Assembly: GCF_026283965.1 (NCBI RefSeq)
Contig: NZ_JAPDPD010000003.1
Location: forward strand, 186,001 to 250,000
Length of the DNA stretch: 64,000 bases
Direction: 5' to 3'
Origin: Dyella subtropica
GTDB lineage: Bacteria > Pseudomonadota > Gammaproteobacteria > Xanthomonadales > Rhodanobacteraceae
In this document: positions 1 to 64,000 of the stretch, piece after piece
Position numbering within the stretch: the first letter of the stretch is position 1
Layout: each line of letters starts with the position of its first letter
Program-made: the position numbers and the translations under genes
The notes under the pieces: generated by a model
What the model was told of the DNA's origin: nothing
The model's database searches: none
What the model saw: only the letters and a program-made list of their open reading frames with translations

Positions 1-1443
1 GACACCCGCTTCCCCAGCCAGTTGCCGAATGCGCCGGTCGATATGAGCGCCTCGCTGAGCTATGACGACTACGCCAACAGTCCGGTGCATCGCTTCTTCC
101 AGATGTGGCAACAGCTCGACTGCTCCAGCAGCGCCGCTACGCCGCACAATCCCAGCGGTTGCCGCAGCGACCTGTTCCCCTGGGTGGAGACCAGCGTCGG
201 CGCCGGCAGCAACGGCAAGCCGTTGCCGGCCGGTTTCAACGAACAGAGCACCGGTGAAGGTGCCACCGCCATGCAGTTCCTCAACATGGCCAAGGGCGAT
301 GCGCCGTATTTCGCCGAGCTGGCGCGCGAGTATGCGTTGAGCGACAACTTCCACCAGTCGGTGATGGGCGGCACCGGCGCCAACCACATCATGCTTGGCT
401 ACGGCAGCCTGATTTACTACGCCGATGCCGACGGGCGCCCCGTCACACCACCGGCCAACCAGATCGAAAATCCCAACGCGCAACCCGGTACGGACAACTG
501 GTACACGCAGGATGGCTATGGCGGCGGTTCCTACGTCAATTGCGCCGACGACAGCCAGCCTGGGGTGGATGCGGTCAAGGATTACCTGCACGGACTGCCC
601 TACCGCAGCTTCCGCGGCGGCGACTGCCAGCGCGGCGCCTACTATCTGGTGAACAACTACAACCCGGGCTACCTCGGTGACGGCACGCCGGCCCCGCTGG
701 GCGCCAATCAGTTCACCATCCCGCCGACGCGACAGGAAAACCTCGCCCTGCTGTTGAGCCGCCACCATGTGAGCTGGAAGTACTACGGCGAAGGCTGGGG
801 CAACGGCAAGGAAAACGGCGAAGCCGGCACCTTCTGCAATATCTGCGACCCGTTCCTGTATTCCACCCAGGTCATGACCGATCCCAAGTTGCGCGCCAAC
901 AACCAGGATCTCAACGACCTGTACAACGATATCCAGCACAACACCCTGCCCGCGGTGGCCATCGCCAAGCCGGACGGCATCCTGGACGGCCACCCGGCCT
1001 CGTCCAAGCTCGGTCTGTTCGAGGGCTATGTGAAGAAGATCGTGGACATGGCCAAGGCGAATCCCGAGGTGTGGAAGGACACCGCGATCATGGTGACCTT
1101 CGACGAAGGCGGCGGCTATTGGGACTCAGGCTACATCCAGCCGATCGATTTCTTCGGCGACGGCACGCGCATCCCGCTGCTGGTGGTGTCGCGCTTCTCC
1201 ACCGGCGGCCGCGTGGTGCACGCGTACTACGACCATGTGTCCTTCGACAAATTCGTCGAGGCCAACTGGCGCCTGCACGAAACCATTTCGCCGCGCGGTC
1301 GCGACAACCTGCCCAACCCGCGCACGCGCCCCGGCGACCCGTACGTGCCGGTCAATGCGCCGGCCATCGGTAATCTGATGAGCATGTTCAACTTCGGCCG
1401 CGCCGCCGAGTCGGACGATGAGGACGACGATACGCAGGGCTGA
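1..1443 (+). CDS. Phosphoesterase-family protein (phospholipase C / acid phosphatase-like), 5' truncated by window edge
   Basis: The reading frame is open from base 1, so the true start lies upstream; the TTG at 22 is not a convincing start. The visible 480 residues look like the C-terminal two thirds of a phosphoesterase-family (PF04185-type) enzyme. These are exported phospholipase C or acid phosphatase proteins that hydrolyse phosphate esters. Supporting segments are a GTGANHIMLG stretch near visible residue 125, the FDEGGGYWD block around 365 (metal and active-site region of this family), and DHVSFDKFVEANW near 410, which is highly typical. The C terminus is acidic (SDDEDDD). Substrate cannot be fixed from sequence; an acid phosphatase role is as likely as phospholipase C. 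Confidence 0.85.
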   Translation, partial: DTRFPSQLPNAPVDMSASLSYDDYANSPVHRFFQMWQQLDCSSSAATPHNPSGCRSDLFPWVETSVGAGSNGKPLPAGFNEQSTGEGATAMQFLNMAKGDAPYFAELAREYALSDNFHQSVMGGTGANHIMLGYGSLIYYADADGRPVTPPANQIENPNAQPGTDNWYTQDGYGGGSYVNCADDSQPGVDAVKDYLHGLPYRSFRGGDCQRGAYYLVNNYNPGYLGDGTPAPLGANQFTIPPTRQENLALLLSRHHVSWKYYGEGWGNGKENGEAGTFCNICDPFLYSTQVMTDPKLRANNQDLNDLYNDIQHNTLPAVAIAKPDGILDGHPASSKLGLFEGYVKKIVDMAKANPEVWKDTAIMVTFDEGGGYWDSGYIQPIDFFGDGTRIPLLVVSRFSTGGRVVHAYYDHVSFDKFVEANWRLHETISPRGRDNLPNPRTRPGDPYVPVNAPAIGNLMSMFNFGRAAESDDEDDDTQG

Positions 1444-1528
1444 GCGTCCAGTGGATACGGCTTTACCCGCCGGCACCGCGCGATGCGGTGCCGGTTCCGC
1501 GTACCAGGCAGCCAGGAGCATCAGCACG

Positions 1529-1993
1529 ATGACTTCACCCATCGTCCATCAGCGGTGGTTTCGCCACCCTCTTCTCTATCTGTCGGCAGGGCTGGTGGTG
1601 GCCATGGCGGCGACCGCCGTGCATGCCGATGCCGGCGACTTTCAGGCGATGCCCGGGTTGTGGAAGATCGTCACGCACGTCGTCCGGCAAGGCCATCCGG
1701 GGGCCGAACAAGTGGCATGGCATTGCGTGGACGAGGATGCCGATCCGTGGGCCGAGTTCGCTGCCCTGCCGTTGCCCGGCATCGAGGCGTGCCAGCGAGG
1801 CGACGAGCAGCGCAGCCGCACGTCGCTGGCGTGGACACTGAACTGCCCGGGGCATCCATCGATGCCCGCGCGTGGGCGGGTGGCCTTCGATTCGCCGGAG
1901 CACTACACGGGCAGCCTCGCCGCGCACGACGGCAGCGACTTGCTGCGGGTCGAAGGCCAGCGCTACGCGGCTTGCACCAGTCCCAAGGATTGA
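1529..1993 (+). CDS. Secreted DUF3617-type protein
   Basis: A 154-residue protein with an N-terminal signal peptide (hydrophobic LLYLSAGLVVAMAATAVHA, cleavage near residue 32). The mature part begins with the PGLWKI motif typical of DUF3617 proteins and has several spaced cysteines, a family trait suggesting disulphides in the periplasm. Function in this family is unknown. I chose ATG 1529 because AGGAG lies at 1514-1518 and the signal peptide follows; a longer frame upstream overlaps the phosphoesterase end and lacks protein-like composition. It is 85 bp downstream of the phosphoesterase and could be co-transcribed. Confidence 0.72.
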   Translation: MTSPIVHQRWFRHPLLYLSAGLVVAMAATAVHADAGDFQAMPGLWKIVTHVVRQGHPGAEQVAWHCVDEDADPWAEFAALPLPGIEACQRGDEQRSRTSLAWTLNCPGHPSMPARGRVAFDSPEHYTGSLAAHDGSDLLRVEGQRYAACTSPKD

Positions 1994-2009
1994 AGCGGAG
2001 ACAGCGCGA

Positions 2010-5000
2010 TCAGGCCGTCTGTCCCGTCGCCTTCAGGGCCCGCTTCGCCGCACGCCGCGCCTTGCGCGCAGCCTTGCGCTCCTTGCGGTCGTAGATGCGC
2101 AGATAGATCGCAGGCGTACTGAGCAGGGTCAGCAATTGCGACACCAAAAGCCCGCCGAGGATGGCCACGCCCAACGGCTGGCGCATTTCCGAGCCCGCGC
2201 CGAAGCCGATCGCCAGCGGCAGCGCCGCGCCCATCGCCACCAGCGTGGTCATGGTGATCGGACGGAAGCGCACCAGTGCCGCCTCGCGGATCGCTTCTGG
2301 CGGCGAGAGTCCGCGCTCGCGTTCGGCGACCAGGGCGAAGTCCACCATCAGGATCGCATTCTTCTTCACGATGCCGATCAGCATCAGGATCGCGATCACC
2401 GACATCAGCGTCAGCTGGGTGTGCGTCACCAGCATGGCCAGAAACGCGCCCATGCCCGCGGCCGGCAAGGTGGAAAGAATGGTCAGCGGATGGACCAGGC
2501 TTTCGTAGAGGACGCCCAGCACGATGTACATCGCCAGGATCACGGCGACGAACACAAAGATGCCGTTGGTGAGCGCCTCGATCAGTTGCTGGTTGTTGCC
2601 GCTGTACTCTTTCTGCACACCTGCTGGCAGATCGGCGGCGGCGATGGCCTGATCGACGAGCCGCAAGCCCTCGGCCTGCGATACGCCTTCCGCCAGGTTG
2701 TAGTTGATGGTGGTGGATTCCAGCTGGTTGAAATGCTTGATGGTCACCGGGGTGATGTTCCGCTCGATCTTCGCCACCGCGGACAAGGGGATCATCTTGC
2801 CCTGGCCGTTGCGCACGTAAATGTTGAGCAGGGCTTCCGGACTGATCGTCTCCGCGCCGGCCGCGGTCAGCACCACCCAGTACTGGTTGATATCCGAATA
2901 GATCAGCGAGACCGGTCGCTGGCCGAAGGCGTTGTACAGCGCCTCATCCACCTGGGCCACGTTCAGGTGCAGGCGGCCGGCTGCCTCGCGGTTCACCTTG
3001 AGCATCTGCTGTTTGCCGATGCTGTCGAAGCTGGTGGTGACGTCGCGGAACGCCTTCATGCCGCGCATGATGCGCGAGAGCTTCAGCGCAGGCGCCTGCA
3101 GGTCGGTGCTGGTGGTGCTGATGAGCTGGAACTGGTACTGGCCGCCGCCGCTGCCATCGCCGCCATTGTCGAGGAACTGGATGGGCGTGAGCGTCACCAC
3201 CAGGTCGGGGATCGCCTTGTACTGCTTGTCCAGCCGCTCGATCACCGTCTTGACCGGGTCCCGGCGTTCGCCCGGCCCGTTGCCCAGCGGCTTGAGGTCC
3301 ACGAACAGCGTGGTGCTGTTGCCTACCGCGCCGTTGGTGTTGTTGTTGCCGAGGATATTGGTGACGTCCTGCACCGCGGGGTCGGCCAGCATGATCTCGC
3401 CGATCTTCTGCGCGCGTTCGGCCAGCAGGATCGGCGAGATATTGGCGTCGGCGGTGACGTTGGCCTGCAGCATGCTGATGTCTTCCTGCGGCATCACCCC
3501 GCCGCCGGCAGTCTTCACCACCGCGAAGGCGAGTACACCGGTGAGTATCAGCAGGATCAGCGGCTGCCAGCGCATCAGACTGCGGTGGTGCATGGCCCAG
3601 TCCAGTCCGCGTTCGTAGATATGGTGCAGGCCGTGGTCGAAACGCTCCAGCGCCAGCGACAGCCGCGAAGGCGGCTTGCCCTCGGCGTGCGCAAGCGTCA
3701 GGTAGCGGCCGCATAGCGCTGGTGTGAGGGTGAGCGAGACCACGGCCGAGATCACCACGGCGGCGGTCAAGGTCACCGAGAACTCGCGCATCAATACGGT
3801 GAACATGTTGTTGCCGAACAGCATCGGCGCGAACACCGCGACCAGTGACAAGGTGATCGAGATCACCGTGAAGCCGATTTCGCGCACGCCGACCAGCGAC
3901 GCCGGCAAGGCGGCCTCGCCGTGCTCCATATGGCGCACGATGTTCTCGATCACCACGATGGCGTCGTCCACCACGAAGCCGATGCACAGCACCAGGGCCA
4001 CCAGCGACAGCGTGTTCAGGGTATAGCCGAGCGACCACATCAGCGTGAAGGCGCCGGCCAGCGACAACGGCACGCTGAGCATGGCGATCAGGGTGGGGCC
4101 GATGCGGCGCAGGAAGACCAGCATCACCACCGCCACCATCACGATGCTGAGCAGCAGGGCCAGCTGCACTTCATGCAGGGCCGACTTGGTGGTCTGGGTC
4201 AGATCGAAGATCGGGGTGATCTGCACGTCTGCCGGCACCAGTCGCTGGAACTCGGGCAGCTTCGCGCGGATGGCATCCGCGGTGGCCACGGCATTCGCAT
4301 CGGCGCGCTTGCTGATCTGCATCGCCACGGTGCGGTTGCCGTTGAACCAGGCGGCCTGGTACTGATCCTGCTCGCCGCCGCTGATGGTGGCCACGTCGGA
4401 CAGCCGCACCGGCGTGCCGTTCTTGACCGAGATCAGCAAGCGGCCGAATTCCTCCGGCGTCTGCAGCCCGTCGGTGGCGGTAACCGTCATCAGCGTGTGG
4501 CCGTCGCCGATAGTGCCCTGCGGCGAGGTGACGTTGGCCGCGATCAGGGCGTTGCTCACGTCGTCGGCGGTAAGTTGCTTGGCGGCCAGCGCGAACGGAA
4601 TCAGTTCCACCCGCACCGCGTGCGGCGTGCCGCCGAATACCTGCACCTGGGCCACGCCGGGGATCTGCGCCACCGTCGGCCGGATCAAGTTGTCGGTAAG
4701 GTCGTACAGCTTGTCGGGCGGCAGACTGGTGGAGGTCAGCGAGACCAGCAGCACCGGGATCTGCGAGGTATCGAACTTGAAGTACTGCGGCGGGTTGGGC
4801 ATGCCGCTCGGCAGGTCGGGCGCGGCCGCGTTGATCGCCGCCTGCACGTCGCGCGCGGCCTTGTCGGCGCTACGCCCAAAGTCGAACAGGATCTGGATCT
4901 GCGTGCCGCCGTCGTTGGTCAGCGACGTCATCTGCCGAATGCCGGGGATACGGCCGAAATGCCGTTCCAGCGGCGCCACCACCGTGCTGGCCATGGTTTG

Positions 5001-5168
5001 CGCGTTTGCGCCCGGCATCTGCGAGAACACCACCACGCCGGGAAACTCGATGGTCGGCAGCGCAGCCACGCCCAGCAGCAGATAGGCCCAGAAACCGGCC
5101 AGCACCAGACCCAGCGCGAGCAGCGAAGTGCCGATGGGGCGTCGGATAAGGGGTGCGAAGAGATTCAC
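2010..5168 (-). CDS. RND efflux permease, HAE1 / MdtB-MdtC-like (paralogue 1 of 3)
   Basis: A 1052-residue inner-membrane proton/drug antiporter of the resistance-nodulation-division class. It opens with the FAPLIRRPIGTSLL amphipathic segment and first membrane helix, then two large periplasmic loops and 12 expected helices. The proton-relay residues are present: Asp401-Asp402 in GFVVDDAIVV on TM4 and Lys935/Lys936 in VKKNAILMVDF on TM10. The AANVTSPQG and GTPVRLSDVA motifs place it with MdtB/MdtC-type pumps. Translation starts at GTG 5168, the same position as in the two paralogues. No membrane-fusion or TolC-like gene is adjacent, so its partners must be encoded elsewhere. The C-terminal tail is basic and Ala-rich. 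Confidence 0.95.
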   Translation of the reverse strand: MNLFAPLIRRPIGTSLLALGLVLAGFWAYLLLGVAALPTIEFPGVVVFSQMPGANAQTMASTVVAPLERHFGRIPGIRQMTSLTNDGGTQIQILFDFGRSADKAARDVQAAINAAAPDLPSGMPNPPQYFKFDTSQIPVLLVSLTSTSLPPDKLYDLTDNLIRPTVAQIPGVAQVQVFGGTPHAVRVELIPFALAAKQLTADDVSNALIAANVTSPQGTIGDGHTLMTVTATDGLQTPEEFGRLLISVKNGTPVRLSDVATISGGEQDQYQAAWFNGNRTVAMQISKRADANAVATADAIRAKLPEFQRLVPADVQITPIFDLTQTTKSALHEVQLALLLSIVMVAVVMLVFLRRIGPTLIAMLSVPLSLAGAFTLMWSLGYTLNTLSLVALVLCIGFVVDDAIVVIENIVRHMEHGEAALPASLVGVREIGFTVISITLSLVAVFAPMLFGNNMFTVLMREFSVTLTAAVVISAVVSLTLTPALCGRYLTLAHAEGKPPSRLSLALERFDHGLHHIYERGLDWAMHHRSLMRWQPLILLILTGVLAFAVVKTAGGGVMPQEDISMLQANVTADANISPILLAERAQKIGEIMLADPAVQDVTNILGNNNTNGAVGNSTTLFVDLKPLGNGPGERRDPVKTVIERLDKQYKAIPDLVVTLTPIQFLDNGGDGSGGGQYQFQLISTTSTDLQAPALKLSRIMRGMKAFRDVTTSFDSIGKQQMLKVNREAAGRLHLNVAQVDEALYNAFGQRPVSLIYSDINQYWVVLTAAGAETISPEALLNIYVRNGQGKMIPLSAVAKIERNITPVTIKHFNQLESTTINYNLAEGVSQAEGLRLVDQAIAAADLPAGVQKEYSGNNQQLIEALTNGIFVFVAVILAMYIVLGVLYESLVHPLTILSTLPAAGMGAFLAMLVTHTQLTLMSVIAILMLIGIVKKNAILMVDFALVAERERGLSPPEAIREAALVRFRPITMTTLVAMGAALPLAIGFGAGSEMRQPLGVAILGGLLVSQLLTLLSTPAIYLRIYDRKERKAARKARRAAKRALKATGQTA

Positions 5169-5207
5169 GGCATGTCCCAGCCAGGCCGGTGTCGCGGTCT
5201 ACAGCCG

Positions 5208-5253
5208 ACTATATGCGCCTGGAGCCCCGCGTCGCGAATGTGCCTGAAGTCCG
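5208..5253 (-). promoter_or_regulatory. Conserved upstream box of RND paralogue 1
   Basis: Read on the minus strand, CGGACTTCAGGCACAT (5253-5238) is followed 22 bp later by GCATATAG. The same two blocks occur upstream of the other two RND genes. The TATAG block could be a -10 hexamer, with the GGCACAT block as an upstream regulator site. This is inferred from conservation only. Confidence 0.45.
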
Positions 5254-5353
5254 CACCCTGTCAAAGGGCACGGGTACACACATTCCCTTCCTTGCGACCG
5301 TGGGAAGTCACTTTTTTGGGACAAGCTGGGGGTGGTTCCAGGAGCGCGTGTTG

Positions 5354-8300
5354 TCAGGCCGCCTGCTCGGCTGCCTTCAACGCCCGCTTCGCCGCACGCC
5401 GCGCCTGCCGTGCCGCCTTGCGTGCCTTGCGATCGAAGTTCCACAGATAGATCGCTGGTGTGCTGAGCAAGGTCAGCAGCTGCGACACCAGCAGGCCACC
5501 CACGATCGCCACGCCCAGCGGCTGGCGCATTTCCGAGCCCACGCCGAAGCCGATCGCCAGCGGCAGCGCCGCGCCCATCGCTACCAGCGTGGTCATGGTG
5601 ATCGGACGGAAGCGCACCAGCGCCGCCTCGCGAATCGCCTCTGGCGGTGACAGGCCGCGTTCGCGCTGCGCCACCAAGGCGAAGTCCACCATCAGGATCG
5701 CGTTCTTCTTCACGATGCCGATCAGCATCAGGATCGCGATGATCGCCATCAGCGTGACCTGGGTCTGCGTCACCAGCATCGCCAGGAAGGCGCCCATGCC
5801 GGCGGCCGGCAGCGTGGAAAGAATGGTCAATGGATGGCCGAGGCTTTCGTAAAGAATGCCCAGCACGATGTACATCGCCAGGATCGAGGCCAGCAGCAAC
5901 ACCATGCCGTTCGACTTGGCCTGTTGCAGGCGCTGGTTGTCGCCGGTGAATTCGACTTTCACACCAGCCGGCAGACCCACGGCGATGGCGGCCTGCTCGA
6001 CCAGCGCGACGCCGCGGTCCTGCTGCACGTTCTCGGCCAGGTTGTAGCGGATGGTGGAGGCTTCCAGCTGGTTGTGGTGGCGGATGCGCGTGGGGCTGAT
6101 ATTAGGTTGGATACGCGCCACGGCAGACAGCGGAATCATCAAGCCCTGACTGTTGCGCACGCGTACGTTGAGCAGCGACTCCGGGCTCAGCGATTGCGCG
6201 GCGGCTGAGGTCAGCACCACCCAGTACTGGTTGATGTCGGAATAGATCACCGACACCTGGCGCTGGCCGAAGGAGTTGAACAGCGCGGTGTCGATCGTGC
6301 CCATGCCCACGTGCAGGCGGCCGGCGGCTTCGCGGTCCACCTTCAGCAACTGTTGCTTGCCAGTGAGATCGAAGTTGCTGGTGACGTCGCGCAAATCCTT
6401 CAGCGTGCGCATGTAACGCACCATCTTCAGCGTCCACGGCTGCAGATCCTGGCCACCGGTGCCGATCAGCTGGAACTCGTACTTGCCGCCGCCATCGCCG
6501 CTGCCGCCGCCGCCGAGGAACTGCACCAGGCTCAGCGATACCTTTACGTCGGGCAGCGGGTCGTACTGTTTGCTGAGGCGCTCCATCACCTTCTTGGCGC
6601 TGTCGTGGCGATCGTTGGGGCCGTCGCCTAGCGGCTTGAGGTCGACGAACATGCTGCCCGCGTTGCCCACGGCGCCATTGCCGTCGTTGGAACCGAGCGT
6701 GGTCAGTACATCGAGCACGGCCGGATCGGCCTCCATGATCTCGGCGGCGCGCTTGGCGCGCGTCGCCATCATGGTGGGCGAGATATTGGCATCCGCGCGA
6801 ATATCGCCCTGGATCATGCCGATGTCTTCCTCTGGCATGAAGTTGCCGCCTGCGGTCTTCGCCACGGCAAATGCGAGCACGCCCGTCAGGATCAACAGGA
6901 TCAAGGGCTGCCAGCGCATGATCCGGCGATGGCGCATGGCCCAATCCAGCGCGCGCTCATAGGCACGATGCAGGCCGCGGTCGAAGCGCTCCAGTGCGCG
7001 CTCCATCCGGCCCGGCGTGCGGGTGCCTGGCTCGTCGTGGGTGAGGAAGTAACCGCATAGAGCCGGCGTGAGAGTCAGCGACACCAGCGCCGAGATCACT
7101 ACCGCCACCGCCAGCGTCACTGAAAATTCGCGCAGCAACATGACCAGCATGTTGTTGCCGAACAGCAGCGGCGCGAACACCGCCACCAGCGACAAGGTGA
7201 TCGATACCACCGTGAAACCGATCTCGCGCACGCCGACCAGCGCCGCCTGCAACGGCGGCTCACCGTGCTCCATATGACGCACGATGTTCTCGATCACCAC
7301 GATGGCGTCGTCCACCACAAAGCCGATGCACAACACCAGCGCGACCAGCGACAACGTGTTGAGCGTATAGCCGAGGAAGTACATCACCACGAAGGCACCG
7401 GCTAGCGACAGCGGCACGCTGAGCGTGGCGATCAAGGTGGGTCGCAGCCGGCGCAAGAACACCAGCATCACCAACACCACCATCACGATGCTGATCAGCA
7501 GCGCCACCTGCACTTCGTGCAAGGCGGACTTGGTGGTCTGGGTAAGGTCGAAGATGGGCGTGATCACCACGTCCGCCGGCATCCATTGGCGGAACTCCGG
7601 CAGGCGCTTGCGGATTTCTTCCACCGTGGCGACGGCATTCGCCTCGGCACGCTTGCTGATCTGCATCGCCACCGTGGTTTTGCCGTTGAACCAGGCCGCC
7701 TGATAGATATCCTGCTGCCCGCTGGTGACCCGAGCCACATCGGACAAGCGCACCGGCGTGCCGTTCTTCACCGAGATCAGCAGCTTGGCGAAATCCTCTG
7801 GCGTGTGCAGCGAGTCGGTCGCCGTGACCGTGGTCTGCGTGTGACCATCGCTCAGCGTGCCCTGCGGCGAGGTGACGTTGGCCGCGCGCAGCGCATTGCT
7901 CACGTCGTCCGCGCTCAGCTTTTTGGCGGCCAGTGCATTGGTATCCAGCTCGATGCGCACTGCATGCGGCGTGCCGCCAAACACCTGCACCTGCGCCACG
8001 CCGGGCACCTGCGCCACCGCCGGTTTGAGCAGGGTGTCGGTGAGGTCGTACAGCTTGTCCGGCGGCAGGCTGGTCGAGGTCAGCGATACCAGCAGGATGG
8101 GAATTTGCGAGGTATCGAACTTGAAGTACTGCGGCAGCGACGGCATGCCCGAGGGCAGATCCACCGCGGCAGCATTGATGGCCGCCTGCACATCGCGCGC
8201 GGCCTTATCCGCGCTGCGCCCGAAGTTGAAGCGAACCTGCACCGTGGCCGAGCCCTCGGTGGCGTTGCCGTACATTTCCTCCACGCCAGGGATGCGGCCC

Positions 8301-8512
8301 AGGTGGCGCTCCAGCGGCGCCAGCACCGTGGTCGCCATCGTCTGCGCGCTGGCGCCCGGCATCGAGGACACCACGAACACACCTGGGAATTCCAGCGACG
8401 GCAGGGCGGCCACGCCCAGCAGGCGATAGGCGAACAGGCCGGCCAGAATCAGGCCCAGCGCGAGCAGTGAGGTGCCGACAGGGCGGCGGATCAGAGGCGC
8501 GAAGATGTTCAC
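5354..8512 (-). CDS. RND efflux permease, HAE1 / MdtB-MdtC-like (paralogue 2 of 3)
   Basis: A 1052-residue RND permease, equal in length to and closely resembling its neighbours. The proton-relay pair Asp401-Asp402 lies in GFVVDDAIVV, and the TM10 VKKNAILMVDF block is intact. The Gly-rich insertion GGGGSGDGGGKYEFQL, in the second periplasmic loop, differs from the equivalent stretch in each paralogue. It starts at GTG 8512 with GGAAA a few bases upstream, and ends in the basic tail QARRAAKRALKA. The 185-bp gap to the next gene carries its own conserved box, so a single polycistronic message is not certain. It would form homo- or heterotrimers; MdtBC-type pumps are heterotrimeric, so these paralogues may co-assemble (inference). 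Confidence 0.95.
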   Translation of the reverse strand: MNIFAPLIRRPVGTSLLALGLILAGLFAYRLLGVAALPSLEFPGVFVVSSMPGASAQTMATTVLAPLERHLGRIPGVEEMYGNATEGSATVQVRFNFGRSADKAARDVQAAINAAAVDLPSGMPSLPQYFKFDTSQIPILLVSLTSTSLPPDKLYDLTDTLLKPAVAQVPGVAQVQVFGGTPHAVRIELDTNALAAKKLSADDVSNALRAANVTSPQGTLSDGHTQTTVTATDSLHTPEDFAKLLISVKNGTPVRLSDVARVTSGQQDIYQAAWFNGKTTVAMQISKRAEANAVATVEEIRKRLPEFRQWMPADVVITPIFDLTQTTKSALHEVQVALLISIVMVVLVMLVFLRRLRPTLIATLSVPLSLAGAFVVMYFLGYTLNTLSLVALVLCIGFVVDDAIVVIENIVRHMEHGEPPLQAALVGVREIGFTVVSITLSLVAVFAPLLFGNNMLVMLLREFSVTLAVAVVISALVSLTLTPALCGYFLTHDEPGTRTPGRMERALERFDRGLHRAYERALDWAMRHRRIMRWQPLILLILTGVLAFAVAKTAGGNFMPEEDIGMIQGDIRADANISPTMMATRAKRAAEIMEADPAVLDVLTTLGSNDGNGAVGNAGSMFVDLKPLGDGPNDRHDSAKKVMERLSKQYDPLPDVKVSLSLVQFLGGGGSGDGGGKYEFQLIGTGGQDLQPWTLKMVRYMRTLKDLRDVTSNFDLTGKQQLLKVDREAAGRLHVGMGTIDTALFNSFGQRQVSVIYSDINQYWVVLTSAAAQSLSPESLLNVRVRNSQGLMIPLSAVARIQPNISPTRIRHHNQLEASTIRYNLAENVQQDRGVALVEQAAIAVGLPAGVKVEFTGDNQRLQQAKSNGMVLLLASILAMYIVLGILYESLGHPLTILSTLPAAGMGAFLAMLVTQTQVTLMAIIAILMLIGIVKKNAILMVDFALVAQRERGLSPPEAIREAALVRFRPITMTTLVAMGAALPLAIGFGVGSEMRQPLGVAIVGGLLVSQLLTLLSTPAIYLWNFDRKARKAARQARRAAKRALKAAEQAA

Positions 8513-8626
8513 TAGGTTTCCGTACCGGGCTGTCTTTGTGCAGGCCGCGCCATACCGTCATGGCGCGGCAGCGGAGGGAGGGGCGCGCCAATGCGCGCGA
8601 TACCGGAGGCGTGCGCAATCATATCG

Positions 8627-8672
8627 GCTATATGCGCACCTCGACGTGACAGATGGATGTGCCTTAAGTCGG
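8627..8672 (-). promoter_or_regulatory. Conserved upstream box of RND paralogue 2
   Basis: On the minus strand CCGACTTAAGGCACAT (8672-8657) is followed after 22 bp by GCATATAG, exactly the spacing seen at paralogue 1. The box lies about 117-160 bp upstream of the GTG start. The gap also holds a GTGCC-GAAA-GGCAC hairpin near 8677-8691. Confidence 0.45.
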
Positions 8673-8778
8673 GGCCGTGCCGAAAGGCACGGGGTTAACG
8701 GTGTCGCAAATGTTCACCCCCTCCCGGCCTCGCTCGCGACCGAAGGAAGTCCCTGTGGGACACGCAGGGGGCTAAGAG

Positions 8779-11700
8779 CTAGGCCGCTTGCGCGGCCGCT
8801 TTCAACGCCCGTTTCGCCGCGCGTCGTGCTTGACGAGCAGCCTTACGCTGCTGATGGTCGTAGTTCCACAAATAAATTGCCGGTGTGCTGAGCAAGGTCA
8901 GCAACTGCGAGACCAACAGGCCACCGACGATAGCCACACCCAGCGGCTGTCGCGTCTCCGAACCGATACCGAAACCGATCGCCAGCGGCAACGCGGCGCC
9001 GATCGCCACCAGGGTGGTCATGGTGATAGGACGGAAACGCACCAGCGCGGCCTCGCGAATAGCTTCCGGCGGCGACAGCCCGTGTTCGCGCTGCGCCACC
9101 AGGGCGAAGTCCACCATCAGGATCGCGTTCTTCTTCACGATGCCGATCAGCATCAGAATCGCGATCACGCCGATCAGCGACATCGGCGTCTGCGTCACCA
9201 GCATGGCCAGGAACGCGCCCATGCCCGCGGCCGGCAGGGTGGAAAGAATGGTCAGCGGCTGGCCGAGGCTCTCGTAGAGCATGCCCAGCACGATGTACAT
9301 CGCCAGGATCGAGCCGGTCAGCAACAACCAGGTGTTGTTCTTGCTTTCGTCCAGCTGCTGGTTCTCGCCGGTGTAACCGAGCTTTACGCCGGCCGGAAGC
9401 TGGGCTTGTTCGACGATTTCCTCGATCAGCTTCATACCCTTGTCGCGCGGGAAGTCCTGCGGCAGGTTGTAATAGATCTGCGAGGCTTCGAGCTGGTTGT
9501 AGTGATTGACCAGCGAAGGCGTCACATTCGGCTCGATATGCGCCAGCGCCGACAGCGGCACCATGCCGCCTTTGCCGTTGCGCACGTAGGTATTGAGCAG
9601 GGTCTCCGGGCTGAGCGAGTGCTCCGCGGCCGAGGTCAGCACCACCCAATACTGGTTGATGTCGGAGTAGATGATCGACACCTGGTTCTGGCCGAACGCG
9701 TTGTACAGCGCTGTGTCGACCATGCCCATGCTCACTTGCAGGCGGCCGGCGGCCTTGCGGTCCACCTTCAGCATCTGCTGCTTGTCGATGCTGTCGTAGT
9801 CGCTGCTGACGTCGCGGAACTCCTTGCGCGCGCGCATCATCTTGGTGACCTTGAACACCCATGGCTGCAGGTCGATGTTGTTGCTGCTGATCAGCTGGAA
9901 GCTCTCGCTGCCGGTGCCGCCGCCACCGCCGCCGTTGAAGAAGCTCATCGAGTTGAGCGATACCTGCAGTTCGGGCAGCACTTCGTATTGTTTGCGCAGG
10001 CGCTCGATCACCGCGTCGATGTGCTCGCTGCGCTGGCCTGGGCCGTTGCCGCGCGGTTTGACGTCGACGAACATCGTGGCCTGGTTGCCCACCGCGCCGC
10101 CCGCGTTGTCGCTGCCGAGGAAGGTGGTGACATCGAGTACGGCCGGGTCGGCCTTCATGATGGCGGCGGCACGCTGGGCGCGCTCGGCCATCAACGTGGG
10201 CGAGATATTGGCGTCGGCGCGGATGCTGCCGCGGATCATGCCAATGTCTTCCTTCGGCATGAAATTGAAACCCGCGGTCTTGATCACCGCCATGGCCAGC
10301 ATGATGGTCAGCACCAGCAGGATCAGCGGCTGCCAGCGCATCAGGCGCCGATGGTGCATCGCCCAGTCCAGTGCGCGCTCATAGGTGCGGTGCAGGCCGC
10401 GGTCGAAGCGCTCGATCGCGCGTTCCAGGCGGCTGGGTTTGCGCGCACCTGGCGCCTCGTGGATCAGCAGCCAGCCACACAGCGCGGGCGTCACCGTCAG
10501 CGAGATCACCGCCGAGATCACCACCGCCGCGGTCAAGGTCACCGAGAACTCGCGCATGATCAGCGTGAACTGGCTGTTGCCGAACAACAGCGGTACGAAC
10601 ACGGCCACCAGCGACAAGGTGATCGACACCACCGTGAAGCCGATCTCGCGCACGCCGACCAGCGCAGCCGGCAGTGCCTGTTCGCCATGTTCCATATGGC
10701 GCACGATGTTCTCGATCACCACGATGGCATCGTCAACCACGAAGCCGATGCACAGCACCAGGGCCACCAGCGAGAGTGTGTTCAAGGTGTAGCCGAGCGA
10801 CCACATCACGACAAAGGCGCCGGCCAGCGACAGCGGCACGCTGAGCATGGCGATCAGGGTCGGCCGCAACCGGCGCAGGAAGACCAGCATCACCACCGCC
10901 ACCATCAGGATGCTGAGCAGCAGCGCCACTTCCACTTCGTGCAGGGCCGACTTGGTGGTCAGGGTGAGATCGAAGATCGGCGTGATGGTCAGGTCCGCCG
11001 GCAGCCACGAGCGCATTTCCGGCAACTTGGCGCGCACCGCGTCGGCGGTCGCTACCGCATTAGCCTCCGGGCGCTTGCTGATGCGCAGGCTCACCGAACG
11101 TGAGCCGTTGAACCAGGCCGCTTGGTACTCGTCCTGCTGCCCGCTGGTGACCCGGGCCACGTCCGACAGCCGTACCGGCGTGCCGTTCCGCACCGCGATC
11201 AGCAGCGAGGCGAACTCTGCCGGCTCGTGCAAAGCGTCGTCGGCGGTGACGGTCAGCTGGGTCAAGCCATCGCTCAAGGTGCCTTGCGGCGAGGTGACAT
11301 TCGCGGCTCGCAGCGCGTTGCGCACGTCGTTGGCGGTGAGGCCCATCGCCGCCAGGGCGGCATTGTTCAACTCCACCCGCACCGCCTTGGGGCGGCCGCC
11401 CATCACGCGCACCTGCGCCACCCCGGGGATCTGCGACAGGGCGGGCTTGATCAGCGTGTCGGCGAGATCGAACAGCTTGTCCGGCGGCAGCGTTCGCGAG
11501 GTCATCGACATCAGCAGCACCGGCATCTGCGCGGTACTGAATTTGAAGTAACGCGGCGGGATGGTCATGCTCGACGGCAGGTCGGCCGCCGAGGCATTGA
11601 TCGCTGCTTGTACGTCGCGAGCCAGGCGGTCGGTAGACCTGCCCGGTTCGAACAGCAGGATGACCGAGGTCGAGCCGTCGTTGTTCTCTGAACTCATCTC

Positions 11701-11934
11701 CTTCACGCCGGGGATGCGGCCCAGATGGCGCTCCAGCGGGGCGGCGACGGTCGACGCCATGGTCTGCGCACTGGCGCCGGGCACCTCGGCGTAGATCGAC
11801 ATGCCTGGGAATTCCATCGACGGCAGCGCCGCGACGCCAAGCAACAGATAGGCCCAGAAGCCAGCCAGCGCGAGGCCCACCGCGAGCAGCGACGTGCCGA
11901 TCGGTCGGCGAATCAGTGGTGCAAAGATATTCAC
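8779..11934 (-). CDS. RND efflux permease, HAE1 / MdtB-MdtC-like (paralogue 3 of 3)
   Basis: The first gene of the three-gene minus-strand array and a full-length RND permease (1051 residues from GTG 11934). I prefer this GTG because both paralogues start at the equivalent codon before NIFAPLIRRP; an ATG at 11952 would add MWSGKR. Asp401-Asp402 in GFVVDDAIVV and the VKKNAILMVDF helix are conserved. The variable loop reads NGGGGGGTGSESFQL. Normally a periplasmic adaptor gene precedes such pumps, but upstream is only a structured repeat and then btuB. Substrates cannot be predicted. Confidence 0.95.
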   Translation of the reverse strand: MNIFAPLIRRPIGTSLLAVGLALAGFWAYLLLGVAALPSMEFPGMSIYAEVPGASAQTMASTVAAPLERHLGRIPGVKEMSSENNDGSTSVILLFEPGRSTDRLARDVQAAINASAADLPSSMTIPPRYFKFSTAQMPVLLMSMTSRTLPPDKLFDLADTLIKPALSQIPGVAQVRVMGGRPKAVRVELNNAALAAMGLTANDVRNALRAANVTSPQGTLSDGLTQLTVTADDALHEPAEFASLLIAVRNGTPVRLSDVARVTSGQQDEYQAAWFNGSRSVSLRISKRPEANAVATADAVRAKLPEMRSWLPADLTITPIFDLTLTTKSALHEVEVALLLSILMVAVVMLVFLRRLRPTLIAMLSVPLSLAGAFVVMWSLGYTLNTLSLVALVLCIGFVVDDAIVVIENIVRHMEHGEQALPAALVGVREIGFTVVSITLSLVAVFVPLLFGNSQFTLIMREFSVTLTAAVVISAVISLTVTPALCGWLLIHEAPGARKPSRLERAIERFDRGLHRTYERALDWAMHHRRLMRWQPLILLVLTIMLAMAVIKTAGFNFMPKEDIGMIRGSIRADANISPTLMAERAQRAAAIMKADPAVLDVTTFLGSDNAGGAVGNQATMFVDVKPRGNGPGQRSEHIDAVIERLRKQYEVLPELQVSLNSMSFFNGGGGGGTGSESFQLISSNNIDLQPWVFKVTKMMRARKEFRDVSSDYDSIDKQQMLKVDRKAAGRLQVSMGMVDTALYNAFGQNQVSIIYSDINQYWVVLTSAAEHSLSPETLLNTYVRNGKGGMVPLSALAHIEPNVTPSLVNHYNQLEASQIYYNLPQDFPRDKGMKLIEEIVEQAQLPAGVKLGYTGENQQLDESKNNTWLLLTGSILAMYIVLGMLYESLGQPLTILSTLPAAGMGAFLAMLVTQTPMSLIGVIAILMLIGIVKKNAILMVDFALVAQREHGLSPPEAIREAALVRFRPITMTTLVAIGAALPLAIGFGIGSETRQPLGVAIVGGLLVSQLLTLLSTPAIYLWNYDHQQRKAARQARRAAKRALKAAAQAA

Positions 11935-12009
11935 GCGTTTCCCGGACCACATGAGTCATGCGCCACCCGTCAGCGGGTGCCGTACGGGTTCATGGACGCG
12001 TCCGGGCTG

Positions 12010-12053
12010 GACTTTATGCCGTTGGCCGTGGGAACGGATGTGCCGCAAGTCCG
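12010..12053 (-). promoter_or_regulatory. Conserved upstream box of RND paralogue 3
   Basis: On the minus strand CGGACTTGCGGCACAT (12053-12038) is followed by 19 bp and then CATAAAGT. The first block matches those upstream of paralogues 1 and 2 at 13 or more of 16 bases; the spacing is 3 bp shorter here. Confidence 0.4.
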
Positions 12054-12069
12054 GCCCAGCAGCAGAGCC

Positions 12070-12490
12070 TGCTCCCTCTCCCCCGTTTACAAGTTGTGGA
12101 CGGGAAGAGGGTTGGGGTGAGGGGCGGGTGCTCGCGATAACCTCCATTGTCGTCACCCCGGCGCAGGCAGGGGTCTAGAGGCGTATCGCTTCGATGTTCG
12201 CGTTGTCGCGACCTGGCTCGCCTGCCGCGGGCTTCCGTCCGCCTGCCGGCGGCCGGGTCACTTTCTCTTGTTTGGCCAAGAGAAAGTAACCAAAGAGAAG
12301 GCCACCCCTCTTCCGCGCTCTCCGGGCTTCGCCCTCCGAGTCCGTGAGGGCTGGCCGGGCTTTTCGACACGACGTCCCTGTCGTGTCGAAAAGGCATCGG
12401 CGTCCATGCCGATGCCCCCTTCGGGGCCTGATCGTCCATCCCTCACCGCTGCACAGGGGCCCCCAAGATCAAAAGCAAACCCTCGCTCAT
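12070..12490. repeat. Structured dispersed repeat, copy A (core 12188-12462)
   Basis: The left part is a REP-like palindrome (CCCTCTCCCCC ... GGGTTGGGGTGAGGGG). The core begins GCTTCGATGTTCGCGTT and ends CTGCACAGGGGCC. It contains three successive hairpins: H1 12261-12286 (CTTTCTCTTG / CAAGAGAAAG), H2 12360-12393 (14-bp stem CTTTTCGACACGAC) and H3 12393-12416 (GGCATCGGC / GCCGATGCC). Copies B and C are at 27.8 and 54.0 kb. All three have the same orientation, and each lies just beyond the 3' end of a minus-strand gene, here btuB. It accounts for almost all of the gap between the RND array and btuB. Confidence 0.85.
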
Positions 12491-12529
12491 CTGGAGAGAG
12501 ACAGTGTGTGCAGGGAGAGGAGCAGAGCC

Positions 12530-14407
12530 TTAGCGCGCGGGGCTATAACGCAAGGTCAGATAACCCGTGCGGCCCAGCTGGTTATAGAAACGCACCGTCT
12601 CGTAGTGATGATCGAACACGTTAGCCACACGCGCCTGCAGGCTCCAGCCCGGCTGGAAGTTCCAGCTGGCGCGCAGATCCACCGTGCCGTAGCCGCCCAG
12701 ACGATGCAGGTTCGCCGCTTCGTCGTAGCGATAGCCTTCGCCGTTCACCGATCCGCCTACGCTGAAGGCGCCCAGGTCGCGGTCCAGATCCACGCGCGCG
12801 ATGCGCTCCGGACGGCGGGCCAGCAGGTTGCCTTGCTGAGGACCGGCGCCGCGGTCCTCCGGCTTCTGGAAGGTCAGATAGCCGCGCACATGCCAGCCAT
12901 CCACATCGGCGCCAAGCTGGCCTTCGATGCCGCGGATACGCGCCTTGCTGAGGTTGACCGGCACGAAGTTCGCGTCATAGCCGATCAGGTCGCTGATCTT
13001 CGTCTGGTACGCATTCACCGCCCAGTTCCACACGCCAGGGCGTGCGGACAAACCGATCTCCGCCGTGTGCGACTTCTCCGGACGCAGGTTCGGATTGGCC
13101 GTGGCGAAACCGAAGAACGGCGGGAAGTACAGGTCGTTGAAGGTCGGTGCGTGGAACGCGGTGCCGTACGACGCGGTGAGCTTCATGCCGTTGCCAAAGC
13201 CATAGCCGTATGCGGCCGCCCCGGTGTTGTGGTTGCCGAACTGCTGGTTGTGGTCGTGGCGGGCCGACAGCTGCAGCTCATGTGCGCCGAACTGACCCTG
13301 GTAAAGCGCGAACACGCCGGTGTTGTTGCGCGAGGTGCTCAGGTAACCGGTATCGCTGCGCAGATGTTCCTGCTGGTAGTCCACACCGGCGCTGAGCAGC
13401 TGACCCGGCGCAAACGTGACGTCGTTCTGCCAGGAAGCCTGGTTGCGGCGCGAATACAGATAACCCTCGCGCACCATGTTCGCACCCAGGTCGGCGCGGT
13501 TGAGGTAGTTGTCCGCGCGGTCCAGATTCTGGCCGGCGCTCAAGCTCATCTTCCAAGCTTCCAACACAGCGAAGCGCAGGTTGGTGCCGGCCACCTGCTG
13601 CGAGCGGCGCGTGTAGTTCTGGAAGTCGCCGTCGTACTTGATGTCGCCCTTGCTCTTGAGCAGGCTGGCGCTCAGTTCGGTGCCGTTGTCCCAGTGGTAG
13701 CCGCCGCTCAAGGCGCCGTTATAGGTGCGGTAGCCGTCCAGATCGGGCTCGTTGGTGAAGCAGCCGCCCACACCGGCCGCTTCTGCGCGGCAGGCATTGA
13801 TGCCGCGTGTGTACTGGCCACCGACGCTGGCGTTGTACCAGGCATGCTGGGTGCCGCCGGAAAGACCGAACTGGCCATCGACCAGGCGATGGCTGCCAGC
13901 GGTCACGCTCATCGACGGCGTCAGGCTCTCGTTGGCCTGACCGTGGCGCGTGAAGATCTGGATCACGCCGCCGATCGCGTCGGAGCCGTAAAGGCTGGAG
14001 CGCGGCCCGCGCACGATTTCGATGTGATCGATCTGCTCCACCGGCAACTGCTCGAAGGCCGGAATGCCGGCACCAACGGTACCGATGCGCACGCCGTCCA
14101 CCAGCACTAGCGTGTGCGAGGAATTGGTGCCGCGCATGAACAACGACGTCTGCTGGCCGATACCGCCGGCAACACCGAACGCCACGCCCGGCAGGCCGGT
14201 CAACAGATCCTGCACCGACTGCGGCTGCAGTCGCACGATGTCGTCATGCGTGATCAGGGTGACTGGCGCCAGCGTTTCATCCAGCGGCATCGCCGAGCGC
14301 GTGGCGGTCACCACCACCGGGGCGAGCTGTTCGGTACCGTTCTGGTCGGCGGCATGCGCCACGGCCATGCAGGACAGCAGCGCCGTCGCCAGCAAAGTCT
14401 TCTTCAT
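12530..14407 (-). CDS. btuB: TonB-dependent vitamin B12 receptor BtuB
   Basis: A 625-residue outer-membrane receptor that imports cobalamin using TonB-transduced energy. It has a signal peptide (MKKTLLATALLSCMAVAHA), a TonB-box-like stretch PVVVTATR at about residue 30, and a plug with the BtuB-like segments LPGVAFGVAGGIGQQTSLFMRGT, VLVDGVRIGT and IEIVRGPRSSLYGSDAIGGVIQIFT. The rest is a 22-strand barrel ending in YLTLRYSPAR. Length matches BtuB (about 615 residues). The assignment is reinforced by a cobalamin riboswitch in its leader. No BtuCDF or cobalamin-salvage genes are in view. Confidence 0.93.
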   Translation of the reverse strand: MKKTLLATALLSCMAVAHAADQNGTEQLAPVVVTATRSAMPLDETLAPVTLITHDDIVRLQPQSVQDLLTGLPGVAFGVAGGIGQQTSLFMRGTNSSHTLVLVDGVRIGTVGAGIPAFEQLPVEQIDHIEIVRGPRSSLYGSDAIGGVIQIFTRHGQANESLTPSMSVTAGSHRLVDGQFGLSGGTQHAWYNASVGGQYTRGINACRAEAAGVGGCFTNEPDLDGYRTYNGALSGGYHWDNGTELSASLLKSKGDIKYDGDFQNYTRRSQQVAGTNLRFAVLEAWKMSLSAGQNLDRADNYLNRADLGANMVREGYLYSRRNQASWQNDVTFAPGQLLSAGVDYQQEHLRSDTGYLSTSRNNTGVFALYQGQFGAHELQLSARHDHNQQFGNHNTGAAAYGYGFGNGMKLTASYGTAFHAPTFNDLYFPPFFGFATANPNLRPEKSHTAEIGLSARPGVWNWAVNAYQTKISDLIGYDANFVPVNLSKARIRGIEGQLGADVDGWHVRGYLTFQKPEDRGAGPQQGNLLARRPERIARVDLDRDLGAFSVGGSVNGEGYRYDEAANLHRLGGYGTVDLRASWNFQPGWSLQARVANVFDHHYETVRFYNQLGRTGYLTLRYSPAR

Positions 14408-14550
14408 CTTGTGTTCCTCGCCGCGCCACGCGCACGGCTCATGAGTTCATGAACTGACGGAACAACGCGTGAGGAGAAACGGAGCAACGGCAGGCGACAG
14501 ACGCCGACGCGTGGCCCGACATCGCCCACCGCGAGTCGCCAGGTTATGGA

Positions 14551-14740
14551 GTCGGGCCGGTCTCCGGGCTCGCGAGTGCGCGCTGTTTACGCGCAACCCG
14601 TCGGTGGCCTTCCCGCGCCAAGGCGCAGTGGCATGTCACCGCAGGTGGAATCTCTCGCTTACCGTTGCGGGGGCAGCGCCGGCATTGCCCAAAAGCAAGG
14701 CGCACCGGCTTCCCGTTTCATCCCTTGGACACGAGCCCGC
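14551..14740 (-). promoter_or_regulatory. Cobalamin riboswitch upstream of btuB
   Basis: Read on the minus strand the leader shows the diagnostic blocks in order: AAGGGATGAAACGGGAAGCC (near 14726-14707), GCTGCCCCCGCAACGGTAAG (near 14676-14657), CACTGCGCC, GCGGGAAGGCC, and finally GAGCCCGGAGACCGGCCC near 14572-14555. These correspond to the conserved AdoCbl riboswitch core (Rfam RF00174 type). B12 binding would repress btuB expression, probably by blocking initiation, since about 145 nt remain to the start codon. Confidence 0.93.
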
Positions 14741-14966
14741 GGGACACCCGAACAAACGCAACTTTAACGGGCAGGTGGGTGCGTGGCAATGAAGATCACG
14801 TTCCTGCTCTGTGGAAACGTAATTTCCTTCGTTTTGTTTGGACGTCTATCCGTCCGTAACCTTACGTCTGGCTTACAGGCATGAGCGCCGTTAGCAAGTT
14901 TCAAGCAAGCTATGCGAAGGCTTATGGAAGGCTTTCGTAAAGCCTTATCTAGGGACTGTATGTAAG

Positions 14967-15019
14967 TTTCGCGCAAGCGTGAAATTATTGTTGACGCGCG
15001 TCACTTTTGGCGCTTATGT
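14967..15019 (+). promoter_or_regulatory. Probable sigma-70 promoter and palindromic operator of the receptor gene at 15178
   Basis: TTGACG at 14991-14996 and TTATGT at 15014-15019 are separated by 17 bp, a good -35/-10 fit. Six bases upstream lies a near-palindrome at 14967-14984, TTTCGCGC-AA-GCGTGAAA, which differs from perfect symmetry by one base pair and is well placed for a regulator. The remaining 14741-14966 stretch is AT-richer, includes a small AAGGCTTT-CGT-AAAGCCTT hairpin (14928-14946), and holds the unlocated btuB promoter. Confidence 0.5.
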
Positions 15020-15177
15020 TCGGTACGCGATTCGCTTGAATCAGCGCGCTGACTTGGAGGCATGGGGATGCTTCCGCAACACAGAGTCCGCGGCCTACGA
15101 AGGATTCAACGCTTTCTTGCGATTCGCTGTTCGGCGCTCCGCGCCTATCGGCCTTAGGCCATTTTGGGGAGAAACAA

Positions 15178-18100
15178 ATGAGCAAGTTCCAACACGCCGG
15201 CCTGGCGCCGTTGTGGCGTCAGACTGCGCTGGCTGTCGCATTGAGCATGAGCATCGGTGGCGTCGCGATGGCGCAGAGCACCACCGGCAGCATCTTTGGC
15301 CAGGCGCCTGCCGCCGCAGGCGAAACCGTGTCGGTCGTTTCGGATTCGACGGGCTTGACGCGTGAAGTCGCCGTGGACAGCGCCGGCCGTTACCGCGCGG
15401 ACAGCCTGCCGCTGGGCACCTATACCGTCACCCTGAAGAAGGACGGTGCCGTCGTCAGCCAGCGCGAAAAGGTTGGCATTTCGGCGGGTGGCGCCACCGC
15501 CATCAATTTCGCTTCGGGTACGTCAGACACGAAGCAGCTGTCCGCGGTGACGGTCTCGGCGAACGCGCTGCCGGCCATCGACGTCAGCAGTGTGAGTTCC
15601 AGCACGACCATTACGGCGGCCGACCTGCGGAAGCTGCCGGTGGGCCGCAATGCCGAGTCCATCGCGCTGCTCGCTCCGGGTACCGTCCAGGGCAGTAGCT
15701 ACTTCGGCAACGCCGTCTCCTTCGGTGGCTCGAGCGTGTCCGAGAACGCCTACTACGTAAACGGCTACACCACCGGCGAGCCGTACAAGAACATCGGTGG
15801 CTTCGCGCTGCCCTACGGCGCGATCGAGCAGCAGGAAACGCTGACCGGCGGCTACAACGCCAAGTACGGTCGTTCCGACGGTGGCGTGATCAACCAGATC
15901 GGCAAGCGCGGCAGCAACGAATGGCACTTCGGTGGCCAGGTGGTGTGGCAGCCGAGGTTCCTCGAGAGCACCCCGAGAAACAACTACTACGGGAATCCTG
16001 CCATCCCGGCACCGGTCGGCCCGGTCACTTACCAGCTGGAAAGCGCCACCAAGCCGGGTACGCTGAATCAGTACCGTAACAACAACAAGCAGTGGGAGAC
16101 GGTCTACTCGGCTTACGTCGGTGGTCCGCTGATCAAAGATAAGCTGTTCATGTTCCTGGCGGCAGAGACCGACAAGACGGACTCCACCAACGTGGAGAAC
16201 TCGGCCAATGGCAAAGTCCAGTACAACGCCGACAAGACCAACAAGTTCTACGGCAAGCTGGACTGGAACATCACCGACAGCAACATCCTGGAGCTGACGG
16301 CGCTGGATAACCACCAGCGTACCGGTGCAGGTAACACCTACAAGTTCGACTACAGCAGCCTGAAGGCGGGTGCGTTCAGCTCGGGCAACGATGTAACGAA
16401 GGACAACGCCCAGTTCTACGTTGGCCACTTCACCAGCTACATCACCGATGCTGCCACGTTGAGCATCTTGTACGGCAAGGCCCGCTTCCAGGACCCGGTC
16501 GTCTACAGCAACACCAGCCCACTGCCGTACATCTCGCGCCCGTACAACGAGAATCCGGCCTTGCTGCCGCCGGGGACGAATCCTGCTATCGGCATCAACA
16601 ACGCCCAGACCAATACCAGCTGGACCTCGCCCAAGGCGACCAATGGCACCCATGGCCTGCGCGTCGATTTCGACTACAAGCTCGGTGACCACGACTTGGC
16701 CGTGGGTATCGACAACATGAGCTACAAGGCCAGCAACCAGGGCCCGGATCAGCAAAACCCGTTCAACCCGGCCGTTAACTACTTCTGGCGCTACGCCACT
16801 GGCAATCGGGTGCAGAAGCGCACGGTCGGCTGGGCAACCAGCATGACGATGACCCAGAAGGCGTTCTACCTGCAGGACACCTGGCAGGTCAGCTCCAACG
16901 TGCTGTTGAACGTCGGCGTCCGCAACGACCACTTCACCAATTACAACGATCTGGGCGTAGCCTTCGTCGACGAGAAGAATCAGTGGTCACCGCGTATCGG
17001 CGCCAGCTGGGACGTCAATGGCGACTCCTCGTTCAAGATCTACGGTAACGTGGGCCGCTATTACCTCGCGCTGCCAGACAACGCAGCCGAGCGTGCGGCG
17101 AACCGTTCGACCTACATCACGCAGTACTTCCACTATACGGGGATCGACCCGGTGACCGCCGTGCCGACCGGCCTGACCCCGATTGGCACGCCGACGTCGC
17201 CCGATGGCGAGTTCGGTCTGCCGAAGAATGCCAAGGAGGTCACCGCGCGGAACCTCAAGGCCGAGTACATGGATGAGTTCATTGTCGGTTTCGACAAGCA
17301 GCTCAATGACAAGTGGAACTACGGTGCCAAGGTGACGTGGCGCGACCTCAAGAGCGCCATCGACGACGAGTGCTCGCCCGACCGGATCGCGGCCAAGATG
17401 ACCAGCATGGGGCTGGATCCGACCCTCTACAACAACTCGATCAACGGCGCGTCCTCCTGCCGCCTGATCAACCCCGGCATCACCAACGACATGCTGGTGA
17501 ACGCGGACAACGGCAGCGGTAGCGTCATCGTGCCGATGAGCCAGAAGGACTGGGGCTTCACGCATGGCGTGCGGCGCAAGATCGGTTCGCTGGACCTGTA
17601 CATGGAGCATCCGTTCGACGGCAAGTGGATGGCGCGCGTCGACTACACCTACAGCCGCGGCTGGGGTAACACGGAGGGCCAGGTGCGTTCCGACTTCGGT
17701 CAGTCCGACGTGTCCAAGACGGAAGACTGGGATTCCTGGCAGCTGATGGACGGCCAGGACGGCGAGCTGATCAACAACCGCAAGCACTCGATCCGCTTCC
17801 GCGGCGCTTACCAGATCACGTCGGAATGGCTGGTCTCCGGTACGCTGCTGGCTCAGTCCGGCACGCCCAAGGAGTGTCTGGGTTACTACGGCCCGAGTGG
17901 CACCGACGATCCGACCGGCTATAACAACGGCGGTTCCGGCAACTACCACTGGTGCCATGGCGTTCGTATCCCGCCGGGTTCCGCTGGCCACACGCCGTGG
18001 ACCAAGAAGCTCAACCTCGGTGTGCACTACTCGCCGGAGTTCGCCCAGCACAAGCTGATGTTCAACCTGGATGTGCTGAATGCCTTGAATTCGCAGAAGC

Positions 18101-18231
18101 CCACGCAGACCGACCCGGTTGGCGAAAGCGGCTTAGCCGGCAACACCGTTTCTATCAACAACAGCTATGGCGATGCGTTGTTCTACCAGCCACCGCGCAT
18201 GGTGCGCCTGTCGGTCTCCTACGACTACTGA
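15178..18231 (+). CDS. TonB-dependent receptor, Oar-like, with N-terminal carboxypeptidase-regulatory-like domain
   Basis: A 1017-residue outer-membrane transporter. The signal peptide ends near AMAQS (residue 34). Residues 35-105 form a small beta-sandwich domain (TREVAVDSAGRYRADSLPLG, GTYTVTLKKDG) typical of CarboxypepD_reg-like extensions. A plug follows (LPVGRNAESIALLAPG, GGYNAKYGRSDGGVINQIGK), then a large barrel ending in the aromatic C terminus VRLSVSYDY recognised by the BAM machinery. Oar-like receptors take up large or proteinaceous substrates, but the ligand here is unknown. The start is supported by GGGAG 8 bases upstream. Two terminators follow the stop codon. Confidence 0.92.
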   Translation: MSKFQHAGLAPLWRQTALAVALSMSIGGVAMAQSTTGSIFGQAPAAAGETVSVVSDSTGLTREVAVDSAGRYRADSLPLGTYTVTLKKDGAVVSQREKVGISAGGATAINFASGTSDTKQLSAVTVSANALPAIDVSSVSSSTTITAADLRKLPVGRNAESIALLAPGTVQGSSYFGNAVSFGGSSVSENAYYVNGYTTGEPYKNIGGFALPYGAIEQQETLTGGYNAKYGRSDGGVINQIGKRGSNEWHFGGQVVWQPRFLESTPRNNYYGNPAIPAPVGPVTYQLESATKPGTLNQYRNNNKQWETVYSAYVGGPLIKDKLFMFLAAETDKTDSTNVENSANGKVQYNADKTNKFYGKLDWNITDSNILELTALDNHQRTGAGNTYKFDYSSLKAGAFSSGNDVTKDNAQFYVGHFTSYITDAATLSILYGKARFQDPVVYSNTSPLPYISRPYNENPALLPPGTNPAIGINNAQTNTSWTSPKATNGTHGLRVDFDYKLGDHDLAVGIDNMSYKASNQGPDQQNPFNPAVNYFWRYATGNRVQKRTVGWATSMTMTQKAFYLQDTWQVSSNVLLNVGVRNDHFTNYNDLGVAFVDEKNQWSPRIGASWDVNGDSSFKIYGNVGRYYLALPDNAAERAANRSTYITQYFHYTGIDPVTAVPTGLTPIGTPTSPDGEFGLPKNAKEVTARNLKAEYMDEFIVGFDKQLNDKWNYGAKVTWRDLKSAIDDECSPDRIAAKMTSMGLDPTLYNNSINGASSCRLINPGITNDMLVNADNGSGSVIVPMSQKDWGFTHGVRRKIGSLDLYMEHPFDGKWMARVDYTYSRGWGNTEGQVRSDFGQSDVSKTEDWDSWQLMDGQDGELINNRKHSIRFRGAYQITSEWLVSGTLLAQSGTPKECLGYYGPSGTDDPTGYNNGGSGNYHWCHGVRIPPGSAGHTPWTKKLNLGVHYSPEFAQHKLMFNLDVLNALNSQKPTQTDPVGESGLAGNTVSINNSYGDALFYQPPRMVRLSVSYDY

Positions 18232-18255
18232 TAGTCGCAAGCGACTTGCCATCGG

Positions 18256-18285
18256 AAACCGCCGGTCGCAAGACCGGTGGGTTTT
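18256..18285 (+). terminator. Rho-independent terminator after the Oar-like receptor
   Basis: AACCGCCGGTC-GCAA-GACCGGTGGGTTTT forms a GC-rich stem with a tetraloop and a short T tract 25 bp after the stop codon. Confidence 0.75.
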
Positions 18286-18400
18286 CAGGGTCGCGTGCTG
18301 AGCTACTCAGCTCCGCGTTCGATCCGTCTTGGCGCCCGTTCCGAATTCTCGCTGTAAACAAGAAAGTAACGCCGGGGTAACCCGGCGTGATCTCCCCTTG

Positions 18401-18432
18401 CGCCGCCAGAGGAACTGGCGGCCTTTTTTTTT
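18401..18432 (+). terminator. Second, stronger terminator
   Basis: GCCGCCAG / CTGGCGGC stem followed by nine T residues (18424-18432). It is oriented for plus-strand transcription and backs up the first terminator in front of the convergent minus-strand receptor. Confidence 0.85.
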
Positions 18433-18470
18433 GAGAGATATCGAAAGCAAGAAGCCAACGATTCGAGCCA

Positions 18471-18500
18471 AGCCGCACGCAACGTTCGTTGCGTGCGGCT
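18471..18500 (-). terminator. Hairpin at the 3' end of the minus-strand receptor gene
   Basis: A perfect 14-bp inverted repeat (AGCCGCACGCAACG / CGTTGCGTGCGGCT) with a 2-nt loop, 22 bp beyond the stop codon. There is no clear T tract, so it may stabilise the transcript end rather than terminate. Confidence 0.55.
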
Positions 18501-18521
18501 CGACCGATCAAGCAGTGCGGC

Positions 18522-21305
18522 TTACAGGAACGTGTACTTCGCACCGATCGTGTAGTACCGGCCGATGGCGCCGCTGGAATGCAGCGGGTTGTAGTTCACG
18601 GCGCCGTAGGTCAGCGGATCCAGCGGGGCGGTCTTGTCGGTCACGTTCTGGACCGAGCCGAAGATTTCCCAATTGTCCGCGGGCTTCCAGCGGCCCGACA
18701 GGTCGATGGTGTAGAACGAGGGAATACGGCAATGGCGTGGTGCATCCGTGCCGTCGGCAAACGAGTTGGCGCAGACATCGCCCTTGAAGGCAACGTTCTT
18801 GAAGGCACCGATGTAGTTCACCACCGCGCTGAAACTGAAGGCGTTGATGTCCCAGCTGGTGCCGAAGTTGATGCGGTTCTTCGGCGTACCAATGCAGTTG
18901 GTGGTGTCGCAGTTACCGTGGGTGCCGGCGTATTGCAGAGTGACACCCTTATCCTTGCGCGCGAAGGAGACGGTGCGGCTCCACTGCAGATCCAATCGCA
19001 GCTTGCCGTAGTCGCCCAGTTCGAAGCGCTGGCGTACGTCGAGGTCGTAACCGCGCACTGAGGTGGAGGCGGAGTTGATATAACCGACGCTGGTGGCAAG
19101 CAGCGTGCCGCTGTTTGGAATACCCGGCAGGTTGTTGTCGCTGCGCACCACGTTGCCGGCCAAGATCGCCGCTTGCGTATTGCCCTGGTTGATTTCGTTG
19201 GTGCGCTTGATCTTCCACGCATCAAGGGTCAGCGAGGTGGTCTTGGTGGGATCGAGCACCAGACCCAAGGTATAGCTCTTGGAGTCTTCCGGCTTCAGAT
19301 TTGGATTGGGCGAGGTGATGAGGGCGATGGCCGCGGCGCAATCGGCCTGTGTGGCGCCCGGGGCCGGCGTGCCGCCAGGGCAGCGCACCGGGTCGCGTGC
19401 GGTGGTGAAGGCGGCCAGGCCGCCCTTGCCCGACTCGGCCGGGTTTGGCGCGCGGAAGCCTTCCGCGTAGGTAGCGCGCAAGGCGACCCAATCGAACGGC
19501 GTCCACTTGATACCGACCTTGGGCGTAGTGGAGGTGTCGCCGTGGCGGTAGGCGTCGACGCGGGCCGCGGCGGATAGCTCCACGGTCTTCAGCACCGGCG
19601 CTACCAATTCGACATAACCCGCGGCGACTTGTTGCACGCCCCTATAGGCGGAGTAACCCAGGCCAATGATGTCGCCGATATCGGTATAGGTCTGCGGCGT
19701 CAGGCTGACCGACTGACGCCGGTATTCGACGCCCATCGACAGACCCAGCGAGCCGCCAGGCAGATCCATCAGCGAGCGCGACGCCTTCGCGTCGATCAAG
19801 TCGAGTTTGCTGGTGGCATCGGCCTGGATATCCGGCGCGATGTAGTCGTACAGCGCCCGGCTGTTGAGATAGGCGTTCTGCCCGATGCGCCAGTAGCCGA
19901 CCGGGCTGTTCGGATCGCTCAACGCGGTCCTGACATGGCTGTAGCGCAGGAAGCCATGACGCTTGTTGGTCATGCTGGTTTCCGAGTGCAGGTAGCCGAC
20001 GTCGTAATCCCAATCGGCGAACGTGCCCTTGGCGCCGACCAGGAAACGATAGAAATCGTTGTCGGTGAGGATGGTGCGCGGGCCCACGTCCCAGGCGGAA
20101 TAGCGCAGCCGGGCCGGCGCACCGAATGGATTGTCGGGATGGCCGGCACCGAGCACGACGGCGCCCGGGCCGCTGCTGGCATTCACCGGGCCGCCCGGGT
20201 AGCCCCACGCGCCGGACACGCCAGAGGGCGTGGTGTGGAACTTGGTCTGCTTGTTCGAGTAACCGAACTCGCCATACAGCTCGGCGTGATCGGAGAGCGC
20301 GTAGGTGCCGCGAGTGAAGAAGTTGATGGTGCGGTCGTTCGGCGTCAGCGTGCGGAACCGGCCGGCTTCCCACAGGCAGCCGCCGCCCGGATCGGCTGGC
20401 GTGAGAACTGGAGTGAACTGCGAGCAACCCGGCAGCGATTGATACAGCCCCGTAGCCGGATTGCGTACCGATCCCGTCGGCGAACTGCTCGCGACAGCGC
20501 CGCCGCCGGTGATCGCGCCGGCCAGATTCGAGCTGCCGGCGATGCTGTAACCCCATGGGCGGATGTCGCCCGTGCCGATCCACTCGCGATCATGGCGGTC
20601 GTGCACGAAGATCTCTTCAGTCTTGGTGGCTTCCAGGTTGAAGAACACGTTGTAACGGTCCTTCGCCATGCTGCCCATGCCCGCGGTCAGCGAACCCTTC
20701 CACTGGTTGCCGTCGCCGTTGTTGGACACGCCATAGGAGGCCTTCGCCACCGCGCCGGTGAAATCCTTGCGCAGGATGATATTGACCACGCCGGCGATCG
20801 CGTCCGAACCGTAGATGGCGGAGGCGCCGTCCTTCAGCACTTCGACGCGGTCGACCGCTTCCATCGGGATGGTGCTGAGATCGGTGAATACTTTCTGTCC
20901 GTCGTCAGCGAGGCCGAACGGCGCCATGCGGCGGCCATTCAACAGCACCAGGGTGGAGCCGGCGCCCAGGCCGCGCAGCGAGATGCCCGCGCCGCCGCCA
21001 GCGAAGCCGTTGCCGAAGGTCTTGGGAACCGAGCCTGCGCCGTCGGACGTCAGCGTTTGCAGATACTCGGCGATGGTCGCCTTGCCGGTGCGTTCGATTT
21101 CCTGCCGCGAGATCACCTGCACCGGCGAAGCGGTTTCAGTGTCGATGCGTGGAATGTTGGAGCCGGTAACGACAATGCGTTCCAGCGTTTTCGTTTCTTC
21201 GTCTTTCGGGCCTTGCTGTGCCGCAGCGGCGCTTGCAAAAACCGTGGTGCTAGCCAGCAGCGCAAGGACAATGGAATCGCGCAATAACGTGGTCTTGAAG
21301 CGCAT
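18522..21305 (-). CDS. TonB-dependent receptor
   Basis: A 927-residue outer-membrane receptor. It has a signal peptide (LALLASTTVFASAAAAQQ), a TonB-box-like LERIVVTGSNIPRID around residue 42, and a plug with VLLNGRRMAPFG, VDRVEVLKDGASAIYGSDA and IAGVVNIILRKDF. The barrel ends in YYTIGAKYTFL with a terminal hydrophobic residue. The GSNIPRID subfamily is common in Xanthomonadales and often works with carbohydrate or peptide loci. Here it sits beside a GntR regulator and the Entner-Doudoroff genes, so a sugar ligand is a reasonable but unproven guess. Confidence 0.92.
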   Translation of the reverse strand: MRFKTTLLRDSIVLALLASTTVFASAAAAQQGPKDEETKTLERIVVTGSNIPRIDTETASPVQVISRQEIERTGKATIAEYLQTLTSDGAGSVPKTFGNGFAGGGAGISLRGLGAGSTLVLLNGRRMAPFGLADDGQKVFTDLSTIPMEAVDRVEVLKDGASAIYGSDAIAGVVNIILRKDFTGAVAKASYGVSNNGDGNQWKGSLTAGMGSMAKDRYNVFFNLEATKTEEIFVHDRHDREWIGTGDIRPWGYSIAGSSNLAGAITGGGAVASSSPTGSVRNPATGLYQSLPGCSQFTPVLTPADPGGGCLWEAGRFRTLTPNDRTINFFTRGTYALSDHAELYGEFGYSNKQTKFHTTPSGVSGAWGYPGGPVNASSGPGAVVLGAGHPDNPFGAPARLRYSAWDVGPRTILTDNDFYRFLVGAKGTFADWDYDVGYLHSETSMTNKRHGFLRYSHVRTALSDPNSPVGYWRIGQNAYLNSRALYDYIAPDIQADATSKLDLIDAKASRSLMDLPGGSLGLSMGVEYRRQSVSLTPQTYTDIGDIIGLGYSAYRGVQQVAAGYVELVAPVLKTVELSAAARVDAYRHGDTSTTPKVGIKWTPFDWVALRATYAEGFRAPNPAESGKGGLAAFTTARDPVRCPGGTPAPGATQADCAAAIALITSPNPNLKPEDSKSYTLGLVLDPTKTTSLTLDAWKIKRTNEINQGNTQAAILAGNVVRSDNNLPGIPNSGTLLATSVGYINSASTSVRGYDLDVRQRFELGDYGKLRLDLQWSRTVSFARKDKGVTLQYAGTHGNCDTTNCIGTPKNRINFGTSWDINAFSFSAVVNYIGAFKNVAFKGDVCANSFADGTDAPRHCRIPSFYTIDLSGRWKPADNWEIFGSVQNVTDKTAPLDPLTYGAVNYNPLHSSGAIGRYYTIGAKYTFL

Positions 21306-21716
21306 GGTGCTTTACCTCCCCAGAAAAAGATAATCAGGAACCTGCGTCTTTAAGTCGTCCGCGATGGGTTTGTGCGGAAAGGGCATAAACTTTCGCCCGC
21401 ACGGATGGTAAGCACTGGTTAAGAACTATTCCTAGTGCCTGTGACGTAAATTTTATTATTAGCAACAGACAGTTATGCGTAAGTTTCGCAGAATCAGGCA
21501 GTCGCCGTGAAAACATGCGATGTATTCGATTTGTGAACACACAGGCCGTATGGCCGGTTAGATCGGGATAATTTTTCCAGCGCCGCAAGTAATTGCGAAG
21601 TCGATTTTTGGTGCATGCATTTCTCCGGCGACGTCATCGTCCGGATCGTGCAATGCGCGGATTAAAAAATAGTGCGACTGAAAATCGACGAATTAACCAT
21701 CAACGCCCTTGCGGCG
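21306..21716. other. Intergenic region upstream of the minus-strand receptor
   Basis: 411 bp without a credible gene. It is visibly AT-richer than its surroundings (for example TTTTATTATTAG near 21452) and should contain the receptor promoter. A pair of TGGTAA/TGGTTA half-sites at 21406-21421 resembles the repeats near the GntR gene but is too degenerate to call. Confidence 0.5.
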
Positions 21717-22469
21717 TCAGTCGGTCTGTAATTCCGCCACGAAGTCGTAAATGTCGCCGCGATACCACGAGGTGGTGAACTCCACGACGCGGCCGTCATC
21801 GAGAAAACTGCGACGCTCGATGTTCAGCCCGGCGCTACCGGTGGGCACATGCAGCAGGCGCGCCTGCTGCGCGCCCAGCGAAACGGCGCGTAGCCGTTGC
21901 AACGCGCGGCGCGGACGGCAACCCAGGCTTTCCAGTACTTCGTACAACGAGTCGTGCACCAGCAAAGGATCGGACAGCACACTGGCTGGCACCACGCTGC
22001 GCTCGATGGCGAGTGGCTCGTCCTTGGCATAACGCACGCGGTGCAAGCGCGCCACCAGCACGCCGGGCGAGAGGTTCATCGCCATCGATTCTTCCGGCGT
22101 CACTTCGCCGATGCCGCGTTCGAAGAATTCCGAACGCGGATTGAGTCCGCGCGCGCGCAAATCCTCGGTGAAACTGGTGAGGCGCGACATCGGCTTGATG
22201 ATGCGTTCGGCCACGAAGGTGCCGGCGCCGTGGCGCTGGGTAAGGATGCCTTCCTCCACCAAACCGGCGATGGCTTTGCGCACGGTAACGCGGGATAGAT
22301 GGAGCGCGCGCGACAGGTCGCGTTCGCTGGGCAGCGCCTGGCCCGGTTCGATGTCGCGGTGCTCCACCACATTGCGGATGGCCCGGCGCAAGCGCAGGTA
22401 GGCCAGCGGTTGGTGGATGGCCGCATCGCGGCTGAGGCGGAGGTATTCGTTGGCCAGGGCGGTTTCCAT
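21717..22469 (-). CDS. GntR-family transcriptional regulator with UTRA domain (HutC/NagR type)
   Basis: A 250-residue repressor-type protein. Residues 15-85 form the winged helix (LRRAIRNVVEHRDIEPGQAL, SERDLSRALHLSRVTVRKAI, GILTQRHGAGTFV). Residues 95-245 form the UTRA ligand domain (MSRLTSFTEDLRARG, LHRVRYAKDEPLAIERS), which binds small effectors such as phosphosugars. I chose ATG 22469, because an upstream in-frame extension runs through direct-repeat operator-like DNA and is not protein-like. It is divergent from zwf and probably controls the Entner-Doudoroff genes, the role HexR (RpiR family) plays in pseudomonads. Confidence 0.9.
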   Translation of the reverse strand: METALANEYLRLSRDAAIHQPLAYLRLRRAIRNVVEHRDIEPGQALPSERDLSRALHLSRVTVRKAIAGLVEEGILTQRHGAGTFVAERIIKPMSRLTSFTEDLRARGLNPRSEFFERGIGEVTPEESMAMNLSPGVLVARLHRVRYAKDEPLAIERSVVPASVLSDPLLVHDSLYEVLESLGCRPRRALQRLRAVSLGAQQARLLHVPTGSAGLNIERRSFLDDGRVVEFTTSWYRGDIYDFVAELQTD

Positions 22470-22479
22470 GGCGGCCACG

Positions 22480-22499
22480 ATACCAATGACCATACCAAT
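22480..22499. promoter_or_regulatory. Direct-repeat operator candidate at the GntR gene start
   Basis: ATACCAAT occurs at 22480-22487 and again at 22492-22499 (12-bp period), 11-30 bp upstream of the GntR start codon. GntR/HutC proteins commonly bind paired half-sites, so autoregulation is plausible. Confidence 0.5.
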
Positions 22500-22539
22500 C
22501 CCACAAGCATGGGCAAAAACGGGGCCGTGCGAGGGGTAC

Positions 22540-22619
22540 CACTTGCCGGAAAACCTGCTGGCAAGTGCCGTCATGACTAAGTTTCACCCAAGTGGTGTTG
22601 TCTGGTATTTCAGTGGTAC
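22540..22619. promoter_or_regulatory. Upstream regulatory region of zwf
   Basis: It holds an inverted repeat CACTTGCC / GGCAAGTG (22540-22547 and 22560-22567) and two TGGTA half-sites, TGGTAT at 22603-22608 and TGGTAC at 22614-22619 (11-bp period). The half-sites match the inner part of the repeats at the GntR gene read on the opposite strand, suggesting one regulator for both directions. Confidence 0.45.
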
Positions 22620-22704
22620 GGTACGATCAAGTAACAAATCCGATAGACCAAATCCGATAGACGCCCCCCGGCCACAGGCCACGCAATACGTCGAGGTGAT
22701 TGAA

Positions 22705-24171
22705 GTGACGGCTTCTCCCCAGCCGGTCGAACCGTTCGACCTGGTGATTTTCGGCGGCACCGGCGATCTCGCCGTGCGCAAACTGCTGCCCGCCTTGTTC
22801 CATCGTTTTCTCGACGGCCAGATCCCGGCCGGCAGCCGCATCATCGGCATCGCCCGCGAGGCACTGGACGATGACGGCTACCGTGGCAGCCTGCGTTCCG
22901 CTTTGGTCGAAGCCGGCGGCGCCCAGGCCAAGGTGGAGGAATTCCTGGGCCAGGTCGGCTATCGGCCGCTGGATGCGCGCAAGGACGAGGGCTGGGACTC
23001 CTTCGCCGCGCTGATCAGCGAGCAGCCCGAGCACGTGCGCGTGTTCTATCTCTCCACCTCACCCGAACTGTTCGTCGACATCTGCAATCGTCTTGGCAGC
23101 TACGGCCTCAACCGTGGCCAGTCGCGAGTGGTGCTGGAGAAGCCGATCGGCCGCGACTTGGCCAGCGCCAACCAGATCAACGATGCCGTGGGCCGCGTGT
23201 TCGACGAATCGCAGACCTTCCGCATCGATCACTACCTCGGCAAGGAAACGGTGCAGAACCTGCTGGCGCTGCGCTTCGGCAACGCGCTGTTCGAGCCGCT
23301 GTGGAATGCCGGTCACATCGACCACGTGCAGATCACCGTCGCCGAAACGCTCGGCGTAGGGCGTCGCGGTGCGTACTACGATCGCGCCGGTGCACTGCGC
23401 GACATGGTGCAGAACCACATCCTGCAGCTGCTATGCATGGTGGCGATGGAGCCGCCGGCGTCACTGACGCCCGACGCGGTGCGCGACGAAAAGCTCAAGG
23501 TGCTGCGCTCGCTCAGGCCGATCGACGAAAGCAATGCCGCGCAGTTCACCGTGCGCGGCCAGTACCGCGCGGGTGCCGCCGAAGGGCAGGGCGTGCCGGG
23601 TTACCTGGAAGAGCTCGAAGGTGGCAAGTCCCATACCGAGACCTTCGTGGCGCTGAAAGCCGAGATCGAAAACTGGCGCTGGGCCGGCGTGCCGTTCTAT
23701 CTGCGCACCGGCAAGCGCCTGCCCGAACGCGTGTCCGAGATCGTGGTGGTGTTCAAGGCGGTGCCGCACTCCATCTTCGGCGCCTCAGCCGGCCCGCTCG
23801 CGCAAAACCGCCTGGTGCTGCGCCTGCAGCCGGACGAGGGCGTGAAGCTGTGGCTGACCATCAAGCATCCCGGCCCGGGCGGATTGCGCCTGCGTCATGT
23901 GCCGCTGGACATGAGCTTCGCCGAAGCCTTCGGCGTGTCGCAGCCGGATGCGTACGAGCGTCTGCTGCTCGACGTGGTGCGCGGCAATCCCACCTTGTTC
24001 ATGCGCCGCGACGAAGTCGAGGCGGCATGGCAGTGGGCCGATCCGATCCTGGCGGCCTGGGCCGCCAGCGGCGAGGCACCGCGTCCGTACACCGCCGGCA
24101 CCTGGGGGCCAAGCGCCGCCGTGGCGTTGATCGAGCGCGATGGCCGCACCTGGGACGAGGACAGCGAGTAG
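22705..24171 (+). CDS. zwf: Glucose-6-phosphate 1-dehydrogenase
   Basis: A 488-residue cytoplasmic enzyme oxidising glucose-6-phosphate to 6-phosphogluconolactone with NADP+ or NAD+, the first step of the oxidative branch feeding the Entner-Doudoroff pathway. The Rossmann motif FGGTGDLAVRKLLP lies at about residue 16, and the substrate-binding signature RIDHYLGKE begins at residue 173. I chose GTG 22705 because GAGGTG lies 7 bases upstream and the length then matches the family. The open frame upstream to 22417 covers regulatory DNA. It is followed by pgl after 121 bp and is divergent from the GntR regulator. Confidence 0.96.
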   Translation: MTASPQPVEPFDLVIFGGTGDLAVRKLLPALFHRFLDGQIPAGSRIIGIAREALDDDGYRGSLRSALVEAGGAQAKVEEFLGQVGYRPLDARKDEGWDSFAALISEQPEHVRVFYLSTSPELFVDICNRLGSYGLNRGQSRVVLEKPIGRDLASANQINDAVGRVFDESQTFRIDHYLGKETVQNLLALRFGNALFEPLWNAGHIDHVQITVAETLGVGRRGAYYDRAGALRDMVQNHILQLLCMVAMEPPASLTPDAVRDEKLKVLRSLRPIDESNAAQFTVRGQYRAGAAEGQGVPGYLEELEGGKSHTETFVALKAEIENWRWAGVPFYLRTGKRLPERVSEIVVVFKAVPHSIFGASAGPLAQNRLVLRLQPDEGVKLWLTIKHPGPGGLRLRHVPLDMSFAEAFGVSQPDAYERLLLDVVRGNPTLFMRRDEVEAAWQWADPILAAWAASGEAPRPYTAGTWGPSAAVALIERDGRTWDEDSE

Positions 24172-24292
24172 TCGCGGCCATGACCATCGCAACGCGCGGT
24201 CAGCCTGCTTCACCGCTGCGTTGCAGGGTCGTTCCTAGACTTGGTGCTTCTCCATCAATGAGCTGTCGTCCACTTCAAACCACATTGCTGTC

Positions 24293-25006
24293 ATGCCTTC
24301 TACGTTGAACGTCACCACCCATAGTTTCACCGACGGCGACGCGCTGGCCCGCGCACTCGCGGAACGCGTTGCCGAGCGGTTGCGCAGCGGCATCGCCGAA
24401 CGCGGTGCTGCGCTGCTGGCCGTATCCGGCGGCAGCACGCCGGTGCGCTTCTTTCAGCAACTGTCGCGCGCCGAACTCGACTGGTCGAAGGTGCAAGTGG
24501 CGCTGGTCGACGAACGCTGGGTGCCGGAAACCCATGAGCGTTCCAACGCCCGCATGGTGAAAACCGAGCTGCTGCAGCACGCCGCCACCGTGGCGCATTT
24601 CGTGCCGCTCTACGCCGGCGCACCTACGCCGGAGGCCGGCATGGTCGCGGTGCGCGCACGCGTAGCGGCACTGCCGTATCCATTCGATGCGGTGGTTCTT
24701 GGCATGGGCAACGACGGACACACCGCATCGTTCTTCCCCGGCGGTGACCGACTCGCCGAGGCGCTGGACCTGGCCGGTACCGCACGTGTGTTGCCCATGC
24801 GTGCCGCCGGTGCCGGCGAACCGCGCATCACCTTCACCCTGCCCGCGCTGCTCGACACGCAGGCGCTGTATCTGCACATCGAAGGCGACACCAAGCGCCA
24901 GCTGCTGGCCGATGCCCAGCTTGGGCTGGGTGCCGCCAAGGAATACCCGGTGCGTACCGTGCTGACCCAGACGCGTGTGCCCGTTGCCGTGTACTGGTGC
25001 CCCTAA
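24293..25006 (+). CDS. pgl: 6-phosphogluconolactonase
   Basis: A 237-residue DevB-type lactonase hydrolysing 6-phosphogluconolactone to 6-phosphogluconate. Diagnostic segments are AVSGGSTPVRFF near residue 44, LVDERWVPETHERSN near 72, and GMGNDGHTASFFPG near 140, with the catalytic His in GHTAS. Position between zwf and edd fits the pathway order. No clear Shine-Dalgarno precedes the ATG. A strong inverted repeat follows the stop codon. Confidence 0.94.
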   Translation: MPSTLNVTTHSFTDGDALARALAERVAERLRSGIAERGAALLAVSGGSTPVRFFQQLSRAELDWSKVQVALVDERWVPETHERSNARMVKTELLQHAATVAHFVPLYAGAPTPEAGMVAVRARVAALPYPFDAVVLGMGNDGHTASFFPGGDRLAEALDLAGTARVLPMRAAGAGEPRITFTLPALLDTQALYLHIEGDTKRQLLADAQLGLGAAKEYPVRTVLTQTRVPVAVYWCP

Positions 25007-25021
25007 GCACCAGGCAACAGG

Positions 25022-25059
25022 AGTGGGAAACGAGCGGCCCTCAACGCTCGTTTCCCACT
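25022..25059. terminator. Long perfect hairpin between pgl and edd
   Basis: A 15-bp perfect inverted repeat (AGTGGGAAACGAGCG and its complement) with an 8-nt loop, followed by a pyrimidine run TTCCCCCTCTTCT. It may act as a partial terminator or RNA-stability element inside the Entner-Doudoroff cluster. Only 38 bp remain before edd. Confidence 0.6.
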
Positions 25060-25097
25060 TCCCCCTCTTCTAGTAATGAAAGTCCTGGATTGAAGTC

Positions 25098-26915
<1,818 letters not shown>

Positions 26916-26921
26916 TTCCTA

Positions 26922-27000
26922 GTAGGAGCGCACCCTGTGCGCGAACAGCGTTTCGATATCACCGGCCGTAGTGCCGGTCGCGCACAGGGTGCGCTCCTAC
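26922..27000. repeat. REP-like palindrome (GTAGGAGCGCAC family) between edd and eda
   Basis: Two perfectly complementary 23-bp arms (26922-26944 and 26978-27000) starting GTAGGAGCGCACCC flank a 33-bp loop that itself contains ACCGGC / GCCGGT. One arm recurs exactly at 34715-34737. Such elements usually stabilise upstream mRNA ends or limit downstream expression. Confidence 0.85.
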
Positions 27001-27028
27001 ATTCACGCAAACCACCGCAGGACTACTC

Positions 27029-27673
27029 ATGAGCAACATCGAATCCAAGCAGCAGCAAGTCGAAGCCACCCTGCGCCTGGCGCCCGTGGTGCCCGTGGTG
27101 ATCATCGACGATGCGAAAGCTGCCGTGCCGATGGCGCGCGCTCTGGTGGCCGGCGGTATTCCGGCGATCGAAGTAACACTTCGTACACCGGCCGCGCTGG
27201 ATGCGATTCGTGCCATTGCCGCCGAAGTCGAAGGTGCGGTGGTCGGCGTAGGCACCGTACTCACGGCCAAGGATCTGCACGCCGCGCAGCAGGCCGGCGC
27301 GCGCTTCGCCGTATCACCGGGTATCTCACCGAACTTACTTGCCGCCGCCGATGACAGTTCCCTGCCGCTGTTGCCCGGTGTGGCGACGGCCTCGGAGGCG
27401 ATGAGCTTGCTTGAGCGTGGCTACCGTCACCTGAAGTTCTTTCCTGCGGTGCCTGCCGGTGGCTACAAGTTGCTGGGTGCCTGGGCTAGCCCGTTGCCGC
27501 AGATTCGTTTCTGTCCGACGGGGGGTATCAGCCTCGCTTCAGCGCCCGAGTTTTTGTCGCTGCCGAACGTGTTGTGTGTGGGTGGGTCGTGGCTTACGCC
27601 TGCGAACATGCTCAAGGCGGGGGACTGGGCGGGGATTGAGGCGCTGGCGCGCGAGGCGAAGGCGCTTCGCTAA
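27029..27673 (+). CDS. eda: KDPG aldolase (2-dehydro-3-deoxy-phosphogluconate aldolase)
   Basis: A 214-residue class I aldolase cleaving KDPG to pyruvate and glyceraldehyde-3-phosphate, the last specific Entner-Doudoroff step. The catalytic Glu lies in IPAIEVTLRT (near residue 50), and the Schiff-base Lys in YRHLKFFPA (near 135). Further motifs are GVGTVLT, SPGISPNLL and FCPTGGI. Length matches the family. A glucokinase gene, often found in such clusters in relatives, is absent here. Confidence 0.96.
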   Translation: MSNIESKQQQVEATLRLAPVVPVVIIDDAKAAVPMARALVAGGIPAIEVTLRTPAALDAIRAIAAEVEGAVVGVGTVLTAKDLHAAQQAGARFAVSPGISPNLLAAADDSSLPLLPGVATASEAMSLLERGYRHLKFFPAVPAGGYKLLGAWASPLPQIRFCPTGGISLASAPEFLSLPNVLCVGGSWLTPANMLKAGDWAGIEALAREAKALR

Positions 27674-28113
27674 CGCCTGCTCCCTCTCCCCCGTTCACCG
27701 ATTTGTGCACGGGGGAGAGGGTTGGGGTGAGGGGTGGGTGCTCGCGACACCGTTTCTATCTCGTCATTCCGGTGTAGGCCGGAGGCGCTTTACAACAGCG
27801 AAGCTGGTCATCCAGTGGCATTGACGCTTCGATGTTCGCGTTATCGCGACCAGGCTCGCCTGCCGCGGGCTTTCGAACCGCTGCCGCGGTCCGAGTCACT
27901 TTTCTCTGTTTGGCCAGAGAAAAGTAACCAAAAGAGAGGCCACCCCGGTTACGCGCCCTCCGGCTTCGCCTGCGGGTTCGTGAGGGCTGGCCGGGCTTTT
28001 CGACACGACGTCCCTGCCGTGTCGAAAAGGCGCAGGCATCCATGCCTGCGCCCCCTTCGGGGCCTGATCGTCCAGCCCTCACCGCTGCACAGGGGACCCT
28101 GAAGGTCAAAAGC
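27672..28113. repeat. Structured dispersed repeat, copy B (core 27826-28099)
   Basis: Same architecture as copy A. A REP-like palindrome at the left (27675-27738) is followed by the core with H1 27899-27924 (CTTTTCTCTG / CAGAGAAAAG), H2 28000-28027 (12-bp stem CTTTTCGACACG) and H3 28029-28052 (GGCGCAGGC / GCCTGCGCC). H1 and H3 have different bases from copy A but remain fully paired. It fills the gap between convergent eda and the PhzF-like gene and runs straight into a 13-bp tandem array. Confidence 0.85.
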
Positions 28114-28243
28114 AAAAGCCAAGAGCAAAAGCCAAGAGCAAAAGCCAAGAGCAAAAGCCAAGAGCAAAAGCCAAGAGCAAAAGCCAAGAGCAAAAGCCAA
28201 GAGCAAAAGCCAAGAGCAAAAGCCAAGAGCAAAAACCAAGAGC
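28114..28243. repeat. Tandem array, 10 copies of a 13-bp unit
   Basis: AAAAGCCAAGAGC is repeated ten times without interruption from 28114 to 28243. Nine copies are identical and the last has one change (AAAAACCAAGAGC). It sits between the right end of structured repeat B and the stop codon of the PhzF-like gene. Perfect copies imply recent slippage expansion, so the length should vary between strains. Confidence 0.95.
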
Positions 28244-28250
28244 AGCGCTC

Positions 28251-29135
28251 TCAAGGCAAACGGATGCTGCCTTCGATCATGGTGACGGCTCTTCCGCCGA
28301 TCCATGTTGTGCCGTCTTCGTCATAGCGGACGCTCACGCGGCCGTCGCGTTTCAGTGCGGTGCCCTGTCGCACGGTGTAGGTGTCGCCGGGGCGTCGGCC
28401 TTGTTCCGTCAGCAAGCAAGCGATGCCAGCGTTGGCGCTGCCGGTGACGGGGTCTTCCTCGATGCCTATGTCGCCGCCTGTGATCAGGCAGCGCACTTCG
28501 AATGTTGCTGGGCCGTCTTCGGCGTGTGGGCCGTAGAAGGCGAAGTTACGGATGCCGGTGTCCTGTGCGAAACGCTCGAGTTGTGTCAGGTCGGGTCGTA
28601 ACGCAAGGCAGGCTTTGGCAGACGATACGCGCGTGACGAGCCACGCTGGGCCGTTGTCGACCAGGCAAGGGGGTGCGTTGAAGTCGAGCGCGTCGGTGTG
28701 CCACGCCTGCGCCAGTGCGGTGTGGTGCGCGGTGGCCAATGGCGTGAATGCAGTGGGCGGTGCGGCGAATGCCCAATGGCCTTCGTTCTGTTCGGCGAGC
28801 TGCACCAGGCCGATAGGGCACTGTTGCACCAACCGCCCTTTGCGTTTGGGCGAATAGCCACTGCTCAGCAAGGCATGTGCGCTACCGAGCGTGGGATGAC
28901 CGGCGAATGGCATTTCGTAGGCGGTAGTGAAAATGCGCACGCGATAGTCGGCATCCGGATCGGTTGGGCGCAACAGGAAGGCGGTTTCGGACAAGTTGGT
29001 CCAGCGTGCGATGGTCTGCATCTGGTCGGTGTCGAGATCGTCGGCGTCGAACACGACAGCCAGCGGATTGCCTTTGTACGGCGACGAGGTGAATACGTCG
29101 ACCTGCATGAAACGAACACTGCGGGTGGAAGGCAT
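28251..29135 (-). CDS. PhzF-family isomerase-like protein
   Basis: A 294-residue cytoplasmic protein of the PhzF (phenazine biosynthesis-like) family, two diaminopimelate-epimerase-like halves. The conserved catalytic Glu is Glu50 in NLSETAFLL. YEMPFAGHPTLGSAHAL near residue 75 and the C-terminal ITGGDIGIEEDPVTGSANA block are family hallmarks. No other phenazine genes are nearby, so the real substrate is unknown, as for most chromosomal PhzF homologues (for example E. coli YddE). Start ATG 29135 gives the normal family N terminus. Confidence 0.92.
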   Translation of the reverse strand: MPSTRSVRFMQVDVFTSSPYKGNPLAVVFDADDLDTDQMQTIARWTNLSETAFLLRPTDPDADYRVRIFTTAYEMPFAGHPTLGSAHALLSSGYSPKRKGRLVQQCPIGLVQLAEQNEGHWAFAAPPTAFTPLATAHHTALAQAWHTDALDFNAPPCLVDNGPAWLVTRVSSAKACLALRPDLTQLERFAQDTGIRNFAFYGPHAEDGPATFEVRCLITGGDIGIEEDPVTGSANAGIACLLTEQGRRPGDTYTVRQGTALKRDGRVSVRYDEDGTTWIGGRAVTMIEGSIRLP

Positions 29136-29157
29136 AGTGAGGCGCCTGGCGAGTGGG

Positions 29158-29463
29158 TTAGCGATCTTCGGGCGCTACACCTTTCAAGCTGCTTGCGAAC
29201 GATGCATGCGCAACCAGATCGATGGGCTTGTGCGTCATCGTGCGCGTCGCAGGATGCTTGCCGAGGAAGGCGCCGCTTCGCCACTCATTCACGGGACGAA
29301 TGGGCCGTGCCGTGAAACCGCCGCCGCAGTTGGGGCAGACGTTGTATAGCTGCTCGACGCAGTCGCGACAGAAGGTGCATTCGAAGGAGCAGATCATCGC
29401 TTCGGTGGAAGCGGGTGGCAGGGGCTTGTTGCAGTGTTCGCAGGTGGGGCGTAGGTCGAGCAT
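29158..29463 (-). CDS. DUF1272 cysteine-rich protein
   Basis: A 101-residue protein starting MLDLRPTCEHCNKPLPP, which matches DUF1272 proteins. Cysteine pairs CEHC, CSFECTFC, CRDC and CPNCGG suggest bound zinc. The family has no established function. The start at 29463 is chosen over an upstream in-frame codon because GGAG precedes it and homologues start here. The C-terminal 35 residues extend beyond the usual domain. It ends 22 bp from the PhzF-like gene start and may share its transcript. Confidence 0.85.
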   Translation of the reverse strand: MLDLRPTCEHCNKPLPPASTEAMICSFECTFCRDCVEQLYNVCPNCGGGFTARPIRPVNEWRSGAFLGKHPATRTMTHKPIDLVAHASFASSLKGVAPEDR

Positions 29464-29499
29464 GGAAGAGCTCCGGAGGGGCAATGAGTGGGAGTTTGC

Positions 29500-29618
29500 C
29501 GCAAGGGCCTACCCCTCCCCAACCCTCCCCTGCAAGCAAGGGAGGGAGCAGGGTGTCGCGAGCTTTAGCTCCTCCCCTTGCTTGCAGGGGGAGGTTGGGA
29601 GGGGGTACGCCCTTGCGA
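29500..29618. repeat. Inverted pair of CCTCCCC-TTGCTTGCAGG REP elements
   Basis: The left arm (29500-29545, GCAAGGGC then CCCCTCCCCAACCCTCCCC) and right arm (29571-29618) are near-complementary over about 45 bp, with GCTTGCAGGGGGAGG in each. The same family recurs at 47.5 and 52.0 kb and inside lhr at 38.5 kb. Confidence 0.85.
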
Positions 29619-29625
29619 CAGCGCC

Positions 29626-30084
29626 TCACGTCACAACCAACGTAAACCGCCGCTTGCTCAGCTCCGACGCCCCAAGCCGCCGATAAAACCTCGCCGCATC
29701 CTCATTCCACTGCGGCGTCTGCCACTGCATGTTGCGGCAACCGTGAGCGCGAGCGAAGTCATACACCTCCCGCCACAGACGCCACCCGATCGCCCGCCCG
29801 CGCCAGCCCTCCCGCACGTACAGACAATCCATATGCAGGAACACAGCGCGATCGAGTGTGGAGAAATCCAGTGTCGCTGTGACGTAGCCCACCGCACTAT
29901 CGCCAGCCTCGGCGATCCATGCATGCAGGTGCGCCGGTGAACTATCGAGCGCGTGGATGAGCGCATCGATGCGCTGATCTCCCGCATGCGATATCCGCTC
30001 ATAGGCAGCATGCTCGGCGCATAGTGGCACCAGCCGATCGACATCGGCGCCGTAGGCACGGCGCACGGTGATATCGGTCGTCAC
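29626..30084 (-). CDS. GNAT-family N-acetyltransferase
   Basis: A 152-residue acetyl-CoA-dependent acyltransferase. The core shows the GNAT fold pattern: TVRRAYGADVDRLVPL at the N terminus, an LHMDCLYVREGWRGRAIGWRL motif A with the pyrophosphate-binding R-x-x-G-R/A element, and motif B NEDAARFYRRLGA. The acceptor substrate is unknown. I chose GTG 30084, one base after the stop codon of the upstream rhodanese gene (TGA-C-GTG), which implies translational coupling. A longer frame into the rhodanese gene is a shadow. Confidence 0.85.
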   Translation of the reverse strand: MTTDITVRRAYGADVDRLVPLCAEHAAYERISHAGDQRIDALIHALDSSPAHLHAWIAEAGDSAVGYVTATLDFSTLDRAVFLHMDCLYVREGWRGRAIGWRLWREVYDFARAHGCRNMQWQTPQWNEDAARFYRRLGASELSKRRFTLVVT

Positions 30085-30085
30085 G

Positions 30086-30484
30086 TCAATTCCCGCGCTC
30101 CAGGCCAAAGCCCTCGTCGATCCATCCGGTGAGCCCACCGATCATCTCTTTCACCGGCCGGCCCAGTTGGGCCAGCTTCACTGCCGCCTTGTTGGCGCCA
30201 TTGCAATGCGGGCCGGCGCAGTAGACGACGAACAAAGTATCGGCCGGATATTCAGCCAAGCGCTGCTCGCTGATGGTGCGGGTAGGAACGTTGAGCGCGC
30301 CCGGCACGTGACCAGCGGCGAACAGCGTGGGCGTGCGTACGTCGAGCAGCACGAAGTCCTTCACCTCGTGATTCGTTGCGTAGAAAACGTCGGCGCAATC
30401 GGTTTCGTAGGTCAGGCGCGCCTGGAAGTGGGCGAGGGCCTGGCTGCTGGCGGCGGCGGGAACGCGCTGGACGACACTGTTCAT
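30086..30484 (-). CDS. Rhodanese-like domain protein
   Basis: A 132-residue single-domain rhodanese that would transfer sulphane sulphur through a cysteine persulphide. The domain runs from about residue 30 (DFVLLDVRTPTLFAAGHVPGALNVP) to the C terminus. The active-site Cys is Cys89 in VVYCAGPHCNGA, with a second Cys94 in the loop. ATG 30484 has GGAG upstream. It is divergent from the FtrA-type regulator 68 bp away, a frequent pairing, and is coupled to the GNAT gene downstream. Confidence 0.92.
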   Translation of the reverse strand: MNSVVQRVPAAASSQALAHFQARLTYETDCADVFYATNHEVKDFVLLDVRTPTLFAAGHVPGALNVPTRTISEQRLAEYPADTLFVVYCAGPHCNGANKAAVKLAQLGRPVKEMIGGLTGWIDEGFGLERGN

Positions 30485-30552
30485 GGGTTGCTCCGGGTGG
30501 GTGGCGATGTGTGTAGTTTGGGCACTGGCACCCCAACCGGACATTGGCGAGA

Positions 30553-31536
30553 ATGCCAGTCATCATGAAGAAACCGCCAAAGCGTTCCGGCCCCGCCAAC
30601 CGCTCCGTCGTCGCTCTTGTCTACGACGGCCTGTGCACCTTCGAATACGGCATCGCCGTGGAGATGTTCGGCCTGGCGCGCCCGGAGTTCAGCAGCTGGT
30701 ACGAGTTCGCTTCCTGCGCGGTGGACCGCGGCCCGATGCGCGCGGCCGGCGGCCTCCGCGTGCAAGCCGATGGCGGCATGGCGCTGTTGGCGAAAGCCGG
30801 CACCATCATCGTGCCGGGCTGGCGCGGTGCGGATGCGGCGCCACCGCCAGCGTTGCTGGATGCGCTGCGTGCCGCCCATAAGCGTGGTGCACGCCTGCTC
30901 TCGTTCTGTTCCGGCGTGTTCGTGTTGGCGGCGGCGGGTCTGCTGGATGGCCATACGGCCACCACGCATTGGCGCTATGCCGAGGCGCTGGCGGCGCGCT
31001 ATCCGCGTATCCGCATCGCGCCGGACGTGCTGTATGTCGACGAGGGTAGCGTGATGACCTCAGCCGGCAGCGCCGCCGCTATCGATCTTTCCTTGCACCT
31101 GATCCGCCGCGACTATGGTCCGCAGATGGCTAACCAGGTGGCCCGCCGCGCCGTGGTGCCGACCCATCGCGATGGTGGCCAGGCCCAATTCATTCCGGCG
31201 CCCCTGCCCGAACAGGGCGCAGCGCTGGGCAAGTTGCTGGAGTGGATGCGCCGTCACCTCGACGAGCCCCTGCCGCTGAGCCTGCTCGCCGAACGCGCTC
31301 GCATGAGCGAACGCACCCTGCTGCGCCGTTTCGAGGAAGCCACCGGTTGCTCGCCCAAGCAGTGGTTGACCCACGAGCGATTGGCCCGTGCACGCGAGCT
31401 GCTGGAAGGCAGCGACCTGGCCGTCGAACAGGTCGCCGATGCCTGCGGCTTCGGCAGTGCGGATACCCTGCGCCATCATTTCCGCCGGACGTTGAAACTG
31501 AGCCCGGCACGCTATCGCGAGCGCTTCGCGCATTGA
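30553..31536 (+). CDS. ftrA: GlxA/FtrA-type AraC-family transcriptional regulator
   Basis: A 327-residue regulator with an N-terminal DJ-1/PfpI-like domain (residues 15-185), including LLSFCSGVFVLAAAGLLDG where the nucleophile-elbow Cys sits, and GYGIAVEMFG-like ligand surface. A C-terminal AraC double helix-turn-helix follows (LAERARMSERTLLRRFEEAT and DLAVEQVADACGFGSADTLR). ATG 30553 is preceded by GGCGAG; ATG 30565 is an alternative. It probably controls the divergent rhodanese-GNAT pair. The symbol is by family resemblance. Confidence 0.9.
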   Translation: MPVIMKKPPKRSGPANRSVVALVYDGLCTFEYGIAVEMFGLARPEFSSWYEFASCAVDRGPMRAAGGLRVQADGGMALLAKAGTIIVPGWRGADAAPPPALLDALRAAHKRGARLLSFCSGVFVLAAAGLLDGHTATTHWRYAEALAARYPRIRIAPDVLYVDEGSVMTSAGSAAAIDLSLHLIRRDYGPQMANQVARRAVVPTHRDGGQAQFIPAPLPEQGAALGKLLEWMRRHLDEPLPLSLLAERARMSERTLLRRFEEATGCSPKQWLTHERLARARELLEGSDLAVEQVADACGFGSADTLRHHFRRTLKLSPARYRERFAH

Positions 31537-31594
31537 GGCGGCGTAGCGAGCGCTTGCTACGCTTTCCTCTCACTTCTCACTTCTCACTCACCAA

Positions 31595-32464
31595 ATGACC
31601 TACGTTCTTCTAAGCGTTCTCTGCAGCGTGCTTGTCTCTGTGCTGCTCAAGCTGGCGCGCCGGCAACACGTGGACGTAGGGCAGGCCATCGCCTGGAACT
31701 ACGTAGCGACGAGTGCGCTCACCGCGTGGATCTTCCATCCCGCACTGGATGCGCTGCATGGACCGGGCGTCCCCTGGGTGGGGTTGATTGGCCTGGGCGT
31801 GCTGCTACCGACCATCTTCCTCGCCCTCGCGGCCTCGGTGCGGCATGCCGGCATTGTGCGCAGCGATGCGGCGCAGCGGCTTTCCTTGTTGATCTCGTTG
31901 CTGGCGGCTTTCCTGCTGTTCGGCGAGCAGCCGACCGCGTTGAAGGGAGCAGGCATCGCGCTCGGTCTGCTGGCTTTGTTGTGCATGGTGTGGCGTGGCC
32001 GACATGCCCCTGCAAGCAACGGCGCGGGCGCGTGGTATTGGCCGCTGGCGGTGTTCATCGGTTTCGGCGTGATCGACATCCTGTTCAAGCGGGTGGCGCA
32101 GGCGGGCGTGCCGTTTGCGGTATCGCTGCAGGGCATGTTCGCGCTGGCGCTGATCGTGGCCTTTGCCGTGGTGGCCTGGCGCTGCCTGCGTGGACATGCA
32201 CGACTGACGGTGCGCGACATGCTGGCCGGCCTGCTGCTGGGCCTGGTCAACTTCGGCAACATCGTGTTCTACGTGCGCGGTCATCAAGCCCTGCCGCAAC
32301 ATCCTGCGCTGGTGTTCGCCAGCATGAACCTCGGTGTGGTCGCGCTCGGCGCGCTGGTGGGCACGCTGGCGTTCCGGGAGAAGCTGAGCACGGTGAATGT
32401 GGTGGGGCTGGTTTCCGCCCTGGCGGCGATCCTGCTGATTGCCCGCGCTTCCTATGGCCTGTAG
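31595..32464 (+). CDS. EamA/DMT-superfamily membrane transporter
   Basis: A 289-residue inner-membrane protein with about ten hydrophobic segments in two EamA-like halves (LLSVLCSVLVSVLLKLARR at the start, VVGLVSALAAILLIARASYGL at the end). Drug/metabolite transporters of this class export small molecules such as amino acids. The specificity is not readable. A conserved lysine/arginine cluster follows the first helix. It lies downstream of the FtrA-type regulator by 58 bp, possibly under the same control. Confidence 0.85.
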   Translation: MTYVLLSVLCSVLVSVLLKLARRQHVDVGQAIAWNYVATSALTAWIFHPALDALHGPGVPWVGLIGLGVLLPTIFLALAASVRHAGIVRSDAAQRLSLLISLLAAFLLFGEQPTALKGAGIALGLLALLCMVWRGRHAPASNGAGAWYWPLAVFIGFGVIDILFKRVAQAGVPFAVSLQGMFALALIVAFAVVAWRCLRGHARLTVRDMLAGLLLGLVNFGNIVFYVRGHQALPQHPALVFASMNLGVVALGALVGTLAFREKLSTVNVVGLVSALAAILLIARASYGL

Positions 32465-32552
32465 GGCCAGGCAATGACTTATGGCGTATGAAACCGAGAA
32501 CCGGTGGCATCTAAGCTGATCGTTCGGGTACCCGCCAACCAAGGACGCATCC

Positions 32553-34157
32553 ATGCGCAAGCTCTCCCTCGCCGCGGCCATCGCCGCGCTTCTGCTTTGC
32601 ACCACCAGCTATGCAGCGGAAAAGAAGGACAAGGAGAGCAAGCCGGAAGACAAGCCGGACGCCGCGCTGGTGCAGCCGCAGTCGTCGGAGAGCGCCGGTT
32701 CGGTGCGGGTCGAGGGCAAGAGCATCGACTACAAGGCGGTGGCCGGCACCTTGGTACTGCACGGCAAGGGTGATAAGGAGCACGAGCCGCAGGTCAGCAT
32801 GTTCTACGTCGCCTATCTCAAGAAAGGCGCTGATGCAGGGAAGCGGCCAGTCACCTTCATCTACAACGGCGGACCGGGTTCGGCCACCGTGTGGCTGCAT
32901 ATGGGCGCCTTCGGGCCGAGGCGGGTGGTGACCTCCGACGACAGCCACACGCCGGCTGCGCCGTACGGTCTGGTCAACAACGACTACAGCCTGCTCGACG
33001 CTTCCGACCTGGTGTTCATCGACGCACCCGGCGCCGGCTTCAGCCGCCTGATCGCAGCCGATGAAGACAAAAGCAAGCGCGAAGAGCAGATGAAGGAGCG
33101 CAGCAAGGCCACCTACAGTGTGGACGGCGACGGTCATGCTTTCGCGCAGTTCATCACCCAGTTCCTGTCCAAGTACGGCCGCTGGAACTCGCCCAAGTAC
33201 CTGTTCGGTGAGAGCTACGGCACCACGCGTTCGGCGGTGCTGGCGAACATCCTGGAGAACGAGTCCAGCGTCGATCTCAATGGCGTGGTCCTGCTTTCGC
33301 AGATACTCAACTTCGACACCGGTATCGACGGCCCGCAGTTCAATCCTGGCGTCGACCTGCCCTACGTGGTGGCATTGCCCACCTTCGCCGCTACCGCGTT
33401 CTACCACCACAAGCTGCCGGAGCAGCCTGCCGCGCTGGAGCCGTTCCTGCGCGAGGTGGAGCAGTACGCGCTGGGCGATTACGCGCAGGCGCTGATGGCC
33501 GGCTCGCGGCTCGATGCCGGCCGCAAACAGGCCGTGGCCGAGAAGCTGCACCAGTACACCGGCTTGCCGGTGGCCTATCTGATGAAGGCGGACCTGCGTG
33601 TCACCGGCGGCATGTTCGAGCATGAGCTGCAGGGCGATGGTGACCTCACCACGGGCCGCCTCGACAGCCGCTTCTCCGGCCCCTCGCTCGATCCACTGAG
33701 CAAGGATTCCGAATACGACCCGCAGTCCTCCGCGATCAGCTCCGCCTACGTCGCCGCCTTCAACGACTATGTGCGCAAGCAGCTGAAGTACGGCGAAGGC
33801 CAGCAGTACCGCCTGTTCGCCAGCGTCGATCATTGGGATTTTGCGCACAAGGCACCGGGTGTCAACGGCGAGGCCCTGCAGCAGTCCACCAACGTCATGC
33901 CCGACCTGGCCATGGCGATGAAGACCAACCCCAACCTCAAGGTGGCCCTGCACGGCGGCTACTACGACCTGGCCACGCCCTACTTCGCCGCCGACTACGA
34001 GATGCATCACCTGCCGGTCCCGGCCGCGCTGCAGAAGAACATCTCCTACGACTGGTACCCCTCGGGCCACATGGTCTACGCGCACGAGGATTCGCTGAAG
34101 AAGCTGCACGACAATGTGGCCCGCTTCATCGAACAGACCGATAACGTTAAGCGCTAG
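32553..34157 (+). CDS. Exported S10-family serine carboxypeptidase-like protein
   Basis: A 534-residue secreted or periplasmic protein. The signal peptide MRKLSLAAAIAALLLCTTSYAA is followed by a charged Lys/Glu linker. The S10 hallmarks are IYNGGPGSATVWLH near residue 107 (oxyanion region), Ser221 in FGESYGTTR, Asp472 in GYYDLATPYF and His506 in PSGHMVYAH, so the Ser-Asp-His triad is complete. It would release C-terminal amino acids from peptides. These bacterial S10 proteins are typical of Xanthomonadales with proteolytic lifestyles. Confidence 0.93.
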   Translation: MRKLSLAAAIAALLLCTTSYAAEKKDKESKPEDKPDAALVQPQSSESAGSVRVEGKSIDYKAVAGTLVLHGKGDKEHEPQVSMFYVAYLKKGADAGKRPVTFIYNGGPGSATVWLHMGAFGPRRVVTSDDSHTPAAPYGLVNNDYSLLDASDLVFIDAPGAGFSRLIAADEDKSKREEQMKERSKATYSVDGDGHAFAQFITQFLSKYGRWNSPKYLFGESYGTTRSAVLANILENESSVDLNGVVLLSQILNFDTGIDGPQFNPGVDLPYVVALPTFAATAFYHHKLPEQPAALEPFLREVEQYALGDYAQALMAGSRLDAGRKQAVAEKLHQYTGLPVAYLMKADLRVTGGMFEHELQGDGDLTTGRLDSRFSGPSLDPLSKDSEYDPQSSAISSAYVAAFNDYVRKQLKYGEGQQYRLFASVDHWDFAHKAPGVNGEALQQSTNVMPDLAMAMKTNPNLKVALHGGYYDLATPYFAADYEMHHLPVPAALQKNISYDWYPSGHMVYAHEDSLKKLHDNVARFIEQTDNVKR

Positions 34158-34253
34158 AAGAGAGGTCAGGAGTGAGAAGTAAGGGGAGCTGCTGCTAGGC
34201 TTCCTCTCTCTCGTTTCTCACTCCTCTCCACTCACCACTCCATCCAGGCCCCC

Positions 34254-34628
34254 ATGCGCGACCTCATCAACCGCTACATCGACGCCTACAACCGCATGGA
34301 CGTGCCAGCCATGCTGGCCACCATGCACCGCGAAGTGGTGTTTGAGAATTACACGGCCGGCGTGTTGAGCGTGAGTACGCGAGGCGTCGATGAGCTGCGC
34401 CACCTGGCGGAAAGCTCATTGCATCTGTTCGCCGCGCGGCGGCAGATCATCACGGCCTTCCGCGAGCACGGTGATGCGGCTGCCACCGCGGACATCCTGT
34501 TCGACGGCACGTTTGCCATCGATCTGCCCAACGGCGTGCGTGCGGGGCAAAGCATGTCCATGACGGGGCGCAGTGAGTATCGCGTGCGGGATGGGTTGCT
34601 TATCTACATCGCCGACTACAGCGAATGA
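34254..34628 (+). CDS. NTF2-like / SnoaL-fold small protein
   Basis: A 124-residue cytoplasmic protein starting MRDLINRYIDAYNRMDVPAML, the classic first helix of NTF2-like (SnoaL) folds, and ending in a YRVRDGLLIYIADYSE strand pair. Such proteins are small-molecule isomerases, hydrolases or binding proteins, and no catalytic residue can be assigned confidently. It lies between the S10 peptidase (+) and lhr (-), with a REP palindrome right after it. Confidence 0.8.
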   Translation: MRDLINRYIDAYNRMDVPAMLATMHREVVFENYTAGVLSVSTRGVDELRHLAESSLHLFAARRQIITAFREHGDAAATADILFDGTFAIDLPNGVRAGQSMSMTGRSEYRVRDGLLIYIADYSE

Positions 34629-34635
34629 GTTCTTT

Positions 34636-34733
34636 GTAGGAGCCCACCCCCGGATCGAGTCCGGGGCAGGCTCTGTGGGCGACCGGCGATGACGTAACGT
34701 TTAGCCTTGAACCATCGCGCACAGGGTGCGCTC

Positions 34734-34737
<4 letters not shown>
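34636..34737. repeat. REP-like palindrome (GTAGGAG family) overlapping the lhr stop codon
   Basis: The right arm (34715-34737) is identical to the right arm of the edd-eda element. The left arm is diverged (GTAGGAGCCCACCCC) and contains its own CCCCGGA / TCCGGGG stem. The lhr TAG stop at 34736-34734 is formed by the CTAC end of the palindrome. Confidence 0.8.
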
Positions 34738-39239
<4,502 letters not shown>

Positions 39240-39243
39240 GGGC

Positions 39244-39514
39244 TAAGAGCCTGTTCAAGGCCTCCGCGTGGCCCGCGCCGGGAGCTGTTTGCGCGCTAGC
39301 CAAGGAAGAGTGAGGGAGTGTACGTCCGTACACGACCGAGTGATGACGCCGGCTGGTGCGCAAACAGACCCGGCCCGAAGGGTGGCTTGTCAGTGGCCGC
39401 CATGCGGCAGCGCGCGGCTTAACCTGGCAGCCAGCCAGGCCTGCGCCACGCGCTACCACCTGACGGCCACTGACAAACCACGCGGGTCACGCGGAGGCCT
39501 TGAACAGGCTCTTA
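39244..39514. mobile_element. MITE-like element with 27-bp perfect terminal inverted repeats
   Basis: A 271-bp segment bounded by TAAGAGCCTGTTCAAGGCCT(CCGCGTG) and its exact complement (39244-39270 and 39488-39514). After one mismatch the match resumes for six more bases. Inside are two further inverted repeats: CTGTTTGCGC / GCGCAAACAG near 39285 and 39358, and GTGGCTTGTCAGTGGCC / GGCCACTGACAAACCAC near 39381 and 39464. The whole could fold as a three-way junction. No transposase is encoded. TA occurs at both outer edges. It ends 4 bp from the lhr start codon. Confidence 0.8.
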
Positions 39515-39697
39515 AACCCGCATCGAACGAGGCTGGAGAAGCATTCTAGATGGGGTTGTGCCGCGCCTGCGCCAAGGCGTCGCAAGAATATGCGGCTTTC
39601 GTCGTTAGCAGCTTTGCATGACAATATCGCGGCACAGCAATGCGCCACCGTATGTGCGTCGTTGCGACACCGTTGCCTTCACTTCCAGGGAAAACCC

Positions 39698-41950
39698 ATG
39701 AGCGTCGCCCACCCGTCGCGGTTCGCCGTGCTTGCCGTTTCCATTGCCCTTGCCTTGTCGGCCGCTGCCGCGCAGGCGCAGGATGCCAACGCCCAGCAGG
39801 GCACCGCTCCCGCCAAGAAGAAGCCGGTGGAGCTGCAGGCGGTGAACGTCACCGCTGAAAAGCGCGTGGAGAACCTGCAGAAGGTGCCGATCTCCATGAC
39901 CGTGCTGCCGTCGGAGAAGCTCGAATCCTTCGGCCAGTCGGGCGACACCGTGCTGCAGCTCGCTTCGCGCGCGCCGAGTGTGTACGCCGAAACCTCGTAC
40001 GGCCGTGAGTTCCCGCGCTTCTACATCCGCGGCCTCGGCAACAGCGACTTCGATCTGAACGCGTCGCAGCCGGTGTCGATGGTGTACGACGACATCGTGC
40101 AGGAGAACCCGGTCCTCAAGGGCTTCCCGCTGTTCGATCTGGAGCAGGTGGAAGTATTGCGCGGCCCGCAGGGCACGCTGTTCGGCCGTAACTCGCCGGC
40201 AGGCGTAATCAAGTTCGAATCGCGCAAGCCGAGCCAGGACACCAGCGGCTATGCACGCGTCTCCTACGGCACCCTGGGCACGGCCAATGCAGAAGCCGCC
40301 TTGGGCGGCGCGCTCAGTTCGCATTGGTCGGGCCGCGTCTCTGCGCTGGCGCAGCATCGCGACGGCTGGATCGACAACGACTACACCGGCAAGAAGGACG
40401 CGCTGGGCGGCTACAACGACCGCGCTGTGCGCTTGCAGGCGCTGTACGAGGACGGTGACTTCAACGCGCTGATCAACGCGCATGCGCGCTGGCTCCAGGG
40501 CACCGCCACGGTCAATCGCGCCAACGCGATCCCGCTCGGCGAGAACAGCTTCGTGCCGGGCTTCGACCGCTACAAGGTGCTCCAGGACGGCGGCAACAAG
40601 CAGCATCTCTTCAGCTGGGGCAGCAACCTGCACCTCAACTGGAAGCTGGGTGACTACACCTTCACCTCGATCACCGGTTTCGAGAAGGCCACCTCCTACA
40701 GCCTGGGCGACGTTGATGGCGGTATCGCCATTCCGCATAACCCTAGCCAGCAGTCCGCGGTGACGCCGTTCCCCGCCGAGACCGCCGACGCGTTGCCGCA
40801 CGATCGCCAGATCACGCAGGAATTCCGCCTGGCCAGCGATCCCAAGGAGCGCCTGAACTGGCAGGTCGGCACCTATTACTTCTACGAAAACATCGCGATC
40901 AGCAACTTCGACTACGCGACCCTCAACAACCACGCCCTCGACGGCTACGCCAAGCAGACCCAGCGCACCAACGCCTGGGCGGTGTTCGCCTCCAGCGACT
41001 ACAAGATCACCGACGACTTCGACGTGCGCGCCGGCGCGCGCTACTCGCACGACTCGCGCACCTTCCGCGTGGATCGCCTGTTGTCGCCGATCGGCGGCGG
41101 CCCGCTGACGCTCGGCGCCGATCCGCACGACTCGCGCTGGAGCGGTGACCTCACCGGCACCTGGACGCTCAACCCCAACATCAACGTGTACGGCCGTATC
41201 TCCAACGGCTTCCGCGCACCGAGCGTGCAGGGTCGCGTGCTGTTCTCCAACAGCATCTCGCAGGCCAAGCCGGAAACCATCACCTCGTATGAGATGGGCA
41301 TCAAGACCACCGGCATGGACAATCGCGTGCGCTTCAACGCGGACGTCTACGCCTACAACATGCACAACCAGCAGCTCACCGCGGTGGGCGGCGACATCAA
41401 CATCACCCGCCTGATCAACGCCCGCAAGACCAAGGGCTACGGTGGTGAGTTCGATCTCGAGGCCTACCTCACCCCGAACTTCATCGTCACCGCCGGCGGC
41501 AGCTACAACCACACCGAGCTGAAGGACCGCACCCTGGCGGTAGCGCCGTGCGGTTCCGGCTGCACCTTGCTGAACCCGCTCAACGCCAGCGGCAACGCAT
41601 TGGTCGATGGTAACCCGCTGCCGAACGCGCCCAAGTGGATCGGCACGCTCACCGCGCGCTACGGCATCCCCTACGGCGAGAGCGGCGAGTTCTTCGTTTA
41701 CACCGACTGGAACTACCGCAGCGACGTGAACTTCTTCCTGTACGAATCGAAGGAGTTCCAGAGCAAGCCGTTCCTCGAAGGCGGCCTGCGCGTCGGCTAC
41801 AACTGGGATTTCGGCAAGCGTGAGGTGGCTCTGTACGGCCGCAACCTCACCAACAAGCGTGTCATCACCGGTGCCATCGACTTCAACAATCGCACCGCGT
41901 TCGTGAACGATCCGCGCGTGGTGGGCGTGGAGTTCCGCGCCGATCTGTAA
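39698..41950 (+). CDS. TonB-dependent receptor (FyuA/FecA-like siderophore-type)
   Basis: A 750-residue outer-membrane receptor. It has a signal peptide (FAVLAVSIALALSAAAAQAQ) and a TonB-box region LQAVNVTAEKR near residue 47. Plug motifs are FYIRGLGNSDFD, VSMVYDDIV, LEQVEVLRGPQGTLFGRNS and AGVIKFESRKPS, and the barrel ends in VVGVEFRADL. The VDVL-RGPQGTLFGRN-type plug is common in iron-complex receptors of Proteobacteria. ATG 39698 starts directly before the signal peptide with CAGGG upstream. The 183 bp between the MITE-like element and this gene must contain the promoter. Confidence 0.92.
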   Translation: MSVAHPSRFAVLAVSIALALSAAAAQAQDANAQQGTAPAKKKPVELQAVNVTAEKRVENLQKVPISMTVLPSEKLESFGQSGDTVLQLASRAPSVYAETSYGREFPRFYIRGLGNSDFDLNASQPVSMVYDDIVQENPVLKGFPLFDLEQVEVLRGPQGTLFGRNSPAGVIKFESRKPSQDTSGYARVSYGTLGTANAEAALGGALSSHWSGRVSALAQHRDGWIDNDYTGKKDALGGYNDRAVRLQALYEDGDFNALINAHARWLQGTATVNRANAIPLGENSFVPGFDRYKVLQDGGNKQHLFSWGSNLHLNWKLGDYTFTSITGFEKATSYSLGDVDGGIAIPHNPSQQSAVTPFPAETADALPHDRQITQEFRLASDPKERLNWQVGTYYFYENIAISNFDYATLNNHALDGYAKQTQRTNAWAVFASSDYKITDDFDVRAGARYSHDSRTFRVDRLLSPIGGGPLTLGADPHDSRWSGDLTGTWTLNPNINVYGRISNGFRAPSVQGRVLFSNSISQAKPETITSYEMGIKTTGMDNRVRFNADVYAYNMHNQQLTAVGGDINITRLINARKTKGYGGEFDLEAYLTPNFIVTAGGSYNHTELKDRTLAVAPCGSGCTLLNPLNASGNALVDGNPLPNAPKWIGTLTARYGIPYGESGEFFVYTDWNYRSDVNFFLYESKEFQSKPFLEGGLRVGYNWDFGKREVALYGRNLTNKRVITGAIDFNNRTAFVNDPRVVGVEFRADL

Positions 41951-41962
41951 AGCTGGAAACCC

Positions 41963-41990
41963 GTGGCGCCATCACACCTGATGGCGCCAC
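41963..41990 (+). terminator. Hairpin after the receptor gene
   Basis: GTGGCGCCATC / GATGGCGCCAC, an 11-bp perfect stem with a 6-nt loop, 12 bp after the stop codon. There is no T tract, so the function as terminator is tentative. Confidence 0.55.
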
Positions 41991-42001
41991 AACCTGCGTC
42001 G

Positions 42002-42026
42002 GTAGGAGCGCACGCGGTTGCGCCTT
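42002..42026. repeat. Half REP element (GTAGGAGCGCAC)
   Basis: GTAGGAGCGCACGCGGTTGC matches the first 12 bases of the palindrome arms at 26.9 kb, but there is no complementary second arm nearby. Confidence 0.5.
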
Positions 42027-42046
42027 ACATGGCTCGGTGCCCTGGC

Positions 42047-42691
42047 CTAAGCCCAAAACTGCCACCAAGCCTTCTTCTTGAGCTCGGCCACAGGCGGCAC
42101 GTACGGCGGGTTGTAGCGAGCCGGCCACGGCTCCGACACGCCCGCCATCCCCGCCAGCTCAAAAGACTCACATGCGTCGAGCACAGCCTCGCGCCCCAGC
42201 CCGGCGACGTTGCGCAAATCGTCGCTCATCGTCAACGTTCCATCGGCTTCCGAGCTTTCGAGACACGTGAGTGCGTTGCGCAACAACGCCTCGAGTTCGC
42301 CCGCCTCCCCCATCATGTCCAACTCTTCCGTGCGGACCAGCACATGCTTGAAGGGTTCGCCTTCCATCCTGGCGACCCACTCCGCATAGAGCGCCTGCCG
42401 CTCCTCACCCAGCACGCCGGCAATCACCGAGGCACGCGCGCGCAAACGTGCGAGCCCGGCTTCCTTTGAACAGCACAGATAGGCGTACGAACGGGAGTCC
42501 TCTCCTTCAAAGATGCTTTGATCGACTACCGCAATCCGGATGTCGTTTGATCCGAACAGACACAACCAGAACAGAGGCACTGAAGCGACCGCCTCGTATT
42601 CGGTGCCGGACGCGTTGAAGAACGCATCCCATCCATCCTCTGTGGGGAGTTCAAAATGATCGGTGCAACAGAGATAGACACGGTTCGACAT
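42047..42691 (-). CDS. Hypothetical protein with WWQFW C terminus
   Basis: A 214-residue protein I do not recognise. It is soluble in appearance, with an N-terminal YLCCTDHFELP segment, several Glu/Leu-rich helices and a C-terminal KKKAWWQFWA. Lys-rich WWxFW tails recur in small bacterial proteins of unknown role. ATG 42691 is preferred over a TTG at 42706. Composition is normal for a real gene. It heads a run of three minus-strand orphan genes, possibly a locally assembled accessory patch. Confidence 0.75.
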   Translation of the reverse strand: MSNRVYLCCTDHFELPTEDGWDAFFNASGTEYEAVASVPLFWLCLFGSNDIRIAVVDQSIFEGEDSRSYAYLCCSKEAGLARLRARASVIAGVLGEERQALYAEWVARMEGEPFKHVLVRTEELDMMGEAGELEALLRNALTCLESSEADGTLTMSDDLRNVAGLGREAVLDACESFELAGMAGVSEPWPARYNPPYVPPVAELKKKAWWQFWA

Positions 42692-42767
42692 GAAAGGATC
42701 GCTCAAGAGTTAACTGCATGGGATTGAAGAATGCCGCGCCGGCTCCGGGCCGAGGCCGGGTAATCCA

Positions 42768-43412
42768 TCAGGGCGTCTGCTCGTACTCTTCGCCGTTGAA
42801 CACGTAGCGCGTGGTCTGATCCACCGTCTGTGCCGATGTCTCGTCCCGTCCATATGGAGTGGTCTTACCCCGTGTGCGCAGCTTCAGGTCGTGCAGACCT
42901 TGCGACGACTTCTCGGTTCCGATGATGACCACGGTCTTGGTCTCGGTGGTATCGACGCAGTCCGATTCGCACTGCGTAACCCAGAACCTCCAGTCCACGT
43001 TCTGCGAAAAGACCTTTCGCAGCCGCCGGCTTTCCAGCGTGAAGAGCCAGAGATCCGTGGTGTACTGGTCGAAAGTAGCCCCGTGCGAGCGCGTCTCGAC
43101 CAACACCGGGAACGCAGCCCCCTCATCGCTCAGCGGATAGTTGGCGCGATCGAACCTGATTGCACGCACCTGGCCTTCCACGTCCATCGGGACGGTAGTC
43201 TCGGCAACCAGCTGCTCACCCTGATACGCCTGAACCAGCAAGCTTCCGCCGGTGAATCCTTGCAGGTTCCAGCACAACTGCACTCGGTAAGAGGCGCCCC
43301 CCTGTTTGAACAAACGCTCACCCATTGCTTCGTGCTTGGCGGGGCATTGGGCGTGAGCCAGCGAAGCAGAGGCGGCCAGGACGACTGCAAGCAGGATCCG
43401 GAACGGTTTCAT
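42768..43412 (-). CDS. Exported hypothetical protein
   Basis: A 214-residue protein with a clear signal peptide MKPFRILLAVVLAASASLAHA followed by QCP. The mature part is beta-rich with Cys pairs (CPAKHEA, VQLCWNL, CESDC), suggesting a disulphide-bonded periplasmic protein. It ends in YVFNGEEYEQTP. I cannot place it in a named family. The start at 43412 is chosen because the signal peptide begins there; an upstream in-frame extension adds nine unlikely residues. Confidence 0.8.
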   Translation of the reverse strand: MKPFRILLAVVLAASASLAHAQCPAKHEAMGERLFKQGGASYRVQLCWNLQGFTGGSLLVQAYQGEQLVAETTVPMDVEGQVRAIRFDRANYPLSDEGAAFPVLVETRSHGATFDQYTTDLWLFTLESRRLRKVFSQNVDWRFWVTQCESDCVDTTETKTVVIIGTEKSSQGLHDLKLRTRGKTTPYGRDETSAQTVDQTTRYVFNGEEYEQTP

Positions 43413-43599
43413 CGTGTCGCTCGAAAAAGCCACTTGCAAAGGTCACTCCGAACCAGAGGTGGTGAGGCGAATGTAGCCGGGCGCCGTGATAGCTCCATTA
43501 CCGGCCACGCAAAAAGTCTTCTGTCTGGGGGACTCCATCTTTGAGGCACTCGTTTGATCCATCAGTGGGCCACTGGAGCCGGGAGTAACGCGACTTTAT

Positions 43600-43998
43600 T
43601 CACGCATATCTGCCAGGCAATGACGTACCACTCATAAGCGCTTCAAAGACACATTCCGGATCGGCTTGGCACCAGTACTTGAAGAAGACGGCGGCCTTAT
43701 GAATCGCGAAAAGGCGTCCCACCGTCTCGGACTCCGCAACCAATAAGCGCGGCTTTTGCCATTGCTGGGCGACAACAGCAATCGGCTTTCCGCCATGCCC
43801 GCCAGCCTCGACGATCCAGGTTGCATGGCCTCCCGCGATGGTGGCGAGGCAACAAGCGCTCTGTGCCAACTCGATCAACTGGTGGACCGACGCACTCATG
43901 GGAGCCGCGAAAGGACGTTCGTGCGCTTCACCGTCATCGCCTGCGCAAACACTGTCGCGGTCAGCGTAGATAAGTAGAGTTTCGTTGCTGCTTTCCAT
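43600..43998 (-). CDS. Hypothetical protein
   Basis: A 132-residue protein starting MESSNETLLIYADRDSV. A hydrophobic AAVFFKYWCQADPECVFEAL segment lies near the C terminus, and there are four or five cysteines. I recognise no family. It looks like a real globular protein by composition. ATG 43998 is favoured over an upstream in-frame codon because the preceding residues are Arg/Ser/Thr-rich and continue into non-coding DNA. Confidence 0.65.
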   Translation of the reverse strand: MESSNETLLIYADRDSVCAGDDGEAHERPFAAPMSASVHQLIELAQSACCLATIAGGHATWIVEAGGHGGKPIAVVAQQWQKPRLLVAESETVGRLFAIHKAAVFFKYWCQADPECVFEALMSGTSLPGRYA

Positions 43999-44384
43999 GG
44001 ATGTTTTCGCGGACGGAGTATCCGTAGTCTTCCTTGCAATTTGCGGAAGAAATGATGCGCAGCGCAAGGCGTTGTACCGGGCGGAGGATAGTGTCGGCGG
44101 CCTGTGCGTCGGCTACAACTGGACTTTCGGCAGGCGTGAGGCGGCGCTGTACGGTCGCGACACCCCAGCCGGGAGAGCGCAAACCAAGGGCTACCCTTCC
44201 CCTGTCCCACAGGGACCAGCTGCCCGTCACAGCAGGGGGAGAGAGTGCGTCGTCAATTTCCCACACGCCCTTCTCAGTACGCCATACAAACGCCCCTGCG
44301 CCCATGTCACTATGCGCCCCAGTCCGTCGTGAGCCTGGATGCCCGGAGGGGGTGTCGGCGGCGGTCTTCATGCGCGGGAAATGT
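43999..44384. other. Intergenic region holding a receptor-gene relic
   Basis: 386 bp with no intact gene. It contains a 66-bp fragment of a TonB-dependent receptor 3' end, a CCTGTCCCACAGGGAC palindrome near 44203, and presumably the divergent promoters of the orphan gene at 43998 and the protease. Confidence 0.6.
44096..44161 (+). pseudogene. Relic of a TonB-dependent receptor C-terminal coding region
   Basis: The translated fragment GGLCVGYNWTFGRREAALYG matches GGLRVGYNWDFGKREVALYG of the receptor ending at 41950. At nucleotide level 58 of 66 bases agree with 41780-41845. Nothing receptor-like continues on either side. It is therefore a degraded copy or a leftover of a deleted second receptor gene. 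Confidence 0.75.
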
Positions 44385-46391
44385 ATGCTCAAGACGAAGA
44401 GGTGGGTTGGGCGAGGCGAAGGATTGGCCTCGGCTTCGGTGCGCTGGATCGCAGCGCTCGTCATTGGCTTTGGCGCCGCATCCTCCGCCACCGCCGCCAG
44501 CCTGGACGCAGCCCTGCTGCCGAAGATCCAGGCCGCTACGTTTGAAGTGGTCGCCGCCAAGCCGGTCGACGATCCGCTCACTTACGAAAAGCGCTTGCCG
44601 CTGGAGCTGCTCCCTTATCAGGAGCGCAACGACAAGTACTACTCGATCGGCACCGCCTTCGCGATCGGGCATAACCGCTACGTTACGGCAGGCCATGTCT
44701 TGCTTGCCGGTGTCGGCAGCCTATGGGGTGCGCCGTCGCTGCGCGACGCCAGCGGTCATGTCTACGCCATCGACAAGGTGGAAAAGTTCGACCTGCGCAA
44801 AGACTTCGTGGTGTTCTCGCTGGCCAGCGACCCCGCATCGGCCGCGCTGGATGTGGACACCGCGCCCGTGTTGAATCAGGAGATCTATGCCGTCGGCAAT
44901 GCGCTTGGCACCGGCGTGGTGATCCGCGACGGCTTGTACACCTCCGACACGCCCGAGCAGCAGGATGGTGTCTGGAAATGGATGCGCTTCTCCGCCGCGG
45001 CGTCGCCGGGCAACAGCGGCGGCCCGCTGCTCAACAAGGAAGGCAAAGTCATCGGCGTGGTGCTGATGAAATCCGCCAACGAAAACCTCAATTACGCGCT
45101 GCAGATGGGCGAGGTGTTGAATGCGCCCGGTCAGGGGGTGATCGACAGGCGCACGCCCTTCGGGTTCGACGCGTTCGATACCACGCTCAGCAATACCTTC
45201 AAGGCGCAGTTTCCGTTGCCGTTGAGCCTGGCCCGGTTCTACGAGACCTACGACAAACTCAACAACGCCTATGTCGACTCGCAGCTCAAGGAAATCCTCG
45301 CCAAGGATACGGATCGGTTGTTTCCACGTGGCAGCGGCGCCAATCGTCTGCTGTATGGCGGCCCCAAGCTCAATACCATTCCGGCTTTGATCGTGCGTAA
45401 CGGCAATGGCGACTGGGGTTTGTCATTGCGACAAGGGACCAAGGTGCCGCTGGCGGCGAATGGCTATCTGGCGAGCGGTGCGGCCGGGCATAGCGTGATG
45501 GTTCACTTGCGTCGACCGGACAACATGCCGGCCAGCAAGCTCTATTCGGACCCAAGCGTGTTGGCGAGCCAGCTGGTGAAGCTGGGGCCGCTGACGCGTA
45601 CGGTCGGCTCCGAGGAAATCAAGATCAACAATTTAGGCAAGCCCGCCACCAGCACCACGCACACCGATGCGTGGCAGCGTCATTGGCAGGTGTACGTATG
45701 GCCGATGGCCTTCGGCAACATCAATATCGTCGTCTTCGCGCTGCCGGTGCCGGATGGCTACGCCATCATGATGCGCCCTGCGCCGGCCGGCGACACTTAC
45801 GACCATCTGAGCGATATGCGTGCCCTCACGGACTTCGTCTCCGTCGCCTACGAAGGCACCCTGGCACAGTGGAAAGAGTTCCAGCAGAACACCGCCCTGC
45901 TGCCCGCTGCGCTGAAGGACGTCCGCATTGCGGCGGACTACCAGCATCGCTTCAGCTATGCCTCAAAGCGCGTCAGCTTCTCCTACACGCCGGAGTTGCA
46001 GAAGATCGAGCCGGACAGCGTGCTCACCCTCGGCTTCGGTTTTCTGCCCGAGCGCGGCAAAGTGGTGTGGGATGTGGATGCCGTGCGGGTCAGGGTGAAT
46101 GCGCAGGATCCGGATCGCGTCGATATCCAGCGCAACATCGCTCCACCCGCCGATCTCGACGACAGCTTCAAGAGCGAGTGGAACAAGATGGTGCAGCGCC
46201 AGCATCCCTTCGAGGGTGTGGCCTACGGCGCGAACGGCGAAACGCGCGTCGCGCGTACCGTCGACGCCTCCGGCGGTACGCCAGGCGTGCTGTACACCGC
46301 CTTCTATGGCGTGGCCGGCACCCAATCGCAGGACGCGATGAAGCCCAAGCTCGACCTGCTGCTCAAGGATATTCAGATCACCGAGCATTGA
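44385..46391 (+). CDS. Exported trypsin-like serine protease with large C-terminal extension
   Basis: A 668-residue protein with an N-terminal signal segment (VRWIAALVIGFGAASSATAA). A PA-clan (S1) protease domain follows, with a complete triad: His104 in VTAGHVL, Asp140 in RKDFVVFSL and Ser211 in PGNSGGPLL. The remaining roughly 430 residues (KAQFPLPLSLARFYETYDKL onward, beta-rich) match nothing I recognise and may bind substrate or cell wall. ATG 44385 has GGGAA upstream; ATG 44370 is also possible. It is followed by a lipase-like gene after 74 bp. Confidence 0.85.
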   Translation: MLKTKRWVGRGEGLASASVRWIAALVIGFGAASSATAASLDAALLPKIQAATFEVVAAKPVDDPLTYEKRLPLELLPYQERNDKYYSIGTAFAIGHNRYVTAGHVLLAGVGSLWGAPSLRDASGHVYAIDKVEKFDLRKDFVVFSLASDPASAALDVDTAPVLNQEIYAVGNALGTGVVIRDGLYTSDTPEQQDGVWKWMRFSAAASPGNSGGPLLNKEGKVIGVVLMKSANENLNYALQMGEVLNAPGQGVIDRRTPFGFDAFDTTLSNTFKAQFPLPLSLARFYETYDKLNNAYVDSQLKEILAKDTDRLFPRGSGANRLLYGGPKLNTIPALIVRNGNGDWGLSLRQGTKVPLAANGYLASGAAGHSVMVHLRRPDNMPASKLYSDPSVLASQLVKLGPLTRTVGSEEIKINNLGKPATSTTHTDAWQRHWQVYVWPMAFGNINIVVFALPVPDGYAIMMRPAPAGDTYDHLSDMRALTDFVSVAYEGTLAQWKEFQQNTALLPAALKDVRIAADYQHRFSYASKRVSFSYTPELQKIEPDSVLTLGFGFLPERGKVVWDVDAVRVRVNAQDPDRVDIQRNIAPPADLDDSFKSEWNKMVQRQHPFEGVAYGANGETRVARTVDASGGTPGVLYTAFYGVAGTQSQDAMKPKLDLLLKDIQITEH

Positions 46392-46465
46392 ATCGCGGGT
46401 GACGGATCGGCGACGCTACCAAGCGATCGCCGATCCAGCGGCGACACAACGACACGAGTCAGGCC

Positions 46466-47314
46466 ATGCAGGCATTCACGGAGAGCACGATCACAACGAG
46501 CCGGGTCACCATGCCCGACGGACGCCAGCTGGCGGTGCGCGACTGGTCGCATGCCAAGATGCGCGGCGCCGTGCTGATCGTGCACGGCCTCGGCGAGCAC
46601 AGCGGGCGCTATCAGCGGCTGGCGCAATGGTTCCACACGCGCGGTTACGCCGTGCGCAGTTACGACCAGCGCGGTCATGGGCAGAGCGACGGCCAGCGCG
46701 GCGCACTGGATCATCCTGACGATCTGCTCGAAGACCTGGCCGTCGTCTACAACCAGTACGCCGCGAATCTGCCGGTGCGGCCGCTGCTGCTGGGCCACAG
46801 CATGGGTGGCCTGGTGGCCGCCCGCTGCGTGCTGGACCGGCGCATCACACCACCCGCCTTGATGCTGTCCTCGCCGGCCTTCCGTTGCCACGAACCGGCA
46901 TGGCTGCAGCGACTTGCCGGCCTGCTGGCCAAGACGGTGCCGCGCCTGCCACTGAGCAACGGACTCAAGCTGGACAAGCTCTCCCACGATACACAGACCG
47001 CGGCCGACTACCGCACCGATCCGCTATGCCATAACCGCATCACGCCGCGCATGGCCGATTTCATCTTCCGTACCGGCGCCAGCAGCATCGCCGATGCCAG
47101 CCGGCTAAGCATGCCCACGCTGTTGCTGGTATCCGGCCCCGACGGCCTGGTCGACTCCTCCGGCAGCCGCGACTTCGCCAGCGCCGCCTGGGCCGGCAAC
47201 CACCTCACCACGCGCTTTTTCGACACGCTCTATCACGAGCTGTTCAACGAAGCCGAACCGGGACGCAGCCAGGTGTTGAAGCAACTCGGCGACTGGCTGC
47301 AGAAACTGCCCTAA
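46466..47314 (+). CDS. Alpha/beta hydrolase, monoacylglycerol-lipase-like
   Basis: A 282-residue cytoplasmic serine hydrolase of the Hydrolase_4 group. HGLGEHSGRY near residue 38 forms the oxyanion region, Ser112 lies in LGHSMGGL, Asp226 in SGPDGLVDS and His257 in LYHELFNE, so the triad is intact and spaced as in monoacylglycerol lipases and lysophospholipases. It probably cleaves monoacylglycerols or lysophospholipids. It lies downstream of the exported protease and converges on the LytTR regulator. Confidence 0.93.
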   Translation: MQAFTESTITTSRVTMPDGRQLAVRDWSHAKMRGAVLIVHGLGEHSGRYQRLAQWFHTRGYAVRSYDQRGHGQSDGQRGALDHPDDLLEDLAVVYNQYAANLPVRPLLLGHSMGGLVAARCVLDRRITPPALMLSSPAFRCHEPAWLQRLAGLLAKTVPRLPLSNGLKLDKLSHDTQTAADYRTDPLCHNRITPRMADFIFRTGASSIADASRLSMPTLLLVSGPDGLVDSSGSRDFASAAWAGNHLTTRFFDTLYHELFNEAEPGRSQVLKQLGDWLQKLP

Positions 47315-47433
47315 CCGGCAACCAGGGACAAATCGCAAAGGCATGCATCCGCTCCAGTGCCGTGCGCTTCGGCCTCAGTGGCCATGCTCGGCATGGCTGA
47401 CAGGAAGTACTTCCGCTGGAAGGAAATGGCTTG

Positions 47434-47536
47434 ACCTGATTGGCGTTGAATCTCAGCTGGAGCGGTTTTCTCCTCCCCCTGCAAGCAAGGGAGGGAGCAA
47501 ACAGCTCGCACAGCTGAGATTCAACGCCAATCAGGT
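47434..47536. repeat. Palindromic repeat: REP core flanked by 26-bp perfect inverted arms
   Basis: The outer arms ACCTGATTGGCGTTGAATCT(CAGCTG) at 47434-47459 and the exact complement at 47511-47536 enclose a CTCCCCCTGCAAGCAAGGGA core (47472-47491) of the family seen at 29.5 kb. It sits between the convergent lipase and LytTR genes. Confidence 0.9.
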
Positions 47537-47552
47537 GAAGCCAGGGTGCCGA

Positions 47553-48320
47553 TCATTCGCCCGAGATCGACCCACCTTGCAGCACCTTCTGCAGCGCCTC
47601 TGCGTAAGTACGGCTGGCGCGTAGCGGCGTGCCGTCGCGCAGGCGAAGCATCGCGTCGCGATTTGCCAGCGGTCGCAGCTCGCTGACCCGGTCGACGCGC
47701 ACGATGGCGGACCGATGCACACGCATGAAGCAGGCGGGATCCAGTCGGGTCGCCAGGCGATGCAGTGGTTCGCGTACCAGGTGTACCTGGGCGCCGACAT
47801 GCAGGGCGGCATAGCTGCCATCGGCTTCGATCCAGTCGATCTCCGCCACATCGACGAACAGCAGGCGTTGTCCGAGGCGCACGGTGAAGCGTTGCGGATA
47901 GATCGTTGCCTGGTGGGACGGCATCAAAGAGCCGTCCGCCGCCGCCCGGTCGCGCGCGCGATGCCGGAAAGCCTGCCGTGCGCGATCCAGCGCATCAGCA
48001 AAACGCTCGTCGTCGATCGGTTTGAGCAGGTAGTCGATCACATGAAGTTCGAAAGCGCGGATGGCGAAACTGTCGTGGGCTGTCAGCAGGATCACCAGTG
48101 GCCGCTGCGCTTCGGGAATCGCCGCCAGCAGGTCCAGGCCCGTCACACCCGGCATCTGCACATCGACGAAAGTCAGGTCGGCCGTCGCAGCGGCGAGGCC
48201 AGCGATGGCAGACGGCGCATCGTGATACTCGCCGACGACGTGCAGATCCGTATGGCGGGCGAGTCGCGTCAGCACCCCCTCGCGGGCCAGCGGCTCGTCG
48301 TCGATCACCGCCACACGCAT
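47553..48320 (-). CDS. LytTR-family response regulator
   Basis: A 255-residue response regulator. The receiver domain (residues 1-120) has Asp7-Asp8, phosphoacceptor Asp53 in TFVDVQMPG, and Lys in YLLKPIDD. The LytTR DNA-binding domain (150-245) shows VAEIDWIEADGSYAALH and PACFMRVHRSAIVRVDRV, the family signature. It resembles YehT/AlgR-type regulators. Its start codon overlaps the stop of the kinase gene (TGATG), so the two are translated together. Targets are not visible here. Confidence 0.94.
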   Translation of the reverse strand: MRVAVIDDEPLAREGVLTRLARHTDLHVVGEYHDAPSAIAGLAAATADLTFVDVQMPGVTGLDLLAAIPEAQRPLVILLTAHDSFAIRAFELHVIDYLLKPIDDERFADALDRARQAFRHRARDRAAADGSLMPSHQATIYPQRFTVRLGQRLLFVDVAEIDWIEADGSYAALHVGAQVHLVREPLHRLATRLDPACFMRVHRSAIVRVDRVSELRPLANRDAMLRLRDGTPLRASRTYAEALQKVLQGGSISGE

Positions 48321-49477
48321 CAGCGCGATGCCTCCACCGCATGGGTCAGCCGTACGGCATCCATGCGAAACGGCAGCACGATACGCACGAGAAAGGAACC
48401 GTCGTCGTGTGAGATCGTCTCGAAACGGTGGCTGTCCAGATACAGGGTTGCGAGCCGTTCGCGCACATTGCGCAGGCCGATCGCGAACGAGGTGCGTGGT
48501 TCGGCTTCGTCCGCCGTGGTGGGGGATGGCCCGTCATTGCCAAGCGATATCCGCAGCCACTGCTCGTGGCGCTCGATCCGTATCTCCAGCCTGCCGCGGT
48601 CGCTGCGGCAGGCGATGCCGTGGCGGATGGCGTTCTCCACCAGGGGCTGCAGCAGCAGGAACGGCACCATGGCATCGAGCACGTCGGGACCGATCAGCGT
48701 GCGCACACTCAGGCGGTCGCCAAGCCGTGCCTTCTCGATCTCAAGATAGGATTCGGTCAGCGCGAGTTCTTCCGCCAGCACCACTTCATGCCGTTCGTCG
48801 CGCTCCAGCGTCGCGCGGAGAAAGTCGCCGAGCTGGGTGATCATCTTGCTGGCTTCACGGGAACGCTGGGCGGTGACCAGGGACGAGATGGCGTTGAGCG
48901 TGTTGAACAAAAAATGCGGATGCAATTGATAGCGCAGCGCGCGAAGCTCCGCATCCCGGGCCATTGCCACGGCTTGCAATGCGCGCTCCCGCTCCATGCG
49001 GTAGGCCGTGTAGTAGTTGACCACCGCATGCATGGCACAAAAGCCGATCAACGCCAACCAGCAGCCGTCCAATCCGCTGAACAGGCGCGGCAGCGAGAAC
49101 GCGGGGATCAGCTGCCAGTGGAAGGCCATCGCCATGGCGATCGCGTTGTTGATCAAGGAGAGGGCGTAGCTGACCGCGAGCAGTAAAGGGGCGGCCACCC
49201 ACCACGAGAGCGGCCGGCGCCACAGGCTTCGCTGCATGGCGGCGAGCGGAAAGCACCACACCAGATAGGCCACGCTATAGACGGCGCGGAACGTGTTGGC
49301 GCGTCCATGCCCGATGTCGGGCAAGCCCATGATCACCATGCACAGCGATATGGGCAGGGCGACGGCGATGGATACCCAGAAAGGCGGACAACTCCGTGCC
49401 GCCTCCACGGGAGGCAGCCGGAGCATGGCAGCCGGCGTATCGGCAGCAGCGAGTTCGTTAGCCGGCTTTGCCGACAT
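48320..49477 (-). CDS. LytS/AlgZ-type sensor histidine kinase
   Basis: A 385-residue membrane kinase. The N-terminal half has four or so hydrophobic segments (VSIAVALPISLCMVIMGLPD, SVAYLVWCFPLAAM, WVAAPLLLAVSYALSLI, WLALIGFCAMHAVV). The His_kinase domain follows, with phosphoacceptor His188 in HPHFLFNTLNAISSL, and a HATPase_c domain with LLLQPLVENAIRHGI and GLRNVRERLATLY. It phosphorylates the overlapping LytTR regulator. No extracytoplasmic sensor domain is evident, so the signal may be membrane-borne. Confidence 0.93.
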   Translation of the reverse strand: MSAKPANELAAADTPAAMLRLPPVEAARSCPPFWVSIAVALPISLCMVIMGLPDIGHGRANTFRAVYSVAYLVWCFPLAAMQRSLWRRPLSWWVAAPLLLAVSYALSLINNAIAMAMAFHWQLIPAFSLPRLFSGLDGCWLALIGFCAMHAVVNYYTAYRMERERALQAVAMARDAELRALRYQLHPHFLFNTLNAISSLVTAQRSREASKMITQLGDFLRATLERDERHEVVLAEELALTESYLEIEKARLGDRLSVRTLIGPDVLDAMVPFLLLQPLVENAIRHGIACRSDRGRLEIRIERHEQWLRISLGNDGPSPTTADEAEPRTSFAIGLRNVRERLATLYLDSHRFETISHDDGSFLVRIVLPFRMDAVRLTHAVEASR

Positions 49478-49511
49478 GGCGCAAGACCTTCAACCGCGGG
49501 AGGCCCGCACT

Positions 49512-49997
49512 TTAGCGTTTTGGAGCGGCGCTGATGGAGTAGAGCATCGAGCTGATTTTCCAGCCGTCATCCGTGCGAACCAGTTGCCAGGTTTCCTTGC
49601 CGTCGTTGTTGAGCTGGCCGCCGGTCAGAAACACAAAATCGAAACTGACCGAGGCCACGGCGTCATTGGCGTCGATGCGCACGTTGGAGAACTTCTCCTC
49701 GATTGGCTCCTTACTGCTGCCGACAAATTTGACGAACTCCTTGTAGTCGGCCGTCTTGAAGCGAGGCGCACCGGGCTTCTTTGCGGCCATCTGGTGATAG
49801 GCATCCTCGGACAGCGCAGCCATCCAGGCGGTCTGGTTGGGCAGGAACAGTGCGTCCATCGCTTTTGCATCCTTGGCGAGGATCGCGGCCTGGAAGTCGT
49901 CTACCACCTTTTGTACCTGGGCGACGGCCTCGACTTGCGAGGCATGTACGTTCGCGACGCCAGCAAGACTGATGACAAGAAGCAGGGGACGCAGCAT
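49512..49997 (-). CDS. Exported NTF2-like / SnoaL-fold protein
   Basis: A 161-residue protein with a short signal peptide (MLRPLLLVISLAGVANVHA). An NTF2-like fold follows: VDDFQAAILAKDAKAMDALF as first helix, then SVSFDFVFLTGGQLNNDGKE and ETWQLVRTDDGWKISSMLYS as the terminal beta pair, typical of DUF4440/SnoaL-type periplasmic proteins. Function is unknown. It is 34 bp downstream of the kinase start on the same strand, so it precedes the kinase/regulator operon and may be its first gene. Confidence 0.82.
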   Translation of the reverse strand: MLRPLLLVISLAGVANVHASQVEAVAQVQKVVDDFQAAILAKDAKAMDALFLPNQTAWMAALSEDAYHQMAAKKPGAPRFKTADYKEFVKFVGSSKEPIEEKFSNVRIDANDAVASVSFDFVFLTGGQLNNDGKETWQLVRTDDGWKISSMLYSISAAPKR

Positions 49998-50393
49998 GAC
50001 AAACTCCGTGAGGTGTGAGGTGCTGCCGACTATTGAGTAGCGCCCGCGGGAAGCGAAGAGAAATGCCGTGAAGCGTTCGCTGGATGTGGCGAACCGTTTG
50101 GCTGTGTCCTATCCGGGGGCGCGTTCACTGTCCTGATTCGCCCGCATTGCCGGATGTGATCGCAGTCAGAAGACGCAAGAAGCGGAGTGTCTTTGTCATG
50201 GCAGGACGTGGATCATGTGCGCTTTCCGGTCCGTGGCGGCGGTGCGTCTTCTGGCACATGCGCGCGGTCGTGTCCGCGCTGCCTACTTCGCGGTCGGATC
50301 GGCCTGTCGATAACCGTCGCTCTTGTAAGGGGATGTTGCGTGCGTAGTGGAGCTTTGTTTCGAGGTCCTGCAGGGCTGCCAACGTGGTGTGGT
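49998..50393. other. Intergenic region, nothing recognised
   Basis: About 396 bp between divergent genes. An open frame extends through part of it ahead of the gene at 50394, but the translated residues are Arg/Cys/Trp-rich and look non-coding. No convincing promoter hexamers, repeats or palindromes were found. Confidence 0.5.
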
Positions 50394-51401
50394 GTGATCG
50401 CACTCAGGAGCGTGCGGACATGTTTCTTGGCTTGCGCTCTCGCGCTTCCCGCTTTCGCCGCAGCGCAAAGCGCGTCACCCGTCGACAGTTCCGCGACAGC
50501 TTCGTCGGCGCCGACGTCATCCGATCGCCAGTCGCGCGATAACGCCTGGTGGACCGGCCCCATGCTGGCGAACTCGGCGGCGACGTTGCCGCAGGGGCAT
50601 TACCTCATTGAGCCCTATCTGTTCGACGTGCATACGCCGCATGGGAATGGCTTCGGCTCGCTGACGTATATCAACTACGGCCTCGCGGATCGGCTGACGG
50701 TCGGCTTGATTCCGGTGTTCGGCTACAACCGGGTCGACGGTGGGCCGAACGCTTCCGGCATCGGCATGGGCGATCTCAGCGTGCTGGCGCAATATCGGCT
50801 CACGCAGTTTCAGGAAGGCAGCTGGTTGCCGACCATCTCGGTCCAGCTGGAGGAAACCTTTCCCACCGGCAAGTACGACCGTCTGCATAACCGTCCCGCT
50901 GATGCGCAAGGCAGTGGTGCCTACACCACCATCGTGCAGATCAACACGCAGACGTATTTCTGGATGCCCAGCGGACGCATCCTGCGTACGCGCTTCAACG
51001 TGTCGCAGGCGTTTTCGCGGCGAGTGGACGTGACGGACGTCAGCGTCTATGGCACGGGCCAGGGTTTCCGCGGGCACGCCAAGCCGGGCAGTTCGTTCTA
51101 TGCCAATGCGGCCTGGGAATACAGCGTGACGCAGAATTGGGTGCTGGCACTGGATCTGACTTACCGCCACAACCGCAATACGCGGGTGACCGGCACCGAC
51201 ACTTCCGATCCGCTCGGCCTGCCCGGGCAGCAGGAAGTTCGCTCGAATTCCGGGCCCAGCGTCGCGTTCGCCTTTGCGCCGGCCATCGAGTACAACCTCA
51301 GCGCCAACGTCGGCGTGTTGTTCGGCACGCGTGTGATCCTGGGCAACCGTCGCACCACCCGTTCCGTCACTCCGGCGCTGGCGATCAACTACGTGCATTG
51401 A
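50394..51401 (+). CDS. Outer-membrane beta-barrel protein, phenol/meta-pathway transporter-like
   Basis: A 335-residue exported protein. With GTG 50394 the signal peptide reads MIALRSVRTCFLACALALPA then FAAAQS. The mature protein is a predicted beta barrel (PQGHYLIEPYLFD, GFGSLTYINYGLADRLTVGL, VSVQLEETFPTGKYDR, SVTPALAINYVH) resembling MetA-pathway phenol-degradation outer-membrane proteins (PF13557 type). These may pass aromatic or hydrophobic compounds. The start is uncertain: GTG 50412 lies too close to AGGAG. It is followed by a small exported protein after 49 bp. Confidence 0.78.
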   Translation: MIALRSVRTCFLACALALPAFAAAQSASPVDSSATASSAPTSSDRQSRDNAWWTGPMLANSAATLPQGHYLIEPYLFDVHTPHGNGFGSLTYINYGLADRLTVGLIPVFGYNRVDGGPNASGIGMGDLSVLAQYRLTQFQEGSWLPTISVQLEETFPTGKYDRLHNRPADAQGSGAYTTIVQINTQTYFWMPSGRILRTRFNVSQAFSRRVDVTDVSVYGTGQGFRGHAKPGSSFYANAAWEYSVTQNWVLALDLTYRHNRNTRVTGTDTSDPLGLPGQQEVRSNSGPSVAFAFAPAIEYNLSANVGVLFGTRVILGNRRTTRSVTPALAINYVH

Positions 51402-51450
51402 ATGCGCGGCCGAGGGATGCTCTGATCTATTCGACAGAGAGGGGGTCTAC

Positions 51451-51927
51451 ATGAAGTCAGGAACGTTTTCCCGATGGGTCGGCGTGTTGCTGCTTGCCGT
51501 GAGCCTTGCGAGTTTCGCCGCCTCGCCGCCCGCCGCGACTGACGACGCTACAGCGATACGACAGGTGATGGCGGCTCAGGAGGCGGCGTGGAATCGCGGC
51601 GACGTCGATGCCTTCATGCAGGCTTATAAGGATTCGCCGGATACCACCTTCATCGGTTCCCGGGTGCGCAAGGGCTATCAGCCGATCCTGGAGAATTACC
51701 GCAAGAACTACGCCTCGAAAGCGCAGATGGGCACGTTGTCGTTTTCCGACATCGACGTGCGCTTGCTGCCTTGTGCGGATGGCCACACGCAGTACGCGGC
51801 GGTGACGGGACGTTTCCATCTGGAGCGCAGCAGTCATGGCGACGCCGCCAAGGACGACGGTGTCTATCTGTTGCTCTGGGAGAAGACCGGGGACGGCTGG
51901 AAGATGATCATGGATCACAGCAGCTGA
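51451..51927 (+). CDS. Exported SgcJ/EcaC-like NTF2-fold protein (DUF4440 type)
   Basis: A 158-residue protein with a signal peptide ending near SFAASPP. AIRQVMAAQEAAWNRGDVDAFMQAY is the hallmark first helix of DUF4440/SgcJ proteins. It ends YLLLWEKTGDGWKMIMDHSS, the typical final strands. GAGAGGGGG precedes the ATG. It is downstream of the barrel protein and may be in the same transcript. The role is unknown; the fold is shared with ketosteroid isomerases. Confidence 0.87.
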   Translation: MKSGTFSRWVGVLLLAVSLASFAASPPAATDDATAIRQVMAAQEAAWNRGDVDAFMQAYKDSPDTTFIGSRVRKGYQPILENYRKNYASKAQMGTLSFSDIDVRLLPCADGHTQYAAVTGRFHLERSSHGDAAKDDGVYLLLWEKTGDGWKMIMDHSS

Positions 51928-51938
51928 TTCGTTGCGCT

Positions 51939-52157
51939 GCCTGATTGGCGTCAGGTATCAGCGATGCAAGCTTTGCCCCTCCCCTTGCTTGCGACGCAAA
52001 GCTAGTCCCGTGGGACAGGGGAGGCCGGGAGGGGGTAAGCCCTTGCGAAAACCTCTCCCGAAACGCCTTCTCAAGGGCTTACCCCTCCCCAGCCCTCCCC
52101 TGCAAGCAAGGGAGGGGGCCAACAGCTCGTGTCGCTGAGACCCGACGCGGATCAGGC
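51939..52157. repeat. Compound REP region between convergent genes
   Basis: The outer arms GCCTGATTGGCGTCAGGTAT (from 51939) and TCGCTGAGACCCGACGCGGA (from 52132) are imperfect complements, homologous to the arms of the 47.4-kb element. Inside lie two oppositely oriented CCCCTCCC...TTGC REP units (51976-52042 and 52088-52119). The right arm overlaps the stop codon of the WYL regulator. Confidence 0.8.
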
Positions 52158-53120
52158 ATGGCTCTGCGCGCTGCTTCCTGACAACCGATTCAACCGCTGC
52201 GATAACACACGCAACGCATCCCGCAGTTCCGCCGGCTGCCGGATGCTGAAATCAAACGGTTGCCGTGCCAGTTGGCGTGCGAGCCAATCGAGTTCGTCCA
52301 CTTGTGCGCGCAGCAGCACGCCTTCTTCCACCGGTTCGAACAGGCCCATGCTGCCGCCCAGCCGTTCGAGCGCATCCTGCAAGGTGGTGTGCAGCACGAT
52401 CTCAGCGGTGATCGAGCGCGGCAGCGTGGCGATGCTGAAAGTAAGGTGCGCCACGGCATCGAAATTGGCCGGGCGTACGAAGACGGCATCGAGCATTTTC
52501 ACATCGGTCACGCGATCGAGCCGGAACGAACGCAGTCCTTTGCGCAGATGGCACATGCCCACCACGTACCACTGGCCGCCGCGATGCGCGAGGCCGTAGG
52601 GATCGATCTCGCGCTCCGTCTCGTCGCCCTCCGCGGAGCGATAGCGCATATGCACGCGTCGATACTGCTGTGCCGCGGTGCTCAGGGTGAACAGGGTTTC
52701 GCTGGCGCCGGCGGCGGAAGAGCGCGACAGATCCAGCATCACCGTGTCCGCTACCGCGCGTGTGCGGCCCTTGAGCCGCTCCGGCATCACCCGTTCCAGC
52801 TTCGCCTGCGCGCTGGCGACGGCGGCGGAGGCTTCGGTGAGCCCCATGCTGCGCGCCGCGAGCAAACCGATCGACAGCGCGAGCGCTTCGTCGTCGGTGA
52901 ACATCATGGGCGGTAGCTTGAAGCCCGCCACCAATAGATAAGCGCCATAGCGACCGCGCTCGGCGGTGATCGGGATGCCGATCTCCTCCAGCGTCGCGAT
53001 GTAGCGGCGCACCGTGCGCGTATCCACATCGAGCCGGCGCGCGATCTCCGCACCGCTGATCCGCCGGTGCGTCTGCAGCAGTTCGAGTACGGCCAGGGCG
53101 CGGGTGGTGGGGTGGTACAT
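52152..53120 (-). CDS. WYL-domain transcriptional regulator (YafY-like)
   Basis: A 322-residue regulator. An N-terminal HTH_11 winged helix (TTRALAVLELLQTHRRISGAE, IARRLDVDTRTVRRYIATLE) is followed by a WYL domain (DPYGLAHRGGQWYVVGMCHL, RSFRLDRVTDV) that senses ligands or nucleotides. A C-terminal WCX extension follows. ATG 53120 is the likely start. It is divergent from a LysE-family exporter 85 bp away, which it probably controls, a common arrangement for YafY-type regulators. Confidence 0.92.
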   Translation of the reverse strand: MYHPTTRALAVLELLQTHRRISGAEIARRLDVDTRTVRRYIATLEEIGIPITAERGRYGAYLLVAGFKLPPMMFTDDEALALSIGLLAARSMGLTEASAAVASAQAKLERVMPERLKGRTRAVADTVMLDLSRSSAAGASETLFTLSTAAQQYRRVHMRYRSAEGDETEREIDPYGLAHRGGQWYVVGMCHLRKGLRSFRLDRVTDVKMLDAVFVRPANFDAVAHLTFSIATLPRSITAEIVLHTTLQDALERLGGSMGLFEPVEEGVLLRAQVDELDWLARQLARQPFDFSIRQPAELRDALRVLSQRLNRLSGSSAQSHA

Positions 53121-53205
53121 GGCGCGGAGCATAGCCAACAAACAGGGCTAAAGGCGTCCTGATTACTTCGTAGGCTGCGCCTGTTCTCCCATAAGGCGCC
53201 GCACC

Positions 53206-53844
53206 ATGATTCCCTCCGTACAACTGGGCCTGTTCTTCCTATTGGTGCTGGGCATCATCGTCCTGCCCGGATTGGATATGGCGTATGTGTTGGGCAGTTC
53301 GCTCATGGGCGGACGCCGCAGCGGGCTGGCCGCGGTCGGCGGCATCATGGCGGGCGGGGTCTGCCATGTGGTGATGGCGACGCTGGGCATTAGCGTGGTG
53401 TTGCAACTCTGGCCTGGCGCATTCAACGCGGTGCTGTGGGTAGGGGCTGCCTATGTCGCGTGGATTGGCTATGCGATCTGGCGCAGCGATGGCACCTTTT
53501 TGCCGACAGCTGCGGCGGAACGCCATTCGCGCTGGGTGATCTTCCGCCGCGGCGCGATGACCTGTTTGCTCAATCCCAAGGCCTACCTATTCATGCTGGC
53601 GGTGTTCCCGCAATTCATGCGGCGCGGGAACGGGCCGCTATGGTTGCAGGCCGTGGTGCTGGGCATCGTCATCGCCCTCACTCAGTTGGCCGTGTATGGA
53701 CTGCTTGCCTGCACCGCCGGTGGTGCGCAGGGTTGGCTGGCGGCGCGGCCAGCCTATAGTAGGGCAGTGGGTCGAATAGTGGGCGCGTTGCTGATGGTGA
53801 TGGCGGTCGTGACGATGAGTGAAGGGGTTCGGCGGCTTCTATAA
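53206..53844 (+). CDS. LysE-family amino-acid exporter
   Basis: A 212-residue inner-membrane protein with about six hydrophobic segments. It opens with FFLLVLGIIVLPGLDMAYVLG (the LysE/RhtB signature has P-G-P/L near here), then GGRRSGLAAVGGIMAGGVCH and LLNPKAYLFMLAVFPQF, both typical RhtB/LysE motifs. It probably exports an amino acid or homoserine-lactone-like compound. It is divergent from the WYL regulator, and its 3' end adjoins structured repeat C. Confidence 0.92.
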   Translation: MIPSVQLGLFFLLVLGIIVLPGLDMAYVLGSSLMGGRRSGLAAVGGIMAGGVCHVVMATLGISVVLQLWPGAFNAVLWVGAAYVAWIGYAIWRSDGTFLPTAAAERHSRWVIFRRGAMTCLLNPKAYLFMLAVFPQFMRRGNGPLWLQAVVLGIVIALTQLAVYGLLACTAGGAQGWLAARPAYSRAVGRIVGALLMVMAVVTMSEGVRRLL

Positions 53845-53856
53845 CGCGCTTCGCTT

Positions 53857-54321
53857 CCTCTCCCCATACGGGGAGAGGGTTGGGGTGAGGGGCGAGTGCT
53901 CGCATGAGCATGGCTCTTTGCCTTCGCCTCCTCTCCCCTCCGGGGAGAGGATTGAGGTAGGGGGTGCTCGCGATAACCTCTCACTGTCGTCACCCCGGCG
54001 AAGGCCGGGGTCCAGTGGCGTTGCCGCTTCGATGTTCGCGTTATCGCGACCTGGTTCGCCTGCCGCGGGCTTTCGAACCGCTGCCGCGGTCCGAGTCACT
54101 TTTCTCTGTTTGGCCAGAGAAAAGTAACCAAAAGAGAGGCCACCCCGGTTCCGCGCCCTCCGGCTTCGCCTGCGGGTCCGTGAGGGCTGGCCGGGCCTGC
54201 TCTTAGATGGCATGGGGACACGACGTCCCTGTCGTGTCGAAAAGGCATCGACGTCCTGTCGATGCCCCCTTCGGGGCCTGATCGTCCACCCCTCACCGCT
54301 GCACAGGGGCCCGGAGATCAA
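53857..54321. repeat. Structured dispersed repeat, copy C (core 54026-54312)
   Basis: Two REP-like palindromes (53859-53890 and 53932-53975) lead into a core with H1 54099-54124 (CTTTTCTCTG / CAGAGAAAAG) and H3 54245-54267 (GGCATCGAC / GTCGATGCC). H2 is damaged: the TTTTC of its left arm is replaced by about 20 unrelated bases (54198-54219), leaving only the ACACGAC / GTCGTGT inner stem. Like copies A and B it lies just beyond the 3' end of a minus-strand gene. Confidence 0.85.
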
Positions 54322-54372
54322 GAGCAAACCCAGAGCAGGAGCAAACCCAGAGCGCGAGCAAACCCAGAGCAA
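54322..54372. repeat. Tandem array, 3 copies of a 17-bp unit
   Basis: GAGCAAACCCAGAGC plus two variable bases is repeated three times (54322, 54339, 54356), directly after structured repeat C. It is analogous to the 13-bp array after copy B, with a different unit. Confidence 0.85.
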
Positions 54373-54385
54373 GGGCGGTTTGGCT

Positions 54386-54898
54386 CTATGGCAGCGTGTA
54401 ATCGAACGTGTATGAGTGATTGCCTGCGCTATCGATATGGATCATCAGCGAACCACTCAGCCCCACCAGTTCGCCCGTTCCGGAATCCGGCACTACGGTC
54501 ACCGATAGCTGGGGCGCACCACGATGCATCGTGCCGCTGTGCTGGAACACGAAGCTGCCGTGTTTGCCATGCAGGGTGCCGGTGACCCGCTCCAGCGCGA
54601 CATAGCCGGCCGACCCTTTGGTTTCCGTCATCACGGCCAGCATCTCGCCCAGGCTGGTGCCGTCCAGGTCGCCGTGAAAGCGTTTGTCGATGGTCTGCCG
54701 ACCGAGATTTGCGGTTTCGATGCCGGGTGCTGCCGGCTGTAGTGTCAGCTTGACCTCGAAATCGCCTTTGGCGTGCATCATGGTGGTTTCCTTGGAAGTG
54801 GGTTGGGCGCCGGCATGGGCTGGCATCAATACGGCGAAGCACAGGGTCGCGATGATCGCAGTCAGCGGGGGATATCGGATAGGCATGGGTGGCTTCAT
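54386..54898 (-). CDS. Exported DUF3224 protein
   Basis: A 170-residue protein. A signal-like N terminus (LTAIIATLCFAVLMPAHAGA) precedes a DUF3224 domain with DFEVKLTLQ, KRFHGDLDGTSLGEMLAVMT, KGSAGYVALERVTGTLHGK, GTMHRGAPQLSVTVVPDSGT and NHSYTFDYTL, an almost textbook match to the family. The function is unknown; the fold is an allene-oxide-cyclase-like barrel. Start 54898 or 54886 cannot be separated. It is divergent from an AraC-type regulator 98 bp away. Confidence 0.9.
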   Translation of the reverse strand: MKPPMPIRYPPLTAIIATLCFAVLMPAHAGAQPTSKETTMMHAKGDFEVKLTLQPAAPGIETANLGRQTIDKRFHGDLDGTSLGEMLAVMTETKGSAGYVALERVTGTLHGKHGSFVFQHSGTMHRGAPQLSVTVVPDSGTGELVGLSGSLMIHIDSAGNHSYTFDYTLP

Positions 54899-54996
54899 GG
54901 TGTGGCGCGGCGAGCCTCGCCGCCTTGAGCTAACTACAACAGGATGGGCGAACCGGTGATTGGAAAAATGCGACAGCGCACTCTGGGGCAGCAGAT

Positions 54997-55803
54997 ATGA
55001 GTAGCGATGCCGGCAAGCCGCGCGGCGTGCTGCGGTCGCGATTGGAGCAAGGCAGCTACCAGCACGCCCGTCGCCTGCCTGGCGCCGCGCTGGCAGGGCT
55101 GGTGGAACACTATTGGTTTGTCGCTTGGGATTTGCGCGGGTTGCCGGCACAAACCCAGGAGACCCTGCCCCATCCCAACGTGCAGCTGGTGATCGAGCCG
55201 CCGCGGGCGCGCATCTATGGCGTGCATAGCGGACGCTTTACGCGGGTGCTCGAAGGACAAGGCCGCGTATTCGGCATCAAGTTCAAGGCCGGCGGTTTCC
55301 ATCCCTTTTTGGGTGCCTCCGTGTCCGCGCTAATGGACGGATCGCTCGCGGTGCCGGAGGTGTTCGGTACCGGTTCCGAGGTGCTTGAAGACGCGGTGCT
55401 AGCCAGCGAAGACTTCGATGCGATGATCGCCGCCGCCGAACGCTTTCTGCTGGATCGTCTGCCACCCTTCGATGCGACGGTCGAACGCGTCAGCGCCCTC
55501 GTTGCCAGTATTGTCGACGATCGCAGCATCACCACCGTCGAACATCTGTGCGAACAGGCCGGCATGAGCACGCGCGCCTTGCAGCGCCTGTTCCAGCAAT
55601 ACGTCGGCATCAGCCCTAAATGGGTGATCAACCGCTACCGCCTGCACGAGGCCATCGCGCAACTGCAAGAGGGTAAGCCGATAGCCTGGGCCGATCTGGC
55701 GCTGGCGCTGGGCTACTTCGACCAGGCCCATTTCATTCGGGACTTCCGCAAGCTGGTGGGGCGTACACCGGCGGAGTACGCACGAGCGGAAGGCAGAGCC
55801 TAG
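54997..55803 (+). CDS. AraC-family transcriptional regulator
   Basis: A 268-residue regulator with an N-terminal sensing domain of the DUF6597 type (LVEHYWFVAWDLRG, LPHPNVQLVIEPP, IKFKAGGFHPFLG). A C-terminal AraC DNA-binding domain follows (VEHLCEQAGMSTRALQRLFQ, then WADLALALGYFDQAHFIRDF and FRKLVGRTPAEYAR). It probably controls the divergent DUF3224 gene. It converges on a LysR gene, with a small palindrome between them. Confidence 0.92.
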   Translation: MSSDAGKPRGVLRSRLEQGSYQHARRLPGAALAGLVEHYWFVAWDLRGLPAQTQETLPHPNVQLVIEPPRARIYGVHSGRFTRVLEGQGRVFGIKFKAGGFHPFLGASVSALMDGSLAVPEVFGTGSEVLEDAVLASEDFDAMIAAAERFLLDRLPPFDATVERVSALVASIVDDRSITTVEHLCEQAGMSTRALQRLFQQYVGISPKWVINRYRLHEAIAQLQEGKPIAWADLALALGYFDQAHFIRDFRKLVGRTPAEYARAEGRA

Positions 55804-55810
55804 CTCTCCA

Positions 55811-55855
55811 TAGCAGCGCATCCTGTGCGCGCCCACAGAACTGTGAGCGCTGCTA
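55811..55855. repeat. Small palindrome between convergent regulator genes
   Basis: TAGCAGCGC (55811-55819) and GCGCTGCTA (55847-55855) are exact complements. Between them CCTGTGCGCGCCCACAGAAC resembles the GTAGGAG-type REP interior. The LysR stop codon (TAG) is part of the right arm. Confidence 0.6.
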
Positions 55856-56767
55856 ACAGGACAAAGACAGCAATCGATCCAGCGTGCCGGGCCGTCGCGC
55901 GCGATCAATCCACCAGCGTAGAGCCGCACCGTCTTCGCCCGTGCGCCAGACCAGATAGAAGGTCTCCGCCGGCTTGGGTTCTTCCACCTCTTTCACGATC
56001 AACTCGCCCGCGCGTATCGCTGCGCGCACGTAAGGTTCCGGCAGAAAGCCGAAGCCGAGGCCGGCGCGCTGGTATTCGTATTTGCTGCGCATGTCGGGCA
56101 CGGTCAGCGCATCCTGACCGAACAGCAGGCCGACCGTGCGCGAGACGAGTTTGCGCGCCGAGTCGCCTACAGCGATCGCGCGGTGCTGTTGCAGATCCAG
56201 CTTGCTCAGCGTGCGGGGGATGTCCGCCAGCGGATGGCTTGGCGCCACCACGAAGACGAATGGCATCACGCCCATCGGCTCTGCAATGTAGCCGCCGCCC
56301 GAGGGGCCTTCGCCCGCGGCGCCAATGAGCAGATCAGCACGGCGTTCGAGCAATGACTCCCAGGTACCGGACAAAGCCTCTTGCCCGATGCGCAGGCGCG
56401 TGCGATCGGCCACCCCGTAGAACGCCTCCACATCGGCCTGCAAAGCCATCGGCGCGAACAGCGAATCGATGCCGATGGCGAACTCCGTCTCCCAGCCGGA
56501 GGCGACGCGGCGCACGCGCGCTTCCAGATCCTGCGCGGCGCGCAATAGATGCCGACCCTCCTTCAGCAGTTCCTGCCCGGCGCGGGTGAGTGACACCTTG
56601 GGGCCGGAGCGCTCGAACACCGTCACGCCGAGATCCTCCTCCAGTTTGGCCACGGTGTAGGAGATGGTGGAGGGCACGCGATGCAGCTCCTTGCCTGCAG
56701 CGGCGAACGAGCCGCGGCGGTCGATGGCGTCGAGGATTTGCAGGGCGTCGAGACTGAGTCGGAGCAT
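55853..56767 (-). CDS. LysR-family transcriptional regulator (divergent from pirin)
   Basis: A 304-residue LysR regulator. The N-terminal helix-turn-helix reads LDALQILDAIDRRGSFAAAG and VPSTISYTVAKLEEDLGVTVF, followed by the RSGPKVSLTRAGQELL linker and a substrate-binding-like effector domain. ATG 56767 gives the standard LysR N terminus, preferred over an upstream in-frame codon. It is divergent from the pirin gene 170 bp away. LysR/pirin divergent pairs are common, and the regulator often responds to redox or aromatic signals. Confidence 0.93.
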   Translation of the reverse strand: MLRLSLDALQILDAIDRRGSFAAAGKELHRVPSTISYTVAKLEEDLGVTVFERSGPKVSLTRAGQELLKEGRHLLRAAQDLEARVRRVASGWETEFAIGIDSLFAPMALQADVEAFYGVADRTRLRIGQEALSGTWESLLERRADLLIGAAGEGPSGGGYIAEPMGVMPFVFVVAPSHPLADIPRTLSKLDLQQHRAIAVGDSARKLVSRTVGLLFGQDALTVPDMRSKYEYQRAGLGFGFLPEPYVRAAIRAGELIVKEVEEPKPAETFYLVWRTGEDGAALRWWIDRARRPGTLDRLLSLSC

Positions 56768-56936
56768 TCGAAAAATTCGATGATAGGGCGGCAATCTTTC
56801 CGCTTTTTGCAGCGGAATCAGGAGCTCATACTCTGCGCATCGAAGGTCGATGGCAAGAACGTTGCGGGTCTAAGGGGTTAGTCCCCATGACCACCAAGCC
56901 ATCGATTCCATTGCACATAACCCCAGGAGGTGCCCC

Positions 56937-57638
56937 ATGTTGCAGGTACGTAAGAGCGAAGAGCGCGGTCTGGCCGAGCATGGCTGGCTGTCGTCACGCC
57001 ACACCTTTTCGTTTGCCGGGTACTGGGATCCCCAGCACATGGGCTTTGGCCCGCTGCGGGTGATCAACGAAGACCGCGTGCAAGGCGGCCAGGGTTTCGG
57101 CACGCACAGCCACCAGGACATGGAGATCATTTCCTACGTGCTCGACGGCGCGCTGGAGCACAAGGACAGCCTGGGCACCGGTTCGGTGTTGCGCTACGGC
57201 GACGTGCAGCGCATGAGCGCCGGCACCGGCGTGCGCCACAGCGAGTTCAACCACGATGCGGCGGAAACGGTGCACTTCCTGCAGATCTGGGTCATGCCGG
57301 AGAAGCAGGGCGTAAAGCCGAGCTACGAAGAGAAGCACTTCGACGAGGCTTCCAAGCGCGGTCAGCTGCGGTTGATCGTGTCGCCGGATGGTCGCGATGG
57401 TTCGCTGCGCATGAACCAGGACGCTTATCTCTATGCGTCGATCCTGGACAGCGGCGACAAGCTCACCCACACGTTGGCCTCCGGTCGTCTCGGCTATGTG
57501 CATGTGGCCCGCGGCAGCCTCACCGTCAATGGCACACGTTTGAATACCGGCGATGCGCTGCAGATCGAGAACGAAAGCAGCATCACGCTTGAAGCAGCCG
57601 AAGCGGCGGAATTGCTGGTGTTCGATCTGCCGCGTTGA
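56937..57638 (+). CDS. Pirin-family bicupin protein
   Basis: A 233-residue protein of the YhhW-type pirin family, with two cupin domains. The N-terminal metal site is complete: His57 and His59 in GTHSHQDME, His101 and Glu103 in RHSEFNH. Some members have quercetin 2,3-dioxygenase activity, others act as redox-sensing cofactors. GGAGG precedes the ATG. The C-terminal cupin (GSLTVNGTRLNTGDALQIEN) lacks metal ligands, as usual. Confidence 0.94.
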   Translation: MLQVRKSEERGLAEHGWLSSRHTFSFAGYWDPQHMGFGPLRVINEDRVQGGQGFGTHSHQDMEIISYVLDGALEHKDSLGTGSVLRYGDVQRMSAGTGVRHSEFNHDAAETVHFLQIWVMPEKQGVKPSYEEKHFDEASKRGQLRLIVSPDGRDGSLRMNQDAYLYASILDSGDKLTHTLASGRLGYVHVARGSLTVNGTRLNTGDALQIENESSITLEAAEAAELLVFDLPR

Positions 57639-57810
57639 TGGCTGAGAGTGATCGGGGCGTCCGTAAGGGCGTCCCGTTGTGAGTGAAGGCGATGCCGGTA
57701 GCTGCTTCTAGTCAGCTTGACTGATCGTCTGAGAAATCCTTTCCAGGCTATGGATTCTGTTGGCTCTGCGTTGAAGCGTGAGTGCGCTACGCCATCGTTT
57801 CATTTAGCCG

Positions 57811-58701
57811 CTAACTACCGCTGTCCTCACGCAGCCGCGTCCATAGCCGTTGCGCTACCGGGCCATGCGCCACGTCGCGTCGACGGGCGGCATAGTGCGG
57901 CAGGGTGGCGCCGCGCAGGTGTTGGCCTTCCAGCGACATGAGTCGGCCGGCGGCCAGATCGTCCGCCAAGAGGTAGGCAGGCATGTGTCCCCAGGCCAGC
58001 CCCTGCACGATCAACTCGCGCTTCATCAATTGGTCCGGCACGCTGCATGTGCGCGCACCGTCGATCAGGTAGTAGTTGGCTTCCGATGCGCGCTTGCTCG
58101 TGTCGCGGATGACGCATTGCACATAGGGGCGCATATCGTCGGGCGTGAGTGAAGGCGTGATGGGGTGTGCGAGAAAGCCTGGCGCGCAGACGGGCACGAG
58201 CTTGACCTCAAACAACGGGATCGACTCGATGACCGGCCATGGCCGGTCCAGATGATGAAAGATCACATCACAGTCGCCATCATGCAGACGCTCCCACGGC
58301 CCGCTGATCGCTTCGAAGAGCAGCGTCAGCCGCGTGGCAGCACATGACGCGAAGAAGTGCTTCAACGGCCCCAGTGTGGCCGGCAACGGACACAGGTCGC
58401 CCACGACGACGCGCAGCTCCGGCTCCTCGCCGGCGGCGAGCTGTGAGGCCTCGCGGTGCAGGTCGTCGTATTGGCGCAGAAGATGCCGCACGCGCGACAG
58501 CAATGCCGTGCCTTCCGCGGTGAGGGCCACGCGATACCCGGAACGATCGAACAGCGTCACGCCGAGCTGATCCTCCAGCGCTTTCACCGCTGAATGCACC
58601 GTTGGGTGCGTGCGGTTCAAGCGCGCTGCCGCCGCAGCAAAGCTGCCTTCCGATACCAGCGCCTCAAAACATCGCAGCTGCAACAGGGTGGGCTCTGACA
58701 T
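57811..58701 (-). CDS. LysR-family transcriptional regulator (divergent from MDR oxidoreductase)
   Basis: A 296-residue LysR regulator. Its helix-turn-helix is LQLRCFEALVSEGSFAAAAA and HPTVHSAVKALEDQLGVTLF, followed by RSGYRVALTAEGTALL and an effector domain from about residue 90. ATG 58701 gives the normal N terminus. It is divergent from the quinone-oxidoreductase-like gene, with about 97 bp between, and likely regulates it. No palindromic T-N11-A site stood out clearly in the gap. Confidence 0.93.
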   Translation of the reverse strand: MSEPTLLQLRCFEALVSEGSFAAAAARLNRTHPTVHSAVKALEDQLGVTLFDRSGYRVALTAEGTALLSRVRHLLRQYDDLHREASQLAAGEEPELRVVVGDLCPLPATLGPLKHFFASCAATRLTLLFEAISGPWERLHDGDCDVIFHHLDRPWPVIESIPLFEVKLVPVCAPGFLAHPITPSLTPDDMRPYVQCVIRDTSKRASEANYYLIDGARTCSVPDQLMKRELIVQGLAWGHMPAYLLADDLAAGRLMSLEGQHLRGATLPHYAARRRDVAHGPVAQRLWTRLREDSGS

Positions 58702-58798
58702 GGTCAATTCCAGCTACATAGTTTGTTGAAACATAGTAATTTTCTGCAAAAGAGTCGATGCCTAGGATGAGGTTTCCCCACCCCATCAGGAGCGACTC

Positions 58799-59773
58799 AT
58801 GAAAGCGATCGTCAGAACACGCTTTGGCGGGCCCGACGTGTTGGAAGTGCAAGAGGTGCCGACACCCGCCGTGTTGCCCGGCTGCGTCTTGATCCGCGTG
58901 CGCGCGTTCGGCCTGAACCACGCCGAGTTGTATATGCGGCGCGGTGAGTGGGGCGATGTTGCGCCCATCAGCGGTATCGAGTGCGCCGGCATCGTGGAAG
59001 CGGATGCCACCGGCCAGCTGCGCCGGGGCCAGACCGTGGTGGCGCTGATGGGTGGCATGGGCCGCGGCATCAATGGCAGCTATGCGGAGTACACCGTCGT
59101 ACCCGCCACCAACGTGGTGCCCGTCGATACCACGCTCGCATGGGATGCATTGGCCGCCTTGCCGGAGGCCTATTCAGTGGCTTGGACCTGCCTGCATCGC
59201 AATCTGGACATCCAGCCCGGTCAGCGACTGGTGGTGCGCGGCGGTACCTCCGCGCTCGGCCAGGCGGCCATCGATATCGCCGCGCAGTCAGGTGCTGAGG
59301 TGATGGCCACCACGCGCCAACCGGATCGCGCACCGCTTCTCCGAGCACTGGGCGCCGCCCACGTGATTACCGCAGGGAGCGAACTTGTGCACGCAGCCGG
59401 CTGGCCCGGCGGTCCTGTCGATGCCGTGCTCGATTTGCTCGGCAACAGCACCGTGCTCGACTCCCTGCGCACGACGCGCCGGGGAGGACGCGTTTGCCTG
59501 GCCGGATTTCTGGGCGGCATGGCTCCGCTCGCTGAATTCAATCCACTCGGCCAGATGCCCAGCGATGTACACCTGAGTTTCTTCGGTAGTTTCAACTTTG
59601 GAACACATGCGTTTCCATTGTCGGACGTGCCGATGCAGGCCATCGTCGACCAGGCCGCTTGCGGGGCGTATCGGGGGCGGCCTGCACGCGTGTTCTCACT
59701 GGATGAAGTGGCGACCGCTCATGCGGTCATGGAGCGAGGTGAGATGGGCGGAAAGGGAGTGGTGGTGCTTTGA
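58799..59773 (+). CDS. Medium-chain dehydrogenase/reductase, quinone-oxidoreductase-like
   Basis: A 324-residue NADPH-dependent oxidoreductase of the MDR superfamily. It starts MKAIVRTRFGGPDVLEVQEV, the typical QOR N terminus. The GroES-like half has FGLNHAELYMRRG and IECAGIVEA. The Rossmann half has LVVRGGTSALGQAAIDIAAQ near residue 143 and GGRVCLAGFLGG. The structural-zinc cysteines of alcohol dehydrogenases are absent, supporting the QOR type. It would reduce quinones or other electrophiles, probably in stress defence under the divergent LysR regulator. Confidence 0.92.
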   Translation: MKAIVRTRFGGPDVLEVQEVPTPAVLPGCVLIRVRAFGLNHAELYMRRGEWGDVAPISGIECAGIVEADATGQLRRGQTVVALMGGMGRGINGSYAEYTVVPATNVVPVDTTLAWDALAALPEAYSVAWTCLHRNLDIQPGQRLVVRGGTSALGQAAIDIAAQSGAEVMATTRQPDRAPLLRALGAAHVITAGSELVHAAGWPGGPVDAVLDLLGNSTVLDSLRTTRRGGRVCLAGFLGGMAPLAEFNPLGQMPSDVHLSFFGSFNFGTHAFPLSDVPMQAIVDQAACGAYRGRPARVFSLDEVATAHAVMERGEMGGKGVVVL

Positions 59774-59879
59774 CTCGTGGGGGCCGCTTTGGCTGTGTCT
59801 TGTCGAGGGGGTGTTTCAAGCCAAACGAAACACATCTCCGAAACACGGAGAAGCCAGCGCGATGCCGCTTGCTGCGGCG

Positions 59880-60293
59880 TCAGCGCTTGTCGAGGGAATA
59901 CCTTCCCGGGCCCGTTATGCACAATAGCAACAGTCCACCCACGATGCTGATGTTCTTGTAGAAATTGATCATGCCCCAGTACTGGTCGATACCCGTCATG
60001 TTCCAGTACGGGTGGCCGATGAGCGCCGTGGCAAACGTATAGAACGCGAGAAGGATCGCCAGCGGACGCGTATAGAAGCCGAGCAGGAGTGCGATGCCGA
60101 CAACGAACTCCATCAGCACCGCGATGATCGTCGCCAGCGCTGGCGCCGGCAAACCGGTCGACGTCATATAGGTCACGGTGGTGGAGAAGTCCGCGATCTT
60201 CATCCCGCCGAACGTCAAGAACAGGATCATCAAAAGAATGCGGGCGACGAGAAGCAGTTCGTCCTTGCGGTTTTCAAATAACGTGTAGCGCAT
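59880..60293 (-). CDS. DoxX/YkgB-like membrane protein
   Basis: A 137-residue inner-membrane protein with four hydrophobic helices (LVARILLMILFLTFGGMKI, ATIIAVLMEFVVGIALLLGF, LAILLAFYTFATALIGHPYW, ISIVGGLLLLCITGPGRYSL). The FGGMKI and HPYWNMTG motifs fit the DoxX family. Its role is probably in membrane redox or stress responses. The gene converges on the MDR gene. Confidence 0.88.
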   Translation of the reverse strand: MRYTLFENRKDELLLVARILLMILFLTFGGMKIADFSTTVTYMTSTGLPAPALATIIAVLMEFVVGIALLLGFYTRPLAILLAFYTFATALIGHPYWNMTGIDQYWGMINFYKNISIVGGLLLLCITGPGRYSLDKR

Positions 60294-60700
60294 GATTTCT
60301 TCCCCAAGCCGTTAAAGTCGGTGCTGCGGATAGACATGCTGTTGATCAGGGCTCGCCGGGTATTTCGTTGCGACACCCGGCGATGGAGTTGCCCCTCGAA
60401 CGGGCTGGTAGGGCGATTCGAGGTGCCTTTCCATTGCGGGTCGGCTAGCTCCATCGGTTACGGATATTACGCCGTTCCCGTTATGTGGAGGTGGTCGCCA
60501 TCGGCCCGATTCCCCGCTGGGTACCGCCCTCGGCTTCCTTGAGCGCTGCCCGCTCACGACCCGCGGCGGGCCTTACCTATCTAGATCTTACCTATCCAGA
60601 TCCGGCTACCCGATCCGTGAGGATTTCGGCAAAGCGTTCGGGTTGTTCGATATCGGATCTTTAGGTGCCTGGGGTCGAGAGCAAACAGAAGCGCTTCCAT
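60294..60700. other. Intergenic region, no gene recognised
   Basis: About 407 bp upstream of the DoxX-like gene and beyond the Lnt-like gene's 3' end. It holds a GCCGGGT / ACCCGGC hairpin near 60354-60380, a Gly/Cys-rich meaningless open frame, and the 15-bp duplicate at 60572-60601. No promoter could be defined. Confidence 0.5.
60572..60601. repeat. Two direct copies of a 15-bp unit
   Basis: CTTACCTATCTAGAT (60572-60586) is followed immediately by CTTACCTATCCAGAT (60587-60601), differing at one base. Confidence 0.8.
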
Positions 60701-62125
60701 TCATGCATGTGCCTGGCGCGGCAGGAAGGCCAGCGCCAGCCATGCCGCCAAGGCGATCAGGTCGAGCCACGCGAACCAGTCACCCCAGCGCGCATACAGC
60801 GTATGGGTTTCGCGTAGCGGTAGATTGCCCGTCAGCTCGGCGTCCTGCCCTTCGCTGGAAGCTTCCGCCACGACGCGACCGCGGTCGTCGCTCAGCGTGA
60901 GACGTCCGGAATGGGCGGCACGTGCCATGGCGAAACCATTTTCCACACCGCGCATGATCGCCATGCGGCTATGCAGCCATCCGTCGGCGACGAAATCTGA
61001 GGCGGGCACCAGCAGCAGCTGTGCACGACGTGCTGCATAAGCGCGGCTGACGTCGTGGAAATCCATGTCTTTGCAGATCGCCAGCCCGATCCGGGGCGCA
61101 CCTTCAAGCAAGGTATAGCTATCGCCGGGGAGGTACTCCTCCAGGCCGATGAGCAGATGATGCTTGTTGTAGGTGGCTGGCGACATGGCACCTGGCTGGA
61201 ACACCATCAGCATGTTGCGCTCGGCACGCGGATCGCCCTTGAAATCCACACCGGTGCCCACGATGAGGCTGCGCTGCTTCGCCAGCGCTGCGAATGCCGG
61301 GATGGTGGCATCGGTCGTGCTGAAGGATGTTTCCGAGTTCAGCACGATCTGCGCGCCGGCGTCCGCGAGACGACCGAACGCCTCCATGTAACGCGTTTCC
61401 AGTGCCTGCCCTTTTGAACTACTCAGCCCTGGTGCGCCACGCGTATCCAACGACACCAGGCCGATACGCATAGTCGTAGTGGCCGGCGCCTGTAGTCGCC
61501 AGCCGCCATAGGCGACGGCAGCTGCGACGCATAGCGCAGCGATGGCGAGCGCTGGCATGCGGCCTCGTTTTGTCGTTTGCGGCGACGTCTGTGCGGCGAT
61601 GGCAGCCGGCAACAACAACAGGAGGAAGCCGATGCCCCAGAGGCCTGTGACGGCAGCGATCTGGATGATCGCAAGCGCATCCATCTGCGTATAACTGATG
61701 TTGAAGAACGTGGCGTGCGGCGACAGCAGGTTGTTGATGTACTCGGCGGCGACCCACAGCGTCGGCACCGCCAAGGTCGCCGCCAGTATGTATCCCCGTA
61801 GCAGCAATCGCCGGAACAGCAGTACGCAAAGCGTCAGCATGAGGCTGGGCAAGGCGATGGCATACACGGTCACGAGTAGGGGCAGACCGACGTATATATG
61901 GAGATAGGTCCACTGATTGAGCCCGCCGACCGCATAGGCCACAAAAGCGGCCAGCGCGGCCCAGGGGGCGCGGACTCTTGGCGCGAGCCATAGCACCGGT
62001 AGCGGAGCAAGCCATGTCAGCCACCACAGCGGGTGCACCCCGCTGCCGAACCACCAGGCCAGCGCGGACAATGCCGTGGCTACCAACCATGCCGGCAGCG
62101 CGAAACCTTCAGGCTTTGAGGCCAT
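60701..62125 (-). CDS. Apolipoprotein N-acyltransferase-like (Lnt-type) membrane nitrilase
   Basis: A 474-residue inner-membrane protein. The N-terminal half has about six hydrophobic helices, the C-terminal half a nitrilase domain, and a final helix precedes the tail. The Glu-Lys-Cys catalytic triad of Lnt is present: Glu265 in VLNSETSFS, Lys321 in YNKHHLLIG and Cys351 in LAICKDMDF, near the E. coli spacing of 267/335/387. It would N-acylate lipoproteins or a related amine. It is shorter than standard Lnt (about 510) and co-operonic with a TetR regulator rather than the usual housekeeping neighbours, so it may be a specialised paralogue. Confidence 0.85.
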   Translation of the reverse strand: MASKPEGFALPAWLVATALSALAWWFGSGVHPLWWLTWLAPLPVLWLAPRVRAPWAALAAFVAYAVGGLNQWTYLHIYVGLPLLVTVYAIALPSLMLTLCVLLFRRLLLRGYILAATLAVPTLWVAAEYINNLLSPHATFFNISYTQMDALAIIQIAAVTGLWGIGFLLLLLPAAIAAQTSPQTTKRGRMPALAIAALCVAAAVAYGGWRLQAPATTTMRIGLVSLDTRGAPGLSSSKGQALETRYMEAFGRLADAGAQIVLNSETSFSTTDATIPAFAALAKQRSLIVGTGVDFKGDPRAERNMLMVFQPGAMSPATYNKHHLLIGLEEYLPGDSYTLLEGAPRIGLAICKDMDFHDVSRAYAARRAQLLLVPASDFVADGWLHSRMAIMRGVENGFAMARAAHSGRLTLSDDRGRVVAEASSEGQDAELTGNLPLRETHTLYARWGDWFAWLDLIALAAWLALAFLPRQAHA

Positions 62126-62693
62126 CGATCAATCTCCCAATGGATTGCTTGTAGAAGGCGCGAAACTGCGCCTCGTCGTAACTGAAGCGCCCGGCGCGAT
62201 AAAGCGCGATCAAGCCATGCTGCTGTGCCCATAGCGCCATCGTGACGTCGTGCGGGTCGTCTTGTTTCAGCACACCCTTGGCCATGCCTTCGATAACCGC
62301 GGCGAGCGCGACATTGAAGGTGGGCGAAAGGCCCGCACGAAAATCCTCGGGATAACGTCGTGCATCATCACGACGCACCGAAAAAGCGTGGTCGAAGAGA
62401 TGCGGATGCGCCAACGCGTAGTCCAGATAAGGCTCCGCCAACGCCATCAGCCGCGTGAGCACATCAGGGTGCCCTGCGCGGCGCGCCTCCCACTCATGCG
62501 CGACAGCATTGAAGCTGTCGTCAGAGAGCCGCTTCAGTAGCGCATCGCGGGTGGGAAAGTGACGGTAGATCGCCATCGGCGTGATGCCCACCGCCTCGGC
62601 GACGCGGCGCATGGTCACGGCATCGGCGCCCCCGCGCTCAAACAACTTGTGCGCGGCCCGGAGGATCTTCTCGGCGGTGGTCAAACGTGTCAT
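62109..62693 (-). CDS. TetR-family transcriptional regulator
   Basis: A 194-residue repressor. The helix-turn-helix spans TAEKILRAAHKLFERGGADA, VTMRRVAEAVGITPMAIYRH and FPTRDALL. The ligand domain ends RLIDGLKA and resembles TetR_C_13/WHG-type effector domains. ATG 62693 is chosen because a perfect palindrome overlaps it. The gene's 3' end overlaps the Lnt-like start by 17 bp, so both are translated from one message. Confidence 0.92.
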   Translation of the reverse strand: MTRLTTAEKILRAAHKLFERGGADAVTMRRVAEAVGITPMAIYRHFPTRDALLKRLSDDSFNAVAHEWEARRAGHPDVLTRLMALAEPYLDYALAHPHLFDHAFSVRRDDARRYPEDFRAGLSPTFNVALAAVIEGMAKGVLKQDDPHDVTMALWAQQHGLIALYRAGRFSYDEAQFRAFYKQSIGRLIDGLKA

Positions 62694-62711
62694 GTATACA
62701 GTGTATACATG
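62691..62711. promoter_or_regulatory. Palindromic TetR operator candidate
   Basis: CATGTATAC-AGT-GTATACATG, a 21-bp inverted repeat with perfect 9-bp arms, covers the TetR start codon. Such placement is typical for autorepression of TetR genes. It would also silence the coupled Lnt-like gene. Confidence 0.8.
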
Positions 62712-62868
62712 AAAATTCCGGCGATGCAATCACCCGGTCGTTGTGCACCGCCGTCATGACGTGGTCGCCGCTGGATGCTTGCAGTAGAGTCATGGCCCAT
62801 GTCGCAGGCGTACCGCTACCGTGCCTCCCCGTTGAGAGCTACCGGTTCATCCGACCGGAAAGGCTCAT

Positions 62869-63672
62869 GTGTCATGCCGTCACCTTGCGATGGAAATGGT
62901 CTTGTCCGGGGCTGATGCGGCGCCCGCTGCGGCCTTCGCGCTGGAGCACGTAAGCAAGCGCTACGGTTCCGTCGTCGCACTCGACGACATCAGTCTGTCG
63001 ATGGCCAAAGGCAGCACCACGGCGCTTATCGGCAGCAGTGGCTCGGGCAAGTCGACCGTGTTGCGTCTGCTACTGGGCTTGGACTGGCCCGATCAAGGCG
63101 TGATCAAAGCGGAAGGCCGCGCGCTCGAGCGACCGCATGTGCTGGCATTGAGGCAACGCGTCGGCTACGTGATCCAGGAGGGCGGCCTGTTTCCGCACCT
63201 CACCGCCTTAGGCAATCTGGCGTTGCAGCCGCGTTATCTCGGCTGGAGCGCGGCGCGGATTCATGAGCGTGCGGAGGCGCTGGCGGAACTGACGCATCTT
63301 CCACCAGGCGTGCTCGAGCGCTATCCCGCGGAACTCTCCGGCGGCCAGCGTCAGCGCGTGGCCTTGATGCGCGGCTTGATGTTGAACCCGGATGCGTTGC
63401 TTCTCGATGAGCCCTTGGGCGCACTGGACCCCATCGTTCGGCATGAGCTTCAAGACCAGCTCAAGCTTATTTTCGATCAGCTCGGCAAGACCGTGATTGT
63501 CGTGACGCACGATCTGGCCGAGGCGGCCTGGTTCGCCGAACGCCTGATTCTGTTGCGAGAAGGCAAGGTGATGCAGGACGGTCGGATCGATGATTTGCGC
63601 GATCGCCCGGCCGACCCCTTCGTCCGTCGCTTTGTGGCATCGCAACGACGCCTGCCGGAACCCGCCGCATGA
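62869..63672 (+). CDS. OpuC-type glycine betaine/choline ABC transporter ATP-binding protein
   Basis: A 267-residue ABC ATPase. Walker A is GSSGSGKST near residue 55, the Q-loop VIQEGGLFPHL, the signature LSGGQRQR, Walker B LLLDEPLGALDP and the H-loop VVTHDLAEA. The QEGGLFPHLT and IFDQLGKTVIVVTHDL segments are typical of OpuCA/OusV-type osmoprotectant importers. GTG 62869 has GGAAAGG 6 bases upstream; ATG 62890 and 62896 are alternatives. Its stop codon overlaps the next start (ATGA), so the substrate-binding/permease gene is coupled. Confidence 0.92.
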   Translation: MSCRHLAMEMVLSGADAAPAAAFALEHVSKRYGSVVALDDISLSMAKGSTTALIGSSGSGKSTVLRLLLGLDWPDQGVIKAEGRALERPHVLALRQRVGYVIQEGGLFPHLTALGNLALQPRYLGWSAARIHERAEALAELTHLPPGVLERYPAELSGGQRQRVALMRGLMLNPDALLLDEPLGALDPIVRHELQDQLKLIFDQLGKTVIVVTHDLAEAAWFAERLILLREGKVMQDGRIDDLRDRPADPFVRRFVASQRRLPEPAA

Positions 63673-64000
63673 AGCACCGGCTGCGCCTCGCGATGACACT
63701 GTTCGTGCTGCTTCCGATGTACGTGTGGGCAGCGCCGGTTCGCATCGGCTCCAAACAGTTCACCGAATCGGTGATTCTGGGCGAGCTGGCGCGGCTGGGC
63801 ACGCAGGAGGCGGACAGCCAGGTGCGGCATCAGCGCGAACTTGGCGGCACCAGCATTTTGTGGAGCGCCTTGCGGCATGGCGATATCGACGTCTATCCGG
63901 AGTACACCGGCACGCTGACGCAGGAGTTGTTGAAGGGCGTGGCGCCGGATGCCGACATCCCCGCGTTGCGCGCGACACTCAAGCCGTTGGGCCTAGGCAT
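63669..64000 (+). CDS. OpuC-type glycine betaine/choline substrate-binding protein, N-terminal part (cut by window)
   Basis: The frame is open from ATG 63669 to the window edge, 110 residues seen. A signal peptide (MKHRLRLAMTLFVLLPMYVWA) is followed by PVRIGSKQFTESVILGELAR, the strong OpuAC/OsmF-type start, and YPEYTGTLTQELLKG, which forms the quaternary-amine binding site. In many relatives this protein is fused to its permease; the window cannot show that. It is coupled to the ATPase by an ATGA overlap. Confidence 0.88.
   Translation, partial: MKHRLRLAMTLFVLLPMYVWAAPVRIGSKQFTESVILGELARLGTQEADSQVRHQRELGGTSILWSALRHGDIDVYPEYTGTLTQELLKGVAPDADIPALRATLKPLGLG

Follow-up and report, generated by a model that had tools for sequence, protein, structure and literature searches.

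Dispersed repeats of Dyella subtropica joining a TwoAYGGAY-type core to a predicted triple-helix pseudoknot, with candidate CsrA/RsmA-binding loops

The Csr/Rsm small RNAs RsmX/Y/Z and CsrB are single genes, and in the triple-helix pseudoknots of telomerase RNA and of the SAM-II riboswitch the purine strand of stem 2 is accompanied, in parallel, by the pyrimidines of loop 1. The RNA motif TwoAYGGAY (Rfam RF01731) was listed in 2010, with no function given in the available passages of that report (Weinberg et al. 2010, PMC2864571), and the binding of CsrA to it has been proposed from motif matches in the accessible part of a later paper (PMC4333381). According to the accessible text of PMC4005645, the high-affinity Csr/Rsm site is an ANGGAX loop carried directly on a stem; its example has a C-G closing pair, and binding is weaker without the N. 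The nearest Xanthomonas precedent is RsmU, presented in the available passages of PMC7694677 as a 3'-UTR derived, RsmA-binding RNA, restricted to Xanthomonas and with no homologue in Rfam 13. After the change of its four predicted GGA motifs, RsmA still bound in a smaller complex and the effects of RsmU overexpression persisted (PMC7694677), so that GGA counts alone are no proof of function.

The window analysed here, a stretch of 64,000 nucleotides from contig NZ_JAPDPD010000003.1 of Dyella subtropica (positions 186,001 to 250,000), contains three same-strand copies of a repeat, A (12188-12462), B (27826-28099) and C (54026-54312), all with the putative RNA on the minus strand. The alignment confirmed the copies at the positions originally predicted, with a mean column identity of 86%, flanks included; all three copies were also recognised by a covariance model, and B and C by DNA search as well. 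The stem sequences reported for hairpins H3 and H1 proved correct in the three copies: the H3 arms are GGCATCGGC/GCCGATGCC in A, GGCGCAGGC.../...GCCTGCGCC in B and GGCATCGAC/GTCGATGCC in C, and the H1 arms are CTTTCTCTTG/CAAGAGAAAG in A and CTTTTCTCTG/CAGAGAAAAG in B and C. Comparison of the copies shows a dispersed repeat whose minus strand would specify a two-domain RNA of about 230-250 nt. Its 5' domain is the TwoAYGGAY fold, a long helix P1 closing two C-A(N)GGA(N)-G hairpins; its predicted 3' domain is an H-type pseudoknot in which each base of the pyrimidine loop 1 matches its counterpart in the purine strand of the long stem, and a CTCG..CGAAA hairpin comes next. The fold of copy B exceeded that of shuffled sequences on the plus strand (z -6.05) and on the minus strand over a slightly shifted interval (z -7.81), none of 200 shuffles equalling it in either case. 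A protein-coding reading of the copies was rejected: Pfam was empty for the seven overlapping ORFs (E <= 0.01), and the copies differ by indels and varying stems.

A covariance model of the element core, R1, was derived from 38 copies of the host genome and its relatives. It scored 139.1 bits on the core of copy A (12337-12463; P1 closing H4, H3 and H2), 141.3 bits on that of copy B (27973-28099) and 87.9 bits on that of copy C (54173-54313), in which the base of H2 is replaced by an insertion near 54199-54215. Alignment A4, fitted to the structure, collects 121 hits aligned to R1 (114 distinct) from the window and from 99 of 223 loci. In the 114 distinct copies, 98.0% of the 4166 paired cells pair and 29 of the 37 pairs display double changes, the covariation score being 0.432 versus 0.111 after shuffling and at most 0.056 with slid partners. 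The structure-independent MAFFT alignment A3 contains double changes in 18 of 37 pairs, and one pair is changed in 23 of its 38 sequences with none broken. The originally proposed selection on a folded structure was thus borne out in a larger alignment, and the comparative evidence strongly indicates that the structure and the family membership are real.

The identity of the core was analysed with Rfam. At gathering threshold, the sole match of the window is a cobalamin riboswitch (RF00174, 14538-14766, minus strand, 104.4 bits), located upstream of a TonB-dependent receptor gene (12530-14407); copy A lies just 3' of the same gene. In a permissive scan, the minus strand of copy A was assigned to RF01731 (12324-12467, 37.9 bits for a cut-off of 43) and copy C was unlisted; copy B scored 36.9 bits, also under the cut-off. 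In the host genome (G000) 8 of 31 matches reached at least 43 bits, as did 1 of 12 in G004 and 0 of 6 in G003, the best sibling scoring 47.6 bits; RF01731 had no match in G001, G002 and G005 (G001-G005 being relatives of the same genus) nor in 14 control genomes. When 20 loci were scanned with RF01731, three matched at E <= 0.001, all over the cut-off. Among 15 distant loci found with R1, four matched at E <= 0.01 and 11 gave no match; three of the four, L243, L246 and L248, reached the cut-off with 60.7-62.4 bits and are called TwoAYGGAY. Because sibling and distant copies pass the RF01731 cut-off, we assign the 3' half of the element, in its minus-strand reading, to TwoAYGGAY, although the window copies stay under the curated score. 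The original prediction, which had recognised no named RNA family, must be corrected here. It had also held that a known Rfam family explaining the element would speak against it; this applies by half, because RF01731 covers about half of the element without explaining the whole. In a separate locus, L010, a minus-strand segment (3058-3173) resembles the Xanthomonadaceae sRNA sX13 at 40.2 bits for a cut-off of 50.

The distribution of non-Watson-Crick cells was used to orient the structure. On the RNA strand, G.U cells outnumber A.C cells by 46 to 13 in A4, a count that omits the constant G-U pair of columns 63-90 and in which cells are not independent, and by 47 to 16 in alignment A5, where 31 of the 47 G.U cells belong to the inner helix and a column artefact may have produced them. 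By helix, the G.U:A.C ratio in A4 is 32:3 in P1 and 11:0 in H3, and the opposite in H2 (3:5) and in the inner helix (0:5). A folded RNA on the minus strand is the most likely reading and agrees with this overall G.U excess.

On that strand, H3 and H2 are both capped by a C-A(N)GGA(N)-G loop in 115 of the 121 copies, the six others lacking one strict loop. In copy A the loops are C-ATGGAC-G on H3 (12393-12416) and C-AGGGAC-G on H2 (12360-12393), both CsrA-type sites; in copy B they are C-ATGGAT-G (28029-28052) and C-AGGGAC-G (27996-28029). The loop A, GG and A are conserved at 97-100% and the closing C-G at 99-100%, the N positions being free. The most variable stem columns are conserved at 46-55%, and other stem columns, such as those of the H2 base, are conserved. 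The strict AYGGAY form occurs in only part of the 121 copies. Outside the family, A(N)GGA is found in both loops of 26 of 27 distant hits, 23 of them in the strict form. A subfamily is marked by the insertion CTGCTCTTAGATGRCATGGG, which replaces the base of H2 and leaves the upper stem and the GGA loop intact; it was read in copy C (54199-54215) and in L019, L033 and L040, and 13 of the 75 host matches have the corresponding length. The loops satisfy the definition of a CsrA/RsmA site, A(N)GGAX directly on a stem with a C-G closing pair. Given this loop conservation, the site definition (PMC4005645), the earlier proposal for TwoAYGGAY (PMC4333381) and the single csrA match in the host genome, CsrA/RsmA is the leading candidate ligand, its docking being likely from the loops.

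The second domain was originally described as hairpin H1. The paired arms were upheld, but the simple-hairpin view was not: beyond the arms lie, in this order, a mirror purine tract and a stretch complementary to the loop of H1, so that an H-type pseudoknot with a third strand covarying with the stem, forming a triple helix, is predicted instead. In copy A (12261-12304, minus strand) the stem is 12261-12270/12277-12286, the third strand 12292-12299, and the knot pairs 12273-12277 with 12300-12304 by inspection. The corresponding positions in copy B (27899-27942) are 27899-27908/27915-27924 and 27930-27937, with 27911-27915 facing 27938-27942, again by inspection; in copy C the module was placed at 54099-54142 from the tract pattern and inspection. 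The terminal hairpin of copy B (27873-27894), which reads CTCG..CGAAA on the RNA strand, has the stem ACCGC/GCGGT, and sibling copies carry the variants CCGCC/GGCGG, CCTCC/GGAGG and CTCGC/GCGAG, noted by eye and uncounted.

The pseudoknot was assessed on 141 modules, 86 of them unique; as only modules with a perfect stem of 8 bp or more were admitted, the shuffles address the third strand and the knot. In the unique modules, 7.80 of 8 third-strand positions match the stem of the same module, versus 6.76 when third strands are dealt among modules (0 of 500 shuffles as good), and in 70 of the 86 the match extends to all 8. The knot pairing averages 4.72 bp versus 3.27 bp shuffled (0 of 500) and covaries: TGGCC/GGCCA, TGCCC/GGGCA, TGCTC/GAGCA, TGTCC/GGACA and TGGTC/GACCA were all read. 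A stem was recovered in 113 of 120 core hits with enough flank (one of 121 dropped for its short flank, seven without a stem by script), and 112 also had a matching third strand. The distant hits likewise carry the module on the 3' side of the core; their knot pairings are different, among them CGGCC/GGCCG, GCACG/CGTGC and GCAT/ATGC, and average 4.10 bp versus 3.05 bp shuffled (0 of 1000). The module was present in 24 of 27 distant hits, two of them spurious- or weak-looking (L252:1187-1307 and L242:1501-1593), with at least five of six third-strand matches in 22, and in the loci of 10 of 11 further families, the exception being the family of G336. Rfam, at the thresholds used in the permissive scan and the locus scans, returned no family for the pseudoknot part. 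On the RNA strand, the third strand corresponds to a pyrimidine loop 1 that runs in the same direction as the purine strand of stem 2.

Template switching in replication can keep hairpin arms matched by quasi-palindrome correction. Covariation could therefore arise without selection if this process, together with gene conversion, had homogenised the copies, a rival explanation that would fit the almost purely Watson-Crick stems of H2 and H3, with their few G.U cells. The third strand and the knot pairing, however, are not simple palindromes and would not readily be maintained in this way, the loops are conserved above the stems, and the arms of P1 stand about 90 nt apart. Such a process is already disfavoured and we consider it very improbable as the source of the covariation.

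Read on its other strand, H1 is laid out like the purine-motif DNA triplexes described in the accessible text of Holder et al. 2015 (PMC4666352), and by inspection the modules fit the ITxF limits (pyrimidine, purine and mirror purine tracts, stems of 6-15 and loops of 1-6 nt). In most of the 41 host copies inspected, a TM-type G/C triplex motif and a CGTCACCCCGGCG hairpin stand ahead of the element on the forward strand. The G/C-rich intrastrand triplex motif to the left of copy A (12072-12124, plus strand) was missed by the script pattern and found by inspection from the consensus given in the accessible part of PMC4666352; those of copies B (27682-27734, with a first loop above the published 3-6 nt) and C (53858-53892) were returned by the pattern script, both on the plus strand. 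The TCACCCCGGCG..GGGGT hairpin module lies to the left of the copies, at 12153-12174 for A, 27764-27785 for B, where it is degenerate, and 53990-54011 for C, all on the plus strand. Another TM-type motif (35224-35259) lies inside a minus-strand gene called at 34734-39173. Around it the alignments to G002 and G003 are broken (about 200 window bases facing 41 and 58) and G004 aligns straight through, as if a repeat had entered the coding region.

The DNA search of the host genome gave at least 40 near-full matches and one 35-base fragment (40 of 134 candidates scored), copy A not among them. The covariance-model search proposed in the original prediction was carried out with R1 and returned 75 host matches at E <= 0.01, including A, B and C (150 of 4273 first-look candidates scored; the lowest, at 33 bits, is weak), and matches in 44 of 200 genomes of the order under strict filters. 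Among the matches listed, host copies are 84-100% identical to copy B and those of G001-G003 74-83%; also among those listed, some 20 matches in G004 cover only about positions 1-112, that is, the knot part without the core. A pattern scan of named genomes found at least 106 stretches, the 80 listed being all from Dyella. By DNA, the element or a part of it occurs in 6 of 6 genomes of the genus and in 97 of 147 genomes of the family Rhodanobacteraceae (21 of 26 genera). With R1 and the same strict filters, 16 of 274 genomes of the class were positive, 14 of them outside the order and spanning 11 families, and of 299 genomes drawn from the phylum four had the core, all within the order. The core thus occurs in 11 further gammaproteobacterial families, the knot accompanying it in 10. 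The DNA search of plasmid and phage collections, in distant mode, gave no matching record.

Orthologous sites were compared among congeners. At site A the element is present in G000 and G004, and G001-G003 carry another sequence, which includes a different inverted repeat (a degenerate one in G003). At site B, G000 and G001 carry the element, G004 has its 5' part alone, and G002 and G003 lack it. For site C, no ortholog of the stretch aligned in the regions of the relatives compared. The two sites compared differ in occupancy between congeners, and the empty sites are not clean: they differ or hold other repeats, which bears on the search for a target site duplication. A different large inverted repeat, GGTTGGGGTGAGCC..GGCTCACCCCAACC, fills the orthologous site A in G001-G003 and site B in G002; with this other repeat in the same gaps, the gaps 3' of genes look like a niche shared by several repeat families. 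Near copy A, three consecutive minus-strand genes of about 1050 codons (2010-11952) have about 74-80% DNA identity to each other's orthologues in the relatives, and the array apparently counts two genes in G001 and G002 versus three in the host.

The 75 host matches, the lineage-specific copy sets and the polymorphism of sites A and B among five genomes would be expected of a non-autonomous mobile DNA element of the MITE or REP type, whose hairpins would serve as transposase ends or recognition sites on single-stranded DNA and whose transcription would be irrelevant. No terminal inverted repeats, i.e. no arms at both ends of A, B or C, were found, however, and the host has no Y1/RAYT transposase (PF01797: 0 matches in G000, 5 of 14 controls matching); a REP/RAYT origin in the host was rejected on this last result, which concerns G000 only. 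The excess of G.U, not of A.C, on one strand and the conservation of CsrA-type loops across families also argue against a DNA-only role, and we regard this explanation as rather unlikely.

The position of the copies relative to genes was determined from gene calls made with a home-made codon score, not from annotation. In the host, 17 of 41 copies lie between convergent genes, 20 between codirectional genes (10:10 for the two orientations), one between divergent genes and three at contig ends; none is within a called gene. The loci of the pattern scan gave 35 convergent, 27 codirectional (11 sense, 16 antisense) and 7 divergent positions for 69 classified copies, again with none within a called gene; this set relies on one exact pattern in 106 loci, 32 of 101 distinct copies being dropped at locus edges. 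The 148 background gaps of at least 150 bp without the pattern comprised 15 convergent, 77 codirectional and 56 divergent gaps, some of which may contain copies lacking that exact pattern. The guess of a 3'-UTR module made in the original prediction therefore stands for the position, mostly 3' of genes, but the sense-strand orientation bias that it would entail is absent. Orientation being unbiased, the GGA strand is read by no upstream gene in 11 of the 38 classified host copies and in 23 of the 69 from the pattern scan. This is the main result that counts against a simple sense-strand 3'-UTR role, and a strand-biased role, for which neither 10:10 nor 11:16 would be expected, was rejected. 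No sigma-70-like promoter was found in or beside copies A, B and C, and the copies have differing flanks at the RNA 5' end.

In other genera, 18 of 56 loci (L112 and L118 being probably one locus) have a second, inverted copy within 450 bp, and in all 18 the RNA 5' ends face each other. Of the 18 loci in the class-level set, six have such a 5'-facing pair and two the opposite arrangement. None of 44 host sources has an inverted pair and no two of the 75 host matches form one within 450 bp; the 75 include one same-strand pair, 831 bp apart. A short tandem array, AGAGCAAAAGCCA, adjoins copy B (28103-28245), and similar low-complexity spacers separate some of the inverted pairs of other genera.

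The same context could be that of a 3'-end or bidirectional terminator module, with hairpins that would stop or protect the transcripts of neighbouring, often convergent genes and with incidental GGA loops. The position 3' of genes, the convergent enrichment and the inverted pairs of other genera are in line with this, as are the four U that follow H3 on the RNA strand by inspection. Terminator-like hits around copies A, B and C number 3, 1 and 0 for shuffle means of 0.3, 1.4 and 0.5, so that only copy A exceeds its shuffles, and none of the hits is H2, H3 or H4; one lies between the upstream gene and copy B, at a frequency no higher than in shuffles. By eye, the element-less G002 and G003 have an ordinary terminator hairpin at site B and G000 has none, but G001 has both the element and a terminator there. 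Since termination would also leave the near-invariant A(N)GGA loops and the covarying pseudoknot unexplained, we find this alternative improbable.

The explanation that we prefer, and to which we give about an even chance, is that of a dispersed 3'-UTR module docking or titrating RsmA. Transcription would occur mostly by read-through from the upstream gene, the twin loops would bind the two RNA sites of one RsmA/CsrA dimer, and the triple-helix knot would protect the 3' side of the RNA. Each copy would so act as an RsmA docking or titration site in a 3' UTR, and titration or recruitment of RsmA via 3' UTRs is our best guess for the physiological role. In other genera, inverted pairs may offer one sense copy for either direction of transcription, and the element may have spread by some copying route combined with selection for positions 3' of genes. 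More tentatively, and as a proposal that we hold to be somewhat doubtful, TwoAYGGAY would be one half of a gammaproteobacterial two-domain RNA, in which a telomerase-like triple-helix pseudoknot is attached to a twin domain for CsrA docking, and genomes would have multiplied this RNA to tens of copies behind genes; the 3' UTRs would then constitute a sponge for RsmA, or a network recruiting it, that is both distributed and lineage-tuned, with inverted pairs assuring one sense copy for either direction of transcription.

The core family TwoAYGGAY and the suggestion of CsrA binding are already known. As far as our searches of open PMC papers reached, the pseudoknot domain, the two-domain RNA, the copy number, the 3' position in the group and the inverted pairing are new, and the available passages of the TwoAYGGAY literature in those papers do not mention a pseudoknot, a repeat status or inverted pairing. 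The larger alignment points to a strand, adds a triplex-pseudoknot domain that passes shuffle controls, and reveals loops strongly of the CsrA type in a family that numbers about 75 members in a single genome, so that an RNA family with no assigned function becomes directly testable. If transcribed, the repeats could buffer or localise a global regulator via 3' UTRs, an unusual route for a repeat family. To our knowledge, natural triple-helix pseudoknots are few, and a covarying bacterial family with many variants would therefore be a useful structural resource.

Compared with REP/BIME sequences and their RAYT transposases, the element is likewise short, structured, intergenic and present in high copy number, but it is longer and multi-domain, and its host lacks a Y1 transposase. 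It shares several GGA motifs per RNA with the Csr/Rsm sRNAs (RsmX/Y/Z, CsrB) and RsmU, which are single genes whereas the element is a dispersed repeat, and the binding of RsmA has been shown for RsmU whereas that of the element is predicted from sequence. The pseudoknots of telomerase RNA and the SAM-II riboswitch have the same topology, and U.A-U and C+.G-C triples would be possible in the element; no sequence relation is claimed, the element being a bacterial dispersed repeat whose triplex is deduced from covariation only. With the ITxF/TM motifs of Holder et al. 2015 (PMC4666352, in its accessible text), H1 shares the succession of pyrimidine, purine and mirror purine tracts joined by short linkers, and G/C motifs of the TM type adjoin the element copies. 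The third strand of the element, however, sits inside a covarying pseudoknot beside a structured RNA, and the available main text of that paper names neither Xanthomonas nor Stenotrophomonas and describes no knot in the two sections consulted. The likeness to TwoAYGGAY lies in P1 and the two adjacent GGA-loop hairpins on the same strand. The Rfam match stops at the core whereas the element continues into the predicted triplex pseudoknot and the terminal hairpin; TwoAYGGAY has strict AYGGAY loops whereas those of the element are A(N)GGA(N), mostly AGGGAC, AGGA or AGGAT in H2; and the element is a high-copy repeat of 3' intergenic regions, at times arranged as an inverted pair in other genera.
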